Assembly (NCBI RefSeq): GCF_004339015.1
Contig: NZ_SMFQ01000003.1
Location: forward strand, 124,001-188,000
Length of the DNA: 64,000 nt
Reading direction: 5' to 3'
From: Cocleimonas flava
GTDB lineage: Bacteria; Pseudomonadota; Gammaproteobacteria; Thiotrichales; Thiotrichaceae
The position numbers and the translations under genes were made by a program. Below, piece after piece: positions 1 through 64,000 of the stretch. Below the pieces are notes generated by a model. The model had not been told where the DNA came from. It worked only from the letters and a program-made list of their open reading frames with translations, and ran no database searches. Position 1 is the first letter of the stretch. Every line of letters begins with the position of its first letter.

Positions 1-10
1 TTCTGCCGAG

Positions 11-649
11 TCATTGAATGATCTGACCTAATAGTGTGTCTATTTGTTTTTGTACCGTTTGTAAATCGTATTGAGCATTAACAATGCGATAGCGCTGTGG
101 GTTCTCTTCAGCCATTTTTAAATAAGCTGATCTCACGCGATTGAAGAAATCCAGATGTTGTTGCTCAAAACGATCTGTCTCTCCCCTATTTTTAGCTCTG
201 GCAAGACCTATATCCGCATCTATATCAAAGAGAAATGTGTAATCAGGTCTGAGAGTGCCTTGGACAAGATTTTCCAGAGTCTGAATATTCTGCAGGTCGA
301 TGTCTCTGCCTGCGCCTTGATAAGCGTAAGTTGCATCAGTAAATCGATCGCATAATACCCATCTGCCTTGTTCTAGCGAGGGAATAATTTTACGGTGTAA
401 ATGCTCTGCTCTCGCGGCAAACATAAGTAATAATTCAGTGGTGGAATGCATTTCTGGAAATTCTTTAGAGATCAGTAATTCGCGAATCGCTTCTCCTAAA
501 TCTGTTCCTCCCGGTTCTCGGGTGAGCAATATTTCCTGACCAGATGCTTCTATTTTTTCTGCTATATATTCAATATTTGTTGTTTTTCCAGCACCTTCAA
601 CGCCTTCGAATGAAATAAACAAACCGTGCTTAGCATTTTTTTTAGTCAT
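11..649 (-). CDS. tmk: Thymidylate kinase
   Basis: Phosphorylates dTMP to dTDP with ATP in the cytoplasm, the committing step to dTTP. The 212-residue protein has the family's usual length. A P-loop (GVEGAGKTT, residues 16-24) lies near the N-terminus, followed by the TREPGGT segment (about 43-49) that contacts the nucleotide. A CDRFTDAT motif sits near residue 100 and a LID region with RxKxRGETDRFE near 150-160. It is the last gene of the leftward fatty-acid/mltG cluster and begins 5 bases after mltG ends, so translation is probably coupled. In E. coli the next gene would be holB, which would lie beyond the left edge. Identification is secure. Confidence 0.97.
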   Translation of the reverse strand: MTKKNAKHGLFISFEGVEGAGKTTNIEYIAEKIEASGQEILLTREPGGTDLGEAIRELLISKEFPEMHSTTELLLMFAARAEHLHRKIIPSLEQGRWVLCDRFTDATYAYQGAGRDIDLQNIQTLENLVQGTLRPDYTFLFDIDADIGLARAKNRGETDRFEQQHLDFFNRVRSAYLKMAEENPQRYRIVNAQYDLQTVQKQIDTLLGQIIQ

Positions 650-654
650 TGGCT

Positions 655-1689
655 TTACTGGCCGCCTTTGTAGCGATTAGCTTTTCCACCTAAAAGGTAT
701 TTGATCACGGCCTTTTTGTGTTCTGCGTAAGTTTTAGAAAAATAGGAATAACCATCACCCTTGGCTACAAAATACAACATGTCACCTTCGGCAGGATTGA
801 ATGCCGCTTTGATAGAGGCAGCGCTGGGTGTTGCTATCGGTGTTGGCGTTAAGCCTTTTCGAGTGTAGGTGTTATAAGGCGTATCTTTTAGTAAATCTTT
901 TTTCCTGATATTGCCTTTGTATTCATCACCCATTCCGTAAATTACGGTTGGATCTGTTTGTAATAACATGCCTTTCTTTAAGCGATTGATAAATACGCGC
1001 GCTACTTTTCCGCGATCTTCAGGTGCGCCCGTTTCTTTTTCAATAATCGAAGCCAGAATAAGTGCATCATAGGGCTTCTTAATGCCCTTGAAAGGTTTGC
1101 GTTTTTCCCACTCTGTATTGAGCAATTTGAGCATCGCATTATGGCTACGCTGAAGAAATTGTAAGTCAGTAGTGTTTTTCGGATAGCTAAAGGTATCAGG
1201 AAAGAACCACCCTTCTGGTTTATGGTGTTGGTACTTTGTTTTTAATTTAGACATGATGTTTTTGTAATCATCATCAGTCAAAGTCTGTTTAAGGTTTTTA
1301 TCGTTCTTAATAATTTCAACGATTTCCTCAAACCTGGTTCCTTCTGGAATTCGTGTCTGGTATTGAATCGTCTTACCTGAAGCAAATAAAGATAAGATAT
1401 CAGCAGGTTTCATGCCTTTTTTAAGGGCGTATTCGCCTGCTTTGAGTTTATGGTCTTGTTTGTTTAATCTGGCTAGAATTCTTGTGAGAAGTGCCGGTTT
1501 AAGAATTTCTTTTTGCTCAAGTTCATTCGCAACTGTTTTTATGTTGCTGCCTTTTTTTATCTCAAAACTATCCACATCATTAGATAATGATGTGTTTTTA
1601 AATTCATTGAATTGAGTATAGGCGTAGAAGGATACTGCGCCCACGACGACAAGAAATAGAGGTAAGAACACTTTAAAAAAGAATCTCAT
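655..1689 (-). CDS. mltG: Endolytic murein transglycosylase MltG (YceG-like)
   Basis: Membrane-anchored lytic transglycosylase that cleaves nascent peptidoglycan glycan strands in the periplasm and is thought to release them from synthesis. The 344-residue protein has a single N-terminal membrane segment (about residues 5-25). A YceG domain carries the conserved segment ALILASIIEKETG, whose glutamate (near 215) is the expected catalytic residue, followed by the RVFINRLKKGM and QTDPTVIYG blocks. It sits between fabF and tmk. In E. coli pabC lies between fabF and mltG, but here there is only a roughly 100-base spacer and no pabC. Confidence 0.96.
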   Translation of the reverse strand: MRFFFKVFLPLFLVVVGAVSFYAYTQFNEFKNTSLSNDVDSFEIKKGSNIKTVANELEQKEILKPALLTRILARLNKQDHKLKAGEYALKKGMKPADILSLFASGKTIQYQTRIPEGTRFEEIVEIIKNDKNLKQTLTDDDYKNIMSKLKTKYQHHKPEGWFFPDTFSYPKNTTDLQFLQRSHNAMLKLLNTEWEKRKPFKGIKKPYDALILASIIEKETGAPEDRGKVARVFINRLKKGMLLQTDPTVIYGMGDEYKGNIRKKDLLKDTPYNTYTRKGLTPTPIATPSAASIKAAFNPAEGDMLYFVAKGDGYSYFSKTYAEHKKAVIKYLLGGKANRYKGGQ

Positions 1690-1792
1690 GTAACCTCTCT
1701 ATAACTCACTATCTGTTTTGAAAGAAGCTCAAAAAGCTTCTTGTATCTATCGATGCTGATGAAAATAATCAAACAAATGTTTGATAAATCGA

Positions 1793-3037
1793 TTAAATCT
1801 TTTTAAAGATTAATGTGCCATTTGTGCCGCCGAAACCAAATGAATTACTCATCGCAACTTCAATTTTGGCATCACGGGCTGTGTTGGCTACATAATCTAA
1901 ATCACATTCAGGATCTTGATTCTCAATGTTGATTGTTGGTGGAAGAATTTGATCACGGATTGCTAACACACTGAATACTGCTTCAATACCGCCAGCTGCA
2001 CCTAGTAAATGACCTGTCATTGACTTAGTTGAGCTAACCGCTACTTTTCTTGCATGGTCGCCGAGTGCCAATTTAATGCCATTGGTTTCTGCAACATCAC
2101 CAGCTGGTGTAGACGTTCCGTGAGCATTGATGTAATCAATATCTTCCGGGTTTAAGCCAGCATCTTTTAGTGCATGATTCATACAGCGAGCACCACCCTC
2201 ACCAGTCGTTAACGGAGCACTCATGTGATAAGCATCACTACTCATGCCGAAACCGGCTAATTCACAATAAATTTCTGCACCACGTGCTTTAGCGTGTTCG
2301 TATTCTTCCAGAATAAGTACGCCAGCACCATCACCCAGAACGAAACCATCACGGTCTTTGTCCCATGGACGACTTGCTGCTTCAGGATCATCGTTACGTG
2401 TTGAAAGCGCACGCATCGCTGCGAATCCACCTATGCCTAATGGGGTTGAACACATTTCTGCGCCACCACCTAGCATCACATCGGCATCACCATAGCTAAT
2501 CATACGCGCTGCATCACCAATACTGTGAGTCGCAGTTGCACAAGCAGATACAGGAGACATATTGTGGCCTTTTAAGCCATGCATAATCGATAAGTTACCA
2601 GCAACCATATTAACGATAGTGCTAGGAACAAAGAAGGGTGAAATCTTACGTGGTCCACCGTTTAAAAAGGCTTTGCTGTTCTTTTCAATAGAACCTACTC
2701 CGCCGATACCAGAACCAACAATAACGCCAATTCTGTCAGCGTTTTCATCCGTTACTATTAAACCAGAATCTCTAAGTGCATCAGTACCAGCACCAATACC
2801 ATAATGGATAAATGGATCCATCTTCTTCTGGTCTTTGGGCGTGATGTAATCAGTTGGATTAAAGTCATCAACGTTTCCTGCAATTTTTACAGAAAAGTCA
2901 GTCGCATCAAATAAATCAGGTGATATCTTATTGATACCGCTGACACCTTCAATGATATTTTTCCAGGCTTTCTCTATTTGAGAACCCACTGGAGAAACAA
3001 TTCCCAGACCTGTAACAACTACTCGACGTTTTGACAC
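1793..3037 (-). CDS. fabF: 3-oxoacyl-ACP synthase II
   Basis: Beta-ketoacyl-ACP synthase II condenses malonyl-ACP with a growing acyl-ACP in type II fatty-acid synthesis. The 414-residue thiolase-fold protein has the complete catalytic triad: Cys166 in SACATAT, His306 in NAHGTST and His343 in [11 protein letters not shown]. The C-terminus has the usual NSFGFGGTN loop. It lies downstream of acpP in the same direction, separated by a terminator-like hairpin (3064-3130) that probably lowers its expression relative to acpP. Confidence 0.98.
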
Positions 3038-3063
3038 TAGATAATCCTATTTTTGATAAAACA

Positions 3064-3130
3064 ATAAAAAAAAACCGCAGTGACTATAGAAGCTCAAGTA
3101 ATTTCCAAGGCTAAATAGTTCTGCGGTTTT
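3064..3130 (-). terminator. Intercistronic terminator-like hairpin between acpP and fabF
   Basis: Read on the minus strand, AAAACCGCAG pairs with CTGCGGTTTT over a loop of about 40 bases and runs straight into a T9 tract, the layout of an intrinsic terminator. It lies between the stop of acpP and the start of fabF. It would let acpP be transcribed more than fabF, consistent with the high demand for acyl carrier protein. The large loop makes its efficiency uncertain. Confidence 0.6.
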
Positions 3131-3153
3131 CTCACAGCTTATGTGACTAATAA

Positions 3154-3390
3154 TTAACCTTGGTTATTATTTACGTAGTCAATCGCTAATTGAACTGTAG
3201 TAATTTTTTCTGCTTCTTCGTCAGGAATCTCAGTTCCGAATTCTTCTTCAAGAGCCATAACTAACTCAACAGTATCTAATGAGTCCGCGCCCAAATCATC
3301 GACAAAAGAAGCTGCATTAGTAACTTCTGATTCATCAACTCCTAATTGTTCTACTACGACACCTTTAACGCGTGCTTCAACATCACTCAT
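3154..3390 (-). CDS. acpP: Acyl carrier protein
   Basis: Small acidic carrier that holds growing acyl chains on a 4'-phosphopantetheine arm during fatty-acid and lipid synthesis. The 78-residue protein carries the DSL motif ([12 protein letters not shown]), with Ser37 as the prosthetic-group site, and the usual helix II acidic residues. It lies between fabG and fabF in the conserved order. A 117-base spacer separates it from fabG and holds a small hairpin and a palindrome, so it may have its own promoter. Confidence 0.98.
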
Positions 3391-3420
3391 GATTGTTTAT
3401 TCCTATAATTTAAAAAAAAC

Positions 3421-3473
3421 ATATTCGTACTGAATATATGATTAGGCTATTGTAGAGAAATTCAACTCTCTAC
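3421..3473. promoter_or_regulatory. Palindrome and hairpin in the fabG-acpP spacer
   Basis: Two dyads lie between fabG and acpP: ATATTC-gtact-GAATAT (3421-3437) and GTAGAGA with TCTCTAC over an 8-base loop (3452-3473). Neither is followed by a T-run in the direction of transcription, so they look more like operator or RNA-processing elements than terminators. The function is unknown and neither matches a regulator site that I can name. Confidence 0.3.
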
Positions 3474-3506
3474 ACAATTATATATTACCGATTAATTGTC
3501 TATTAT

Positions 3507-4253
3507 TTAAGACATGTACATGCCGCCGTTAACGTGCAAAGTTTCACCGGAAATATAAGCGCCCATGTCTGATGATAAAAATAATACAGCATTCGCTATA
3601 TCTTCAGATTGCCCAAGTTTGCCCAGCGGAATATTTGTTAGTAAGGCGTTGCGTTGATCATCTGACAATTCACGTGTCATGTCTGTATCGATGAATCCTG
3701 GGGCTACAACATTTACTGTTATCCCACGTGATCCTATTTCTTGTGCCAGTGATTTAGTGAATCCAACTACGCCTGCTTTTGCCGCAGCATAATTTGCCTG
3801 TCCTGCATTACCGGTAGCGCCAACCACTGAAGAGATTGAAATTATACGTCCCTGCTTTGCTTTCATCATACCTTTCAAGCAAGCTTTGCTAAGTCTGTAA
3901 ACAGATGTGAGGTTGGTTGATATAATATCGTTCCATTCATCTTCTTTCATTCTCAGCATTAAGTTGTCACGAGTAATACCCGCATTATTGACAAGAATTG
4001 TAACAGCGCCAAATTCACTGTTTATGTCTTTAATCAAGCCGTCAATAGAATCAGTATCAGTTACATTTAACACTTTTCCGACGCCGTTTATACCTGCTTC
4101 TTTAAAATATGCGCTGATTGAATTAGCACCAGATTCGCTGGTTGCTGTACCAATGACAGTCGCACCTGCTTTGCCCAGTGATTCTGCTATAGCTTTACCG
4201 ATGCCTCTGCTTGCACCCGTTACTAGTGTTACTTTTCCTTCTAAATTAATCAC
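3507..4253 (-). CDS. fabG: 3-oxoacyl-ACP reductase
   Basis: NADPH-dependent reduction of 3-ketoacyl-ACP to 3-hydroxyacyl-ACP. This is a 248-residue classical short-chain dehydrogenase with the cofactor loop GASRGIG (13-19) and the NNAG motif (89-92). The Ser142-Tyr155-Lys159 catalytic set lies in ISISSVVGATG and NYAAAKAG. The length and the C-terminal ISGETLHVNGGMYM are typical of FabG rather than a generic SDR. It lies between fabD and acpP. Confidence 0.97.
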   Translation of the reverse strand: MINLEGKVTLVTGASRGIGKAIAESLGKAGATVIGTATSESGANSISAYFKEAGINGVGKVLNVTDTDSIDGLIKDINSEFGAVTILVNNAGITRDNLMLRMKEDEWNDIISTNLTSVYRLSKACLKGMMKAKQGRIISISSVVGATGNAGQANYAAAKAGVVGFTKSLAQEIGSRGITVNVVAPGFIDTDMTRELSDDQRNALLTNIPLGKLGQSEDIANAVLFLSSDMGAYISGETLHVNGGMYMS

Positions 4254-4310
4254 CTATACTTCTCCTATCGGTTTTTTAATGCGGCTTTATCTTTTGTTAT
4301 CTTGGTTCTA

Positions 4311-5246
4311 TTATGAATTACAGGCTTCAAGGGCTTTATCTAATGACGCTGGGTCACTGATATAGAAGCTACCAAGCGCTCTATTTATTCTTCTGTTTAG
4401 TCCGAATAATACTTTTCCCGGACCAAACTCAATAATGGTGTCTGCGCCTTGTACTTTATTTAAATTGTTGATGGTATCTGTCCAAAGAACAGGTTTATAT
4501 AGTTGCTTCGCTTGTGCAGATTGTTTATCAGCTGCTGATGCATAACTGATTGCCTCTACATTCTGTAAAACTTCAAATTCACCATTATTAAAGTTAGTCG
4601 TTAGCAGGCTCTCGCTTAACTGAGTGGCTGCATCTTTCATTAAACTACAATGAGAAGGAACACTTACAGGAAGTTTTATCGCACGCTTGGCGCCCGCTTC
4701 TGATAGTTTCTCAATAGCTGCATCAACTGATGAAGTATTACCCGCGATCACAACTTGACCGGGAGAGTTGAAGTTGACGGCTTCAACAACGCCTTCTTTA
4801 ATAGATGAACAGATTTCAACGATCTGGTCATCTTCCAAACCTAAAATAGCTGCCATAGCACCTTCACCCGCTGGAACCGCTTGCTGCATAAGGCTAGAGC
4901 GTTTAGCGACAAGTTGCATGGCATCTTTGAAGTCAATTACACCAGCGGCAACCAAAGCTGAGTATTCACCCAGACTGTGACCTGCCATACCAACAGGAGC
5001 ACACCCCCCCACTTTGAGCCATAAATTCCACACTGAAACACCGGCGGCTAGCATTACTGGCTGGGTGTTTTCAGTCTTGTTTAATTCGGTAGCATCATCT
5101 GCTGTAGTCATTGACCACAAATCTTTACCGATTGCGTCAGACGCTTCTTCAAACGTTGCTTTTATCTCTGAATATTCAGTTGCCAATTCACCTAACATTC
5201 CGATTGACTGCGACCCCTGTCCTGGGAAAACTGCTGCAAATTGCAT
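4311..5246 (-). CDS. fabD: Malonyl-CoA:ACP malonyltransferase
   Basis: Transfers malonyl groups from CoA to ACP to feed fatty-acid elongation. The start is placed at 5246 because the protein then begins MQFAAVFPGQGSQ as in the family. An AAGGAA ribosome site lies 6 bases upstream, whereas an in-frame ATG at 5279 has no such support. The active-site serine lies in GHSLGEY (about residue 91) and the catalytic His in VPSHCSLM. The product is 311 residues. fabH and plsX, often upstream in other genomes, are absent; fabD is first in the cluster here. Confidence 0.96.
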   Translation of the reverse strand: MQFAAVFPGQGSQSIGMLGELATEYSEIKATFEEASDAIGKDLWSMTTADDATELNKTENTQPVMLAAGVSVWNLWLKVGGCAPVGMAGHSLGEYSALVAAGVIDFKDAMQLVAKRSSLMQQAVPAGEGAMAAILGLEDDQIVEICSSIKEGVVEAVNFNSPGQVVIAGNTSSVDAAIEKLSEAGAKRAIKLPVSVPSHCSLMKDAATQLSESLLTTNFNNGEFEVLQNVEAISYASAADKQSAQAKQLYKPVLWTDTINNLNKVQGADTIIEFGPGKVLFGLNRRINRALGSFYISDPASLDKALEACNS

Positions 5247-5563
5247 TATAAATTCCTTGTGATGTAAAATTTCGCCCATATAATATAGGTATTAGGTGAT
5301 TATGCACACTCTAATATGTTGTAGATTAAGATTATAAGTAATACATGGCCATCATGTAGACATGAGTTAAATGCATAAATTCAGTTGTACTCACTTCGTA
5401 TCAAAAATCTCCTTAGAACAGAACTTAACACAAGCTTTAATTTAAGTTTGTAACTTGTAAATACAAGGTTAAGCTCTGGTTGATTATAATAGGCAGAAAT
5501 TACTTGTTAAATATAGTAAGTAATGGATAATACGCCGACTCCAAAAGGAACTAGTTGTAAAGC
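5247..5563. other. Divergent intergenic region between fabD and infA
   Basis: About 317 AT-rich bases with no credible gene. It must hold the promoters for the leftward fab cluster and for rightward infA. A TATAAT hexamer at 5485-5490 is a possible -10 element for infA, but no good -35 partner is seen at standard spacing. No copy of the dispersed C-rich repeat is present. Confidence 0.5.
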
Positions 5564-5782
5564 ATGGCAAAAGAAGAAAGTATAGAAATGGAAGGAACAG
5601 TAGTTGAAACACTACCTAATACTACATTCAAAGTTGAGTTGGAAAATGGACATATTGTAAATGCCCATATTTCTGGTCGTATGCGTAAAAATTATATTCG
5701 TATACTTACGGGTGATCAGGTCACTGTCCAGTTAACTCCTTATGATTTGACTAAAGGTCGTATCACATACCGTAGTAAATAA
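5564..5782 (+). CDS. infA: Translation initiation factor IF-1
   Basis: Binds the 30S A site and helps IF-2 and IF-3 select the initiator tRNA and start codon. The 72-residue S1/OB-fold protein matches the family over its whole length, beginning [13 protein letters not shown] and ending with [13 protein letters not shown]-type ribosome site lies upstream. It is a single gene between the divergent fab cluster and the convergent aceK. Confidence 0.98.
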
Positions 5783-5930
5783 GGCTGTAAACTTGTATCT
5801 GTTTGATTATTGAACAGCAAGTCTTATCCCTCCATACACATTCAGAATTATTCAGCTATCTATTTAGCTCCATATTCAAACCTCAGACTATCTTTTTAAG
5901 TGGCCTACCCTATCTGTGTGCCTGTTTGTT

Positions 5931-7697
5931 TTATTGATCAGATACTTCCCTTTGTAAACGATACTTCTGTGGGTATGGGAAAACATCTTCAAAAATGCCA
6001 TTTTTGATATTTTCCTGTTTCTGTATCCAGAAATTAGCATCCAGTAAATCTGCATGATATTTCATAAATGCCGCTTTTATGTAGTCATTACCCAATAAAA
6101 AGCGCGCAAACTCCTCAGGAAAAACATCATTTGGTCCAACACTGTACCAGGGCTCTGCGGCCATTAACTCTTGTGAGTTTCGTGGCGCGGGTATTTTTCT
6201 GAAGTTGCAGTCTGTGAGATAAACAATCTCATCGTAATCATAAAATACAACTCGACGGAGTCTGGTTACACCAAAGTTTTTATACAGCAGGTCGCCGGGG
6301 AATATATTAGCTGCGCACAATTCTTTAATGGCATCTCCAAAGGATAGGATAAGTCTTTCGATTTCATCAAACTGTCCTTTTCTTTCTGCTTCTTCCAGGG
6401 CCATGTTTAAAGGCTGCATACGTCTTTCTATATACATGTGCTTAATTTTAAGTTGCTTCACGCCTTTGTGATTTTCAACAACCTGAATACTACTTTTACA
6501 GGTAGACTCAAGGTCTTTGAGTAAATCTTCAGTAAAACGATTAAGTGGCAATAAAACTTCTGAAAACTCGAGTGTATCGGCCATTCTTCCGACACGGTCG
6601 TGTCGTTTTACTAACTGATATTTTTCTTCTACCTGTTGCCGACTAATTTCTTTAGGTGGTGCGAAATAGTCTCGTATTAATTTGAACACATAGGGATATG
6701 AGGCCAGCGTGAATACAGACATCACCATACCCGGAATTCCGGGCGCTAGAATCAAGTCATCATCGGAGTAATCCAAATGATGCAAAAATCCTCTATAGAA
6801 GTCAGTTTTACCTTGTTTGTGTAGTCCGATGGATGAATACAGTGCTTCTTTTTTTCGCTGTGGCATCAATCTTTGCAAGAAGCTTACGATTGCAGAAGGT
6901 ACGGGATGCTCAACCATAAAATAAGCGTATGAAAAACTGAATAAGCGCGATACTGAATCTTCCCCTATTAATAGCGCATCTGTGTAGATTCCTCCTTTTT
7001 CATTATTAAGCAAAGGGATAGCAAAGGGGTATTCGTTATGACCGTTGATAGCCTTACCTACGATATACGCTGCCTTGTTTCTATAGAAGAGCGCATTAAT
7101 AACCTGAAATTGAAAATTCAAATCTGCATTACGATTATCATTTTTCATATACTTACAAATTGATTTTGCCATGTGACGGCAATCTCTATGGCAATTTTCA
7201 AACGGTATAGATAAGGGTGAGTGATTTAAAATGAGTTTTATCGCTCTGAAAAAACTGGTATTTGCCGGATAGTAGGCTTCATAAGTCGGCACTTCAGAGT
7301 CGATATATTCTGTCGCAACCGAACTTCTTAGAAATATATTGAGATTGGTATAAAACTCAATCGGGAAAATTCGACAAAAAACCGAATTAAAAAAGGTTTC
7401 AGCAAGTTCGGGTTGTTGGTGGTTCTGTAATAACAGAATGAAGTGACCCTTCACTTTTTTCCAACAATCCTGATCGAATGTTTCAGGTCGAGTGTCGTAG
7501 TTTTCTTTAAGATAATTAACCGTTTCTTTTACACGAGAATCATAAAATTCGATTCTATGTCGTGATGCTAATCTATCTGCTTTCCAGTCGGCGCTTTCAA
7601 ATCTGGCTTGAGCCCCAGAGGTAATTTCAGTGAAAATTCGAAAGTGTTTATTGAATCCTTTAAGGATTTTTTTGGCTATTGTTCGAGATAGATTCAT
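5931..7697 (-). CDS. aceK: Isocitrate dehydrogenase kinase/phosphatase
   Basis: Bifunctional enzyme that phosphorylates and inactivates, or dephosphorylates, isocitrate dehydrogenase. It thereby sets the split between the TCA cycle and the glyoxylate bypass. At 588 residues it is the normal size. The nucleotide-binding segment APGIPGMVM lies at 318-326, followed by SYPYVFKLIRD and the C-terminal kinase core containing the FYDYDEI segment. It is divergent from glcB, separated by 288 bases containing a dispersed-repeat copy. Isocitrate lyase (aceA) is not in the window. Confidence 0.97.
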   Translation of the reverse strand: MNLSRTIAKKILKGFNKHFRIFTEITSGAQARFESADWKADRLASRHRIEFYDSRVKETVNYLKENYDTRPETFDQDCWKKVKGHFILLLQNHQQPELAETFFNSVFCRIFPIEFYTNLNIFLRSSVATEYIDSEVPTYEAYYPANTSFFRAIKLILNHSPLSIPFENCHRDCRHMAKSICKYMKNDNRNADLNFQFQVINALFYRNKAAYIVGKAINGHNEYPFAIPLLNNEKGGIYTDALLIGEDSVSRLFSFSYAYFMVEHPVPSAIVSFLQRLMPQRKKEALYSSIGLHKQGKTDFYRGFLHHLDYSDDDLILAPGIPGMVMSVFTLASYPYVFKLIRDYFAPPKEISRQQVEEKYQLVKRHDRVGRMADTLEFSEVLLPLNRFTEDLLKDLESTCKSSIQVVENHKGVKQLKIKHMYIERRMQPLNMALEEAERKGQFDEIERLILSFGDAIKELCAANIFPGDLLYKNFGVTRLRRVVFYDYDEIVYLTDCNFRKIPAPRNSQELMAAEPWYSVGPNDVFPEEFARFLLGNDYIKAAFMKYHADLLDANFWIQKQENIKNGIFEDVFPYPQKYRLQREVSDQ

Positions 7698-7761
7698 GCA
7701 ATGACTATAGGTTAAGGGGACACTTTAGACAACATCCCGAATGGAATCGGCATTTACTAAG

Positions 7762-7789
7762 TCACCCCCCTACTTTGGAGGCTTTTTTT
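7762..7789 (+). repeat. Dispersed C-rich repeat, copy 1
   Basis: The core CACCCCCCTACTTTGGAGGC is followed directly by T7. It lies in the divergent spacer between aceK and glcB, upstream of both genes. Compared with the consensus it has one extra G (TTTGGAGGC). Confidence 0.85.
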
Positions 7790-7841
7790 AGCTATTGTGC
7801 CGTTTTTATATCTCTAAGTAGTAATAGGAGCAAGCTTCATT

Positions 7842-7949
7842 ATGTCTATAATTAATGATGATGGTTTTAATACACCAGATTACTTAATTCAATCTTACTT
7901 GCACATGCCCTCGAATGAGCTAACCTATAAACGCAATAAGAGCATCTAA
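7842..7949 (+). CDS. Possible 35-residue leader or small protein upstream of glcB
   Basis: A short open frame, ATG to TAA, encodes 35 residues beginning MSIINDDGFNTPDYLIQ. An AGGAG ribosome-site-like sequence lies 11 bases before the ATG, slightly long spacing. It ends 36 bases before glcB and reads in the same direction, so it could be a leader or small protein on the malate synthase transcript. No family is recognised and a chance frame is quite possible. Confidence 0.3.
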   Translation: MSIINDDGFNTPDYLIQSYLHMPSNELTYKRNKSI

Positions 7950-7985
7950 ATATTTAGATTACCTATAATAAATTAACAGAAAGTA

Positions 7986-10166
7986 ATGAATATGACATCA
8001 AACGTACAGAAAGATAAATTACAAATAAGCCAAGCTATCTATGATTTGGTAACGAATGAAGTTCTACCAGGAACTGGTGTTGAGGAAGATCAGTTCTGGA
8101 CAGGAATGCAAACTGTGCTCGAAGAGTTTGCTCCGAGAAACAAAGAACTTTTAGCTAAGCGAGATGATATTCAACAACAGATAGATACTTGGCATCAGCA
8201 AAATAATGGCCAGGAATTCGATCACAATGAATATAAGCAATTCTTAAAAGAAATTAATTATATTGTGGATGAAGTCCCTGATTTTGGTATTACAACAGAA
8301 AATGTAGATCCTGAAATTGCCACTATCGCTGGTCCGCAATTGGTTGTTCCTATCAATAATGCGCGTTTTTCGCTGAATGCTGCAAATGCCAGATGGGGAA
8401 GCTTGTTCGATGCTTTCTACGGTACAGATATCATTCCTGATGAAGGTGCACTTGCAAAAGGTAATCAATACAACTCGGAACGTGGCAAGAAAGTTATTGA
8501 ATTAGCCAATGTATTTCTGGATAAGGTCTTGCCACTAACATCAGGCAGTCATAAAGATGTTGCTTCATATAAATTAATCGATAAAGACGGTCAAAAAAAT
8601 CTTCAAATAACACTCGGTAATGGTGAAGTAACTGAACTACAAATCGCAGATTCTTTCGTTGGCTACACAGAAGAAGAATCAACGTCGACCTTATTGTTTG
8701 TTAATAATGGTTTACATATCGAAATTCAAATAGACCCAGCTTCGGTTATTGGTCAATCATCTGCCGCTGGTGTCAAAGACGTCATCATGGAATCAGCCTT
8801 AACGGCGATTCAAGATTGCGAAGATTCGGTAGCCGCGGTTGATGCTGAAGATAAAGCTCTGGTTTACCGAAACTGGCTTGGTTTGATGAAAGGCACGCTG
8901 GAAGAGAGTTTCGAAAAGAACGGCAAAACACTTAGCCGTAAACTTAATCCTGATCGCGAATACACAAGCCCTGCTGGGGATTCATTTAGTTTACCGGGAC
9001 GAAGTGTTTTACTCGTTAGAAATGTCGGTCATTTGATGACGACTGACAGCGTCTTATTGAATGGCGAAGAAGTACCTGAAGGTATTCTAGACGGTTTGAT
9101 GACAGCACTTATTTATATCCATGATATGAAAGGCACTGGTCCATACAAAAATTCTAAAAGTAATAGCCTGTATATCGTAAAGCCAAAAATGCATGGACCT
9201 GATGAAGTGCGTTTGACGGTTGATCTATTTGCGGCGATTGAGAAAGCTGTTGGATTGCCTGTTAACACCATGAAAGTAGGTATCATGGATGAAGAGCGTC
9301 GCACTACAGTGAACCTAAAAGCCTGTATTTATGAAGCACGCGAACGTTTAATCTTTATCAATACGGGTTTCCTCGATCGTACTGGTGATGAAATACACAC
9401 AAGCATGGAAGCTGGATCATTCTTACCGAAAGCGGAACTTAAAGGTGAGCCATGGATTTCAGCGTATGAAGACTGGAATGTAGATATCGGTTTAGAGTGC
9501 GGTCTTCGCGGTAAAGCACAAATCGGTAAAGGTATGTGGGCAATGCCGGATCTAATGGCAGATATGCTAGAGCAAAAAATACAACATCCCTTAGCGGGCG
9601 CTAATTGTGCCTGGGTACCCTCTCCGACTGCAGCAACTTTACATGCTATGCATTACCATTATGTGAATGTTGATGAGGTTCAGGAGCAATTATCTAGCCG
9701 TGAAACGGCAAGTCTGGATGATATTCTAACAATCCCATTAACGCCTTCATCGTATGTTCTTAGTCGTGAAAAATTGATCGAAGAGCTGGAAGATAATGCG
9801 CAAAGCATGTTGGGTTATGTGGTTCGCTGGATCGATCAGGGCGTTGGTTGCTCTAAGGTGCCTGACACACGTAATGTGGAATTAATGGAAGATAGAGCAA
9901 CATTGCGTATCTCGAGTCAGATTATTTCAAATTGGTTGCACCACAATTTATGTACTGAAGCACAAATCACCGATGCGTTTAAAAAGATGGCAGTACTGGT
10001 TGATGAGCAAAATGCTAAAGATCCGCTGTATGTACCAATGGCTCCTGCATATGACGGCATTGCATTCAAAGCAGCACTAGATTTAGCCATTAAAGGTGCG
10101 GCACAGCCAAATGGATATACCGAGCCATTATTGCACCACTATAGAAAAGTAAAAAAATCTGCGTAA
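7986..10166 (+). CDS. glcB: Malate synthase G
   Basis: Condenses glyoxylate with acetyl-CoA to malate, the second step of the glyoxylate bypass and of glycolate use. At 726 residues it has the length of the monomeric G isoform (about 720-730) and not the shorter A form. The [11 protein letters not shown] block lies near residue 465 and the C-terminal [11 protein letters not shown] region, which holds the expected catalytic acid, near 615. It is divergent from aceK, so the two may be co-controlled. The start could be either of two nearby ATGs (7986 or 7992). Confidence 0.96.
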
Positions 10167-10359
10167 ATTAAATCTGTTTAAATTTAATGCAATACTGAAT
10201 CCGTTTTGTATTAAATTATTATGAATTTAATCGTTAATAAATAACATCTGCTTAAATTTGGTCTACTATAATATTTTTATATAGATCCGTTTTTTAACCC
10301 AGTTATCTAAGCAAATTATTTAAGCAAATAAGAGGTGAATTATTAACACGCAGTTACCT

Positions 10360-12105
10360 TTGTCTCCATTCTTTGATGCAAAGTCAAAGAATGGAGAGAA
10401 ATACCTAGAAGTATATTCCCGCGGCATTGAAGTTTTACGTTTAACAGCGTTAAACAAAGGCACGGCATTTTCTCAAGAAGAAAGAATCGAATTAGGACTA
10501 GAAGGTCTTCTTCCTCCTGTTGTTCTTACCTTGGAGCACCAAGTCGCACGTTTGTATAACGGCTTTAATGAACAGCCTGACGACCTGGCTAAATATCAAT
10601 TTTTACGTGCGGTACAAGAACGTAATGAAGTATTGTATTACGCGCTAATTTCTTCATATCTGGAAGAAATGATGCCAATCATTTATACCCCAACTGTGGG
10701 TAAAGCTGTACAGAAATATAGCTCCATGTATCGTTCACCTCGTGGTTTAACTTTCACGGCTGAAAATATTTCGCGTGCTGATCAAATCGTTAATAACTAC
10801 CCATGGAATGATGTTCGCATGATTGTTGCGACGGATTCGTCAGCAATTCTAGGTATTGGCGATCAGGGACATGGTGGCCTAGCCATTTGTATTGGTAAAA
10901 TGGCGTTATATACAGCTGGTGGTGGCTTAAGCCCGTTTAATGCATTGCCAGTTGATCTTGACGTGGGCACTGATAGAACAGACTTAACTGATGACCCGGG
11001 TTATTTAGGTGTTCATGATAAACGTCTTACCGGTAAAGCTTATTATGATTTACTGGATGATTTTGTTGCAGCAGTGCAGAAGCGTTGGCCAAAAGCCATT
11101 ATCCAATGGGAAGATTTTGCCAAAGACACAGCTTTCGCGGTATTAGAGCGTTATCGTAAACAGGTGCCTAGTTTTAACGATGATATTCAAGGTACCGGAG
11201 CGGTAGTACTGGCAGGATTGTTAAACGCCTGTAAGTTAAAAGGTGAAACTCTGTCAGATCAGCGCATAGTAGTTGTTGGTGCTGGTGCTGGTGGCGTTGG
11301 TGTTGCCAAAGTTATTCAGGATGGTTTGGTCCACGAAGGCTTAACGCGCGAGCAAGCCCGTAGCCAGATGTTTATTGTGGATGAGTTCGGATTAGTGATT
11401 GAAGGAATCAGTCCTGATGAATACAAAAATCCGATCAAACAAGACCCTAAAAATTGTGCTGACTGGGAAACTAAGGGTGAAATTCCTTCGTTGCTTGAAG
11501 TCATTCACAATGTGAAACCTACTGCCATGTTAGGTCTAACGGGTGTATCTGGTTTATTTACAGAGCGCGTGATTCAGGCAGTTGCTGAATACAATAAAAA
11601 CCCGATCATATTCCCGCTTTCTAATCCAACATCGAATGTTGAAGCAGTGCCAGAAGATATCTTCAATTGGTGTTCAATGATTAACACTGGTGCTGATGCT
11701 TACCCTATTATTGCTTCGGGTAGCCCATTCCCTAATGTAGAGAGCCGTGGAAAATCGCATATTATCGGACAAGGTAATAATGCCTTTATCTTCCCTGGAT
11801 TAGGATTTGCCTGTTCACTGGGTGAGTGTAAAGAAATCACTGAAGGTATGATTATTGAATCAGCACATGCACTGGCCAACTACACCAGTAAGCATCATTT
11901 AGAAGCAGGTAGAATCTATCCACCAATTGCAGAACTGCAGGCGGTGAGTCAGGATATTACAGAACGGGTAATGCGATTAATGCTGGATCAGGGACTGGTA
12001 CGTAATAAAGAAATTACGTTTGAAAACTATATCGAGAAGATTGCCGAAAACTCGTGGAAGCCAGAGTATTTACCGTTTGTTGCTGCAGAGAAAAGCGAAT
12101 CTTAA
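10360..12105 (+). CDS. maeA: NAD-dependent malic enzyme
   Basis: Oxidatively decarboxylates malate to pyruvate, complementing glcB immediately upstream. The protein has the IYTPTVG motif near residue 105, the DDIQGTGAV metal-site segment, a Rossmann loop VVVGAGAGGVGVAK near 306 and the IFPLSNPTS block. At about 581 residues it is normal for bacterial large-subunit malic enzymes. The start is doubtful. The TTG at 10360 has no ribosome site at proper distance, while AGAGGTGA at 10331-10338 is well spaced for an in-frame ATT at 10342 (or ACG at 10348). The N-terminus would then be MNTQLPLSPFF. Confidence 0.95.
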   Translation: MSPFFDAKSKNGEKYLEVYSRGIEVLRLTALNKGTAFSQEERIELGLEGLLPPVVLTLEHQVARLYNGFNEQPDDLAKYQFLRAVQERNEVLYYALISSYLEEMMPIIYTPTVGKAVQKYSSMYRSPRGLTFTAENISRADQIVNNYPWNDVRMIVATDSSAILGIGDQGHGGLAICIGKMALYTAGGGLSPFNALPVDLDVGTDRTDLTDDPGYLGVHDKRLTGKAYYDLLDDFVAAVQKRWPKAIIQWEDFAKDTAFAVLERYRKQVPSFNDDIQGTGAVVLAGLLNACKLKGETLSDQRIVVVGAGAGGVGVAKVIQDGLVHEGLTREQARSQMFIVDEFGLVIEGISPDEYKNPIKQDPKNCADWETKGEIPSLLEVIHNVKPTAMLGLTGVSGLFTERVIQAVAEYNKNPIIFPLSNPTSNVEAVPEDIFNWCSMINTGADAYPIIASGSPFPNVESRGKSHIIGQGNNAFIFPGLGFACSLGECKEITEGMIIESAHALANYTSKHHLEAGRIYPPIAELQAVSQDITERVMRLMLDQGLVRNKEITFENYIEKIAENSWKPEYLPFVAAEKSES

Positions 12106-12129
12106 GATCGTATTTTATGTAGACCAAAT

Positions 12130-12197
12130 AAAAAAGCGCTTATAAGTAGGGGGGTGGGTAATTAATTGCCACCCCCCTACTTTGAGGCGTTTTTTTT
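12130..12197. repeat. Dispersed C-rich repeat, copy 2: inverted pair, probable bidirectional terminator
   Basis: Two repeat arms face each other between convergent maeA and recR. The left arm lies on the minus strand (core at 12144-12157) and the right arm on the plus strand (12169-12182). They form a perfect 14-bp stem around an 11-base spacer (12158-12168). Outside the stem, A6 on the left and T8 on the right give each transcript a stem followed by a U-run. This is the only locus where the repeat forms a strong hairpin by itself. Confidence 0.85.
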
Positions 12198-12238
12198 GAT
12201 TTCTGTTAAGACACTACTATTTTTATACAGTAAAAAAA

Positions 12239-12841
12239 TCAGTAGTTTCGGCGCCCATCAAAAGCATGTGAAAGCGTGCTACTGTCCACATAGTCCAGTT
12301 CACCACCCACAGGAACACCGTGCGCGATTCTGGTTGTGTTCACATTGTATTTGGCCGCCAATTCACTGATATAGTGAGCAGTTACTTCGCCTTCTACTGT
12401 AGGATTGGTCGCTAAAATCAGTTCTTTGATTGGCTCATCTTCAAGTCTTTTTTCTAATAAATCCAGACCAAGCTCATCGGGGCCAATTCCATCTAATGGG
12501 GAAAGTTTCCCCATCAATACAAAATAAAAGCCGCGATATGCCGTTGCTTGTTCTACTGCTAGTACGTCAGACGGATTTTCGACCACACACAGGGTTTCGG
12601 TAGCGCGTGATTTATCCGAACAAATTCTGCAAATCGAATGCTCAGTCAAGGTTCGACATAATGAACAATGGCCAATATTTTCAATGGCATTCTGCATGGC
12701 TGCTGCAAGCCTAAGTCCATTTTCTCGATCATGTTCGAGTAAGTGAAAAGCCATGCGTTGTGCAGTACGCGCACCGACACTGGGTAAACATTTAAACGCT
12801 ACAACGAGCTCATTCAGCAATGCTGACTCAGTATCTGACAT
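12239..12841 (-). CDS. recR: Recombination mediator RecR
   Basis: Works with RecO and RecF to load RecA at single-strand gaps. The 200-residue protein has an N-terminal helix-hairpin-helix region ([15 protein letters not shown]). A C4 zinc finger uses Cys59, Cys62, Cys71 and Cys74, and a Toprim domain starts at [14 protein letters not shown]. It lies downstream of dnaX and ybaB in the conserved order, so it is probably the last gene of that transcript, ending at the inverted repeat pair. Confidence 0.97.
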
Positions 12842-12901
12842 AATGGTTACTGTGGTTTAGTTGAGAAAAAATACGTTTTAAGAATGCTATTTGCTTAGAT
12901 C

Positions 12902-13234
12902 TTAGAACGGTAGCTTCATTCCAGGAGGTAAATTCATGCCTTCTGTAATTCCAGACATTTTGCTTTTACTGGTCTCAGCCATTTTATGTGAAGCGTCGTT
13001 GAATGCTGCAGCAACAAGATCTTCTATCATTTCCTTGTCGTCATCAGCTATTAGACTGCTATCGATATTGACACGTTTACATTCGTGAGCACCATTGATA
13101 GTCACAGAAACAAGACCTCCGCCAGATTCACCTGTAACTTCCATTGCGGCAATTTCTGCCTGCGCTTTTTGCATGTCTTCCTGCATTTTTTGCGCTTGCT
13201 TCATCATTCCGCCAAGTCCGCCGCCTTTAAACAT
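12902..13234 (-). CDS. ybaB: YbaB/EbfC family nucleoid-associated protein
   Basis: Small dimeric DNA-binding protein associated with the nucleoid and, by genomic linkage, with RecR function. The 110-residue protein begins with the typical [18 protein letters not shown] and ends with [12 protein letters not shown]. It sits between dnaX and recR in the standard operon order. Its exact cellular role is not settled for the family. Confidence 0.95.
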
Positions 13235-13329
13235 TGTTGTATCCTCTTTTTGCTATATTTTAAATACTAAAAAATTCTATTCTGTTTTAAATCATGGTTG
13301 TTGCTCATGATTCAGTAACTTAGATGGTG

Positions 13330-15399
13330 TTACTGTGATTTAGGTTCTATTGAACCGGGCACTATTTGTGCATTAAATCTGTTTTGAAGCTCAATAACAA
13401 AGGGGTCTGATTGTATATTTACTTCAGCTTGCTGCTGCGTTTCCTCTACTTTGCGTTGTGCTCTTTGTGCAGGTGTTTCATTATCCTTGTTGATGGCACC
13501 CGAATTATCAACCGCTTCAGTTTCTTGTACCTTTAGATCTAATCGGTAGTCTGCCCCATAATAATCGCATAAGGCATTCTTGATTTCTAATTCGATACTT
13601 TCAGCTAATAAACCTTCGCTGCCTTTATCCAGTGTAAGACCAATAATACCATCTTCCTGATGCGCTAACAGGCAGTGTTTAATCAATTCTGCCGCTCTAC
13701 CACTTAAGCCTAAATTGGGGACAACTTCGTGCCAGGCAAGTTTTAATCTGTTTTTAATCTGTTCTGGATCGGGTTTCTCTAGAGGCTTTGCCTGTGTTTC
13801 AGTTTCAGAAGCTATGTTTTGATCTTTTTCAGGTTCAGCTATTACTGCTTCTGGTTCTAAAGCAGTGGATGTATTGGTAACGGCTTCTAGAAACGCACTC
13901 TTTTCAGTGCTTGATGGTTTTTCGCTATGAGTATCTGTTACGTGTGGAGTTTCTTCAGGCTTACTTTGACTAGGAGGTGTAGCAGATAAGTTATCGTAGT
14001 CTGGTGTTATATCCCAAGGTGGGGCTTCATCCATGGGTGGTGTAGGCATTTCAGGGGCAGCACTAGGGGCTGAATGTGATTGTTCTCTACTAACATCGTT
14101 ACTCGTAACAGATTGAGGTTCTGGTTCTGCTGAAGGTTTTATTTGAGGTTCGGCAGTGCTAGCAAATTGTTCATTCGAAGCGGAATGTTGAGTAACAACC
14201 TTTTCATCATTTCCCTTACTTACGTATTCGTCATTCGCGACTGTTTTTTTTTTGCTTGAGTCAGAATCTGCAACAGTGGCAGACCCAGCAGCTTCTGTTT
14301 CTGATGTCTCTAACTGCATGCCGACTCTTAATGGTCTGAACGACAGCATTCGCAACAGTATCATTTCAAAACCACTTTTAGGGTCAGGAGATAACGATAA
14401 GTCAGATCTTCCCTGTAAAGCTATTTGATAAAACAACTGCACATCTTCTTTGCTCAGTTGTTGTGCGAGATTTTTAATACTGTCTTCGTCATTAATGGCA
14501 TCAGGAACGACCTGTTGGACGGCTACTTGATGTAATACAGAAATCAGTGCATCACAACTGGCATCGAAGTCGGGGTTGATTGAGGCCAATTCATCGACTT
14601 GACCTAGAAGCGTAGCACCATCACCTGTTGCTACAGTTTCTAAAATAGATACTAACGGTTCATGAGAAACCGTCCCAAGCATGTCGCTAACCGCTTTTTC
14701 GGTGACTGTCTCTCCAGAGTAAGCAATAGCCTGATCAAGTAAGCTCAAAGCATCACGCATACTGCCGTCAGCGGCTTTGCCTAATAATTTAAGCGAAGGT
14801 TCTTCAAAAGCGATTGTTTCCTGTTCTAACAGGTACGAAAGATGTGAGGTGATTTTCTCTAAAGGCATACGCTTTAGATTGAATTGTAAACATCTAGATA
14901 ACACCGTCGCAGGCAACTTTTGTGGATCAGTTGTTGCGAACAGGAATTTAACGTGTGGTGGTGGTTCTTCCAGAGTTTTCAATAAGGCATTGAAACTATG
15001 CCCGGTAAGCATGTGCACCTCATCGATGAGGTAGACTTTGAAGCGCGCTCTGGTCGGTGCATATTGGACATTTTCGAGTAATTCGCGAGTATCTTCAACC
15101 TTGGTTCTAGACGCCGCATCGACTTCAATTAAATCAAGAAAGCTTCCTGCAGCAATTTCTAAACAACTATTACATTTACCACAGGGTTTGGAAGTAACAC
15201 CAGTTTCACAATTTAGGCATTTGGCAAGTATTCGTGCAATGGTGGTTTTACCCACTCCGCGGGTTCCGGTAAACAGGTAGGCATGATGCAGGCGGTCGCT
15301 ATCTAAAGCATTGATTAAGGCTCGTAATACGTGCTCTTGACCGACCATTTCTGTGAAATTTTGCGGTCGCCATTTTCGTGCTAATACTTGATAACTCAT
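13330..15399 (-). CDS. dnaX: DNA polymerase III subunits tau (and probably gamma)
   Basis: Clamp-loader ATPase that links the polymerase cores at the replication fork. The AAA+ module has the P-loop GTRGVGKT (45-52), zinc-binding Cys64, 73, 76 and 79, and the DEVH box (126-129). Then come the clamp-loader collar, a long Pro/Ser/Glu-rich linker (about 370-550) and the C-terminal tau domain. The whole is 689 residues. An A10 run at 14244-14253 (codons 383-386, SKKKT) lies just after the collar. A -1 shift there reads Asn-Ser-Arg-Glu then TGA, giving a product of about 389 residues that resembles the gamma form. It heads the dnaX-ybaB-recR operon. Confidence 0.97.
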   Translation of the reverse strand: MSYQVLARKWRPQNFTEMVGQEHVLRALINALDSDRLHHAYLFTGTRGVGKTTIARILAKCLNCETGVTSKPCGKCNSCLEIAAGSFLDLIEVDAASRTKVEDTRELLENVQYAPTRARFKVYLIDEVHMLTGHSFNALLKTLEEPPPHVKFLFATTDPQKLPATVLSRCLQFNLKRMPLEKITSHLSYLLEQETIAFEEPSLKLLGKAADGSMRDALSLLDQAIAYSGETVTEKAVSDMLGTVSHEPLVSILETVATGDGATLLGQVDELASINPDFDASCDALISVLHQVAVQQVVPDAINDEDSIKNLAQQLSKEDVQLFYQIALQGRSDLSLSPDPKSGFEMILLRMLSFRPLRVGMQLETSETEAAGSATVADSDSSKKKTVANDEYVSKGNDEKVVTQHSASNEQFASTAEPQIKPSAEPEPQSVTSNDVSREQSHSAPSAAPEMPTPPMDEAPPWDITPDYDNLSATPPSQSKPEETPHVTDTHSEKPSSTEKSAFLEAVTNTSTALEPEAVIAEPEKDQNIASETETQAKPLEKPDPEQIKNRLKLAWHEVVPNLGLSGRAAELIKHCLLAHQEDGIIGLTLDKGSEGLLAESIELEIKNALCDYYGADYRLDLKVQETEAVDNSGAINKDNETPAQRAQRKVEETQQQAEVNIQSDPFVIELQNRFNAQIVPGSIEPKSQ
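14244..14253 (-). promoter_or_regulatory. A10 slippery run in dnaX, candidate frameshift or transcriptional slippage site
   Basis: On the coding (minus) strand dnaX contains AGC followed by ten A and then CAG. In frame this reads Ser-Lys-Lys-Lys-Thr. The -1 frame meets TGA after four more codons and the +1 frame also stops within about eight codons. The position just after domain III corresponds to where gamma ends in other bacteria. Both ribosomal frameshifting (E. coli type) and polymerase slippage (Thermus type) would work on such a run. Confidence 0.6.
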
Positions 15400-15464
15400 G
15401 AGAGAATCATAAATGAATCAGGCGAATAACAATAGTAAAATCAGGCATTTCAAATGAAAAATGT

Positions 15465-15491
15465 CACCCCCCTACTTTGAGGCGTTTTTTT
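15465..15491 (+). repeat. Dispersed C-rich repeat, copy 3
   Basis: CACCCCCCTACTTTGAGGC plus one base and T7. It lies between the SRP RNA gene and dnaX, both on the minus strand, so the repeat is antisense to its neighbours. Confidence 0.88.
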
Positions 15492-15549
15492 CTGATATTT
15501 GGGTGGGATTTTAAATGGGTATACAGAACAGGAAGATGTTTTGATTAGC

Positions 15550-15665
15550 TGGAGGTGACTCACACCAGCTACACCTCGGCACCCGAATCCACTACTACCG
15601 TTGCTCCCTTCCGGGCCTGGCGGGGTTCGCAGCTTATCGTCGCGAGAGAACCAATGTGAGTCTCC
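15550..15665 (-). ncRNA. ffs: 4.5S signal recognition particle RNA (bacterial small type)
   Basis: The RNA component of the signal recognition particle, which binds Ffh and targets membrane proteins. On the minus strand the 5' end GGAGACUCACA pairs with UGUGAGU and CUCC near the 3' end, closing a single long hairpin. The apical part has the conserved GCCAGGCCCGGAAGGGAGCA tetraloop and symmetric-loop region, followed by GGUAGUAGUGG on the return strand. The size of about 115 bases fits the small bacterial type. It lies upstream of dnaX, a common location. The exact ends are estimated from the base pairing. Confidence 0.95.
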
Positions 15666-15781
15666 ACAGATAGACAACTAATTCTGCAATGTAACCGTTT
15701 AAACAGGTGATTATTGCAGAGCGGCGCATTATGAGGGAAGATTGCATTTTTGACAATAGCTCAATAACAAAAAGCCTATTT

Positions 15782-16597
15782 ATGCCATTTACTGTTTCAC
15801 ATACTGTTGCTGTTATCCCCTTATATAAGTATTTGGGAAAGTATGGCGCAATGTCGCCTCTGATTATCGGAAGCATGACGCCAGATATTGCTTATATAAC
15901 TCCATTTTTAGTACATCAACGTATGGATAGTCATTCCCTGATTGGCTTGTATTTATTTTGTATTCCCATGGGTTTAACCGTGTACTTTTTGTATCACTTT
16001 TTGATGGCGCCAGTGATAACGTCGGTTTTGCCAAAATTTATTCAAAAGCACCTAGGCAGTCATTTGTTTCAGGGCAAGTTACCAGACATTCCAAGTCACG
16101 TATTGGTGTTGTCATTAGTGGTTGGCGCATTAACCCATATCATCTGGGACTTTTTTACGCATGAGACCGGATTACCACAATTCATTCACTGGATGGATGT
16201 TCCGTTAACGGCAATCGATGGTTATGACATTATGCCTTATCGTGTATTACAGCATTTTAGTTCATTATTTGGTTTGGCATTGTTGGTGTTCTGGGGAATG
16301 AGATGGTTAAACAGAAATAAAAACCAAACGGCTAAGATTACTCACAATACTGCAGATAGTGGTTGGCGAGCTTCGTCATCATTAAAGATGACTGCATTTT
16401 TAGTTGTGGCTATTTCTAGTGTACTTGCGGGGGTGTTTTTTGGTTTAAAACACATGCCCGAAACCGAAGTAATGTATGGTTTATATGGCGCTCAGGTATT
16501 TTTGAGATTTGCCATTGTCGGTGGCGCTACGGCATTTTTAACCAGCACGATGGCGATGGGCTTGTACTATCAATACCGGATTCGTTCAGGATTTTAA
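15782..16597 (+). CDS. DUF4184 family integral membrane protein
   Basis: Polytopic membrane protein of unknown function. The start at 15782 is chosen because the protein then begins MPFTVSHTVAVIPLY, the characteristic N-terminus of DUF4184 proteins. An in-frame upstream ATG at 15707 only adds an unrelated 25 residues close to the SRP RNA gene. The 271 residues include the GSMTPDIAYI motif, HIIWDFFTHE and about five to six hydrophobic segments. The His/Asp motifs recall the metal-dependent hydrolase relatives to which the family is sometimes linked. The 3' end overlaps the convergent gene by 12 bases. Confidence 0.8.
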   Translation: MPFTVSHTVAVIPLYKYLGKYGAMSPLIIGSMTPDIAYITPFLVHQRMDSHSLIGLYLFCIPMGLTVYFLYHFLMAPVITSVLPKFIQKHLGSHLFQGKLPDIPSHVLVLSLVVGALTHIIWDFFTHETGLPQFIHWMDVPLTAIDGYDIMPYRVLQHFSSLFGLALLVFWGMRWLNRNKNQTAKITHNTADSGWRASSSLKMTAFLVVAISSVLAGVFFGLKHMPETEVMYGLYGAQVFLRFAIVGGATAFLTSTMAMGLYYQYRIRSGF

Positions 16598-17194
16598 GCG
16601 TGCTTTAATCACATCCATCAGCACATCAAAATCAAATTTACGCTTTTTTTCAAGAATGGTTTGATGGTGCTGTAAGTCCGCCGCTAATATCTGAATGTTC
16701 TCACGTGCTTTAGCTTGTTGTTCTGATGTCATGTGTGCCGCATCTTGCGCAATTTTGTCTACGAATTGTTGCAAAGCATCAAGCGTGTGGATGAAGAAAG
16801 TCCGCATATTGTTAATGAGGTCATCTTTTTTAGCATTAACCTGATTGGTGTTTTTATCGTCTTTGATCGATGCAACTTTGAAGCTTAAATCATCTAATAT
16901 TTGTTTTGCCTGAGACGTTAATGGCTGCATTTGAGAAGACCATTCCTGGGGTAATTTATCTGTGCTTTGTATAATTTCGGCGTAAGTGTCGAAGCCTTTT
17001 TGCAGCATTTCAGGTAAGTGTTTTTTATTTTCTTTATCTTTCCATTGCTGTTGCTTTTCGGCGGCGAGTTCTGCACTTTTCTTGTAGGTTGAAACTAGCA
17101 CTTTCTTGATTTTTCGATATACGAAATACGACACTAATCCAAACAGCAATGTGCCGAAGATGATGAGTAGAGGGAAAAGTGTAAATCGAAACAT
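16586..17194 (-). CDS. Membrane-anchored helical protein of unknown function
   Basis: A 202-residue protein with one N-terminal membrane segment (about residues 5-27, FPLLIIFGTLLFGLVSYFVY) followed by a basic stretch and a long, charged, predominantly helical cytoplasmic or periplasmic region. No catalytic motif is visible. The overall plan vaguely resembles XpaC-like membrane-anchored coiled-coil proteins, but I would not assign that. It lies downstream of nagZ on the same strand, separated by about 180 bases and a dispersed-repeat copy. Confidence 0.75.
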   Translation of the reverse strand: MFRFTLFPLLIIFGTLLFGLVSYFVYRKIKKVLVSTYKKSAELAAEKQQQWKDKENKKHLPEMLQKGFDTYAEIIQSTDKLPQEWSSQMQPLTSQAKQILDDLSFKVASIKDDKNTNQVNAKKDDLINNMRTFFIHTLDALQQFVDKIAQDAAHMTSEQQAKARENIQILAADLQHHQTILEKKRKFDFDVLMDVIKARLKS

Positions 17195-17299
17195 AGTTGT
17201 AATATAAGGCTCAAATGTAATGAATCAATGCAGAGAAGGTTTTCAGTCTATTATCAATCACTTTATATTGGCGTCAAAGTAAAGGGTTAATTAACATAA

Positions 17300-17327
17300 G
17301 CCACCCCCCTACTTTGAGGCCTTTTTT
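17300..17327 (+). repeat. Dispersed C-rich repeat, copy 4
   Basis: GCCACCCCCCTACTTTGAGGC followed by C and T6. It lies between nagZ and the unknown membrane protein gene, both on the minus strand, so it is antisense to both. Reading rightward it is the first such element after the DUF4184 gene. Confidence 0.88.
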
Positions 17328-17372
17328 AGAGGTAATTAGAGAAGACGTTTCATCGAACAACTCTAAATAGCG

Positions 17373-18380
17373 TTAAACAAGTGCAGTAATATCATCTACG
17401 GTCTCTGCCCAGCGAGTAGTATCTAATAAAGCGGAGCGATTCATAAATGGTTCACCCTGCATACGCATCAACCGTTGTGATGACTCTTCACTGTGTTTTA
17501 TTTTTGCGTTGTTTAATACTTCTAATGCGCCCGCACGATTATTGCAAACAAGCACCATGTCACAACCCGCGTCAATGGCAGCTTCGGCGCGTTGCGCGTA
17601 GTTACCCATGACAGAAGCGCCTTCCATGGTTAGGTCATCACTAAAAATTACGCCATCAAAATTTAATTCATCGCGCAGTACTGTTTGTAACCAATACGGT
17701 GAAAAGCCGGCGGGTTTATCATCTATTTCTTTATAAATGACATGCGCTGGCATCACGGCATCCAGTCCCTGTTTAATCAAGTCTGCAAACGGAATGATAT
17801 CTTCCTGCCAGATTTCTTCTCTACTACGCGTATCAACGGGAATTTCATGGTGAGAATCTTCTGTGACAGCGCCATGGCCCGGGAAGTGTTTGCCGGTCGA
17901 TGCCATTCCGGCTTCTCGCATGCCTTTAATGTACTTTGTTGCCAAGGTTGAGATTGTTTTAGGGTTACGGTTGAAAGAACGATCACCGATGACTTCACTC
18001 ACACCAAAATTAACATCAAGAACAGGTGCAAAACTGAAGTCTATGTCCATTGCCCTGACTTCTGCAGCCATTAACCAGCCATGTGAATAAGACTTTTCTT
18101 CAGGGTTTGTTGATTCAGCTAATGTTGCGATTGCTGGTAACGTAGTGAATTCTGTTCTAAATCGTTGTACACGCCCACCCTCATGATCCACACAGATAAG
18201 CAGCGATTTACCTTTTGTTGCCTGGCGTACATCGGCTACCAATCGAGACAATTGTTCTACCGATTCGTAATTTCTACTAAAAAAAATGACTCCACCGACT
18301 AAAGGATGATTTAGTAGTTCTTTTTCTTCGTTTGTTATTTCCAGCCCATCTAAGTCGAGCATTACAGGTGCGATACCCAT
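17373..18380 (-). CDS. nagZ: Beta-N-acetylglucosaminidase NagZ
   Basis: Family 3 glycoside hydrolase of cell-wall recycling. It removes N-acetylglucosamine from cytoplasmic GlcNAc-anhydromuropeptides. The 335-residue protein has the KHFPGHG and EDSHHEIPVDTRS signature loop, whose His acts as general acid/base, and the VIFSDDLTMEGA segment with the nucleophile Asp. There is no signal peptide, as expected for the cytoplasmic enzyme. It appears to be transcribed alone or with the downstream unknown membrane protein gene. Confidence 0.96.
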   Translation of the reverse strand: MGIAPVMLDLDGLEITNEEKELLNHPLVGGVIFFSRNYESVEQLSRLVADVRQATKGKSLLICVDHEGGRVQRFRTEFTTLPAIATLAESTNPEEKSYSHGWLMAAEVRAMDIDFSFAPVLDVNFGVSEVIGDRSFNRNPKTISTLATKYIKGMREAGMASTGKHFPGHGAVTEDSHHEIPVDTRSREEIWQEDIIPFADLIKQGLDAVMPAHVIYKEIDDKPAGFSPYWLQTVLRDELNFDGVIFSDDLTMEGASVMGNYAQRAEAAIDAGCDMVLVCNNRAGALEVLNNAKIKHSEESSQRLMRMQGEPFMNRSALLDTTRWAETVDDITALV

Positions 18381-18697
18381 CGTATTCCCCTTTGTATTTC
18401 TGTGTAGTTCTATGATTTATAGATTTTTACCAGTATACAAAATTAATCTAAATTCTATTAATTATTTATTAGAAGATGTGCATTACTCTGGTTATTGTTT
18501 AGGAAAAGAAAGACCGGTAAATAGGCAAATATGTCGTCTATCCTTGATTAAATAGAGAGTGTATCTCTGAATGGATAGATTGCTTTTTAACGAGAAGTTA
18601 TAGTTGATTTAGCTATATTAGCATATTAGAATATTGATAAATTAGGTTTTGCTACTAATCCCTTATTACTTTCATAATACACGCTAGGAGTTTTAAA
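18381..18697. other. Intergenic region upstream of the sulfur-globule-like gene
   Basis: About 317 AT-rich bases between divergent nagZ and the sulfur-globule-like gene. Apart from the promoter-like pair near 18649-18678, no gene, repeat copy or strong hairpin is seen. Confidence 0.5.
18649..18678 (+). promoter_or_regulatory. Candidate sigma-70 promoter for the sulfur-globule-like gene
   Basis: TTGCTA (18649-18654) and CATAAT (18673-18678) are separated by 18 bases, a plausible -35/-10 pair. An AGGAG ribosome site (18686-18690) sits 7 bases before the ATG, suggesting strong translation, as expected for an abundant structural protein. Confidence 0.45.
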
Positions 18698-19492
18698 ATG
18701 AAATTACGTATCGCTACTTTTGCAGCATTGGTCGCTCTATCAGGAACAGCATCAGCTAACTGGTGGGATGGTTTTAATAATGGAAACGGTTCGGGCAATG
18801 GTTATGGTAATGCCGCTGGAAATACTTCAGGCGCAGGTAATGCAACTGGAAATGCAAATGGTTCTGGTCAAGGATGGGGAACAGGTAAAGGCGACGCTGA
18901 TGGCGAAGTTGATTTCAGCATAAACTTTAAAGGTAAAGGCAAGACTGATATGGATACTGCTGGCAACCTAACAGGTTCTGGTCAAGGCGCAGGTAACACA
19001 GCGGGTAATATGGACGGCGCTGGCAACACTGCTGGCAATATGTATGGTTCTGGTCAAGGCCAAAACAGTGGTAATGGCTACGGTTCTAACATGCCTTGGA
19101 ACAATAATAGCAATATGCCATGGAACAATAACGCAAACATGCCGTGGAATAATAACAACTATGGTGGATACAACGGTTATGCTCCGCAGATGCAAATGCC
19201 GCAACAGCGCATGATGCGTCCTCAAATGCAGCAAATGCCTCAGCAACGTATGATGCCACAAACTCGCATGATGGCTCCTGCTTATGCCGCTCCAAGTTAT
19301 GAGCAAATGCAAGCTCAAATGGAAGCGCAACGTAAGCAATATGAAGCATTTGCCAAGCAAATTGCAGCCCAGCAGAAAGCAATGTCTATAGCGCATCAAA
19401 AAGCGCAAGCTCAACAGAATGCTCAGGCACAGCAAAAAGCACCTGCTGCTGCAACTACTGCACCTGCAGCGCCAGCAGCTAAAGCTGAATAA
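18698..19492 (+). CDS. Secreted Gly/Asn-rich protein, sulfur globule protein-like
   Basis: A 264-residue exported protein. A signal peptide (1-20, ending ASA) is followed by NWWDGFNNGNGSGNG, then Gly/Asn repeats (GSGQG, GNTAGNM). The segment DGEVDFSINFKGKGK recalls the DFSMN block of sulfur globule envelope proteins. Three copies of NMPWNNN, a Met/Gln-rich segment and a Gln/Ala/Pro-rich tail follow. Such proteins coat periplasmic sulfur inclusions in purple sulfur bacteria and filamentous sulfur oxidisers. The assignment rests on composition and the N-terminal pattern, so another cell-surface structural protein is possible. A strong ribosome site and a terminator suggest single-gene, high-level expression. 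Confidence 0.7.
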   Translation: MKLRIATFAALVALSGTASANWWDGFNNGNGSGNGYGNAAGNTSGAGNATGNANGSGQGWGTGKGDADGEVDFSINFKGKGKTDMDTAGNLTGSGQGAGNTAGNMDGAGNTAGNMYGSGQGQNSGNGYGSNMPWNNNSNMPWNNNANMPWNNNNYGGYNGYAPQMQMPQQRMMRPQMQQMPQQRMMPQTRMMAPAYAAPSYEQMQAQMEAQRKQYEAFAKQIAAQQKAMSIAHQKAQAQQNAQAQQKAPAAATTAPAAPAAKAE

Positions 19493-19800
19493 GTGATTAG
19501 TTAAATTGAGTTAAATACAGTTGATCATAGCGAAAGTAAGGCTTTGATCTAACGTATAAGCATAAGCCGCCAAGCAGTGATTGTTTGGCGGCTTTTTTGT
19601 GCCTGAATGAAATAGCATCAGCACTTTATCGGATAATACTTGGACTGATAACTCATTATTTTTATTGGTTTTTGACCGTTGCGCGACACAGATTATCCAC
19701 TTATCGGTGTCTCGGGATATTTATTGAACGGCATCTGTCAGAATAATCGCAACGTAAACTATATGTAAGTATTGTTAATAATAATCATTATAAGGATATT
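19493..19800. other. Intergenic region after the sulfur-globule-like gene
   Basis: About 308 bases holding the terminator at 19565-19597 and otherwise no recognisable element. The part upstream of the DUF805 gene is presumed to contain its promoter. Confidence 0.5.
19565..19597 (+). terminator. Intrinsic terminator of the sulfur-globule-like gene
   Basis: AGCCGCCAA pairs with TTGGCGGCT across a loop of about 12 bases and is followed by T6. It lies about 70 bases after the stop codon. Confidence 0.88.
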
Positions 19801-20334
19801 ATGATGTCTAGGAATTCAAATACTATGAATATGCAATTTGAAAATCATACTTTGCAACGATATAGCGAAGTAGATTTATTTTCCACTGATGGAAGAATAG
19901 GAAGTAAACGCTACTTTCTTTATTCAGTGTTGCTTCCTTTTATAATTTTTTGGAGTCTGGCGAGTATCGCTGGTGTTTTAACCTATATGGGGAGTGCGGC
20001 GACATTAGCATCCTACGCTATTCTGGGTGTAGCCATAATAGCTATGCTGTTCATCCTGGTAAGACTAACCATTCAACGTTGTCATGACTTTAATAAATCA
20101 GGCTGGTTGGCAATATTAGCAGTAGTGCCATTTTCCAATATAATATTTGCGCTTATTCCTGGTACTAACGGTTTAAACCAGTACGGTGAAGTACCAGAAC
20201 CAGCGAATAAATTAACCAATATTCTGTTTTATTTATTGATTGCTGCGTTAACCGCTATGACAGCTTTTTTGCTATATCAGTTATTTAACGGAGATATTAT
20301 TAACTCCGCTATGCAGCGTTGGTTCACGTTCTAA
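19801..20334 (+). CDS. DUF805 family membrane protein
   Basis: A 177-residue integral membrane protein. After about 30 soluble residues (FSTDGRIGSKRYFLYS) there are four hydrophobic segments. The conserved block RCHDFNKSGWLAIL, followed by FALIPGTNGLNQYGEVP, identifies the DUF805 family. The function of the family is not known. The first of two adjacent ATG or Met choices cannot be decided. It is convergent with the RND permease and overlaps it by 11 bases at the 3' ends. Confidence 0.88.
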   Translation: MMSRNSNTMNMQFENHTLQRYSEVDLFSTDGRIGSKRYFLYSVLLPFIIFWSLASIAGVLTYMGSAATLASYAILGVAIIAMLFILVRLTIQRCHDFNKSGWLAILAVVPFSNIIFALIPGTNGLNQYGEVPEPANKLTNILFYLLIAALTAMTAFLLYQLFNGDIINSAMQRWFTF

Positions 20335-23300
20335 TAATATGTAACCGCTTTAGTATTGATTTGAAATCTTCTACGATTAAATAGAAGGTAGGAATCAATA
20401 CTAAAGTAAGCATGGTCGCAAACAGTATCCCAAACCCTAAAGATACAGCCATTGGTATCAAAAACTGTGCTTGAGTACTCTTCTCAAGTATTAGAGGTGT
20501 TAAGCCTGCAAAAGTTGTCAATGAAGTGAGTAGAATAGGTCTAAACCTGGATTGACCAGCAATTCTGATCGCTTCAGCAACCGGAATACCGCTCTTTATT
20601 TTCTTATTGGTATAATCGACCAACACTAAAGAATCATTCACCACCACACCTACAAGTGCTAACAAACCCATAACACTGCTTACACTCAAACTCATTCCCA
20701 TTATTGCGTGACCACCGATAGCTCCGATAATACTAAAAGGTATGATGCTCATCACCATGATTGGCTGAAAATAGGAGCCAAATGGAATTGCCAATAATAT
20801 GTAAATAGCGATTAAAGCTACGGCAAATCCAAACATTAGACTCGAGTTAGATTCTTTTTGCTCTCTTTGCTCCCCTTCCATATCGAAATTTACTCCTGGA
20901 TTATTAGCTAGAATATCCGGGAACCACTCTTTAAAATTAGCAACTACGGCATTCGCAGAGATCTTGTCTTTGTCCAGATCAGCCGTAACATTGATAATAC
21001 GCTGCCTATCAACGCGAGAAATGGTCGACGAGCCTTTGCCAATACTCACTTCTGCAACTTCACTTAATGGAACGGATGCACCTGTAGGTGTACGTATCTT
21101 CAGATTTTGTAATCCGGATAGGGATAACCTTTCTCCCTTTGGTGCTCGAACCATGACTTTTATTTCTGATTGATTACGCTGAATACGTTGTGCCTCAGCA
21201 CCATAAATAGAATTTCTTACTTGCTGCCCTAGCGTTGTTAGATTCAATCCTAACTGCTCGGCAGATGGTTTTATTCTAAGCTGTACTTCAGCTTTTCCAC
21301 CTTCGTAACTGTTTTTAATATCAAACAAACCATCGTATTCACTCAACTTAGCTTTCACTAAAAGCGCAACATCATTAAGTTCATTGAAATCAGTGCCAAT
21401 CAGTTGGACATCGATGGGTTCTCCACCTCTTCCTATTTCTGCTCTGAAACTCAGTTCCTTTACTCCGGGAATTGGACCAATCAGGTCTCGCCATTCTTGC
21501 ACTAATGCTATGGTGCTTATATCGAGTTTTCTCTCTTCAGGAGGGATAGTTTCAAAAGTGATTGTGGCAATATTGGCAACACCACTACTACCGCTAGGTC
21601 TTCGACCGGCACTGCCAACAGTGACTAAAATATGCTTAATGATGCTTTGGCCATGTTTAGCTGTATCTGCGCCAGAGTCATTAATAGATGATAAGTTTTG
21701 GGTTTTATCTGATGATGATTTTGGCATAGGTTCTGACAAAGATTCAGAGCCTTCATCGCTATAAGGCTCGATGTATTTCTTCTGTAATAGTTCTACGCTT
21801 GAAACCATTTTGTTTACGTACTTTTCCGTTATCTCAAGCGAAGTCCCCTCCGGCATCTCGATGGTCGCAGAAACAGTTTCGCTTTCTATACGTGGGAAAA
21901 ATGTGTACTTGTAACGACCCGTTGTGACCATGGTAATGGTAATAATTAATATACTGATAAACACTGTAAGCGTTAAATAGCGTGCGTTAAGACAGGCGTT
22001 TAAGAATGGTGCATATATATTTTTAACGAACCAAACAAGGCTTTGAGCAATCGATCTTTGTATGCGAGTGAAAATATTTAAATTGTCTTTATTTTTACGT
22101 AATTTCATATGACGTAAATGTGAAGGTAAGACGAATTTAGATTCGATCAATGAAAATAACAATACCGGTATGACTACCATTGGAATCTGGGCAAAAATCG
22201 GTCCACGTCTACCTTCCATCATCAACAAAGGTAAAAAGGCAGCAACTGTCGTTAAAACACCAAAAGTAACAGGTACTGCAATTTCTTGTGTTCCCTCTAT
22301 GACCGCTCGTTTCGGGTCACCTGTTTTCTCTAAGTGAGAATAAATATTTTCACCCGTAACAATGGCATCATCGACCACAATACCCAATACCAGTATAAAA
22401 CCGAACATGCTGATGATGTTCATGGTCATACCTAATTGTGGCATCAAGGCTAGAGCGCCAAGAAAGCTGATAGGAATACCCACGCTCACCCAAAAAGCCA
22501 GATCGGGACGTAAAAACAATGCAAGCAACAGCAATACAAGCCCTATTCCTTGAATCAAACTATTCGTCAGTGTGTTTAGACGTGCTTTAACTATTTTAGA
22601 GCTGTCTTGCCAATAGGTTAGATGTAATCCAGGTGGTAATGTTTTATTACGAGCTTCGATATAATCTTTAACAGTATTCGCAAGTTCGATGGCATTTTGG
22701 TCTCCCACGCGAGATATGTTAATAAAAGCAGCTTTCTTGCCATCAAATTCGCTGTATAAAGGGTCTTCATTAAAACCATCATTTATATCGGCAATGTCCC
22801 CCAAACGTATACTGGTGCCATTTTTCTTGCTGATCACTTTAATATTTGCAAAATCATCTTTTTTGTACGCTTGTCCTAATGTTCTAACCAATATGTCCCC
22901 AGACTGGGCTTTAATCGTTCCACCAGGTATGTCTCGAGATGCATTGCTGATAACGTTAGAAATGTCTCCCAAGGTTAAATCATATTGTCTTAAGGTTGAT
23001 TCAGGTACATTGATGCTGATTTCCCAGGGGCGTACACCACCCATGGAAATTTGCGTTATATTGGGTAAACCGCGAATTTCATCGCGAATCTTTTCAGTAT
23101 TACGACGCAAGGCCACTTCATCTAAACTGTCTTGATAAGTGACGACTGTAATTACTGCCCGACTTCGTATCTGTTGTTCTATGACGGGCTGCTCTGCATC
23201 CTCAGGAAAAGAGGTGATACTGTCTACTCTGGACTTTATCTCGTTAAGCAGTTTAGTTACATCGTATTTAGAGAGAATTTCAACTCTGATTGATGCGCTA

Positions 23301-23635
23301 CCTTCGGAAGAATCGCTGTAAATTTTATCTATACCGGGTAAGTCTGCAATTGCATCTTCGACACGAATCGCAATCCCTTCTTCAACTTCTTGAGGGGTAG
23401 CCCCCGGATATGAAATTGAAATATTTACCACATCTGTTTCAAACGAAGGAAACGATTCAAGAGTGATTAACTTTGCACCTGTATAAAGACCAGTAACGAT
23501 GATAGTAATCATCAATATATTTGCTGCTACCGGATTGTTTACAAACCACGCAATGATGCCTTTTGATTGGGTGCTGTCAAAGGGCTCTGAGGCGTTGTTA
23601 TTTATGTCATTAATGTCTGACGAATTGGTATTCAT
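20324..23635 (-). CDS. RND-family efflux permease
   Basis: Proton-driven inner-membrane pump subunit of a tripartite efflux system. The 1103-residue protein has twelve membrane segments in the usual two halves. The GIVVDDAIVTGENIY segment of TM4 carries the paired Asp proton-relay residues. The second half shows VGVVVNDSLVLVDY and RFRPILLTSLTTFAGL. A Ser/Asp/Glu-rich insertion (about residues 610-660) interrupts the second periplasmic porter region. The start codon directly abuts the stop of the adaptor gene, indicating coupled translation. The substrate cannot be predicted and no outer-membrane channel gene accompanies the pair. Confidence 0.94.
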   Translation of the reverse strand: MNTNSSDINDINNNASEPFDSTQSKGIIAWFVNNPVAANILMITIIVTGLYTGAKLITLESFPSFETDVVNISISYPGATPQEVEEGIAIRVEDAIADLPGIDKIYSDSSEGSASIRVEILSKYDVTKLLNEIKSRVDSITSFPEDAEQPVIEQQIRSRAVITVVTYQDSLDEVALRRNTEKIRDEIRGLPNITQISMGGVRPWEISINVPESTLRQYDLTLGDISNVISNASRDIPGGTIKAQSGDILVRTLGQAYKKDDFANIKVISKKNGTSIRLGDIADINDGFNEDPLYSEFDGKKAAFINISRVGDQNAIELANTVKDYIEARNKTLPPGLHLTYWQDSSKIVKARLNTLTNSLIQGIGLVLLLLALFLRPDLAFWVSVGIPISFLGALALMPQLGMTMNIISMFGFILVLGIVVDDAIVTGENIYSHLEKTGDPKRAVIEGTQEIAVPVTFGVLTTVAAFLPLLMMEGRRGPIFAQIPMVVIPVLLFSLIESKFVLPSHLRHMKLRKNKDNLNIFTRIQRSIAQSLVWFVKNIYAPFLNACLNARYLTLTVFISILIITITMVTTGRYKYTFFPRIESETVSATIEMPEGTSLEITEKYVNKMVSSVELLQKKYIEPYSDEGSESLSEPMPKSSSDKTQNLSSINDSGADTAKHGQSIIKHILVTVGSAGRRPSGSSGVANIATITFETIPPEERKLDISTIALVQEWRDLIGPIPGVKELSFRAEIGRGGEPIDVQLIGTDFNELNDVALLVKAKLSEYDGLFDIKNSYEGGKAEVQLRIKPSAEQLGLNLTTLGQQVRNSIYGAEAQRIQRNQSEIKVMVRAPKGERLSLSGLQNLKIRTPTGASVPLSEVAEVSIGKGSSTISRVDRQRIINVTADLDKDKISANAVVANFKEWFPDILANNPGVNFDMEGEQREQKESNSSLMFGFAVALIAIYILLAIPFGSYFQPIMVMSIIPFSIIGAIGGHAIMGMSLSVSSVMGLLALVGVVVNDSLVLVDYTNKKIKSGIPVAEAIRIAGQSRFRPILLTSLTTFAGLTPLILEKSTQAQFLIPMAVSLGFGILFATMLTLVLIPTFYLIVEDFKSILKRLHIIRT

Positions 23636-25120
23636 TTAACTGTTTTCGCCTTTGTTTGTTTGTTTTTTTGATTTTAATTCGTCATTAACTTTGTTGGTTC
23701 TTTCGACTTTTTCTGCTCGTTCTCTCTTTTCTGTGCCTTTTTTTTGGTCAGTAGCACCTCTTTGGCCAGTAACATCTTTCTTACCCGTTCCCTCTCTATT
23801 ACCTCTTTTCTTATTCGAGGCCTTTTCCTTATTTAATGCTTGTTGTGCTTCTAAGGTAATCACTTCCATACCATCAACAACTTGCGGTAAATTAGTTGTA
23901 ATTACCTGTTTACCGATAAAGGTTGGGTCTGCTTCAACGACTGTCTCAGTATTGGAGTTCCATAGCACTTTTACGGGAATAATAGAGAGCTTCCCATCTT
24001 CTAAAATACGAATTTCACGATTATAAATAACGGCAATTGACGGGAGGATAAAGACGTTCTTAAATGTTTTACCTTTAATCGTGGCTTTTAAATACTGCCC
24101 AATACGGATAGGAGTAGTAACACCTTCTTTCGCTTCATAAGGATTATCCACCCTTGCAATGACGTTTATTTGTCGACTTTCTGCATCTAGAGCAGCACTG
24201 GTTCTATCTACATAACCTTTCCATTGATCATTTTTGAGGCTGTCTGGACTTGAGAAAGTGACGCTTGGTAAGGTCTTTTTATCAATACGTTGATTGCGGA
24301 ATGCTTCAGGCATATCCAGTAATTCATATTGGTTTAATGATAACGGTAACTCAACATTGACATAATCAGTGGCGTATATTTCGCCTAATACAGTGCCAAC
24401 GGAAACATACTGTCCCACGTTGACATTTTTCGATAAGACTCTGCCGCTATAAGGCGCTTTAAGTTTTGTGCGAGAGAGATTCAATTCGACTTGTTTTAAG
24501 TTAGCTTTCCTTGAATTAATATTCGCTTGAATGGCGTTTATCTTACTTTCATAGGTTGTTTGTAAGCCATTGAGATTCTGCAATGATTGTTCGAGCTGAT
24601 TGATTTTCTGGTCTTCCGCGTCAACTAATGAACGAGAGATCAGTTTCTTACTCAACAAGGTATTTACACGATTGAACTCTTTCTTACCTAAAGCTAAATT
24701 CTGTTGAGCGAGCTGAATAGACCTTTTATTGCTTTTTTCTTCAGCGATTAATTGTTTCAGGCTTGCCTCATTGGCAGCAACTTCGCTTTTTGCAATTTCT
24801 AATGCATTCTTATAATTAGATTGATCGATTTCTAGTAAAATCTGGTTTTTGTCAAAGTAATTACCTTCTAAGAAATTGTCAGATATACGAATAATTCGAC
24901 CAGCAGCCTCAGCGACTAGATTCGTTTGAGTGCCTGCGGTCACAGTGCCTGATGCTTCAATATTGACAGTGTATTCAGTATTTTTTAGCGTTTGAACTTC
25001 AACAACAGGTAAGCTTCTGACAACGGGACGTTTTCTCGCTTCTGGGGCAGTTTCTTTTAAATATTGAGTGTAGGTAAACGCTGCCGCAAGAACCAGAATT
25101 GGTAAAATTATTTTTAACAT
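23636..25120 (-). CDS. RND efflux periplasmic adaptor (membrane fusion protein)
   Basis: Periplasmic adaptor that links the RND pump to an outer-membrane channel. It has an N-terminal membrane anchor or signal (residues 1-20), a lipoyl-like half-motif (GTVTAGTQTNLVAEAAGRI), a coiled-coil hairpin (about 110-210) and the second half-motif (LKAPYSGRVLSKNVNVGQYV). Beta-barrel domains follow. After residue 420 comes an unusual tail of about 70 residues, very rich in Lys, Arg, Glu and Gly and lacking hydrophobic positions. The stop codon is immediately followed by the permease ATG. Confidence 0.93.
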   Translation of the reverse strand: MLKIILPILVLAAAFTYTQYLKETAPEARKRPVVRSLPVVEVQTLKNTEYTVNIEASGTVTAGTQTNLVAEAAGRIIRISDNFLEGNYFDKNQILLEIDQSNYKNALEIAKSEVAANEASLKQLIAEEKSNKRSIQLAQQNLALGKKEFNRVNTLLSKKLISRSLVDAEDQKINQLEQSLQNLNGLQTTYESKINAIQANINSRKANLKQVELNLSRTKLKAPYSGRVLSKNVNVGQYVSVGTVLGEIYATDYVNVELPLSLNQYELLDMPEAFRNQRIDKKTLPSVTFSSPDSLKNDQWKGYVDRTSAALDAESRQINVIARVDNPYEAKEGVTTPIRIGQYLKATIKGKTFKNVFILPSIAVIYNREIRILEDGKLSIIPVKVLWNSNTETVVEADPTFIGKQVITTNLPQVVDGMEVITLEAQQALNKEKASNKKRGNREGTGKKDVTGQRGATDQKKGTEKRERAEKVERTNKVNDELKSKKQTNKGENS

Positions 25121-25437
25121 GAAATTTCCGTAAATTTATCAATAAAAATAGATACTTCAAAGGTGTATCTAATAAGTATTGTGAATCAAGGAGTTATTTT
25201 ACACCCCCCCATTTATAGCCAGTTTTTTATAATCGGTAATTGGCTGGCATCAACTTATAATTATCTGATATATAATAATTAAGTGCAATTTATGAACACT
25301 TGCTTAGTTGATAATGCGTTAGACTTTAGTAATGTCTGCATTTAATACAACTATTCTTCAAATAACGTCTTGATAAAGTCTATTTGAAATAGCAACATAC
25401 TGGTCATTAACAGCTTAATACCTGCGTATCATAATCT
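25121..25437. other. Divergent intergenic region between the efflux operon and the esterase gene
   Basis: About 317 AT-rich bases upstream of both flanking genes. It contains dispersed-repeat copy 5 about 80 bases from the adaptor start. No other element is recognised. Confidence 0.5.
25202..25229 (+). repeat. Dispersed C-rich repeat, copy 5 (divergent variant)
   Basis: CACCCCCCCATTTATAGCC, two bases, then T6. The TACTT part is changed to CATTT and the downstream part belongs to the TTATA subtype. It lies between divergent genes on the plus strand, facing the esterase gene. Confidence 0.7.
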
Positions 25438-26226
25438 ATGAAAATTACACTTTGTTTTTTATTACAAATATTTACAATAACGGCATACGCGGATGAAATA
25501 GATTTATTCATCATGGCAGGTCAATCTAATATGCAGGGTTGGCGCAGTGATGCCGCTATGTATCCACCTGATCCCATGTATAAAGATGCTGAGATACCTT
25601 TCTATTTTGAAGCATTAAATTATGGATCTTCCAATAAGCATTGGGAAACCTTAGGTCCACAGATTGGTCATTTTCAGAAAGGACACTTTGGGCCAGAAGT
25701 TACTTTTGCCCGTGCCCTTTTTCAATTAAATATGCGCCCTGCTATTTTCAAATACAGTTCTGGCGGTACGAGTATAAAAAATGATTGGAAAGCGCCCGGT
25801 CAGAATGGTTTGTATGACGATATGGTACGTAACCTCAATGTAGCGATACATGAACTCAAGAATCAAGGTCACACAGTAACGCCAAGAGCATTTATATGGA
25901 TTCAGGGTGAGACCGATGCAAATGATCCTTATTTGGCCAGAGAATACCATTGGCGCTTGAATAATTTGCTGAAGAATATGCGTAATCATGTATTACGAGA
26001 TCCGTCTCTTCCAGTAATACTCAGTGTTGATGAACAGCACCCACGGGTTAGGACTCAACCAGAAATAGTCGCGGCTCAAAAGAAGTTGGCTAATGATGAT
26101 GCCTCAATTACTTTTATGTCGATGAATGGCCTGGAAAAGTATGATGTTACTCATCTCACTGCCAAAGGAACGATTAATCAGGGAAAGAGACTGTTTCAAA
26201 CCTATAAAGCTGCTGTCGTTTACTAA
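25438..26226 (+). CDS. Secreted SASA-family carbohydrate esterase
   Basis: A 262-residue exported esterase of the sialate O-acetylesterase / acetyl-xylan esterase (CE6-like) group. A signal peptide (about 1-18, MKITLCFLLQIFTITAYA) precedes the hallmark FIMAGQSNMQGW with the nucleophile Ser. Then come the KYSSGGTS block, WIQGETDA and the C-terminal YDVTHLTAKG segment carrying the catalytic His. It probably deacetylates polysaccharide or sialic-acid-like sugars in the periplasm or outside the cell. It is followed after 87 bases by an outer-membrane barrel gene in the same direction, but co-function is unproven. Confidence 0.88.
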   Translation: MKITLCFLLQIFTITAYADEIDLFIMAGQSNMQGWRSDAAMYPPDPMYKDAEIPFYFEALNYGSSNKHWETLGPQIGHFQKGHFGPEVTFARALFQLNMRPAIFKYSSGGTSIKNDWKAPGQNGLYDDMVRNLNVAIHELKNQGHTVTPRAFIWIQGETDANDPYLAREYHWRLNNLLKNMRNHVLRDPSLPVILSVDEQHPRVRTQPEIVAAQKKLANDDASITFMSMNGLEKYDVTHLTAKGTINQGKRLFQTYKAAVVY

Positions 26227-26313
26227 CCGCTTATCCAGTGCATCTTTACCACTCACGTTAGGTGGAATAAGATTATCACCAAGGAAAAATAATAAAAAAA
26301 CTGGGGTATAACA

Positions 26314-26925
26314 ATGAAGTCCTTAAAGAAATCCGTGATTTTGCTCGGGTTAATCTCTATCGTTTCTGTTTCTTACGCTGATCTACCTAAACCTTTCGAT
26401 TATAAAAAAGCATCAACGAATTATGTTGATAATACATCGGGTGGTTTCGGTTCTATCGCGAATCCTTACTTTTTTGGTGGCTCAATTGGCGCCTCTGAAG
26501 CGAGCAGCTATTGTTCGGGTGAATCAAACTGTGAAGATACAGATACCGCCTGGAAAATATTTGGTGGCTACAAGTTCACTGATAAGCTTAGTGTAGAAGG
26601 TGCTTATATGAATTTAGGCGATATCTACAAGAATGGCCAAAACTCTGATGTGAGTGCTTTTTCCGCTTATGGCGTGGGTACACTTCCCGTTACTGAACAG
26701 TTTGATGTGTTTGGTAAAGTCGGCGCGACACGTTGGAGCAGTGATAATACGGATGGCAGTGAGAGTGGTTTTGGTGCAAGTTTTGGTGTTGGTGCAAAAA
26801 TGCACATCAATGAAAACACTAAATTGCGTGCGGAATGGGAAAAAGTTCTGGATGTCGAGACGTCAGATTCTGAATCCAGTGACATCAATATGCTAAGTGT
26901 TGGTGTAGAGTTATCGACTTTCTAA
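26314..26925 (+). CDS. Outer-membrane beta-barrel protein (OmpA/opacity-like)
   Basis: A 203-residue protein with a signal peptide ending near residue 22 (SVSYA). The mature part has the pattern of an eight-stranded barrel: GGSIGASEASSYC, WKIFGGYKFTDKLSVEGAYMNLG, FDVFGKVGATRW and a final strand ending in Phe. Two Cys (in YCSGESNCED) could form an extracellular disulfide. No OmpA peptidoglycan domain is present. The specific role is unknown. Confidence 0.82.
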   Translation: MKSLKKSVILLGLISIVSVSYADLPKPFDYKKASTNYVDNTSGGFGSIANPYFFGGSIGASEASSYCSGESNCEDTDTAWKIFGGYKFTDKLSVEGAYMNLGDIYKNGQNSDVSAFSAYGVGTLPVTEQFDVFGKVGATRWSSDNTDGSESGFGASFGVGAKMHINENTKLRAEWEKVLDVETSDSESSDINMLSVGVELSTF

Positions 26926-26943
26926 AACGTTTTTAAATCTAAT

Positions 26944-26974
26944 AAAAAAGGCAGCCTTTAAGGCTGCCTTTTTT
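26944..26974. terminator. Bidirectional terminator between the barrel gene and erpA
   Basis: AGGCAGCC and GGCTGCCT form a stem over a short TTTAA loop with A6 before and T6 after. It serves both the rightward barrel gene and the leftward erpA. Confidence 0.9.
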
Positions 26975-26994
26975 ATGAATAGTACTAATGCTTA

Positions 26995-27366
26995 TTATTC
27001 TGGGCTGAATGAAGATCCACAACCACACGTTGTTTTTGCATTCGGGTTACGAATAACAAACTGAGAACCTTCAAGACCTTCGGTGTAATCGATATCAGCA
27101 CCAACAAGGTATTGAAAACTCATAGGGTCAATAAGTAGTTTAACGCCATTCTTTTCTACAGTCGTGTCACCATCATTGATGCTCTCATCAAATGTGAAAC
27201 CGTATTGGAAGCCTGAACAACCTCCGCCAGATACAAATACTCGTAGCTTTAGATTGTCATTCTGCTCTTCATCAATCAAACCTTTAACTTTATTAGCAGC
27301 GGCATCTGTAAAATTTAAAATTGGTGCTGCACTTGCTGTTTCTACTGTTGCTGTTTCTGCTGTCAT
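26995..27366 (-). CDS. erpA: Iron-sulfur cluster insertion protein ErpA
   Basis: A-type carrier that delivers Fe-S clusters to apoproteins such as those of isoprenoid synthesis. At 123 residues it has the three conserved cysteines in [12 protein letters not shown] and TCGCGSSF. A short N-terminal extension rich in Thr/Ala precedes the core. The location next to bactofilin and argC matches the arrangement in other gammaproteobacteria and favours ErpA over IscA. Confidence 0.95.
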
Positions 27367-27559
27367 GATATTAACCTTTATAAATCGTTTGGTTTTTAAT
27401 AATTAGCGATATAACTCAACGTCTTAATGGGTATTTAATGCTGAGATAAACAACTAATTTAAAAATGTGTATTAGATAATTCCTAGTTTACCCTAGATTG
27501 GCGTTTAAACTAAATAAACCATATCTTTTTAATGTTAAAATGTTGATAAAAAATACAGG

Positions 27560-27955
27560 TCAACCCTTTTGATCTGTTGTTATTTTTTCGTCTTGTCTTA
27601 ACAATTTCCCGTTTACTTCTGCACCTACTGGTAATTCGAGTAAACTGTAATGTACATCACCATTAATGCGGGCTTTATCGAATAATTCAACCTTACCGTC
27701 TACATAAACGCTGCCATCAATTTGCCCATTAACAATTAAATGGTTAACCGTGACATCGCCTACTATTAAAGCACCTTCACTTAAAATGAGTAAAGAGTCT
27801 TTAGATTCAGAATTAATGTTACCGATAATCGTGCCAACTACATGCATTTTGCCTTCAAAATTGATATGGCCTTCAATTATGGTGTTTTCACCGATTAGTG
27901 AATCAATTCTGGTACGGTGTATCTCTTCATAATTCTTTTTTTTCTTAGCTAGCAT
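27560..27955 (-). CDS. Bactofilin-family cytoskeletal protein
   Basis: Polymer-forming protein with a right-handed beta-helix made of short repeats (NTIIEGHINFEGKMHVVGTI, GALIVGDVTVNHLIVNGQ, IDGSVYVDGKVELFDKARINGDV). Bactofilins scaffold cell-shape or polar functions on the inner membrane. It has about 131 residues with a basic N-terminus. Two adjacent ATGs occur. The second (27955) is better spaced from the AGGA ribosome site. It lies between argC and erpA on the same strand. Confidence 0.92.
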   Translation of the reverse strand: MLAKKKKNYEEIHRTRIDSLIGENTIIEGHINFEGKMHVVGTIIGNINSESKDSLLILSEGALIVGDVTVNHLIVNGQIDGSVYVDGKVELFDKARINGDVHYSLLELPVGAEVNGKLLRQDEKITTDQKG

Positions 27956-28029
27956 CATATTTCCTAAGATATTTCATCAGTGGTAATTTACACACTCAGT
28001 GCTGTTGTGTATCAAGTTAACTTGTTTAT

Positions 28030-29058
28030 TTAAGGTAGAAGCGCTGGCTTATTAATTGCTATATTTTCTTCAAAACCGAGCATTAAGTTCATATTCTGAA
28101 CGGCCTGTCCTGCAGCACCCTTTACCAGGTTATCTATGACGGATAATACAACGATACGTGAACTTTCTGGATTTTTATGTACGGCAATCTGGCACATATT
28201 TGAAGCTTTAACGCTTCTTGTTTCCGGGTGTGATCCAGCTGGAAGTACATCTACAAAAAACTCATTTTTGTAGCGGTCTTCATACAGTGCTTGAAAATCG
28301 ATATCATTGTTTGCATTAGCATAAATAGTGGCGTGTATGCCTCTGATAATAGGTAATAAATGAGGTACAAAAGTTAAATCTACTTTTGTGTCAGCGATGA
28401 GTGAAAATATTTGTGCAATTTCCGGTAAGTGTCTATGCCCACCTACCCCATATGCTTTAAAACTTTCGCCCATTTCACTAAAGAGTGTCGCCACATTGGC
28501 TTGTTTACCTGCGCCGCTTACACCTGATTTCGTATCAGCAATAATATTATCCAGATCTATAAGGCCGGATTCCAATAATGGCATCAGTCCTAATATAACC
28601 GACGTTGGGTAACAGCCTGGGTTTGCTACTAGATTGGCTGATTTAACCCTTTCTCTATTGATTTCTGGTAAACCATAAACAGCTTGTTCAACCAGTTCTG
28701 GACATGCATGGGTCATGCCATACCATTTACTCCAAACATCCAGATCTTTGATTCTAAAATCTGCCGCCAAATCTATTACTTTTACACCAGCTTTAACTAA
28801 TTCAGCCGTATGTTTCATGGCAACGCCATTAGGAGTAGCAAAAAAGACTAAATCGCATTGGGCTAATGCATCAGTGGTTGGATCACTGAATTCTAAGTCA
28901 ATGAAACCACGTAGATTGGGAAACATAGAATCTACTCGTGTGCCAGCATTTGATCGTGAAGTCACATAAGTGATTTCGACATCAGGGTGAGTGGCAAGTA
29001 TTCTAAGTAATTCAACGCCGGTGTATCCTGTAGCACCAACTATTCCAATCTTTTTCAC
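28030..29058 (-). CDS. argC: N-acetyl-gamma-glutamyl-phosphate reductase
   Basis: NADPH-dependent third step of arginine biosynthesis. The 342-residue protein has the N-terminal Rossmann motif [12 protein letters not shown] and the catalytic Cys in [13 protein letters not shown] (about 147-159). The [11 protein letters not shown] segment contains the active-site His. It precedes bactofilin and erpA in the same direction. No ArgR-type operator was identified in the upstream region by eye. Confidence 0.97.
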
Positions 29059-29314
29059 TGTGGCTTTAACCTATTAATTAAAATTTAAAACGATAATGAT
29101 ACCGTGATTTATGACAATGCACATACTTGAAATTGCGACTTATGCCTCTATTTAAGTATAAGTGGCGTATAAAGTATGAGGCTAAGCTTAAATTACTTAA
29201 TGTGCCATATATTTATGAGGCTAGACTAGCCTTGTAAATAGTTTTTTCTAACGCCGAATGATATAGTCTTTTCATATACTTTGAATTATTTCAACTTTGC
29301 AGATACTAACTATA

Positions 29315-31501
29315 ATGACCAATACCATAAACAAACTAAAAACTCTTAAACTCAATTCAGTTTTAAAAGTTTCATTATTATCAGGACTTATTTCGATCAG
29401 TGTTGGTTGTCTAGGTACGCCACCTGCTGGCACCTCTTTAATTGAGTCTGCAAATGCTGCTGAAAAAACAGATACTAACCTTGAACAGTTAACGCCAAGA
29501 CATAGTTTTGAATACAAAATTATCAACAGCATGCTCAAGCGTTATCATTATAAAAAGTTTGAATTAAATGATGAATTCTCAGGGAAAATCTTAGATCAAT
29601 ACATTAAACAATTAGACCCAAGTCGTATCTACTTCACACAAGCCGATATAACTCAGTTTGATAAGCATCGTGACAAATTCGACGATTACATAAATGCCGG
29701 CGATACTGAAGTTGCCGTTAATATTTTCAAAAAATATCAGCAAAGAGTCAATGAACGCTCTCAATATGCGATTCAACGATTGGATCAAAAATTCGATCTT
29801 ACCAAAGACGAAGAATATAACCTCGATCGTGAAAAAGCGCGCTGGGAAGTAAATTCTACGGCATTGAATATACTTTGGGATAAACGAATAAAGAATGACT
29901 ATATCAATCAAATACTGTCTGATGAAAAGCCTAAAGAAGTTATCAGTAAGTTAAAAAAACGTTATGCGAGCATGACGAAAAGAACCAATCAGATCAAAAG
30001 CAACGAACTATTTCAAACTATCGTAAATGCTTATGCAGGTGCTATTGAGCCTCATACTTCATATCTTTCGCCGCGTTCATCAGAACAATTCGATATTAAT
30101 ATGAGTTTATCCTTAAGCGGCATCGGTGCTGTACTTAGAACTGATGAAGAACACACCAAGATTATAAGTGTTGTACCAGGTGGGCCTGCTGATCTAACTG
30201 GTCAGATAAAAGCAGGCGATAGAATCATTGGTGTGGGTCAGAAAACAGAAAACAGCATCAAAGACATTGTTGGATGGCGCTTAAGCGATGTGGTTAATAT
30301 CATTCGGGGTAAAAAAGGCAGTACCGTAGTTTTATCGGTATTACCTAATGAGACTGGTTTAAGCGGTAAAGCGAAGACAGTAAAAATAGTTAGAGATAAA
30401 ATTAAACTTGAGCATCAAGCTGCAAGCAAAAGAATCATCGAAATAGAAAGACCCGAAGGAAAAGTGAAAGTTGGTGTTATCGACCTTCCCTCGTTCTACA
30501 TCGACTTTAAAGCCCGTAATCGTGGAGATGCTGAATACGCTGGCACGACGCGTGATGTTAAAAAACTTTTAATTGAATTAAACAAAGAAGGTATTGATGA
30601 TCTGATTATCGATTTACGCGGTAATGGTGGCGGATCTTTAAGTGAAGTTGTCTCTTTGACTGGCTTGTTTATCGATCAGGGTCCTGTTGTACAAATTAAC
30701 GATACGACTGGTCGTACAGATATTCTTCGTGATAATGATTCTGGTGTCGTTTATAACGGCCCTATGGCAGTGATGATAGATAAAGGCAGTGCTTCGGCAT
30801 CAGAGATTTTTGCTGGCGCTATTCAGGACTATAAACGCGGCGTAATTATTGGTGAAACTACTTTTGGTAAAGGTACGGTACAAACTGTATTGCCATTAGA
30901 GTCTTATACCCGTAAAACATTCGATAAACCTTTAGGGCAGATCAAAATCACGTCAGCGCAATTCTTCCGTGTGAATGGTGAAAGTACCCAGCATAAGGGT
31001 GTGGTTCCTGATTTATCCTGGGATTTACCTCAAGTCGATGGTGATTTTGGGGAGCGTGCATTCAAGAATGCATTACCTTGGAGACGCATTGAAATGGCTA
31101 AGCACAAAGATTATAAAAATGCCTTCGGAGCTGCTGCTATTCAACAGGCTCGAACTAAATCATTAGAACGAATTTCGAATGACCCTAAATTTAAAACTAC
31201 GGTAGATAGAGTGAAATTGTTGGTAGATGCCGGTAATGAAAAAGTTGTTTCTTTAAACTTGAAAAAACGACAAGCAAAGCGTGAAGATTTTAATAAGCGA
31301 TTATTGGCATTAGAAAATAATCTACAAAAAGCAAATGGTCTACCTGCATATAAAACCATTAAAGAATTGCGCGACGCTCAAGAAAAGAAAAATGACGATA
31401 TCTTTACTAAGCAACCTGTTGATGTGTTCTTAAATGAAGCGGCGCATATACTGACAGACTTACAGAAATTCAATGTAATGGCAGCGTCAGCAAACAAATA
31501 A
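29315..31501 (+). CDS. prc: Carboxy-terminal processing (tail-specific) protease Prc
   Basis: Periplasmic serine protease that trims proteins from the C-terminus and affects peptidoglycan hydrolase turnover. The ATG at 29315 (MTNTINKLK) is preferred to an in-frame TTG at 29297. An N-terminal signal segment is followed by a helical region, a PDZ domain (GIGAVLRTDEEHTKIISVVPGGPA) and the protease core. The catalytic Ser lies in DKGSASASEIFAGA and the Lys in GETTFGKGTVQT. A C-terminal DUF3340-type helical region completes about 728 residues. The signal ends near SVGC, but the lipobox is weak. Confidence 0.95.
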   Translation: MTNTINKLKTLKLNSVLKVSLLSGLISISVGCLGTPPAGTSLIESANAAEKTDTNLEQLTPRHSFEYKIINSMLKRYHYKKFELNDEFSGKILDQYIKQLDPSRIYFTQADITQFDKHRDKFDDYINAGDTEVAVNIFKKYQQRVNERSQYAIQRLDQKFDLTKDEEYNLDREKARWEVNSTALNILWDKRIKNDYINQILSDEKPKEVISKLKKRYASMTKRTNQIKSNELFQTIVNAYAGAIEPHTSYLSPRSSEQFDINMSLSLSGIGAVLRTDEEHTKIISVVPGGPADLTGQIKAGDRIIGVGQKTENSIKDIVGWRLSDVVNIIRGKKGSTVVLSVLPNETGLSGKAKTVKIVRDKIKLEHQAASKRIIEIERPEGKVKVGVIDLPSFYIDFKARNRGDAEYAGTTRDVKKLLIELNKEGIDDLIIDLRGNGGGSLSEVVSLTGLFIDQGPVVQINDTTGRTDILRDNDSGVVYNGPMAVMIDKGSASASEIFAGAIQDYKRGVIIGETTFGKGTVQTVLPLESYTRKTFDKPLGQIKITSAQFFRVNGESTQHKGVVPDLSWDLPQVDGDFGERAFKNALPWRRIEMAKHKDYKNAFGAAAIQQARTKSLERISNDPKFKTTVDRVKLLVDAGNEKVVSLNLKKRQAKREDFNKRLLALENNLQKANGLPAYKTIKELRDAQEKKNDDIFTKQPVDVFLNEAAHILTDLQKFNVMAASANK

Positions 31502-31529
31502 ACGCCTATTAACAGGGTGATATATAGAT

Positions 31530-31570
31530 GGATGACTTTTCTGCCTAATTAAAGGCTAGAAAAGTCGTCC
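31530..31570 (+). terminator. Long hairpin after prc
   Basis: GGATGACTTTTCT pairs with AGAAAAGTCGTCC (one G-U) with an inner CCT/AGG extension. It lies about 30 bases after the prc stop. There is no real T-run, so it may be an RNA-stability hairpin. The T-run-bearing repeat copy 6 lies some 65 bases further on. Confidence 0.5.
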
Positions 31571-31634
31571 TTAGATTTCAAAATATTGTTTGTATGTTTA
31601 ATGGTTGAACTAGACCAATTATAAATAAACTTAA

Positions 31635-31663
31635 GCCACCCCCCTACTTTGGGGCTGTTTTTT
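31635..31663 (+). repeat. Dispersed C-rich repeat, copy 6
   Basis: GCCACCCCCCTACTTTGGGGC, two bases, then T6. It lies between convergent prc and dgkA and is sense to prc. The GGGG variant allows a small CCCC/GGGG hairpin with a TACTTT loop. Confidence 0.88.
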
Positions 31664-31734
31664 ACATACCTTTCTTAATGATCAATTTTTAAAGGGGTAA
31701 GCTATGGTCAAAGTATGGCTAAAGATAATTATAA

Positions 31735-32097
31735 CTAAGGCCAAAGTACAAATAACCAGACAATCGCAGTATTCATCATTGCAACAAATACAGCAGCAGA
31801 ACCCATATCTTTAGCCCTGCCGGATAATTCATGGTGTTCTCCACCAAAACGATCTACCACTGCTTCTATTGCGGAATTTAATAACTCAACAATCAATAGC
31901 AAAAGCACACTGCCTATCAGTAGTGCTTTTTCAATCCCTGAATCTCCAAACCATAAAGCAATCGGTGTTGATACTGCTAATAACCAAACTTCCTGTCGGA
32001 AGGCTTCTTCGTGTTTGTAAGTCGCTTTTAAACCGAGCCAGGTAAAGCCTAAGGCTTTTATCCAGCGTGTTATGCCTGTATTACCACTACCAGCCAT
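31735..32097 (-). CDS. dgkA: Diacylglycerol kinase
   Basis: Small integral membrane kinase that phosphorylates diacylglycerol to phosphatidic acid in membrane-lipid turnover. The 120-residue protein has three membrane segments and the signature VELLNSAIEAVVDRFGGEHHELSGRAKD (shown in part: ELLNSAIEAVVDR with acidic catalytic Glu). It lies downstream of gcvP in the same direction with a 55-base gap, possibly on the same transcript. Confidence 0.95.
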   Translation of the reverse strand: MAGSGNTGITRWIKALGFTWLGLKATYKHEEAFRQEVWLLAVSTPIALWFGDSGIEKALLIGSVLLLLIVELLNSAIEAVVDRFGGEHHELSGRAKDMGSAAVFVAMMNTAIVWLFVLWP

Positions 32098-32151
32098 TTT
32101 GGCTCCTTTATCTAGAAAGAATCGTTCTAAATAAAAGCTACCAATTAGCTA

Positions 32152-35040
32152 CTATCGGTAACTTTCTATAGAAGGACAAGAGCATACCAAATTACGGTCA
32201 CCATACACATTATCTATACGATTAACCGTAGGCCAATATTTACTGGTTGCGATGACACCTTTTGGTAATACAGCCGTTTCTTGTGAATATGGTCTATCCC
32301 AGTTTTCTGAAATATCAAAGATAGTATGTGGTGCATTCACTAATGGATTGTTTTCCAGTGACCAAACGCCCGTCTCTACATTTTTGATTTCTTCTCTAAT
32401 TGCAATCATGGCGTCACAAAAACGATCTAATTCATATTTAGATTCGGATTCTGTTGGTTCTATCATCAACGTTCCAGCCACAGGGAATGACATAGTAGGT
32501 GCGTGGAAGCCATAGTCCATAAGACGTTTAGCAATATCTTCTTCAGATATTCCCGACTCATTTTTTATGGGCCTTATATCGATGATACATTCGTGAGCAA
32601 CACGACCGTTCTTGCCTCTATAAAGAACAGGATAATGAGGTGCTAAACGTTCAGTGATGTAGTTAGCGTTTAGTATTGCCATTTTACTCACTGCAGCGTT
32701 ACCTTCAGCGCCCAACATCTTCATATACATCCACGAAATTGTAAGAATAGATGCACTGCCGAAAGGAGCACCAGAGACAGCATGTGTTTTATCTTCTTCG
32801 TTATTAATATGCCCTGGAAGGAAAGGTGCTAAATGGCTACGTACACCAATAGGCCCGACACCAGGTCCACCGCCACCATGTGGTATGGCAAAGGTTTTGT
32901 GTAAATTAAGATGAGATACATCCGAACCGAAAACGCCTGGTTTAGATAAGCCTTTTTGAGCGTTTAGATTTGCACCATCAAGATAGACTTGACCACCGCA
33001 ATCGTGAACAATCTTACACATCTCAACAATACCTTCTTCAAAAACACCGTGTGTAGAAGGATATGTAACCATAATACAGGCTAAATCATCTTTGTTTGCT
33101 TCAGCTTTTGTGCGTAAATCTTCAAGGTCGACGTTGCCATTATCATCACAATTAACCAAAACAATTTTCATTCTGGCCATAGCAGCTGATGCTGGATTAG
33201 TACCATGAGCAGAAGTCGGTGTAAGGCAGATATTACGATGTCCTTGACCTATACTTTTGTTATAACGATTAATAGCAACAAGTCCCGCATATTCGCCCTG
33301 AGCTCCCGAATTGGGTTGCATAGAGACTGCGGCATATCCTGTTACTTCAGCTAACCAGGCTTCTAATTGATCAATCATTTCGTGGTAGCCAACCGTCTGT
33401 TCTTTAGGAGCAAATGGATGGATATTAGAAAACTTTGACCAGCTGAGTGGCATGAGTTCACTCGCAGCATTTAACTTCATGGTACAAGACCCCAAAGGAA
33501 TCATTGCATGTACAAGTGATAAGTCTTTATTTTCAAGACGTTTGAGGTAACGCATCATTTCTGTTTCTGTATGATGTTGTTTGAAAACTTCATGCGTCAG
33601 GAATGATGTTTCGCGTTGATAATCCGCTGGAATACCAGACTCAGCTTTGTCATTGACGATTAGATCATCAAGGTCAGCGACCGTTAACTGATGCTCTTTA
33701 CCAAAGAAAATTTCAAAGAGTGTTTCCAGGTCTTTAGCTGTTTTAGTTTCATCAAAACTGATTCCAATTTTATCGGATTCAACCAGACGTAGGTTTATAC
33801 CTTTATCCAAAGCTGCTTTATAAAAGGCTTGCTGATGATCACCAACAAATACCGTTAAGGTATCAAACCAGCTTGTGTTAACAATATATTCGGCTTTAGA
33901 GAGATCGCTTTGGCGCACAGCGGCAGCAAAGATGCTGGTTAAACGATTAATTCTTGACGCTATACGTTTTAAACCTTCCGCTCCATGGTAAACCGCATAG
34001 AAGCCGGCCATATTCGCTAATAAAGCTTGAGCAGTACATATGTTCGAAGTGGCTTTATCACGTCGAATATGTTGCTCACGCGTTTGCATCGCCATTCTCA
34101 GCCCCTGATTGCCGCGTGAATCCACAGAAACACCAATAACGCGTCCTGGCACAGAGCGCTTTAGCTTATCTTGTACTGCAAAGAATGCAGCATGTGGACC
34201 ACCGAAGCCCATTGGTACACCAAAACGTTGAGATGTCCCGAAAACAATATCGGCACCCATTTCACCGGGGGCTTTCAATAATACCAAAGACATCAGATCA
34301 GCAGCCACACAGACAAGTGCTTTTTGCTCATGTGCTTGTGTAATGATTGGTTCAATATTGCTTACTTCACCGGATGTTCCAGGGTATTGCAGAAGAACAC
34401 CAAACACTTCGTGGTTTTTCAGGTCTTCTTGTGGATTTCCAATGATTAATTCAAAACCAAAGTATTGAGCACGAGTTTTCATAACCTCTAGCGTTTGCGG
34501 GAAAACAGCTTCGTCTACAAAAAACTTATCCGTTTTTAAACGATTTGATCGCTTACACAAAGCCATGGCTTCAGCCGCTGCTGTAGCTTCATCAAGTAAT
34601 GAAGCATTCGCCATGTCCATGCCCGTTAAATCCATGATCATTTGCTGAAAATTCAAAAGACCTTCTAAACGACCTTGAGAAATTTCAGCCTGATATGGCG
34701 TATAAGCTGTATACCAACCAGGATTTTCTAAAACATTACGCTGAATTACGGAAGGTACGATAGTGTCGTAATATCCCAGCCCAATAAATGACTTATTAAC
34801 AACATTCTTATCTGCAATATCACTAAGAGTCTCTAACGCTTCTCTTTCAGAACAGCTGTCGTCGAGTTTTAAGGGTTCTCTAATACGGATTGTTTCTGGT
34901 ACTGTTTTATCGGCAAGTTCATCGAGTGATGAAACGCCAATAACTTCCAGCATTTCATTCAAATCTTCTGTTTGAGGTCCAATATGACGAGAGATGAAAT
35001 CATCGTGCTGATCTAAAATATTTAGTGGTAAGTTTTTCAT
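32152..35040 (-). CDS. gcvP: Glycine dehydrogenase (decarboxylating), P protein
   Basis: PLP enzyme that decarboxylates glycine and passes the aminomethyl group to the lipoyl arm of GcvH. At 962 residues it is the fused single-chain form, with N-terminal and C-terminal halves both complete. Lys715 in [16 protein letters not shown] is the PLP-binding residue. It is the third gene of gcvT-gcvH-gcvP, 60 bases after gcvH, under control of the upstream glycine riboswitch. Confidence 0.98.
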
Positions 35041-35100
35041 AGATAAGTTTAATGCATTGTTAAAGGGATATGAATCAAATGGAATATAGCTGGTAGCTAA

Positions 35101-35490
35101 TTATTCCTGACACTCAGCTTCGTATTCGTCAGCACTTAATAGGTTATCCAGGTCTGCGATATCATTAAGTTTCATGCTGAAAATCCAGCCTTCACCAAAC
35201 GGTGCTGTGTTGATTAACTCTGGTTCGCTATCAAGCTCTTCATTAACTTCTGTAACTTCGCCCGCTAATGGTGCATACATATCAGATGCAGCTTTTACTG
35301 ATTCAATAACACCACAGTTTTCTTCTTCAGTAAGTGTTGTTTCTACTTCTGGTAATTCAACAAAAACAACATCGCCTAATAATTCTTGCGCGTGTTCTGT
35401 AATTCCAATAGTTGCTGTTCCGTCACCATTATCTCTGACCCATTCGTGAGTTTTGGTGTATTTAAGATCGCTAGGGTTCTCATTGCTCAT
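35101..35490 (-). CDS. gcvH: Glycine cleavage system H protein
   Basis: Lipoyl carrier protein that shuttles the aminomethyl intermediate between the P, T and L proteins. It has 129 residues, with Lys66 in the lipoylation segment [11 protein letters not shown]. It lies between gcvT and gcvP. The lipoamide dehydrogenase (L protein) gene is not in the window. Confidence 0.98.
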
Positions 35491-35558
35491 AATCGTTCTC
35501 CGATTTCAGTTAATTATTTCTAAAAAGAAAGTGTAAATTAAGGGTGTAATATCTAATT

Positions 35559-36665
35559 CTAGATGAGTGCTTTGCCATTTCTAACGAATGGTGGTTTAAC
35601 AATGCGGGCAGTAAGTAGTTTGCCTCGAATGTCTACCTGACAAGTATCTTTTGCTTCTGTAGGAATACGCGCAAAGGCTATAGCCTTACCTAGCGTTGGT
35701 GAGAATGACCCGCTGGTTATTTCACCATCTCCAAATTCAGTCACTATTTTTTGATGGCCGCGTAATACGCCTTTGTCTTCTAGCACCAATCCAACAAGTT
35801 TTTCTTTAGAGCCATTTTGTTTTTCTTTTTCAAGAGCTTCTCGGCCAATAAAGTTTCTATCTTCTGGTTCCCATGCAATAGTCCAGCCCATAGCTGCTGC
35901 TAATGGAGATATGGTTTCATCCATATCAGTACCATATAAATTCATACCTGCTTCAAGACGCAATGTGTCGCGTGCACCTAGTCCAATTGGTGATACACCA
36001 TTATCAATTAATGCATTCCATAAAGCAGAGGCTGATTCATTAGGAACCATAATTTCATATCCGTCTTCACCGGTATAACCTGTGCGTGCATAAAAGCTTT
36101 CACCTATTTGTACGCCAAAGAAAGGTTTTAAATCTGATACTAATTTTTGATCGGAATCACTCAAGGTTGCATTTGCCTTCTCTCTGGCATTAGGGCCTTG
36201 TACCGCAATCATTGCGAGATCATCTCTTTCTGTAAGAGTCAGGTCATAATCAGTAGCTTGTTGATTTATCCATTTGAGGTCATTATCACGAGTTGCGGCA
36301 TTAACAACCATGCGATAAAAATCATCTGCGAGGTAATAAACGATTAAGTCATCAATGACGCCACCATTTTCATTCAACATCGCACTGTATAGTGCCTTGC
36401 CTGAATCTTTTAATTTTTCTACATCATTAGCTAATAGATTTTGTAGGAATTTTTTAACATCTTTTCCTTTGAAATCTAAAACAACCATGTGGGAAACATC
36501 GAACATCCCAGCATCTTCTCGAACTTGTTTATGTTCTTTTACTTGTGAGCCATAATTGATTGGCATATCCCAACCTGCAAAATTTACCATTTTGCCACCA
36601 GCTTTATGGTGTTGATCGTATAAGGGGGTTCTTTTAGGTGTTTGATTCTGTGATGATTCGGACAT
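35559..36665 (-). CDS. gcvT: Aminomethyltransferase (glycine cleavage T protein)
   Basis: Transfers the methylene unit from GcvH to tetrahydrofolate and releases ammonia. The start is placed at 36665 ([15 protein letters not shown]) because AAAGGA lies 6 bases upstream. A Met codon 30 bases further upstream has less support and falls in the leader next to the terminator. The 368-residue protein has [11 protein letters not shown] near the N-terminus and [12 protein letters not shown] in the folate-binding region. It is the first gene after the riboswitch. Confidence 0.96.
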
Positions 36666-36693
36666 AAAATTTCCTTTAAACTTAATTTTAAAC

Positions 36694-36732
36694 AAAAAAA
36701 AGGGGCGGCAGATTCTTCAATCTGCCGCCCCT
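36694..36732 (-). terminator. Terminator of the glycine riboswitch expression platform
   Basis: On the minus strand AGGGGCGGCAGATT pairs with AATCTGCCGCCCCT over a very short loop and runs into T8. It lies between the second glycine aptamer and the gcvT start. Its 5' side touches the closing P1 helix (CAGAG) of that aptamer, so glycine binding and termination can be mutually linked. Confidence 0.92.
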
Positions 36733-36952
36733 CTGTCCTTGTACCTGAGAGATTCCCTAAATATATGCGACTAAGCAAAATTAGGTTAAACCCTTCGGTG
36801 GAAACTGTGTTTCACTCTCCAGAGCCAGTGTTTTTACCTGCAGTCCTTTTACCTGAGCGTTTCCGAGCGGATTTGCGCCTTCGGTGTTCAATAATTCACT
36901 TTAGAAAACAAATTTGAATTGTTTCCTCGTAAAAATTGAATCTCTCCTGCAG
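36729..36952 (-). promoter_or_regulatory. Tandem glycine riboswitch controlling gcvT-gcvH-gcvP
   Basis: Two glycine aptamers in series upstream of gcvT. Aptamer 1 (36838-36952) is closed by CTGCAG/CTGCAG and contains CACCGAAGGCGCAAATCCG and CGCTCAGGTAAAAGGAC. Aptamer 2 (36729-36824) is closed by CTCTG/CAGAG and contains CACCGAAGGGTTTAACC and ATCTCTCAGGTACAAGGAC. The paired CCGAAGG and CAGGTAnAAGGAC signatures define the glycine class. The first aptamer has an extended AT-rich arm. With the adjacent terminator it is expected to turn the operon on when glycine is abundant. Confidence 0.95.
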
Positions 36953-37020
36953 AAAATTTACTGAAGTCTCGACTATACCTCAGGATGGATTAACGAGGAA
37001 GAAATTTAAGTGTCAAATTT

Positions 37021-37764
37021 CTACTTATCAGCATCAAGTGCAGCTGCTAGTCGATCTGCTGGCATGTAACCGGGGATTAGACGTCCTGACTCAGTCACTA
37101 ATGCAGGTGTACCTGTTACGCCAACTTCTTGACCAAGTGTGTATTGAGCTTCAATAGGGTTATCACACGTCTTTTCAGCTATAGGCTTTCTTTCTTTTGC
37201 GTCTGTCATTGCTTGCAGTTGATCATCTGCGCACCACATACTTACTGCTTTCTTAAACGAACCAGACCCTATCCCTGCTCTTGGGAACATCAAATATTCT
37301 ACAGTAATACCTTTAGCATTTAACTCAGGCACTTCTCTGTGAAGCTTTGCGCAGTATGGGCAATCAATGTCAGTAAAAACTTTTAAAACATGCTTTTCGT
37401 TTTTAGCTTTGAATGTTACCGGCTTATTATCTTGTCTATCGATAATATCTTTTCTAACTGACTGTTTAGCCACTTCAGATAGGTTTTCTCTAGTATCCAG
37501 GTTGATCATGTCACCCGCTAGAAAGTATTTACCGTCACTAGAGACATAAATTACTTCAGTCCCATACATAACTTCAAACACATTAGGGAGTAAACTCTCT
37601 TTGATTGAAGACGGTTCTGATTTGAATCGTGTCTTCAATTTTTGCTTCAATTCTGTTATGGCTTGAGCTGTATCAGCATTCGTGCTTTCAACTTTAGCCA
37701 GTGCTGGCGTCATCGATGATGCTAAAAAGAACAACGATGTTGCCAATATTATTTTTTTAATCAT
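37021..37764 (-). CDS. dsbC: Thiol:disulfide interchange protein DsbC
   Basis: Periplasmic disulfide isomerase. A signal peptide (1-23, ending ALA) precedes an N-terminal dimerisation domain and a thioredoxin-fold domain with the redox motif CPYC at 135-138. The cis-Pro loop is GTPALV. The 247-residue length and the location next to xerD, as in E. coli, support DsbC over DsbA. Its partner DsbD is not in the window. Confidence 0.95.
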   Translation of the reverse strand: MIKKIILATSLFFLASSMTPALAKVESTNADTAQAITELKQKLKTRFKSEPSSIKESLLPNVFEVMYGTEVIYVSSDGKYFLAGDMINLDTRENLSEVAKQSVRKDIIDRQDNKPVTFKAKNEKHVLKVFTDIDCPYCAKLHREVPELNAKGITVEYLMFPRAGIGSGSFKKAVSMWCADDQLQAMTDAKERKPIAEKTCDNPIEAQYTLGQEVGVTGTPALVTESGRLIPGYMPADRLAAALDADK

Positions 37765-37923
37765 TTTTATCCCTTAAATTATTAGTTTTAAACCTTACTT
37801 ATATACAATAAGGCCATTATTTTAGTTATCCATTGCGATTTTATAATAAACAGCTATCCCACACAAATACAGTCGATTAACGTATCATTTGTTGTTTTAG
37901 ATGCACCTTTTTTAAAAGTAAAA

Positions 37924-38820
37924 CTAACCACGTGGATGGTGTTTTTGATGAATCGATTGTAATCGTGCTTTAGCAACATGCGTGTAAATTTGTGTTGTCG
38001 ATAAATCACTATGACCCAGCAATAATTGTACGACCCTCAAATCTGCTCCATGGTTCAATAAATGTGTCGCAAATGCATGTCTTAATGTATGAGGGGATAG
38101 TTTTTGTTTGATTCCAGACTGTTGTGCATATTTTTTTATCAAATACCAAAACGCCTGACGAGTCATACCGGAACCTCTGCGAGTCACAAAGAGTTGATCG
38201 CAAACGCCCTTCCCTGTCATTAATTCTGCTCTGGATTCATCTAAATATTTAGTCAACCAAATAACTGCTTCGTCTCCCATTGGAACCAGTCTTTCCTTGT
38301 TGCCTTTGCCGATAACTCTAACAACGCCTTGTTGTAGGCTCAATTGGTTGTAACGTAACGACACAAGTTCAGAGACACGTAAACCTGTTGCATATATCAG
38401 TTCCAACATTGCTCTGTCGCGGAGACCAATAGCATCATCAATTAATGGCGCGTTTAACAATAATTCTATTTCAGTTTCAGTTAACGTGCTTGGTAAAGAC
38501 TTCCCTAATTTAGGTAACTCGATTAACGCGGTAGGGTCCTCTGTAAGGTTTCTTTCTCGTAATTGATAACGATAAAAACGCCTAAAGGTTGAAATTACTC
38601 TAGCCATACTAGTGGTTTTACTGCCTTTATTGATTCGGCTTGCTATATATTCAAGTAATAAGGGATGAGTTGTTGATAATAAATCAGTTTGTTTTGATTC
38701 TAGCCAGGCTGATAAGGCTTTTAAGTCTCTACCATAAGCAGCTAGCGTATTGTTACTTAAACCTCTCTCTGACCATAATGCATCAAGAAAACTTTCAATT
38801 ATTTCTATATCGCTAGCCAT
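37924..38820 (-). CDS. xerD: Site-specific tyrosine recombinase XerD
   Basis: With XerC it resolves chromosome dimers at dif during division. The ATG at 38820 (MASDIEIIE) is favoured over an upstream TTG: a GGA element is suitably spaced. The catalytic residues then fall at Arg148, His244, Arg247, His270 and Tyr279, the same numbering as E. coli XerD. The 298-residue protein has the N-terminal SAM-like domain and the C-terminal catalytic domain (SPHTLRHAFATHLL, GHSDLSTTQIYTHV). It lies upstream of dsbC, the conserved pairing. Confidence 0.97.
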   Translation of the reverse strand: MASDIEIIESFLDALWSERGLSNNTLAAYGRDLKALSAWLESKQTDLLSTTHPLLLEYIASRINKGSKTTSMARVISTFRRFYRYQLRERNLTEDPTALIELPKLGKSLPSTLTETEIELLLNAPLIDDAIGLRDRAMLELIYATGLRVSELVSLRYNQLSLQQGVVRVIGKGNKERLVPMGDEAVIWLTKYLDESRAELMTGKGVCDQLFVTRRGSGMTRQAFWYLIKKYAQQSGIKQKLSPHTLRHAFATHLLNHGADLRVVQLLLGHSDLSTTQIYTHVAKARLQSIHQKHHPRG

Positions 38821-38957
38821 ATACAAATTCCATTTTAGTGATTCCGTTTTCGAAAGCTTTAATATTTATAATTTTTGTGGTTATTAACTAACAATCATAC
38901 TAAACAATATCAAAATCAGTATAATATTCGCTTTCCTACAAAACTACGATTTTTATC

Positions 38958-39728
38958 ATGAGTCCATTTCTAAAAACAGCCTTAGAAGCAGCGCAAGCCG
39001 CACAAGAAGTTATTAAAAAGTATTATGCAGGTGAGTTCGAAATAGAAATTAAACCTGATGAAACACCTGTCACTATAGCTGACGTAGAAACAGAAAAAAC
39101 GATTAAAAAAATAATTCTTGATGCTTTTCCTGATCATGGTTTTTATGGTGAAGAAACTGGAAAAGTTAATGAAGATGCTGAATACAATTGGTTAATTGAT
39201 CCTATTGATGGCACTAAAAGCTTTGTACGCCGCTACCCATTCTTTTCTACTCAAATCGCTTTAATGAGAAATGGGGAATTAATTTTAGGCGTATCTAATA
39301 GCCCTGAATTCGAAGAAATGGCTTACGCTGAAAAAGGAGAAGGAGCTTGGCTAAATGGAGAGAAAATCACTGTCAGTGATATAGATACCGTCAAGGGTTC
39401 TACGCTTTCTCTTGGGAATATTGCGTCTATCGCTAAAAGCCCTCAATGGAATAATGTTGGTGATTTAGTAGCCAGTGTAAATCGTATTAGAGGCTATGGT
39501 GATTTTTACCATTATCATCTGTTAGCAAGTGGAAAAATTGATATTGTTCTTGAGTCTGATGTCAATATTCTTGATATTGCTGCATTAGCGGTAATTGTTA
39601 GAGAGGCCGGAGGCATATTTACTGACTTGACTGGCAATGAATTGAGTCTAGATACGAGAACCGTTTTAGCGTGTAGCAATAAAGAGGTACATGCAAAAGT
39701 ATTAAAAGATATTGCTTATTCAGAATAA
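38958..39728 (+). CDS. Inositol-monophosphatase-fold phosphatase, probable histidinol-phosphatase
   Basis: Mg-dependent phosphatase of the IMPase superfamily. The metal-binding motifs are GEETG (Glu65/66), DPIDGTKSF (81-89) and the C-terminal NILDIAALAVIVREAGG. The segment RIRGYGDFYHYHLLASGKIDIVLE matches the HisN-type histidinol-phosphatase subgroup better than CysQ or SuhB. At 256 residues it is the expected size. It would supply the last phosphatase step of histidine synthesis, but substrate assignment within this fold is not secure. Confidence 0.85.
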   Translation: MSPFLKTALEAAQAAQEVIKKYYAGEFEIEIKPDETPVTIADVETEKTIKKIILDAFPDHGFYGEETGKVNEDAEYNWLIDPIDGTKSFVRRYPFFSTQIALMRNGELILGVSNSPEFEEMAYAEKGEGAWLNGEKITVSDIDTVKGSTLSLGNIASIAKSPQWNNVGDLVASVNRIRGYGDFYHYHLLASGKIDIVLESDVNILDIAALAVIVREAGGIFTDLTGNELSLDTRTVLACSNKEVHAKVLKDIAYSE

Positions 39729-39741
39729 ACTATTGAATGAC

Positions 39742-40278
39742 TTATTGAGTGATCTTGTCTGAAATACACATGCCTATTAACAATTGTTTTTCTATTTGTG
39801 AATAATTGGTATGTCTGAATTGTTTTTGGCAGGCAATTCGAAGGGTTCCCTTCTTTTTTAAATAGCTCGTATCATGCACTGATTGAAGCGGTTCTTGATA
39901 ATTACTTACCATACAGTTTACGACAGCTAAACTGAGCTGATCTTTACTTTTTATTGTCTTGTTTAATAGAGACTTACAGTGTAATTCAACCTGGTCTTTG
40001 GTCATGCTAGTGATCAAGTCCCCTTTATCACTGAGCGGATCATTCAAAGGAATTATTTCTGGTCTGAAAACTTCGGTTTCTAATGAGTTTTGATGACTAA
40101 TTTGAGAATTGTTTAAATTATCATTACTTATTGGAGGAATCGCTAAAGGACTAATATTATCTGCTTTATCAGCCTTCAAATAATCACTCCAGTGATATTT
40201 GATACCTAGATATATTATCAATAATGCTAAAATTATTGATAATATAATAGTCCTGAATATTGGCTTTAGAAATAGCAT
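39742..40278 (-). CDS. Bitopic membrane protein of unknown function
   Basis: A 178-residue protein with an N-terminal membrane segment (about 8-27, FRTIILSIILALLIIYLGI). A polar, Asn/Pro/Ser-rich linker and a small C-terminal domain with four Cys (in LHCKSLL, AVVNCMV, IACQKQF and GMCIS) follow. The Cys spacing suggests two disulfides if the domain is periplasmic. It is convergent with the phosphatase (13-base gap) and follows the tyrosine kinase gene on the same strand. No family is recognised. Confidence 0.7.
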   Translation of the reverse strand: MLFLKPIFRTIILSIILALLIIYLGIKYHWSDYLKADKADNISPLAIPPISNDNLNNSQISHQNSLETEVFRPEIIPLNDPLSDKGDLITSMTKDQVELHCKSLLNKTIKSKDQLSLAVVNCMVSNYQEPLQSVHDTSYLKKKGTLRIACQKQFRHTNYSQIEKQLLIGMCISDKITQ

Positions 40279-40357
40279 GCGCTAATTCTACCTATTATTT
40301 ATTCAATGTATAGGTTGTAACCGATACATTAAAATAACATCCTTTATTTCAATATAT

Positions 40358-42613
40358 TTAAGCGTATTTTAGTTTCTTATTTTCAAGCAAAGCTTTTTGT
40401 TTCTTCTTAGAATGATATTTAGAATAGTATTTCGCATTCACACTTGGGTTTTTAACATTAACCAATAAAAAACCTGACACATTGTTTTTGACACGTCTTA
40501 ACTGACCTAATACATTTTTGATTGTTCGAGCCTCTAAATTATCTTCCTGCGCAACTATTAAAGTCGATGTAGCAAGAGAAGATAATACAAGTGTATCCGC
40601 GAAGCCTGTAATAGGTGGAGCATCGATTATTACATAATCAAAAATGGTTGAACCCTGAGTAGTCAAATAAGACATTCTTTCATGGCTTAATAAGCTAACT
40701 GGGTCAATTTCATAATCTCCAGCAGTTATGGCGTATAAACCTGGAATACTTTTCACTGGCTGAGTAATTCCAACGAGGTCACTTTCACCTTTTAAATAGT
40801 GGCTAAGCCCTCTTTTGTTGTTTATTTCTAATTTAGTATGGATAGAAGCGTTTCTTATGTCAGCATCTACTAACAGTACTTTCTTACCCATTTGAGCATA
40901 AGAACAGGCAATATTCGTTGCAGTAGTACTTTTGCCTTCACCAGAATGTATGCTGGTAATTAACATGACGTGTTCAGATTCGTTATTGAACATTAACCGT
41001 ATATTGGTGGCTAATATTCTGTATGCTTCGGCCGCTGGTGAATGCGGCACTTTATGAGCAATTAAATCTAATTGTTTTTTCATTGAAGATTTGGTTACCC
41101 GAGGAATCATACCTAATACTGGTAAACCTGTTACTTTTTCAAGATCATCAGAAGACTTAATGCTTTGATCTAATGATTCGCGTAAAAATGCAAATGCCAG
41201 ACCAAGAATCAAACCTGAAAGTAAACCAAGCATAATGTTCATTTTTGGGCGTGGTCGATACTTATTTACAGGTAATACAGCAGGTTCAACAATGCTGATG
41301 CTGCTGGTGTTTGCAGCTGAAGCCACACTCACCTCTTCTCTACGCTGCAAAAGGCTATTGTAAACTTTACTGCTGCTTTCTACTTCACGTTTCAAGTTAT
41401 TATAGTCGACGCCGCTATCCTGTAAGTCACGCATGGTTGAATTGAATTGCCCCAATTCAGAACGGATTTTATCTTCCTGGCGCTTTGCAGCTCTATAGTC
41501 AGCTTCCATAGAACGCTGAATATTTCCCATTTCCTTTTGTAACTTGCCTCTAGCAGAATTAATTTGCTGTTGTAATCGTTTCATATCAGGGTAATTTGGC
41601 TTAAATGTTTTAAGCATCTCCTGATAATCCCCTTCTAACTGAACAAGTCTTGCCTTAAGGCTCGTAATAACGGGGTTAGTTAAAACAGTCGAAACACTTC
41701 CTGCTTTTTTCATTTGTAGATATAAGCTTTCAGCTTCAATACGACGTATCTCAGCCTGAACCAGTGCATTGTCTAGATTTTCTAATTTTTTAACTTGTCT
41801 TGTTTGATTCTCATCAACACCTAATATGCCATTTTCATTTGCATATTTAACCAGGGTTTCTTCAGCAGAACGTAAACGATCACCTGCGTCTTCGATTTGT
41901 TTAGTGAGAAATTCTTTGGCGTATTCACCAGTTTCACTTTTCGTTTCAATTTGCAGTTTAATAAAATTATCAAGTAGGCTTGTAACAACTGCTTTAGCTT
42001 CTTGTGGCGATGATGCCTCATAAAATACTTCAACTAAATGTGTTCCACCAATAGGTTGTACAAATAGGTTTTCTAGAAAAACAGCACTGTAGTCTATTGT
42101 TTGATTGTTATTAGCTAGTTTGGGCTTATCTTCAGCAAGTCCGATAGTTTTTAATAGCTTAGATAAAGAAAAACTAGATTCTTCTGTTTGCTTAGGGACA
42201 AGACTGTTTTCCAGATTTAGGTCTTCAATTACACGTTGTGCAATAACCCGGCCTCGTAACATCTCATATCGTGTTCTAAAGAAGGGATCATTCTCTGAAT
42301 AACCAGTAGAAGTTTGTTGAGTATTACCAAAACTAACAATTTCAGCACCTTCTCTCTCTATTTGAATAATCGCATTTGCACGAAAGCTTGGTTTGGTTGA
42401 GAAGGTATAAAGCAGTGCTAAAGCTAGTACAGCCAGAAGTGTTAGCAGTATCGTGAATTTACGACGATTCAGAATTCCAAATATGTCTCGCATTGACATC
42501 TCTTTGGGAGTCTCAAGCATTGGCGCTTGTTGCTGAGAAGTGGGAATAGCTAGTACCTTCCCATCAATGGGTTGCAAATGCGTATTGTTAGTCTGCTTTG
42601 TAAGAACTGACAT
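40358..42613 (-). CDS. Wzc-like polysaccharide biosynthesis tyrosine autokinase
   Basis: Inner-membrane co-polymerase with a cytoplasmic tyrosine-kinase domain that controls exopolysaccharide chain length and export. The 751-residue protein has an N-terminal Wzz domain between two membrane segments (about 50-70 and 450-470), a long coiled coil (about 240-420) and a GNVR-type region. The BY-kinase domain has Walker A SGEGKSTTATN (about 553), Walker A' LLVDADIRN and a tyrosine-rich tail (KYYSKYHSKKK...KYA). No wza, wzb or glycosyltransferase genes are adjacent, so it is an isolated member. It is divergent from an SdrD-B-domain protein gene. Confidence 0.93.
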   Translation of the reverse strand: MSVLTKQTNNTHLQPIDGKVLAIPTSQQQAPMLETPKEMSMRDIFGILNRRKFTILLTLLAVLALALLYTFSTKPSFRANAIIQIEREGAEIVSFGNTQQTSTGYSENDPFFRTRYEMLRGRVIAQRVIEDLNLENSLVPKQTEESSFSLSKLLKTIGLAEDKPKLANNNQTIDYSAVFLENLFVQPIGGTHLVEVFYEASSPQEAKAVVTSLLDNFIKLQIETKSETGEYAKEFLTKQIEDAGDRLRSAEETLVKYANENGILGVDENQTRQVKKLENLDNALVQAEIRRIEAESLYLQMKKAGSVSTVLTNPVITSLKARLVQLEGDYQEMLKTFKPNYPDMKRLQQQINSARGKLQKEMGNIQRSMEADYRAAKRQEDKIRSELGQFNSTMRDLQDSGVDYNNLKREVESSSKVYNSLLQRREEVSVASAANTSSISIVEPAVLPVNKYRPRPKMNIMLGLLSGLILGLAFAFLRESLDQSIKSSDDLEKVTGLPVLGMIPRVTKSSMKKQLDLIAHKVPHSPAAEAYRILATNIRLMFNNESEHVMLITSIHSGEGKSTTATNIACSYAQMGKKVLLVDADIRNASIHTKLEINNKRGLSHYLKGESDLVGITQPVKSIPGLYAITAGDYEIDPVSLLSHERMSYLTTQGSTIFDYVIIDAPPITGFADTLVLSSLATSTLIVAQEDNLEARTIKNVLGQLRRVKNNVSGFLLVNVKNPSVNAKYYSKYHSKKKQKALLENKKLKYA

Positions 42614-43037
42614 TAATTGTTAACCTTAAAATTTTAATTTATTATTTCTATATTACTTAGTTACTAAGTATTGTTATTACTAAGCAATGCTTAACGTATA
42701 AATAGCCATCAAGGATGATTACTAAATACGTTAATGCCGCCTAATCGTTAGCATATTAGGCAATATTGTAATTACGTTCGTTATCATATTAAACAATTCT
42801 GATATATACGTAAGTGATTACTAGATGAATGGGGATTTATTTAGCACTTATGTCATAAAATATTGATAACTTAGTGATTTAATGGGAAGCAAGATTATCA
42901 AATATCTTTTAGTTACCGATCATCATCTCTCTCATACAGTTAGTAGTTAGACGGCTAGATTTGTTTAATTTATGTCTTTATTTTGGACAGACGGTAGCAA
43001 ATCTATTGCTATATAATTTACTGGAAGGGAATCTAGA
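42614..43037. other. Long divergent intergenic region between the tyrosine kinase and SdrD-B-domain genes
   Basis: About 424 AT-rich bases with no gene. It must contain promoters for both flanking genes. A perfect inverted repeat at 42739-42761 is the only strong structure seen. A GGAAGG ribosome site precedes the rightward gene. No C-rich repeat copy is present. Confidence 0.5.
42739..42761. promoter_or_regulatory. Inverted repeat, candidate operator
   Basis: GCCTAAT and ATTAGGC, 7-base perfect arms separated by 9 bases, lie about 125 bases upstream of the tyrosine kinase gene and 275 upstream of the SdrD-B gene. There is no T-run, so an operator is more likely than a terminator. The binding protein is unknown. 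Confidence 0.35.
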
Positions 43038-43508
43038 ATGAAATATGATATTAATGCTCAAGAAACTGCCAGTATTCAAGAAAGAAAAATCGTTTCTTTA
43101 AACGCAAAATCAAAAAAACTGATTAAATTATTATCCGTTTGTATCTTGTTTACATTAGGTGCATTTAATGTTGCTATGGCAGCGGAAACTTCGGAATTAC
43201 CGACAAATGCTACGGTAATTGGAAAAGTATTTCACGACCAAAACAATAATGGCATTCAAGATAAAAATGAGAATGGAATACCCGGAGTTCGTTTGGCGAC
43301 AGTCACTGGGCTGGTATTAGAAACAGATGGTTATGGTAGATATCACTTACCAGATAATGTGGTTGATTCCAGGTTTAACAGACATTTTATTATAAAAATT
43401 GATACAGCTAGCTTGCCTGTAGGGTCTATAGTTAAATCAGAAAACCCCAGACTCATACGTTTGACCAGTGGCTCTCTTAATAAAGTTAATTTCGCTGTAA
43501 ATTACTAA
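43038..43508 (+). CDS. Secreted single SdrD-B-like domain protein
   Basis: A 156-residue exported protein. A long basic N-region of about 28 residues precedes the hydrophobic core (LIKLLSVCILFTLGAFNVAMA, about 29-49), giving an extended signal peptide. The rest is a single Ca-binding SdrD-B/Cna-B-like domain: GKVFHDQNNNGIQDKNENG followed by GVRLATVTGLVLETDGYGRYHLP. In many bacteria this domain with the ENPRLIRLT-type end is part of long surface proteins, but here it stands alone. A role in envelope or exopolysaccharide interaction is suggested only by the divergent kinase gene. Confidence 0.8.
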   Translation: MKYDINAQETASIQERKIVSLNAKSKKLIKLLSVCILFTLGAFNVAMAAETSELPTNATVIGKVFHDQNNNGIQDKNENGIPGVRLATVTGLVLETDGYGRYHLPDNVVDSRFNRHFIIKIDTASLPVGSIVKSENPRLIRLTSGSLNKVNFAVNY

Positions 43509-43585
43509 AAAACTAAAGTGCAGTGAAAGCTGTGCTTTAGATTCAAATTAATATGGTCATCCTCAATATAAAAAGGGGATGTATA

Positions 43586-43613
43586 CACCCCCCCTACTTA
43601 TAAGCCTTTTTTT
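43586..43613 (+). repeat. Dispersed C-rich repeat, copy 7 (TTATA subtype)
   Basis: CACCCCCCCTACTTATAAGCC with seven C, followed by T7. It lies between convergent genes and is sense to the SdrD-B gene. Just upstream, AGGGGATGTATA provides G4 that could pair with part of the C-run, giving a partial hairpin. Confidence 0.85.
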
Positions 43614-43703
43614 AACCTATTTACATAATGTAAACAGGTTAAAAAATACAGCATCTTTAACGAGTTGAGCTAAGTTAAACACTCAACATTAAAGACACTG
43701 ATC

Positions 43704-44891
43704 TTATAGCTCTAAGAACAAACTAGCTGGATCTTCTAGTAATTCTTTAATCTTAACAAGGAAGCTTACTGCCGCTTGTCCATCGATAAGACGGTGATCG
43801 TATGAAAGCGCCAAGTACATCATAGGACGAATCACAACTTCACCATTGATCGCCATAGGACGTTGCTGAATGTTGTGCATACCCAGGATAGCACTTTGTG
43901 GTGGATTCAAGATTGGTGTTGAAAGCATTGAACCAAAAGTACCGCCATTAGTGATAGAGAACGTACCACCAGTTAATTCATTAAGCTCAAGATGACCGCT
44001 ACGTGCACGAGTCGCGTAATCAGCAATCGCTTTTTCTATGTCTGCATTGCCCATGCCATCTGTATTTCTAAGGATTGGAACAACTAATCCACGTTCAGAT
44101 GAAACAGCTACACCGATATCATAAAAACCTTGATAGATGATATCGCCGTCATCGATTTTTGCATTTACTTCAGGGTAACGCTTAAGTGCTTCCGTTGCCG
44201 CTTTAATGAAGAAAGACATAAAGCCTAACTTGATATCATGAACTTTAGTGAAACGATCCTGATACTTCTTACGTAATCGCATGACTTCAGTTAAATCAAC
44301 TTCATTGAACGTAGTTAAGATAGCTGAAGTTTGTTGTGCACTGAGTAGACGCTCAGCAATTTTAGCGCGTAGACGAGTCATTGGAACGCGACGCTCTTCT
44401 CTACCTTCAGTGTTTAGCATGGTATCAATCTTAGGCGCAGATTTAGCTGCTGGTGCAGCCGCAGCTGGTTTTTGTAGATGATTTTCTACATCGCCTTTAA
44501 GGATACGACCATTTTTACCACTACCGGCAACATCAGAACCAGAAAGATCATTTTCTGCCATGGTCTTTCTAACAGATGGGCTTGCATTTGCATCATCGCC
44601 AGCAGCTGGGCTACTAGCAGATTCTGTAACTTCAGCAGCAGGTGCAGCCGTAGCAGTTTCATCAATAATACCAAGAAGGTCTCCAGCAAGAACTGTGTCA
44701 CCCTCTTCTACTTTTAGTTCGGTGATTACGCCTGCAGCAGGTGCTGGTACTTCCAACACAACTTTATCAGTCTCTAATTCCAAAAGATTTTGGTCTTCTG
44801 TAACTGAATCCCCTACTTTAACAACCCATGCAGCAATGCTAGCGTCACTAACTGACTCTGGTAATTGTGGTACTCGTATTTCTATAGTCAT
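43704..44891 (-). CDS. sucB: Dihydrolipoyllysine succinyltransferase (E2 of 2-oxoglutarate dehydrogenase)
   Basis: Core subunit that transfers the succinyl group to CoA in the TCA cycle. The 395-residue protein has an N-terminal lipoyl domain (Lys43 in [12 protein letters not shown]), an Ala/Pro-rich linker and a peripheral-subunit-binding domain ([14 protein letters not shown]). The catalytic domain ends with [16 protein letters not shown], containing the active-site His. The start codon abuts the sucA stop, so translation is coupled. The E3 gene (lpd) does not follow. Confidence 0.97.
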
Positions 44892-47744
44892 TTATTTTGT
44901 CTCTAATTTAAGTGCTTGTTGTACTAATTCGTTTTGTTGTTGAAGATGAACTTTATGTGATCCAACGGCTGGTGCTGCAGCACTAGGTCTACTTACACAA
45001 GTTACAGTGTATTTATCTTCAAACTTTCTAAATCTATGTTTCGCGCTATCCCATGCTCCCTGGTTGCGAGGCTCTTCCTGACACCAAACCAGTTCTTTCA
45101 AATTAGGATAAGACTCTAATATCTTCTTCAGTAACTTTTCCGGATGTGGGTAAAGCTGCTCTAATCGAATTAACGGAATGTTTTTAACGTTCTCTTCTTC
45201 AGATTTAGCCAGAAGGTCGTAATAAACTTTTCCGCTACACATAACAGCGCGTTCTACATCCTGTTTAGATTGAGAGAATCTCTCGTCATCAATAATGGTT
45301 TTGAAATTACCCTCTGCTAATTCTTCCATGGTACTCACAGCAGCAGGATTACGTAACAGACTCTTAGGAGTCATTACGATTAACGGACGACGATACGGTC
45401 TAAGCATTTGGCGACGTAACATGTGGAATGTTTGAGCCGGTGTACTTGGTACACATACCTGCATATTGTCTTCTGCACAAAGCTGCATGAAACGTTCCAG
45501 GCGAGCAGATGAATGCTCTGCACCCATGCCTTCATAACCATGTGGTAAGAACATAACCAAGCCACATAGGCGGCCCCATTTTTGCTCACCAGAACTAATG
45601 AATTGGTCAATAACCACTTGAGCGCCGTTAACGAAATCACCAAACTGCGCTTCCCAGATATTAAGCGTGTTAGGAGACGTAGTAGCAAAGCCATACTCGA
45701 ACGCAAGTACTGCTTCTTCTGAAAGAACAGAATCGATTACTGTAAAACGACCTTGATTATCACTTACGTGTTTAAGTGGAACCCACGCTTGTCTTTTCTC
45801 TTGATTGTGAAGTACAGCATGGCGATGTGAGAATGTACCGCGACCACTATCCTGACCACTAATACGAATATCATAGCCTTCACTAACCAATGTAGCATAA
45901 GCCAATGTTTCACCCATACCCCAATCTACAGGGCGTTTGCCTTCTGCCATTTCATTGCGCTGATCCAAGATCTTTTTGATCTGGCGATGAATGACCATGT
46001 GCTCTGGTACATTATGGAAACGCTTAACCATTGCCTGCATAGTTTTTAGGTCAAAGCGGGTATCCGCTTTTGCTGTCCATTCTCTACCGAGATAGGTTTC
46101 CCAATTGACAATAAGGTGTGGTGGAACACTGCTATAGTCTAGTGTTTCAACAGCTGGTTTACCTGCAGCTAGTTTGTCTTTGTAAGCTTGAATCTTTTCT
46201 GCAGCCTGATTTTCAGACAGTAAACCTTCATTCACTAATTTTGCAGCATACAATTCCTGAGTTGTTTTCTTGCTACGAATTGCAGAATACATAACAGGTT
46301 GCGTCATTGCTGGTTCATCAGCCTCGTTATGGCCGTGACGGCGATAACAAACCAAATCAATAACAACGTCTTTATTGAACTGTAATCGATAATCTAAGGC
46401 TACCTGAGCAGCATACGCAACAGCTTCTGGGTCATCACCATTAACATGAAGGATCGGCGCATTAACCATTTTTGCAACATCAGTTGCATAGTAGGTACTT
46501 CTACTGTCGTATTGTTGGCTGGTTGTAAAACCAATTTGATTGTTAACAACAATATGAATTGTTCCATCAATCGTGTATCCGCGAGTTTGAGACATATTGA
46601 ATGACTCCATAACTACGCCTTGGCCAGCGAATGCAGCATCACCATGTACACATACAGCAATTACTTTGCCGTTATGGTCATCTTCACGTTCTGATCTGCG
46701 TTCTTGTCTAGCTCTTACCGAACCACAAGCAACAGGAGAAACGATTTCAAGATGAGATGGGTTAAATGCCAACGTTAAGTGCATTGGGTCATGGCTAGTC
46801 TCTATATCACAAGAGAAGCCCTGATGGTATTTCACGTCACCCGCTGAAAGTTCTTCAACTTTTTTACCTTCAAACTCACTGAATAGTTCTTCAGGTGATT
46901 TACCCATGACATTAATCAGTACGTTCAAGCGACCACGATGGGCCATTGCCAAAACGATTTCACGTGTATTCTGCTCAGCCGAATGATGAATGATTTCATT
47001 CAACATCGGAATTAAAGATTCACCACCTTCCAGTGAGAAGCGTTTTTGACCAACGTATTTCTTATGCAAGTAACGCTCTAGTGTTTCAGATGCGACTAAA
47101 TCATCAAGCAATTCGCTTTTCTTTTCGTTATTGAAATTTGGTCGAGCTTCACAGGGTTCAATTCTGCTTTGAATCCAGCGTTTTTCTTCTGTATCGAGAA
47201 TATGCATATATTCGATACCAATACTTTCCGTATAGGTATGTCTCAACGCGCGGAAGATATTATCCAGAGTAGGTTTTTCTTTCATCTGGAAAGTACCAGG
47301 ATCGAAAACCGTATCTTTATCAACTTTATCTAAACCAAAGTTTTGTAGGGTAAGCTCTGGTAGATTCGCTTTTACTTCATCGCCTCTTAAAGGATTTGTA
47401 TAGGCGACTAAATGTCCTAAAGAGCGATAGTTGTTAATCAGCTGAAGAACATGCACTTGCTGACGTTCTGCTTCAATTTCACCGTAATTGGCTGGAGTAG
47501 CAGTTTGAATAGCATGTAGCTTTTTTCTGCTGAATTGCTCGCGCATAACCGAGTGAGTCGCACCGTTGGTAAAATCAGCAGGTACAGGTAAATCAGTAAA
47601 ATATCTTCTCCATCCATCACTTACAGAATTAGGGTCTTGTAAATAACTTTCAAAAAGCATCTCAAGATAAGCTGCGTTATCCCCATCGAATACTGTGTCT
47701 TGTTGTATGTTTTTATTATTATTGTTGTCTACGTTTTCTGTCAT
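44892..47744 (-). CDS. sucA: 2-oxoglutarate dehydrogenase E1 component
   Basis: Thiamine-diphosphate enzyme that decarboxylates 2-oxoglutarate and succinylates the E2 lipoyl arm. The 950-residue protein has the N-terminal region SYLQDPNSVSDGWRRYF, the ThDP-binding block (GDAAFAGQGVVMESFNMS...NNQIGFTT) and the C-terminal transketolase-like region with LPHGYEGMGAEHSSARLER. Its length is normal. It heads the sucA-sucB unit. The upstream spacer contains a repeat copy lacking the T-run. Confidence 0.98.
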   Translation of the reverse strand: MTENVDNNNNKNIQQDTVFDGDNAAYLEMLFESYLQDPNSVSDGWRRYFTDLPVPADFTNGATHSVMREQFSRKKLHAIQTATPANYGEIEAERQQVHVLQLINNYRSLGHLVAYTNPLRGDEVKANLPELTLQNFGLDKVDKDTVFDPGTFQMKEKPTLDNIFRALRHTYTESIGIEYMHILDTEEKRWIQSRIEPCEARPNFNNEKKSELLDDLVASETLERYLHKKYVGQKRFSLEGGESLIPMLNEIIHHSAEQNTREIVLAMAHRGRLNVLINVMGKSPEELFSEFEGKKVEELSAGDVKYHQGFSCDIETSHDPMHLTLAFNPSHLEIVSPVACGSVRARQERRSEREDDHNGKVIAVCVHGDAAFAGQGVVMESFNMSQTRGYTIDGTIHIVVNNQIGFTTSQQYDSRSTYYATDVAKMVNAPILHVNGDDPEAVAYAAQVALDYRLQFNKDVVIDLVCYRRHGHNEADEPAMTQPVMYSAIRSKKTTQELYAAKLVNEGLLSENQAAEKIQAYKDKLAAGKPAVETLDYSSVPPHLIVNWETYLGREWTAKADTRFDLKTMQAMVKRFHNVPEHMVIHRQIKKILDQRNEMAEGKRPVDWGMGETLAYATLVSEGYDIRISGQDSGRGTFSHRHAVLHNQEKRQAWVPLKHVSDNQGRFTVIDSVLSEEAVLAFEYGFATTSPNTLNIWEAQFGDFVNGAQVVIDQFISSGEQKWGRLCGLVMFLPHGYEGMGAEHSSARLERFMQLCAEDNMQVCVPSTPAQTFHMLRRQMLRPYRRPLIVMTPKSLLRNPAAVSTMEELAEGNFKTIIDDERFSQSKQDVERAVMCSGKVYYDLLAKSEEENVKNIPLIRLEQLYPHPEKLLKKILESYPNLKELVWCQEEPRNQGAWDSAKHRFRKFEDKYTVTCVSRPSAAAPAVGSHKVHLQQQNELVQQALKLETK

Positions 47745-47899
47745 TTGAATAAATTCCTAGTTGAGGTCATATGCCTATACGGTTTTTAGTTTGCTTGGGG
47801 AAAAGTGTCAAGCTACAGCCGCAAAGTTCATCAATTAATTTTAAATACAGATGATTAAAAGTTAAGTTTCTAATAATCATATTAATAATATTAATGATG

Positions 47900-47920
47900 C
47901 ACCCCCCTACTTATAGACCA
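47900..47920 (+). repeat. Dispersed C-rich repeat, copy 8 (no T-run)
   Basis: CACCCCCCTACTTATAGACC without a following T-run (ATATCTT instead). It lies in the divergent spacer between sucA and dapC, about 110 bases before dapC. It shows that the C-rich core, and not the T-run, is the most constant part. Confidence 0.8.
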
Positions 47921-48027
47921 TATCTTGTAACTTATTTATTTAAAAACTCTATTTACCACTAACACGTGAATATCCTATCAATTAACAATATACTCAGTAG
48001 CCCGATAAATAGTCCTAATATTTTGCG

Positions 48028-49224
48028 ATGAATCCTAATTTAAATCAATTACACCCTTATCCTTTTCAAAAAATTGCAGAGCTCTATCAAGGTGTAGAAC
48101 CAGCAACAAAAGACCTGATATCTTTTGCTATTGGAGAACCAAAACATAAGACGCCGGATATTATACTAGAAGCTGTTCAACAAAACCTATCTGGTTTTTC
48201 AAATTATCCATTAACGGCTGGTTCTCCTGAACTCAGAGAGTCAATTAAACACTGGTTGATACAGCGATTTAATCTTGGTCAAAGCAATATAACAGAAGAT
48301 AAAAATATTCTACCCGTTAATGGCACACGAGAAGCATTATTTGCATTCGCCCAGGCAGTGGTGGATAACACTAAACCAAACGCCTCAATTTTAATGCCTA
48401 ACCCCTTTTATCAAATTTACGAGGGTGCGGCTTTTCTCTCTGGCGCTAAACCGGTGTTCTTGTCGTGCACCAAAGAAACAAATTTCTCACCTGATTTTTC
48501 TAAGGTTACTCCTGCGCAATGGGATGATTGTCAGTTACTGTATTTATGTAGCCCGGGAAATCCGACTGGATCAGTTGTTGATGCAGAACAAATCGTGCAA
48601 TTAATCGAATTAGCAGAAAAGCATGATTTTATTATTGCCAGTGATGAGTGTTATTCGGAAATCTATTTTGATGAAGAAAAGCCACCTGTAGGTTTATTAG
48701 AAGTGGCTGCGACAATGGGTAATCTTGACTTTAAACGATGCGTGGTTTTCCATAGTCTTTCGAAACGCTCTAATGCGCCCGGCTTACGATCTGGCTTTGT
48801 CGCTGGTGATGCCGAGATCTTAAAGAAGTTTTTGTTGTTTCGTACCTATCACGGGTGTGCGATGTCTCAACCTATTCAAATGGCGAGTATTGCAGCGTGG
48901 AATGATGAAAAACATGTTAAAGAAAATAGAGATCAATACCGTTTGAAATTTGATGCGGTTTTAGATGTTTTGGGTGATGTGCTTGAGGTAGACAAACCTG
49001 AAGCGGGCTTTTATCTTTGGCCTGATGTGCAAATGAATGATGAAATATTCACAAGAGATGTTTATGCGCAGCAAAACCTTAAAGTGGTTCCGGGCAGTTA
49101 TTTGGCTCGAAGCGTCGATGGTGTGAATCCGGGTGAAAATAGAATTAGGATGGCATTAGTGGCTACAATTGAAGAATGTATAGAAGGCGCAGAACGTTTA
49201 CGTGCTTTTATCAAGTCTCAATAA
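48028..49224 (+). CDS. dapC: Succinyldiaminopimelate transaminase
   Basis: PLP aminotransferase of lysine/diaminopimelate synthesis that makes N-succinyl-LL-diaminopimelate. The 398-residue class I/II aminotransferase begins MNPNLNQLHPYPFQKIAEL, as in the DapC group, with the FAIGEPKHKTP block. The PLP Lys is Lys246 in FHSLSKRSNAPGLRSGF. It is convergent with dapD, whose product supplies its substrate precursor, which supports the assignment. Confidence 0.94.
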   Translation: MNPNLNQLHPYPFQKIAELYQGVEPATKDLISFAIGEPKHKTPDIILEAVQQNLSGFSNYPLTAGSPELRESIKHWLIQRFNLGQSNITEDKNILPVNGTREALFAFAQAVVDNTKPNASILMPNPFYQIYEGAAFLSGAKPVFLSCTKETNFSPDFSKVTPAQWDDCQLLYLCSPGNPTGSVVDAEQIVQLIELAEKHDFIIASDECYSEIYFDEEKPPVGLLEVAATMGNLDFKRCVVFHSLSKRSNAPGLRSGFVAGDAEILKKFLLFRTYHGCAMSQPIQMASIAAWNDEKHVKENRDQYRLKFDAVLDVLGDVLEVDKPEAGFYLWPDVQMNDEIFTRDVYAQQNLKVVPGSYLARSVDGVNPGENRIRMALVATIEECIEGAERLRAFIKSQ

Positions 49225-49257
49225 TGAAATCATCTATCTGAAGATATTCCAAACATT

Positions 49258-49284
49258 AAAAAAGCGCTCTATATGAGCGCTTTT
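49258..49284. terminator. Bidirectional hairpin terminator after dapC
   Basis: AAAAGCGCTC and GAGCGCTTTT form a ten-base stem with a TATAT loop. It lies about 35 bases after the dapC stop and 43 bases before repeat copy 9. Confidence 0.85.
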
Positions 49285-49326
49285 GTTTGTAGAAAAGGTG
49301 CTTATTTAATTAGCATAAATAAAAAG

Positions 49327-49355
49327 GCACCCCCCTACTTTGAGGCAGTTTTTTT
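49327..49355 (+). repeat. Dispersed C-rich repeat, copy 9
   Basis: GCACCCCCCTACTTTGAGGC, two bases, then T7. It lies between convergent dapC and dapD and is sense to dapC, downstream of an independent conventional terminator. Confidence 0.9.
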
Positions 49356-49365
49356 AGCCAGACAT

Positions 49366-50265
49366 TTAATCGTTGCTATGCAGGCTACTGTTTAATCCAC
49401 CCCATACTGAAGAATCACTGGTAATCGCTTCTACCGCGCCAGTTTGGCTGTTTCTTCTGAATAATAAGCCAGATTGTCCTGTTAAATCGCGTGCTGAGAC
49501 AATTTCACCATCAGGTGTTTTTACTTTAGTTCCCGCTGTCAGATACAAACCAGATTCTACAATACAGTCATCGCCTAAAGAGATACCTAAACCTGCATTC
49601 GCGCCTAACAGGTTACGTTTACCCATAGAGACAACTTGCTTGCCGCCACCCGATAAAGTGCCCATGATGGATGCACCACCGCCAATGTCTGAATTTTCAC
49701 CAACAATAACACCGGCGCTGATTCTGCCTTCAACCATGGAGTCACCGAGCGTACCTGCATTGAAGTTAACAAAACCTTCGTGCATTACTGTAGTACCAGA
49801 AGCTAAATGCGCGCCTAGACGAATACGGTCAGCGTTACCAATGCGTACACCTTCCGGAATCACATAATCTGTCATGCGAGGGAATTTATCGATAGAGGTG
49901 ACGCTAAGTTGGTGATTTTCTTCCGCAATTAAACCGCGTAGGTTTTCTACTTCGCCTGGAAGAACAGGGCCAGCTGATGTCCATGCAACATTCGCCAATA
50001 AGCCAAATACACCGTCTAGATTTAAACTGTTTGGTTTAACCTGACATTCTGATAATAGATGTAAGCGCAAATAGGCTTCTTCTACAGATTTAGGTGCGTC
50101 ATCTAATGATTCAATTTCAACTTCTACAAAATCACTTTTCAATAGGCCAACTTTTAAAGCCAGACAGCTTCTAGCTATTTCTTTATTGGTACGTGGAAAC
50201 CATGTGTCGATTGTTTTGCCGCTTGCTGCATCAGTATATCGATGCCCTATCCGTTTAATTGTCAT
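49366..50265 (-). CDS. dapD: Tetrahydrodipicolinate N-succinyltransferase
   Basis: Succinylates tetrahydrodipicolinate in the diaminopimelate/lysine pathway. The C-terminal half is a left-handed beta-helix of hexapeptide repeats (VRIGNADRIRLGAHL, ISAGVIVGENSDIGGGASI, LLGANAGLGISLGDDCIVE). The N-terminal domain and the 299-residue length fit the longer DapD type found in Pseudomonas and actinobacteria, not the 274-residue E. coli type. Convergent with dapC. Confidence 0.93.
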   Translation of the reverse strand: MTIKRIGHRYTDAASGKTIDTWFPRTNKEIARSCLALKVGLLKSDFVEVEIESLDDAPKSVEEAYLRLHLLSECQVKPNSLNLDGVFGLLANVAWTSAGPVLPGEVENLRGLIAEENHQLSVTSIDKFPRMTDYVIPEGVRIGNADRIRLGAHLASGTTVMHEGFVNFNAGTLGDSMVEGRISAGVIVGENSDIGGGASIMGTLSGGGKQVVSMGKRNLLGANAGLGISLGDDCIVESGLYLTAGTKVKTPDGEIVSARDLTGQSGLLFRRNSQTGAVEAITSDSSVWGGLNSSLHSND

Positions 50266-50427
50266 GTAATGCTCGCTGTGTAAAATGTGAAAGAGTTAAA
50301 AATAAACTGCGCAAAGTATACAGTTTGTTGAGTAAAACGTGGATAGATTTAGATAAATTCTCTGGTTTAAATATTGATTCTGTTAAACTGCAGAGTCATT
50401 TTTATTGTGATCAAAAGAGAAATAAGT

Positions 50428-50709
50428 ATGTTAGATGTAAATGAATATTTTGATGGAAAAGTTAAATCAATCGCTTATCAAACTGAGACACTTCCTGCTT
50501 CTGTAGGTGTCATGTCAGTCGGAGAATATGTGTTTAATACAGCAGACAAAGAGACAATGACGGTAATAACAGGTGCTTTGGAAATAACGTTTAAAGATGC
50601 AAGTGAGTCTCAGGTATTTAGTGCAGGTGAATCCTTTAATGTTGAAGCGAATAGTTCTTTTGATGTCGTGGTGAAGCAGGAAACAGCTTATCTTTGTACT
50701 TATGGCTAA
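50428..50709 (+). CDS. ppnP: Pyrimidine/purine nucleoside phosphorylase PpnP
   Basis: Small cupin-fold enzyme (YaiE/DUF1255) that phosphorolyses several nucleosides. The start at 50428 (MLDVNEYFDGKVKS) is chosen because an AAGAGA ribosome site lies about 8 bases upstream and the family begins at this point. The longer frame from 50374 adds 18 unrelated hydrophobic residues. The protein is 93 residues, with ASVGVMSVGEYVFNTADKE and the cupin-like GESFNVEANSSFDV. Confidence 0.92.
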   Translation: MLDVNEYFDGKVKSIAYQTETLPASVGVMSVGEYVFNTADKETMTVITGALEITFKDASESQVFSAGESFNVEANSSFDVVVKQETAYLCTYG

Positions 50710-50749
50710 AGAAACCAGTAGAAAGATGATTGTTAAGCTGTATTTGTTA

Positions 50750-50785
50750 AGGCACTTTTAAAAAAGTGCCTGTAAGTAGGGGGTG
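50750..50785 (-). repeat. Dispersed C-rich repeat, copy 10 (minus strand), with adjoining palindrome
   Basis: On the minus strand CACCCCCTACTTACAGGC (one C fewer) is followed by AC and T6, making it the only single copy on that strand. It is sense to the leftward histidine-phosphatase-fold gene. The segment after the core also forms a perfect ten-base palindrome (AGGCACTTTT with AAAAGTGCCT, 50750-50771). Confidence 0.78.
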
Positions 50786-50837
50786 TAGTTATAGATATTT
50801 ATGTTAATAGCAAAAAAGTTGTTATTAACATCAGTTG

Positions 50838-51437
50838 TTAGCCGTGTTTAATCAGACACCCTTTTTCACCCACTTCATCGTGGTAAATGTGTAGGCGAGA
50901 GAAGCACGCGTAATCGACATTTAAACGAAACAGGTTTTCATCCTGCATACCTAGAATATACATAATGATTAATCGAATCGGGCCTGTATCGCTAACAAAT
51001 AAAATGCGTTTGCCTTGGTTGTTTTCGATAATGTTTTTGAAGTATGCCAAAACGCGCGATTGAAATATGTGAAAGTCTTCACCTTCAGGTGGTGATACTC
51101 TAGTGGGTGATTGCCACCATGCGTTAAGAAGCTCTCCTTCCTCTTTCATGATCTGTTCCGGACACAAGCCTTCCCAATGTCCAAAGTCCATTTCATTCAA
51201 ACTATCATCGACTTCTAGGTCAATATCATCTTCTTCTGCGATGAGTTGTGCGAATTCCTGGCAACGCTCTAGAGAGGCAGAGACAATTAAATCCCATTTG
51301 CCTTTATTATCGAGGGCTTTTACCATTTTCTGCCAACCGGCATCGGTAAGCGTATCGTTAGTGCTGCCGCAGAATACGGCATCATTTTCCACTTCGCCAT
51401 GACGAAGTAAATCTATTATTGTTGTTGTGGGTGTCAT
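50838..51437 (-). CDS. Histidine-phosphatase-fold protein (CobC/GpmB-like) lacking the second catalytic His
   Basis: A 199-residue member of the phosphoglycerate mutase-like superfamily. The LRHGEVEND motif carries the phospho-accepting His. Arg in SASLERCQEF and Glu in LNEMDFGHWEG are in place. The overall plan is closest to CobC-type alpha-ribazole phosphatases. However, the usual VSHGG/VTHAG segment reads VSDTGPIRLI, so the second active-site His is replaced by Asp. The enzyme may be altered in activity or act on another substrate. It lies downstream of greA on the same strand. Confidence 0.85.
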   Translation of the reverse strand: MTPTTTIIDLLRHGEVENDAVFCGSTNDTLTDAGWQKMVKALDNKGKWDLIVSASLERCQEFAQLIAEEDDIDLEVDDSLNEMDFGHWEGLCPEQIMKEEGELLNAWWQSPTRVSPPEGEDFHIFQSRVLAYFKNIIENNQGKRILFVSDTGPIRLIIMYILGMQDENLFRLNVDYACFSRLHIYHDEVGEKGCLIKHG

Positions 51438-51453
51438 TAATTAAAGCCTGTTA

Positions 51454-51488
51454 AATAATAAGAGATACATTCCGTATCTCTTATTATT
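51454..51488. terminator. AT-rich 15-bp hairpin between greA and the phosphatase gene
   Basis: AATAATAAGAGATAC and GTATCTCTTATTATT are perfect inverted arms around a 5-base loop. It lies about 50 bases after the greA stop on the minus strand. The following T-content is low, so it could be a weak terminator or an mRNA-end-stabilising hairpin. Confidence 0.55.
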
Positions 51489-51540
51489 TTAATTAAAACG
51501 TGAATGCGTTTTGATAAATCAAAAGACTCACTAAAATTGT

Positions 51541-52017
51541 TTAAATATATTTAATATCTACAATTTCGTATTCACGTATTCCCGCAGGTGCTTTAACGGT
51601 TGCTACATCGCCTTCTTCTTTTCCAATCAATGCTCTGGCGATTGGTGAAGACACAGCGATAAGATTTAATTTAATATCAGCTTCAACATCACCGACTATT
51701 TGATAGGTGACAGTTTCTTCTGTATCAAGGTCTTCAAGTTCAACAGTTGCACCAAAAACTACTCTACCTTCGACACCTAAATTGGTGACATCAATAATCT
51801 GGGCAGTAGAAAGAACGGATTCCAATTCTTGAATGCGTCCTTCTGCAAAGCTCTGTTGCTCTCTAGCAGCATGGTATTCTGCATTTTCTTTTAAGTCACC
51901 GTGTTCTCTAGCTGTAGCTATTGCTTCAACGATTTGAGGACGGGTAATCGTTTTAAGAACATTCAGTTCTTCTTTTAAACGATCAGCACCTACACTTGTA
52001 ATTGGTGGTCTATCCAT
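51541..52017 (-). CDS. greA: Transcription elongation factor GreA
   Basis: Binds the RNA polymerase secondary channel and stimulates cleavage of backtracked RNA. It has 158 residues. An N-terminal coiled coil carries the acidic tip (ARE...[14 protein letters not shown]), followed by an FKBP-like C-terminal domain ending with [13 protein letters not shown]. It lies downstream of carB with a 61-base spacer, the conserved carA-carB-greA order. Confidence 0.97.
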
Positions 52018-52078
52018 GAGGTAATTCCTTTGTACTTTATTTCTTAGTGTTGTTAAGTAAGACGATTACATTATTGAT

Positions 52079-55000
52079 CTAGTGCAAGTCTTGTAGTTTA
52101 TAAACTTGCTCTTGGTCATCATGAGTCATTGCCTGACATAGCGCCCAAGCCCCTGTGATGGTGGTGGCATAGGTAACTTTACCTTGCAATGCTTCACGTC
52201 TGATCTCAAATGAATCTTCAATCGCCTTTTTACCTTCGGTGGTATTTACAATTAAATTAACTTGTTCATTTTTAACCAAATCAACAATGTTAGGACGTCC
52301 TTCTCTCACTTTGTTAATTTGTTCGCATTCAAAACCAGCTTCTTTTAACGCACGTGCAGTACCACGAGTGGCAACAAGTTTGAACTCAAGATCCTGTAAA
52401 AGTTTCGCAACTTCTAGCACTGCTTCACGATCATTTTCTCTCACACTTAAAAAGGCTGTTCCGCCCTGTTTAGGGAAATCGATACTGGCTGCGTGCTGTG
52501 ATTTGCCAAAGGCTTCTGCAAAGGTTTTACCAACACCCATAACTTCGCCCGTTGATTTCATTTCAGGGCCAAGAATAGGATCTACACCAGGGAACTTGAT
52601 AAACGGGAATACAGCTTCTTTAACCGAAAAATGCGTAGGTATTATTTCTTCTCTCATCCCTTGCTCATCAAGTGATGTGCCTGCCATGCAACGTGCTGCA
52701 ACTTTGGCTAGAGGTCGTCCTGTGGCCTTAGAAACATAAGGAACTGTTCTAGATGCTCTAGGGTTTACTTCAAGAACGTATACATCTTGATCTTTGATCG
52801 CGAATTGTACATTCATTAAGCCTACAACATTTAAGGCTAAAGCCATTTTGCGTGATTGCTCACGTAGCTCATCCTGAATTTCTTCGCTCAAAGAATAAGG
52901 GGGCAATGAACATGCTGAATCACCAGAGTGAACACCCGCTTGTTCTATGTGCTGCATGATGCCGCCAATAAGCACATTCTCGCCATCACAAATTGCATCT
53001 ACATCCACTTCAATAGCATCATCCAGGAAGCGATCGAGTAATACCGGAGAATCATTAGACGCCTGAACAGCATCTCGCATATAAGTGCGTAAATCATCTT
53101 CGTTGTGGACTATTTCCATTGCTCTACCACCAAGAACATAAGATGGTCTAACAACAAGTGGGTAACCTACTTCACTTGCGAGCCTTACGCCCTCTTCTGT
53201 GCTTCTGGCCGTTCTGTTTGGTGGTTGCTTAAGACCTAGTTTCTCAATCATTTGCTGGAAACGCTCACGGTCTTCAGCCAAATCGATAGAGTCTGGGCTT
53301 GTACCAATAATTGGAGTTCCGTTCGCTTCTAGTGCTTCAGCGAGTTTTAGAGGTGTTTGCCCACCGTATTGTACGATGACGCCCTTAGGTTTCTCTAAAT
53401 CTACGATTTCAAGCACGTCTTCCAGAGTCAGTGGTTCAAAATATAAACGGTCTGAGGTATCGTAATCGGTAGAAACGGTTTCAGGGTTACAGTTAACCAT
53501 GATCGTTTCATAGCCATCTTCTCGCATTGCCAAAGCTGCGTGAACACAACAGTAATCAAACTCAATACCTTGGCCGATTCGATTAGGTCCGCCACCCAAT
53601 ACCATGATTTTATCTTTATCACTTGGCTTGGCTTCACATTCTTCGTCGTAGCTAGAATACATATATGCAGTATCTGTAGAGAATTCTGCTGCACAGGTAT
53701 CTACTCTTTTGTAGATTGGTCTCACACCTAATTTTTGACGTAGTTTGCGTATTTCTTTTTCTTTAGCGTTTAACACAGTGGCCAAACGTCTATCGCCAAA
53801 ACCTTTGCGTTTCAGGTCGAACATTTCATCTTTGCCAATACTGCTCGGTAAACGCCCTTTGAGTGAGTTTTCTAATTCAATAATTTCTTCAATTTGACTT
53901 AAGAACCATGGATCAATTGCAGTAAGGTCGAACAACTCTTCCAGACTCATGCCATAACGGAAGCCATCCCCGACATAAAGGATACGTTCTGGACCTGCTG
54001 CGATTAATTCGCGACGTAATTCGTCGATTGCATTTTCATCAGTAAGGTCAACTTTCTCATCTAAGCCATCTATGCCTGTTTCTAAACCGCGTAGTGCTTT
54101 CTGGAAAGATTCCTGGAAGGTACGGCCAATCGCCATCACTTCACCCACTGATTTCATTTGTGTGGTTAAACGTGAATCTGCTTTCGGGAATTTTTCAAAT
54201 GTGAATCTAGGAATTTTGGTTACAACATAATCTATCGTTGGCTCAAATGATGCTGGTGTTGCACCACCCGTAATATCATTTTTCAACTCGTCTAAAGTAA
54301 ATCCAACCGCTAGTTTCGCCGCTATTTTAGCAATAGGGAAACCTGTAGCTTTAGATGCAAGTGCAGATGAACGAGAAACACGTGGGTTCATCTCGATGAT
54401 CACCATACGACCATCTTTTGGATTGATTGAGAACTGTACGTTAGAGCCGCCAGTTTCAACACCAATTTTACGAAGTACCGCTAGAGATGCGTTACGTAAT
54501 ATCTGGTATTCCTTGTCTGTTAATGTCTGTGCAGGTGCAACCGTAATTGAGTCACCAGTATGGATTCCCATTGGGTCAAGGTTTTCGATAGAACAGATGA
54601 TGATACAGTTATCAGCCTGATCACGAACAACCTCCATTTCGTATTCTTTCCAGCCCAATAGAGACTCTTCTAATAAAACTTCTGTCGTTGGCGAAAGGTC
54701 TAAGCCACGCGCCACGATTTCTTCAAATTCTTCAAGGTTGTAAGCTATACCGCCACCAGAACCACCCATGGTGAATGATGGTCTACAGATAGTAGGGAAA
54801 CCTAATCCTGATTGGACTTGACGTGCTTCTTCCATGCTGTGCGCGACACCAGAGCGTGCTGATGCTAGACCGATATCTTCCATGGCAACACGGAATTTTT
54901 CGCGGTCTTCAGCCATATCAATAGCTTCTTTTTTCGCACCAATCATTTCTATGCCGTACTCAGCAAGTACACCATGCTTGTCTAGATCTAATGCGCAATT

Positions 55001-55288
55001 TAATGCAGTTTGGCCGCCCATGGTTGGGAGCAAAACATCTGGTCTTTCTTTTTCTATGATTTTAGCAACTGTTTTCCATTGAATGGGCTCAATATAAATT
55101 GCATCAGCCATTTCCGGGTCAGTCATTATCGTAGCAGGATTAGAATTCACCAGAATTACGCGGTAACCTTCTTCACGAAGGGCTTTACAGGCTTGAGCGC
55201 CTGAATAGTCAAACTCACACGCTTGACCAATAACGATAGGGCCAGCACCAATTATTAAGATGCTTTTTATGTCGGTACGCTTAGGCAT
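52079..55288 (-). CDS. carB: Carbamoyl-phosphate synthase large subunit
   Basis: Makes carbamoyl phosphate from bicarbonate, ammonia and ATP for arginine and pyrimidine synthesis. The 1069-residue protein contains two homologous ATP-grasp halves ([18 protein letters not shown] near the N-terminus and [18 protein letters not shown] near 560). A C-terminal allosteric MGS-like domain follows. Its ATG overlaps the last base of the carA stop codon (TAATG), so translation is coupled. Confidence 0.98.
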
Positions 55289-56439
55289 TATTTGGCCTCC
55301 TTCATTAAAGCAATAAAATCATCAAAAATTGGGGCTATGTCATGTGGACCAGGGCTTGCTTCTGGATGTCCCTGAAAACTATATGCTGGGCAATCCGTGC
55401 GCTTAACACCTTGTAAACTGCCGTCAAACAATGATCTGTGCGTTGTTTTTAATGTTGCTGGTAATGTGTCTTCATCAACAGCGAATCCATGATTCTGACT
55501 GGTAATCATTACTTTTTTACTTTCTAAATCTTGTACCGGATGATTTGCGCCGTGATGACCAAATTTCATTTTGACTGTTGAAGCCCCGCTAGCAAGGCCT
55601 AACAATTGATGGCCTAAACAGATACCAAAAGTAGGTACTTTCTTATCTAGAACCGTTTTAATCGCTTCTATTGCATAATCACAAGGCTCTGGATCACCAG
55701 GACCATTTGATAGGAACACGCCGTCAGGATTCATCGCTAACACATCTTCCGCTGAAGTTTGCGCAGGAACAACTTTAACAAAGCAGCCTCTGTCAACGAG
55801 CATGCGCAAGATGTTTTTCTTGATTCCATAATCATAAGCTACAACAAAATGGTCAGCCGATGATTTATCAATGGTCACATTGTCTTCTGGTTCTAAATTC
55901 CAGGTGCCTTCAGTCCAGTCGTATGATTCTTTTGTTGAAACCACTTTTGCCAGATCGGCACCTTTCAAACCAGGAAATGAATTAATTTGTTGTTTGGCTG
56001 ATTCGATTTGTTCCTGAGTTGCAGCTCCTTCGATACCACCTATGATACAGCCTCGCTGCGCACCTTTTTCACGTAATATACGTGTCAGTCTGCGGGTATC
56101 TATATCGGCTATGGCAACTACTTGTTTGCGTTTTAAATAGTCAGGCAATGATTCTTCTGAGCGCCAGTTACTGACTAAACGAGGAACGTCTTTTACTATC
56201 AGTCCAGTAGCAAAGATGGTATCGGCTTCTTCGTCTTCTTTGTTTATGCCGGTGTTACCGATATGGGGATAGGTTAATGTAACCATTTGACTTGCATAAG
56301 ATGGATCAGTCAATATTTCTTGATATCCAGTCATAGCAGTATTAAAAACCACTTCTCCGACATTGCTACCATCGTAACCTATAGACTTGCCATGAAATTC
56401 ATTTCCATCTTCAAGAATTAGGATTGCCTTCTTATCCAA
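55288..56439 (-). CDS. carA: Carbamoyl-phosphate synthase small subunit
   Basis: Glutaminase subunit that feeds ammonia to CarB. It has 383 residues. The N-terminal domain contains [11 protein letters not shown] and the class I amidotransferase domain the nucleophile Cys in [13 protein letters not shown]. The catalytic His/Glu pair lies in [13 protein letters not shown]. It is first in carA-carB-greA. A leader region of about 200 bases precedes it. Confidence 0.98.
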
Positions 56440-56511
56440 GCTGCCTCCATTTCGCTTTGTACTAAAGATATGGGGTTTTCAATAACACAAAGCTGTAAAT
56501 TGCTTACACAC

Positions 56512-56547
56512 AAAACGGGATGGTGCTCCATGCAGAACAACATCCCG
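56512..56547 (-). terminator. Hairpin in the carA leader
   Basis: On the minus strand CGGGATG pairs with CATCCCG over an 18-base loop and is followed by TTTTGTGTGT. It lies between the end of the upstream unknown gene and the carA start. It could terminate the upstream transcript or act as a carAB leader hairpin. The U-run is short, so termination is uncertain. Confidence 0.45.
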
Positions 56548-56638
56548 ATTAAATTCAAAAATATATTGTTGGGTATTCTACTCGAAAAGAATTACGAGTG
56601 TCTACGTAGCAGATCGAATCAATAGGTGTATTTGGGTA

Positions 56639-57109
56639 TTATTTTGAAAATAATTTTCCGAGCCAGCGTTTAGGTTGATTTTCAGGCTTATCTTTTACTT
56701 GTAAGTTCTGAGGTTTAGATTTAGTTATTGTCCATTTTGGTAAAGGTGGAGTTTTGGCAATGCTGCAAGATGAACCTAGACCCTTTGGGTCAAATACCTT
56801 AATGAAATTAGGCTTTTCTAGATTATCCGCATACACAATTCCGCAATAGTCTTCCTTGTGTTCTGCTCTCAATGACAGGTCTATCTTTTCGATATAAGTA
56901 ATTAAATCTTTCTCTAGCATGGGCTTTTCTGGAACTGTTTTATCTGTTTCATAGATGTACCATTCTTCGTCTGAGTCGGCCTTGACCACATCCCAAATAT
57001 GATCGAGTTGATGCCATTTTAGAACTCCGTAAAATTTGCTTTTAAAAAGCGCCAAAAAATCAGTTCCACCTGCCTGATTTTTATCTTGTGATGATAGATC
57101 CTTGCTCAT
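56639..57109 (-). CDS. Conserved-looking protein of unknown function
   Basis: A soluble 156-residue protein without membrane segments or signal. It contains aromatic-rich segments (FLALFKSKFYGVLKWHQLDHIWDVV shown in part, DEEWYIYETD) and a basic Pro/Lys-rich tail ending KRWLGKLFSK. Its ATG overlaps the stop of the VOC-family gene (ATGA, 4 bases), so the two are translationally coupled and probably functionally linked. No domain family is recognised. Confidence 0.78.
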   Translation of the reverse strand: MSKDLSSQDKNQAGGTDFLALFKSKFYGVLKWHQLDHIWDVVKADSDEEWYIYETDKTVPEKPMLEKDLITYIEKIDLSLRAEHKEDYCGIVYADNLEKPNFIKVFDPKGLGSSCSIAKTPPLPKWTITKSKPQNLQVKDKPENQPKRWLGKLFSK

Positions 57110-57483
57110 TGCAAAATCTCCAAGGTATTGCCATCAGGGTCGCGAACAAAAAGTGCTTTACGCCCTGATTGACTCATGGTGAACACAATCCCATGATCAT
57201 TAAGACGCTGCTGTATGGTCGATAGGTCTCTGACTCTAAAGGCAGCATGCCGATCTCGACCACCATGCTCAGGTCGTTCTAATGGATCGTGATTTTTAAC
57301 CAATAATAAATGTATTTGTTGAAGATGGTTGATGGTAAGCCAGAATCCATCAAAAGATAAATCAGGGCGTGAATTATCAACTCTTAAGCCTAAAACGGTT
57401 TCATAAAAACGTCTAGATTTTTCAAGGTTTGAAATAACAAAACTAATGTGGTCTATCGCTAAAAAGTTGTCTGTTGCTGTCAT
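57106..57483 (-). CDS. VOC-superfamily (glyoxalase/dioxygenase-fold) protein
   Basis: A 125-residue single-domain protein with the two beta-alpha-beta-beta-beta modules of the vicinal-oxygen-chelate fold. It begins IDHISFVISNLEKSRRFYETVLG, with the first metal His, and ends VRDPDGNTLEILQ, with the last metal Glu. The second-module His lies in GRDRHAAFRV. The substrate is unknown: lactoylglutathione lyases, fosfomycin-type enzymes and dioxygenases share the fold. Its stop overlaps the next gene's start. Confidence 0.9.
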   Translation of the reverse strand: MTATDNFLAIDHISFVISNLEKSRRFYETVLGLRVDNSRPDLSFDGFWLTINHLQQIHLLLVKNHDPLERPEHGGRDRHAAFRVRDLSTIQQRLNDHGIVFTMSQSGRKALFVRDPDGNTLEILQ

Positions 57484-57535
57484 GTTTATAGTAAGAACGA
57501 ATATAGTAGGAAATAATATAGTGAGATTGAAATTA

Positions 57536-58300
57536 TCAGAATATATGTTTGATTAAGCCTATGCCTGATATAACAATGAGCGAGGCACCCAATACACGAT
57601 GGAACATATTACTATCGGTATTAATAAAATAATCGTGTACTCGTAATCCGATGTAATGACCTATTGCCACAAAAGGAACCAACACCAAGCTAAATTGCCA
57701 TTGCAACTCAACGTCATAAACAACAAATGCGGTCATTTTAAAAGCGACTAAAATTATCCAGATTACAAACAATGTTTCACGTAATTGTATTTTATTGACA
57801 TAACGAGCTACTACCGCAACTATCAAGGGAGCTCCTGTCAAAGATGTGCCGCTGATATATCCACCAAGCGTCAGCAAAGCAACATCTACTGCTTTTGACT
57901 GACTTCGTATCGTGTAATTTAATAACCACGTAGCACCATAAAAAAGCGTGATACAGAACACTATTATAATCAGCCAGTAATTCGGGAGGCTTAAAAGCCC
58001 AATGAGTCCTAATATTTTCGGAACTATGATGATAGACATGGACTTTGCAACAACAGGCCAATTTACATTCTGTATTCTGCTGACAATAGTAAATGAGGTG
58101 AACAATAATAAATGTGTGCCGATAATAGGCAAGAATACTAACGGCTGATCATCGACTAATAAGAGTAATGGTAAGCCTAAAGCAGCACCACCAAAACCGA
58201 TTCCAGTTCTTACGAACCCAGTCCAGATAAAAATGGCAGCGATTGCCATAAACTGAAATGCTGATAAATCGTTATTAAGAAAAGTATTTAATGTATCCAT
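57536..58300 (-). CDS. TSUP-family (TauE/SafE) membrane permease
   Basis: A 254-residue membrane protein with about seven to eight hydrophobic segments. Its N-terminal repeat motif GFVRTGIGFGGAALGLPLLLL and internal GGYISGTSLTGAPLIVAVVARY match the sulfite exporter/TSUP family. Such carriers move sulfite, sulfonates, sulfoacetate or other small anions. In a likely sulfur oxidiser a sulfur-anion role is plausible, but no sulfur-metabolism gene is adjacent. It starts just before repeat copy 11. Confidence 0.88.
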   Translation of the reverse strand: MDTLNTFLNNDLSAFQFMAIAAIFIWTGFVRTGIGFGGAALGLPLLLLVDDQPLVFLPIIGTHLLLFTSFTIVSRIQNVNWPVVAKSMSIIIVPKILGLIGLLSLPNYWLIIIVFCITLFYGATWLLNYTIRSQSKAVDVALLTLGGYISGTSLTGAPLIVAVVARYVNKIQLRETLFVIWIILVAFKMTAFVVYDVELQWQFSLVLVPFVAIGHYIGLRVHDYFINTDSNMFHRVLGASLIVISGIGLIKHIF

Positions 58301-58308
58301 TTATAAAG

Positions 58309-58335
58309 GCACCCCCCTACTTTGGGGCACTTTTT
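58309..58335 (+). repeat. Dispersed C-rich repeat, copy 11
   Basis: GCACCCCCCTACTTTGGGGC, two bases, then T5. It lies between two minus-strand genes (the DUF4190 gene and the TSUP permease gene), ending the 58-base spacer and antisense to both. Confidence 0.88.
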
Positions 58336-58358
58336 ATTAGTGTACTTTTTTATTGATA

Positions 58359-58736
58359 TCAATGTTGCATGCCTGGTTGAACACCTTCGTTAAAACCTTC
58401 AGATAGTGACTCTTTGAAACCTGGTATTTCCATGACCATATAGATGATAGCAAAGATAAACAGCAACGATAGAATGATAAATAGATAACTGAGTATTAAC
58501 CCAGTAATTGCCATTCCTTTGCCTTCGTAATCCATAGGTGCATTTTTAATTTTAGACAGCGCCATGTGGCCGGTGATCACACCAGGTATTGCTGTTATTA
58601 GAGATAAGAAGATTGATAACAATCCCAAAATTAAAGATGTAATTGCCAAACTATTATTTTTTACTGGCGCATAAGTAACTTGCTCATGCGTTGTGGCCTT
58701 AGGTGCAACTCCATAAGGGTTGTTTTGTTTATCCAT
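58359..58736 (-). CDS. DUF4190 domain membrane protein
   Basis: A 125-residue protein with a short polar N-terminus (NPYGVAPKATTHEQ) and two membrane segments. The hallmark is NSLAITSLILGLLSIF, then GVITGHMALSKIKNAPMDYEGKGMAITGLILSYL, which is the DUF4190 pattern (shown in pieces of the motif). The function is unknown. Members are often small accessory membrane proteins. Confidence 0.87.
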   Translation of the reverse strand: MDKQNNPYGVAPKATTHEQVTYAPVKNNSLAITSLILGLLSIFLSLITAIPGVITGHMALSKIKNAPMDYEGKGMAITGLILSYLFIILSLLFIFAIIYMVMEIPGFKESLSEGFNEGVQPGMQH

Positions 58737-58838
58737 AATAATATGCCTTAGAGGCTCCTGAAATAATTTACGTTGAGATGATCGTGAAAATAATAATAAG
58801 TCGATTATGAAATACTTTACGTATAATAATTACCCATA

Positions 58839-58871
58839 AAAAAAGGCATTCCATTTCTGGAATACCTCTTT
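58839..58871 (-). terminator. Terminator of acnB
   Basis: On the minus strand GGTATTCC pairs with GGAATGCC (one G-U) over a six-base loop and is followed by T8. Located about 75 bases after the acnB stop. A5 on the other side makes it weakly bidirectional. Confidence 0.88.
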
Positions 58872-58944
58872 TTATTCTTATAACGCTATTTAACTGTTAG
58901 ATACAATCAAAAATCGTTAACAGCATCAAAAGTAAATCGATAGA

Positions 58945-61542
58945 TTATGCTGCTACCACTGGAATATCCAGTAATTTACCTTCACCAATTTTCGCAGACG
59001 CTTGATATGACTCAATTTCGTTGAAGTTTAGGTAACGATAAATATCAGCAGACATAGTATCTAACTCTTTAGCATATTCCATATACTCTTCAGTAGTAGG
59101 AATTCTGCCTATTAAAGCAGCAACAGATGCTAGTTCCGCTGAGCTAAGGTAAACATTTGCACCATCACCTAATCGATTAGGGAAGTTACGAGTTGACGTA
59201 GAAACAACCGTCGAACCAGGAGCTACACGCGCCTGATTACCCATACACAATGAACAGCCCGGCATTTCTGTACGTGCACCAGCATTACCGAAGATGCTGT
59301 AGTAGCCCTCTTCCATCAACTGATGCTCATCCATTTTAGTCGGTGGAACAATCCACATACGTGTAGGAACAGTTTTTCCTGCTTTTTGTAGTAATTTACC
59401 CGCTGCACGGAAGTGACCGATATTTGTCATACAAGAACCCAGGAAGACTTCATCTACCTTAGCGCCTGCAACTTCTGATAAGGTTTTCACATCATCAGGG
59501 TCATTCGGACAAGCTAGGATAGGCTCTTTGATTTCAGACATATTGATTTCAAATACTTTTGCGTATTCTGCATCTTCGTCAGCTTCCATTAATTCTGGAT
59601 TTGCTAACCATTCTTCCATCGCAGAAATACGACGACCGATTGTACGAATATCTCCGTAACCTTCAGAAATCATCCACTTCAACATTGTAATGTTAGAGGT
59701 TAGGTATTCTGCGATAGACTCTTTGCCTAACTTAATAGAACAACCACCCGCTGAACGTTCTGCAGATGCATCTGATAATTCAAAAGCTTGTTCTACTTTC
59801 AGATCTGGTAAACCTTCGATTTCAAGAATACGACCACTGAAGATATTCTTTTTACCTTCTTTCTCAACCGTTAAATCACCTGACTTAATCGCCGCTAGCG
59901 GAATTGCGTTAACCATGTCACGTAATGTGATGCCCGGCTGCATTTCACCTGTAAAACGAACCAGTACTGATTCAGGCATATCTAATGGCATAACACCTGT
60001 CGCTGCAGCAAATGCTACAAGACCAGATCCTGCAGGGAAAGAAATACCTAATGGGAAACGTGTATGAGAGTCACCGCCTGTACCAACAGTATCTGGAAGT
60101 AACATACGGTTTAACCAAGAGTGAATGATACCGTCGCCTGCGCGAAGTGATACACCACCACGATTCATAATGAAATCAGGTAGGTTGTGCTGTGTGTCGA
60201 TATCAACTGGCTTAGGATATGCCGCTGTGTGACAGAATGACTGCATGGTTAAATCTGCAGAGAAACCTAGACAAGCTAAATCTTTAAGCTCATCACGAGT
60301 CATTGGACCCGTAGTATCTTGAGAACCTACCGTTGTCATTTTTGGCTCACAGTATTGCTCTGGACGAACGCCTGGTAAACCACAAGCTTTACCAACCATT
60401 TTCTGCGCTAAGGTATAACCTTTAGTTGAAGAAGCTGGCTCGTCTGGTTTAGCAAATACATCAGAAGGCTCTAAGCCTAGTGCTTCTCTTGCGCGTGCTG
60501 TTAAACCACGGCCAATAATAAGAGGGATACGACCATTTGCACGAACTTCATCTGGTAAAACTGGTGTGTTTAATTCAAATTCAGCAATGACTTCATCTGT
60601 TCCAGAGCGTTTTACAACGCCTTCGTATGGATAAACGTCAATTACATCGCCCATTTCCATTTTTGAAACATCCATTTCAATTGGTAATGCGCCTGAATCT
60701 TCCATCGTGTTAAAGAATATCGGTGCAATTTTATTGCCGAAACAGTAACCACCTTCACGTTTATTTGGAATAAACGGAATATCATCACCCATAGTCCATA
60801 GCACTGAGTTAGTCGCTGATTTACGTGATGAGCCTGTACCGACTACGTCGCCTACATAAGCAACAGGATGACCTTTAGCTTTTAGCTCTTCGATTGTTTC
60901 TAATGGCTTATCAACAAAATTAGGACGTGGCATTTTTAACATGGCTAATGCATGTAAAGGGATATCAGGTCGTGACCAGGCATCAGGTGCAGGTGAAAGG
61001 TCATCAGTATTTGTTTCGCCCGGCACTTTAAATACAGTTACGGTAACTTTTTCCGCTAGTTTCTCTTTAGAAGTAAACCATTCTGCGTCAGCCCAAGATT
61101 GCATGATTTGTTTAGCATAATCATTACCAGCATCAGCCAAATCTTTAACATCATAAAATGCATCAAACATTAATAGAGTTTTTGATAATGCTTCAACAGC
61201 CAACGGTGCTAATTTGTCATTGCTTAAGCAATCGATAAGAGGCTTTATGTTGTAACCACCTAACATTGTTCCCAATAACTGTGTTGCTTTTAAATCATCG
61301 ATTAATGGAGAAGAAGCTTCTCCCGTTGTTATTGCCGCTAAAAAGCCAGCTTTAACGTATGCTGCCTGGTCTACGCCAGCAGGAACACGATTAGTAATAA
61401 GATCTAATAATTCTTCTTCTGTGCCGCTTTCTGGGTTTTTTAGTAGTTCTACTAATTCAGCGGTTTGTTCTGCACTTAGAGGCAAAGGTGGAATTCCCTG
61501 CTCAGCGCGTTCTGCGACATGTTGGTGGTAAGCGTTTAACAC
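58945..61542 (-). CDS. acnB: Aconitate hydratase B (bifunctional aconitase / 2-methylisocitrate dehydratase)
   Basis: Fe-S enzyme of the TCA cycle isomerising citrate and isocitrate. The start is the GTG at 61542: GAGGAA lies 6 bases upstream, the protein then begins at [15 protein letters not shown], and it is 865 residues, the E. coli AcnB length. An upstream ATG would add 14 unrelated residues. The N-terminal HEAT-like domain is followed by the swivel domain and then the catalytic core. The cluster-ligand cysteines lie in [11 protein letters not shown] and [10 protein letters not shown]. It forms part of the window's set of TCA and glyoxylate genes. Confidence 0.97.
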
Positions 61543-61636
61543 ATTAATTTCCTCAAAACTTGAAAAACAGTAGATAATCATCATCTATAGAAGCATGTGT
61601 GGCAAGTATAAGTTTTAAATCATGGGTATTAAATGA

Positions 61637-62122
61637 ATGAAATCTATCATAAGAAATTTTCCTAGGCAGGGAATAATAATAAATTTACTACTCATGGCTG
61701 CTTTGACTTGTCTTGTTGTAGGTGTCTCAGCACCATTACTGACTCTGGAAAAAATGTATTTCTTTGAAAACACTGTTTCCTTACTTTCTACGATTAAAGG
61801 TCTTTATTTACAACAAGAATGGTTTTTATTTTATGTCATCGCTATTTTCAGTTTATGTATACCTGCTATAAAAATAGCTAGCTTGGTATTAATTACTAAT
61901 ATGCAGTTTGAAAAAGGGTCATTTCTAGATAAAACATTACAAATTATAGAAACGTTTGGTAAGTGGTCAATGCTCGATGTGTTTGTTGTAGCGCTCTTAT
62001 TAGTGTCTGTAAAATTAGGTGTTTTAGCCAAAGTCGATGTGCACTATGGTTTATATGTTTTCGCATCTTCGGTGCTGTTAACCATGGGTATTAGTTTCTG
62101 GATACATAAGCTATCAAAGTAA
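61637..62122 (+). CDS. PqiA-like (paraquat-inducible protein A) membrane protein
   Basis: A 161-residue integral membrane protein with four hydrophobic segments. The pattern APLLTLEKMYFFENTVSLLSTIKGLY then IFSLCIPAIKIASLVLI and GKWSMLDVFVVALLLVSVKLG matches one PqiA domain. Typical PqiA proteins have two such domains and zinc-ribbon cysteines, which are missing here. The family takes part in envelope lipid homeostasis. An alternative ATG 4 bases upstream is out of frame. Confidence 0.88.
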   Translation: MKSIIRNFPRQGIIINLLLMAALTCLVVGVSAPLLTLEKMYFFENTVSLLSTIKGLYLQQEWFLFYVIAIFSLCIPAIKIASLVLITNMQFEKGSFLDKTLQIIETFGKWSMLDVFVVALLLVSVKLGVLAKVDVHYGLYVFASSVLLTMGISFWIHKLSK

Positions 62123-62346
62123 AAAAATTGCTAAAAGTAGATACAGATAAATTACTCATGCCACTTATCATTTAATATTCAGTTTTAATCAGAATATCTT
62201 TCACATCTAAGCATCACAAGGATATAAATAGCCTGTGCAGTTATAGATGCAAACTGCACATCACCAGATACTGACTGTTCATGGAATCTTTAGTGTAAAG
62301 ATATGGGTGAATTTGTACTGGATTTGTAGTTAATGGATTATTCTTT

Positions 62347-64000
62347 ATGAAGAAAAGTACAAATAAATTTTATATTTTGCTAACAGTGATTGCGACTTCA
62401 TTGTGGTTTCTAGGAAGCTGGTGGCATTACACCTGCAATATAAAAAATACTTGTGGTTCAAACTCTACCGAAACTCTAGCGACAACTCCTAAACAAGAAA
62501 AGACTCCTGAAAACAAATCAAATACCTCTGCTAATCAAGTAGTTGATACCGATTCTGATGGCTTAAGCGATGAGGAAGAAAAATTATTAGGTACCGACCC
62601 CCTACTCTTAGATACCGATAAAGATAGCATTCCTGATAATGAAGAAATTGGCGCATCTGTCTCAGCACCATTAGATACAGATTCAGATGGAATAATAGAT
62701 GCCTTAGATGAAGATGATGATAATGATGGCATTAAAACCTCTATCGAAGAAAAAATAGGTACCAGCTCATTACGTCAGGACACCGATGATGATGGGATCA
62801 GTGATTTTAAAGAAATAGGCAAAAACCCTGAAAATCCTAAAGATACTGACCTTGATGGAATCATAAATGCCCTAGATGCAGATGACGATGATGATTCAAT
62901 CAGCACCAGTAATGAAACTTTACTGGGGACTAATTCCCTATTACTGGATACTGACGGAGACGGTATATCTGATTCAAAGGAAATAGGTGAAAATCTGGAT
63001 CTCCCAATTGATACCGATAAAGATGGAATTATAGATGCACTTGATACCGAAGAAGAAACTGATCAAGACGGTGATGGTTTAAGCGACTCTTTAGAAGCAA
63101 AACTAAATACCGATCCTACAAAAGTCGATACAGATGGCGACGGAATAAGTGACTCAGTTGAAATAGGTGCGAATATAGAAACTCCCCTAGATTCGGATCT
63201 AGATGGAATAATCGATGCTATCGATGCTGTCGATGATACTGATACAGATAATGATACGATTAGTGATGTCTTAGAAAAGAAGCTAGGCAGCAAACCTGAG
63301 AAAGCAGATTCAGATAATGATGGCATTAATGATAATGAAGAAATTGGTAAAAATATTAACAATCCTTTAGATACAGATTCTGATGGTGTTCTTAATATTA
63401 ATGACAAAGATGATGACAATGACAAACTAATCACACGTTATGAAATTACAATAGGCACCAATCCTCTGTCTAATGATACTGATAGCGATGGGCTAAAAGA
63501 CAATGAAGAAGTCAGAAGCCCTGAAGGCAATGAATTACAGGATACTGATGGTGATAAATTGATTAATCCTGTTGATCCAGACGATGATAATGATGGAATA
63601 TCAACCGCACAGGAACTAAGGCATGGTACAGATCCTTTAAAAACTGACACAGATGGCGATGGGAAATCAGATGCTGAGGAATACGGTAGTAATTTTGATC
63701 AACCTGTAGATTTAGATGGAAATGGAATAATCGATGCATTGCAGGCATTAGAAACAAACAAAGAAAGTATTGTTAAAAAAGATGAGCCAAAATTAGTACA
63801 AGATGAGTCAACTAATAAAACTAATGTTGGAAAGAATCCTACTAGTAAAGAGGGTGTTGAATCAGTTGAGCCATTAGCCGAAATATCCACTAAAACTGAT
63901 ACACAAAATCTGGATTTGGAATACACCAATCTAGATACTGAAAGCGATTTGAAATCTGCGCGATTATATTTCCCTTTCTATTCGGCAGAGCCTAAATATA
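62347..64000 (+). CDS. Large TSP3 calcium-repeat envelope protein, partial (probable OmpA-like C-terminus)
   Basis: An open frame from the ATG at 62347 runs off the right edge (551 codons seen). It has an N-terminal membrane anchor or uncleaved signal (about 9-24, then WWHYTCNIKNTCG with two Cys) and a Thr/Lys/Asn linker. About six to seven copies of a roughly 63-residue unit follow. Each unit has DTDxDGIxDxxEIG, DTDxDGIIDALD and DDDNDGI calcium loops of the thrombospondin type 3 kind. After about residue 480 comes a linker and then SARLYFPFYSAEPKY, which resembles the start of an OmpA-like peptidoglycan-binding domain. It is probably a rigid calcium-dependent envelope or surface protein. Confidence 0.88.
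   Translation, partial: MKKSTNKFYILLTVIATSLWFLGSWWHYTCNIKNTCGSNSTETLATTPKQEKTPENKSNTSANQVVDTDSDGLSDEEEKLLGTDPLLLDTDKDSIPDNEEIGASVSAPLDTDSDGIIDALDEDDDNDGIKTSIEEKIGTSSLRQDTDDDGISDFKEIGKNPENPKDTDLDGIINALDADDDDDSISTSNETLLGTNSLLLDTDGDGISDSKEIGENLDLPIDTDKDGIIDALDTEEETDQDGDGLSDSLEAKLNTDPTKVDTDGDGISDSVEIGANIETPLDSDLDGIIDAIDAVDDTDTDNDTISDVLEKKLGSKPEKADSDNDGINDNEEIGKNINNPLDTDSDGVLNINDKDDDNDKLITRYEITIGTNPLSNDTDSDGLKDNEEVRSPEGNELQDTDGDKLINPVDPDDDNDGISTAQELRHGTDPLKTDTDGDGKSDAEEYGSNFDQPVDLDGNGIIDALQALETNKESIVKKDEPKLVQDESTNKTNVGKNPTSKEGVESVEPLAEISTKTDTQNLDLEYTNLDTESDLKSARLYFPFYSAEPKY

Follow-up and report, generated by a model that had tools for sequence, protein, structure and literature searches.

A probable, divergent sulfur-globule envelope protein gene of Thiotrichaceae and a promoter motif common to its family

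Described sulfur-globule proteins and the gene at 18698-19492

Bacteria can hold solid sulfur within shells made of protein, the sulfur-globule coats. The Pfam model PF17228 (Sulphur globule protein) is a model which we take to represent SgpA, SgpB and SgpC of purple sulfur bacteria. According to PMC10386293, the SgpA-C proteins of Allochromatium vinosum are extremely hydrophobic. SgpD, which localises to the globules and is not essential, has a signal peptide and a possible coiled-coil part and is encoded next to a hydrophobic/amphiphilic exporter gene (PMC10386293). The same paper, quoting an earlier review, gives six as the number of predicted sgp genes in Thiothrix caldifontis. In Beggiatoa leptomitoformis, expression of a 15-kDa globule protein, ALG67575.1, is increased 10-fold with thiosulfate, and the protein was judged crucial for globule formation by its authors (PMC7356093).

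The window, i.e. the whole stretch of 64,000 nucleotides analysed here, carries a real ORF on the plus strand at 18698-19492 (264 amino acids from an ATG start, with the stop codon counted in the end coordinate). This is where the first-pass annotation had placed it, and the export signal, Gly/Asn repeats, DFSINF segment, three NMPWNNN units and Met/Gln-rich tail listed there are all present in the translation. We consider it very probable that the gene encodes a divergent sulfur-globule (Sgp-type) envelope protein. This reading, made from sequence comparison, is based on a signal peptide, the absence of cysteine, predicted disorder, membership in a multi-copy family of sulfur oxidizers and a profile link to PF17228. 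The features of the gene are:

18686-18690, plus strand: Shine-Dalgarno sequence AGGAG, seen in the sequence 7 nt before the ATG
18698-19492, plus strand: probable sulfur-globule-type envelope protein gene, 264 amino acids, from family matches, alignment and shuffle controls
18698-18757, plus strand: Sec-type signal peptide, residues 1-20, ending ASA/NWW, from sequence inspection
18872-18958, plus strand: conserved core, residues 59-87, GWGTGKGDADGEVDFSINFKGKGKTDMDT, from the alignment of 38 sequences
19088-19159, plus strand: three NMPWNNN repeats, residues 131-154, from the translation
19298-19432, plus strand: predicted long tail helix, residues 201-245, from AlphaFold2 (block pLDDT 81-97)
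19564-19594, plus strand: intrinsic terminator, a 14-pair stem followed by T's

The signal peptide, MKLRIATFAALVALSGTASA, was assigned by eye without a dedicated predictor; it is retained throughout an alignment of 38 family sequences, in which A20 is invariant. In the same alignment the core reads GWGxGKGDADGEVDFSINFKGKGKTDM, with G61, A67, D68, G81 and T83 invariant. The number of PWNNN units differs from copy to copy, with three in the window protein, eight in its paralog L003 and none in its paralog L002. AlphaFold2, run on the 38-row alignment, returned a mean pLDDT of 52.5 with 160 of 264 residues below 50, the tail helix being the exception in a model of low confidence. The mature part consists of 16% Ala, 15% Gly, 13.5% Asn, 12% Gln and 8% Met; it contains no cysteine and just five residues of Val, Leu and Ile together. 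Freedom from cysteine after residue 25 is a property of 49/50 family ORFs as compared to 70/303 control ORFs of 180-300 amino acids. Concerning expression signals, the AGGAG site and the strong terminator that had been proposed were both recovered, and the extended sequence CTAGGAG is enriched ahead of related genes (19/50 versus 4/324 controls).

With the PF17228 proteins the window protein shares predicted export, a Gly/Tyr/Asn-rich composition, a short DFNMxF-like core with basic Gly repeats behind it, and the lack of cysteine, which was seen in all 13 relatives checked; the mature SgpA-C proteins are not known to contain cysteine either. It differs from them in being undetected by the model, in being longer than many of them, in the KTDM that follows its core, and in its PWNNN repeats and helical tail. 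The extreme hydrophobicity given for SgpA-C (PMC10386293) is not found in the window protein, in which Asn, Gln, Gly and Ala abound and aliphatic residues are few. By the description of SgpD in that same paper, a signal peptide, a possible coiled coil and an RND exporter, here two genes off, are points of likeness; however, the exporter gene does not adjoin sgp genes constantly. Like the window protein, ALG67575.1 is described as carrying a signal peptide and lacking any marked conserved domain; the Beggiatoa protein, though, has regularly spaced prolines. Likeness to the Thiothrix sgp genes lies in the signal peptide, the conserved core and the multi-copy habit. Our family profile matches six places in T. 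caldifontis, which agrees in number with the published count of predicted sgp genes. The window gene, however, belongs to another genus.

The Met/Gln-rich tail had been suggested to mark a distinct variant. Among 13 sulfur-globule relatives that lie outside the family, however, five (L099, L101, L106, L108 and L115) have tails resembling it, rich in Gln, Ala, Met and Lys, and we therefore regard the tail as a recurring form.

Family, link to PF17228 and sulfur oxidation

The host genome (4.49 Mb in 10 contigs) has three family copies, namely the window gene, L002 (193 amino acids) and L003 (249 amino acids). A further 38 family loci lie in genomes named as Thiothrix, Cocleimonas or Thiotrichaceae, in unplaced gammaproteobacterial MAGs and in one contig labelled Aquificaceae, so that the homologues anticipated in Thiothrix were indeed found, as were others in Cocleimonas and further Thiotrichaceae. 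Of the 38 loci, 35 were aligned with the window protein and its two own-genome paralogs, which makes up the alignment of 38 sequences; L037 and L039 (broken frames) and L040 (no signal peptide from the start codon initially assigned) were left out. The family profile was built from the N-terminal 117 positions of 34 of the 38 rows (minus L025, L032, L034 and L041). It matches 50 of the 63 genomes of the order that were covered. Class-wide it matches 82/369 genomes at E <=0.1, many of these doubtless by chance, and 34 at E <=1e-5. A tree was built from 49 family proteins, without L068 because of its masked letters, and was used solely for the pairing of own-genome copies. Each own-genome copy pairs there with one from a Cocleimonas genome; the three copies thus predate the split of those two genomes.

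Some individual loci deserve mention. The contig labelled Aquificaceae (L022:6001-6702) bears a Thiotrichaceae-type sgp gene with the promoter motif described below and is probably misbinned. An sgp-family gene is located on plasmid pTfr153 of Thiothrix fructosivorans (L028:6001-6375), and a T. fructosivorans plasmid record of matching size annotates an sgp-family match as hypothetical protein. In Ca. Thiothrix singaporensis the reading frame is broken soon after the signal (L037) or within the core (L039), by sequencing error or decay.

The window protein matches no Pfam family at E <=1 and thus does not reach the PF17228 gathering score of 26.7 bits; the best PF17228 match in its genome is the paralog L002 with 19.9 of the 26.7 bits required, and NCBIfam holds no sulfur-globule model that matches the window protein or nine class-level relatives. 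These nine, chosen for cleanly readable ORFs, all match PF17228 at E <=0.1, six of them above the gathering score (L096, L099, L107, L115, L120 and L121) and three below it (L101, L106 and L108). A direct PF17228 search of the order gave matches in 23/63 genomes at E <=0.01, with 12 above the cut-off. Several of the places found are the same ORFs as family-profile matches, e.g. L126 at 32.4 bits, which is the same protein as one of the T. caldifontis copies. The tie of the window protein to the Sgp proteins of A. vinosum runs through relatives and the Pfam model. While 50/63 genomes of the order have the family, just 12 have a PF17228 match above the cut-off; members that PF17228 misses could be named by means of the family's core and profile.

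Aligned by hhalign against 13 class-level relatives, the family profile reached a probability of 99.3 (E 9.6e-21), the shared part being the signal region and the core DGxFxMxFKGxG (aligned as DGxFxMxFKGxGRG). A profile of these 13 other sulfur-globule-type proteins scores the window protein at 60.2 bits, as compared to maxima of 12.1 bits (global) and 3.4 bits (local, which keeps composition within 15-residue blocks) in 1000 shuffles each. When the signal peptide is removed, the score is 35.5 bits versus shuffle maxima of -4.0 and -9.7. The real score was thus reached by 0/1000 composition-keeping shuffles in each of four tests and by 0/200 for each of the 13 relatives. The 13 relatives were found via the family profile and picked for cleanly readable ORFs, so that these scores are not fully independent and the shuffles exclude composition, not selection. 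What is independent is the recognition of such relatives, and of a number of family members, by PF17228 above its cut-off.

A sulfur-globule protein leads one to look for sulfur-oxidation genes in the same genome, and these are present. The host genome has dsrA (E 2.3e-177, above the curated cut-off), adjoined by dsrB (likewise above its curated cut-off) and a dsrE-type gene, as well as soxB (702.7 bits versus a cut-off of 550, with neighbours in frame included in the score) and one sqr-like gene (E 2.7e-160). For the sqr-like query, from T. fructosivorans, the best model is that of type III SQR, but the score lies under the cut-off of that model. Among genomes of the order, dsrA is strongly matched (E <1e-80) in 41/50 with the family and in 4/13 without it (Fisher p 7.5e-4, such p-values being indicative only, since the genomes are related and no independent samples); when genomes were restricted to those >=90% complete and <=5% contaminated, the figures were 37/40 and 1/6. 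In the class, dsrA is present in 29/34 genomes with the family (E <=1e-5) versus 88/335 others, and it is present in 49/55 genomes having PF17228 at E <=0.001. Five class genomes (G283, G302, G361, G363 and G380) have the family and no dsrA match.

Gene neighbourhood and alternative readings of the protein

Upstream of the sgp gene, and divergent from it, lies the following gene:

17373-18380, minus strand: glycoside hydrolase family 3 gene (nagZ-like), from PF00933

It is a conserved neighbour: by tblastn, 12 other distinct loci likewise have a nagZ-like gene adjoining their sgp gene (L004, L005, L006, L007, L014, L020, L060, L062, L063, L068, L071 and L094), and none was found at L055, L059 or L084; the count spans all loci, many of which are duplicates or have just 1.5 kb of flank. 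The tail is present in 9/9 nagZ-linked copies read, a count that excludes L060, L063 and L068, the tail of the last being masked. At 20324-25120 the window has RND exporter and membrane-fusion genes, the exporter being two genes from the sgp gene. Several loci are too short to show this pair; it is absent at L004 and L020, both of which have >5 kb downstream, and weak RND homologues (22-38% identity) lie near L029/L081 and L100. Exporter linkage of the kind described for SgpD was looked for but is not used as evidence here.

Two other readings of the protein have to be weighed against that of a sulfur-globule coat. It might be a secreted Gly-rich matrix protein, or a sheath or holdfast protein of filamentous Thiotrichaceae with no tie to sulfur grains, whose likeness to Sgp is compositional. 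Low-complexity composition, predicted disorder, the lack of a Pfam match for the window protein and the existence of four genomes of the order with dsrA and without the family (G008, G009, G010 and G029) would all agree with this. On the other hand, the similarity depends on residue order and withstands composition-preserving shuffles, family members pass PF17228, and the family co-occurs with dsrA. In addition, genus g4 of the same bacterial family lacks the protein in 7/7 genomes and has a strong dsrA match in 1/7. We therefore judge a matrix or sheath function improbable. Still less credible, in our estimation, is a coat for another periplasmic inclusion or a scaffold that binds metal or polysulfide by means of its Met/Gln-rich tail: the 13 Met in the tail region of the window protein and the nearby RND efflux pump and membrane-fusion genes would suit it, but the tail is variable or missing among relatives, and the close RND pair adjoins the sgp gene in only two other distinct loci, L005 and L006. 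The sulfur-globule envelope, as proposed by the first-pass annotation, is thus the reading we retain; it is supported by the family in Thiotrichaceae and by distant homologues that pass PF17228, even though the window protein itself misses this model.

As an envelope protein of sulfur globules, the product of 18698-19492 would be exported by Sec to the periplasm, where the Gly/Asn/Trp/Tyr-rich region with its DFSINF-KGKGKTD core may self-assemble, together with the paralogs, into the coat of sulfur grains. Such grains would arise from the chemistry of Sqr and Sox and be consumed afterwards through rDsr. The helical Gln/Ala/Met tail could hold subunits to one another by coiled-coil contacts, or bind them to the grain, and the absence of cysteine might keep the coat from reacting with polysulfide. 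A regulator site common to the promoters of sgp-family genes would cause coat proteins to be made when reduced sulfur is available. Regulation by reduced sulfur and a coat function find support in the B. leptomitoformis (PMC7356093) and SgpD (PMC10386293) papers.

A promoter motif common to sgp-family genes

The protein type is already known, and such genes have earlier been counted in Thiothrix; the new element is a promoter motif that sgp genes share. At the window gene it is represented by two features:

18604-18632, plus strand: promoter TTGATT-N17-TAGAAT, within a block that is conserved when five related upstream regions are aligned
18615-18630, plus strand: putative regulator site ATATTAGCATATTAGA inside the promoter spacer, made up of two ATATTAG units, from motif enrichment

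The promoter had been called clear. Conservation bears this out, as the block is retained, with changes, in four related upstream regions, but a consensus promoter scan of both strands lends no support of its own, with 4 promoter-like sites as compared to 4.2 expected in shuffles and hence not above chance. At <=1 mismatch, ATATTAGCATATTAGA has a single match in the whole own genome, as has the backwards control pattern; the other two own-genome copies, L002 and L003, have AGTATATTAGTATA as their site.

Among 50 distinct Thiotrichaceae family ORFs, 40 have the 7-mer ATATTAG/CTAATAT within 150 nt upstream, in or beside the -35/-10 spacer, as do 17/324 other ORFs of the same loci; in 500 shuffles the mean was 3.3 and the maximum 10. 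The dyad ATTAG-N5..7-CTAAT occurs in 21/50 family upstream regions (shuffle mean 0.1, maximum 2) and in 7/324 controls, six of which are copies of the sgp promoter. A sigma-70-like pattern with a 17-nt spacer, composed after the sequences had been seen, was found in 29/50 family regions versus 10/324 controls (shuffle mean 1.8) and, with the motif inside, in 26/50 versus 2/324 (shuffle mean 0.07). In Thiothrix the common form is TTTACA-TTAGAAAACTCTAATAT-TATGAT. There the motif is often a dyad, TTTACA-TTAGA-N4-TCTAATAT-TATnAT, which spans the entire spacer, and the stretch can also be written TTTACATTAGA-N4-TCTAATAT. We infer from these sequences that a common putative regulator acts on sgp-family promoters.

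A 24-nt Thiothrix pattern was searched in 11 genomes with <=2 mismatches. It gave 27 matches in seven Thiothrix-group genomes, where the reversed pattern gave 1. Elsewhere there was one match each in G037 and G044 and two in G011, the same number as the reversed control of G011; the window genome had none. The sgp-family genes are preceded by 21/27 of the Thiothrix-group matches, including all 20 at <=1 mismatch. Since the pattern was drawn from sgp promoters, its specificity and not its presence is the evidence.

Outside Thiotrichaceae, 7/13 class-level relatives have the motif. Having been discovered in the Thiotrichaceae set, it was then tested on a class set of 80 further PF17228/family regions, from which L242 and L257 were dropped for want of a start codon. 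It is present in 24 of the 79 usable upstream regions (mean 3.7 and maximum 8 in 300 shuffles) and is the second most enriched 7-mer behind a ribosome-binding sequence. In controls from 20 of the same genomes it was seen in 5/250 upstream, 3/152 intergenic and 3/57 AT-rich intergenic regions. These class data support a putative class-wide site for sgp promoters.

It may be that one ancient sulfur-responsive regulator, binding ATATTAG/CTAATAT in or beside the spacer, controls the sgp genes across the Gammaproteobacteria, dispersed and multiplied as they are, as one regulon, in Thiothrix perhaps including sqr-like genes. We put this forward tentatively, as a proposal that could equally turn out either way. 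The motif might instead simply result from the AT-rich -10 boxes of strong sigma-70 promoters, in which CTAA precedes TATACT or TATTAT, and would then be no regulator site; this we regard as rather unlikely. In keeping with such a by-product of base composition, the motif abuts the -10 box in many class genes, is carried by 12/87 AT-rich Thiotrichaceae controls and is lacking in 10/50 Thiotrichaceae and 55/79 class genes; nor was it found in the own-genome sqr-like, dsr (L176) and sox (L177) regions when these were searched for it. Against a by-product of this kind speaks the excess of the motif over AT-rich intergenic controls in the class (Fisher p 1.6e-4). Moreover, of the 17 Thiotrichaceae controls that carry the motif, 8 are in fact the sgp promoter viewed from the neighbouring gene, and the Thiothrix dyad fills the whole spacer, its 20 closest matches in seven genomes all preceding sgp genes. 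Our searches of open-access literature (including passages of PMC12423496, PMC9995734, PMC10609205 and PMC9455678) showed no operator sequence for sgp genes and no shared sgp promoter site. The site could be matched to no known regulator, passages of PMC12423496 giving no operator sequence and a term search of PMC10451225 giving no match. As a site shared by these promoters, the motif offers a direct route to the regulator coupling sulfur supply to coat synthesis.

Regarding sqr-like genes, the 7-mer lies within about 620 nt upstream in 8/15 loci. In six of them (L164, L166, L167, L173, L174 and L175), all Thiothrix-group orthologues, it stands at the same place, -153 or -154, and these six copies may represent one inherited event. 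The arrangement hints at a possible common control of sulfide oxidation and globule coats in the Thiothrix group. Among the six matches of the 24-nt pattern that do not precede sgp-family genes, one, at L155/L178 (L178:940-2782), precedes a LysR-type HTH fragment together with an sqr-like gene, and another precedes two DUF302-type genes (L160, genome G053).
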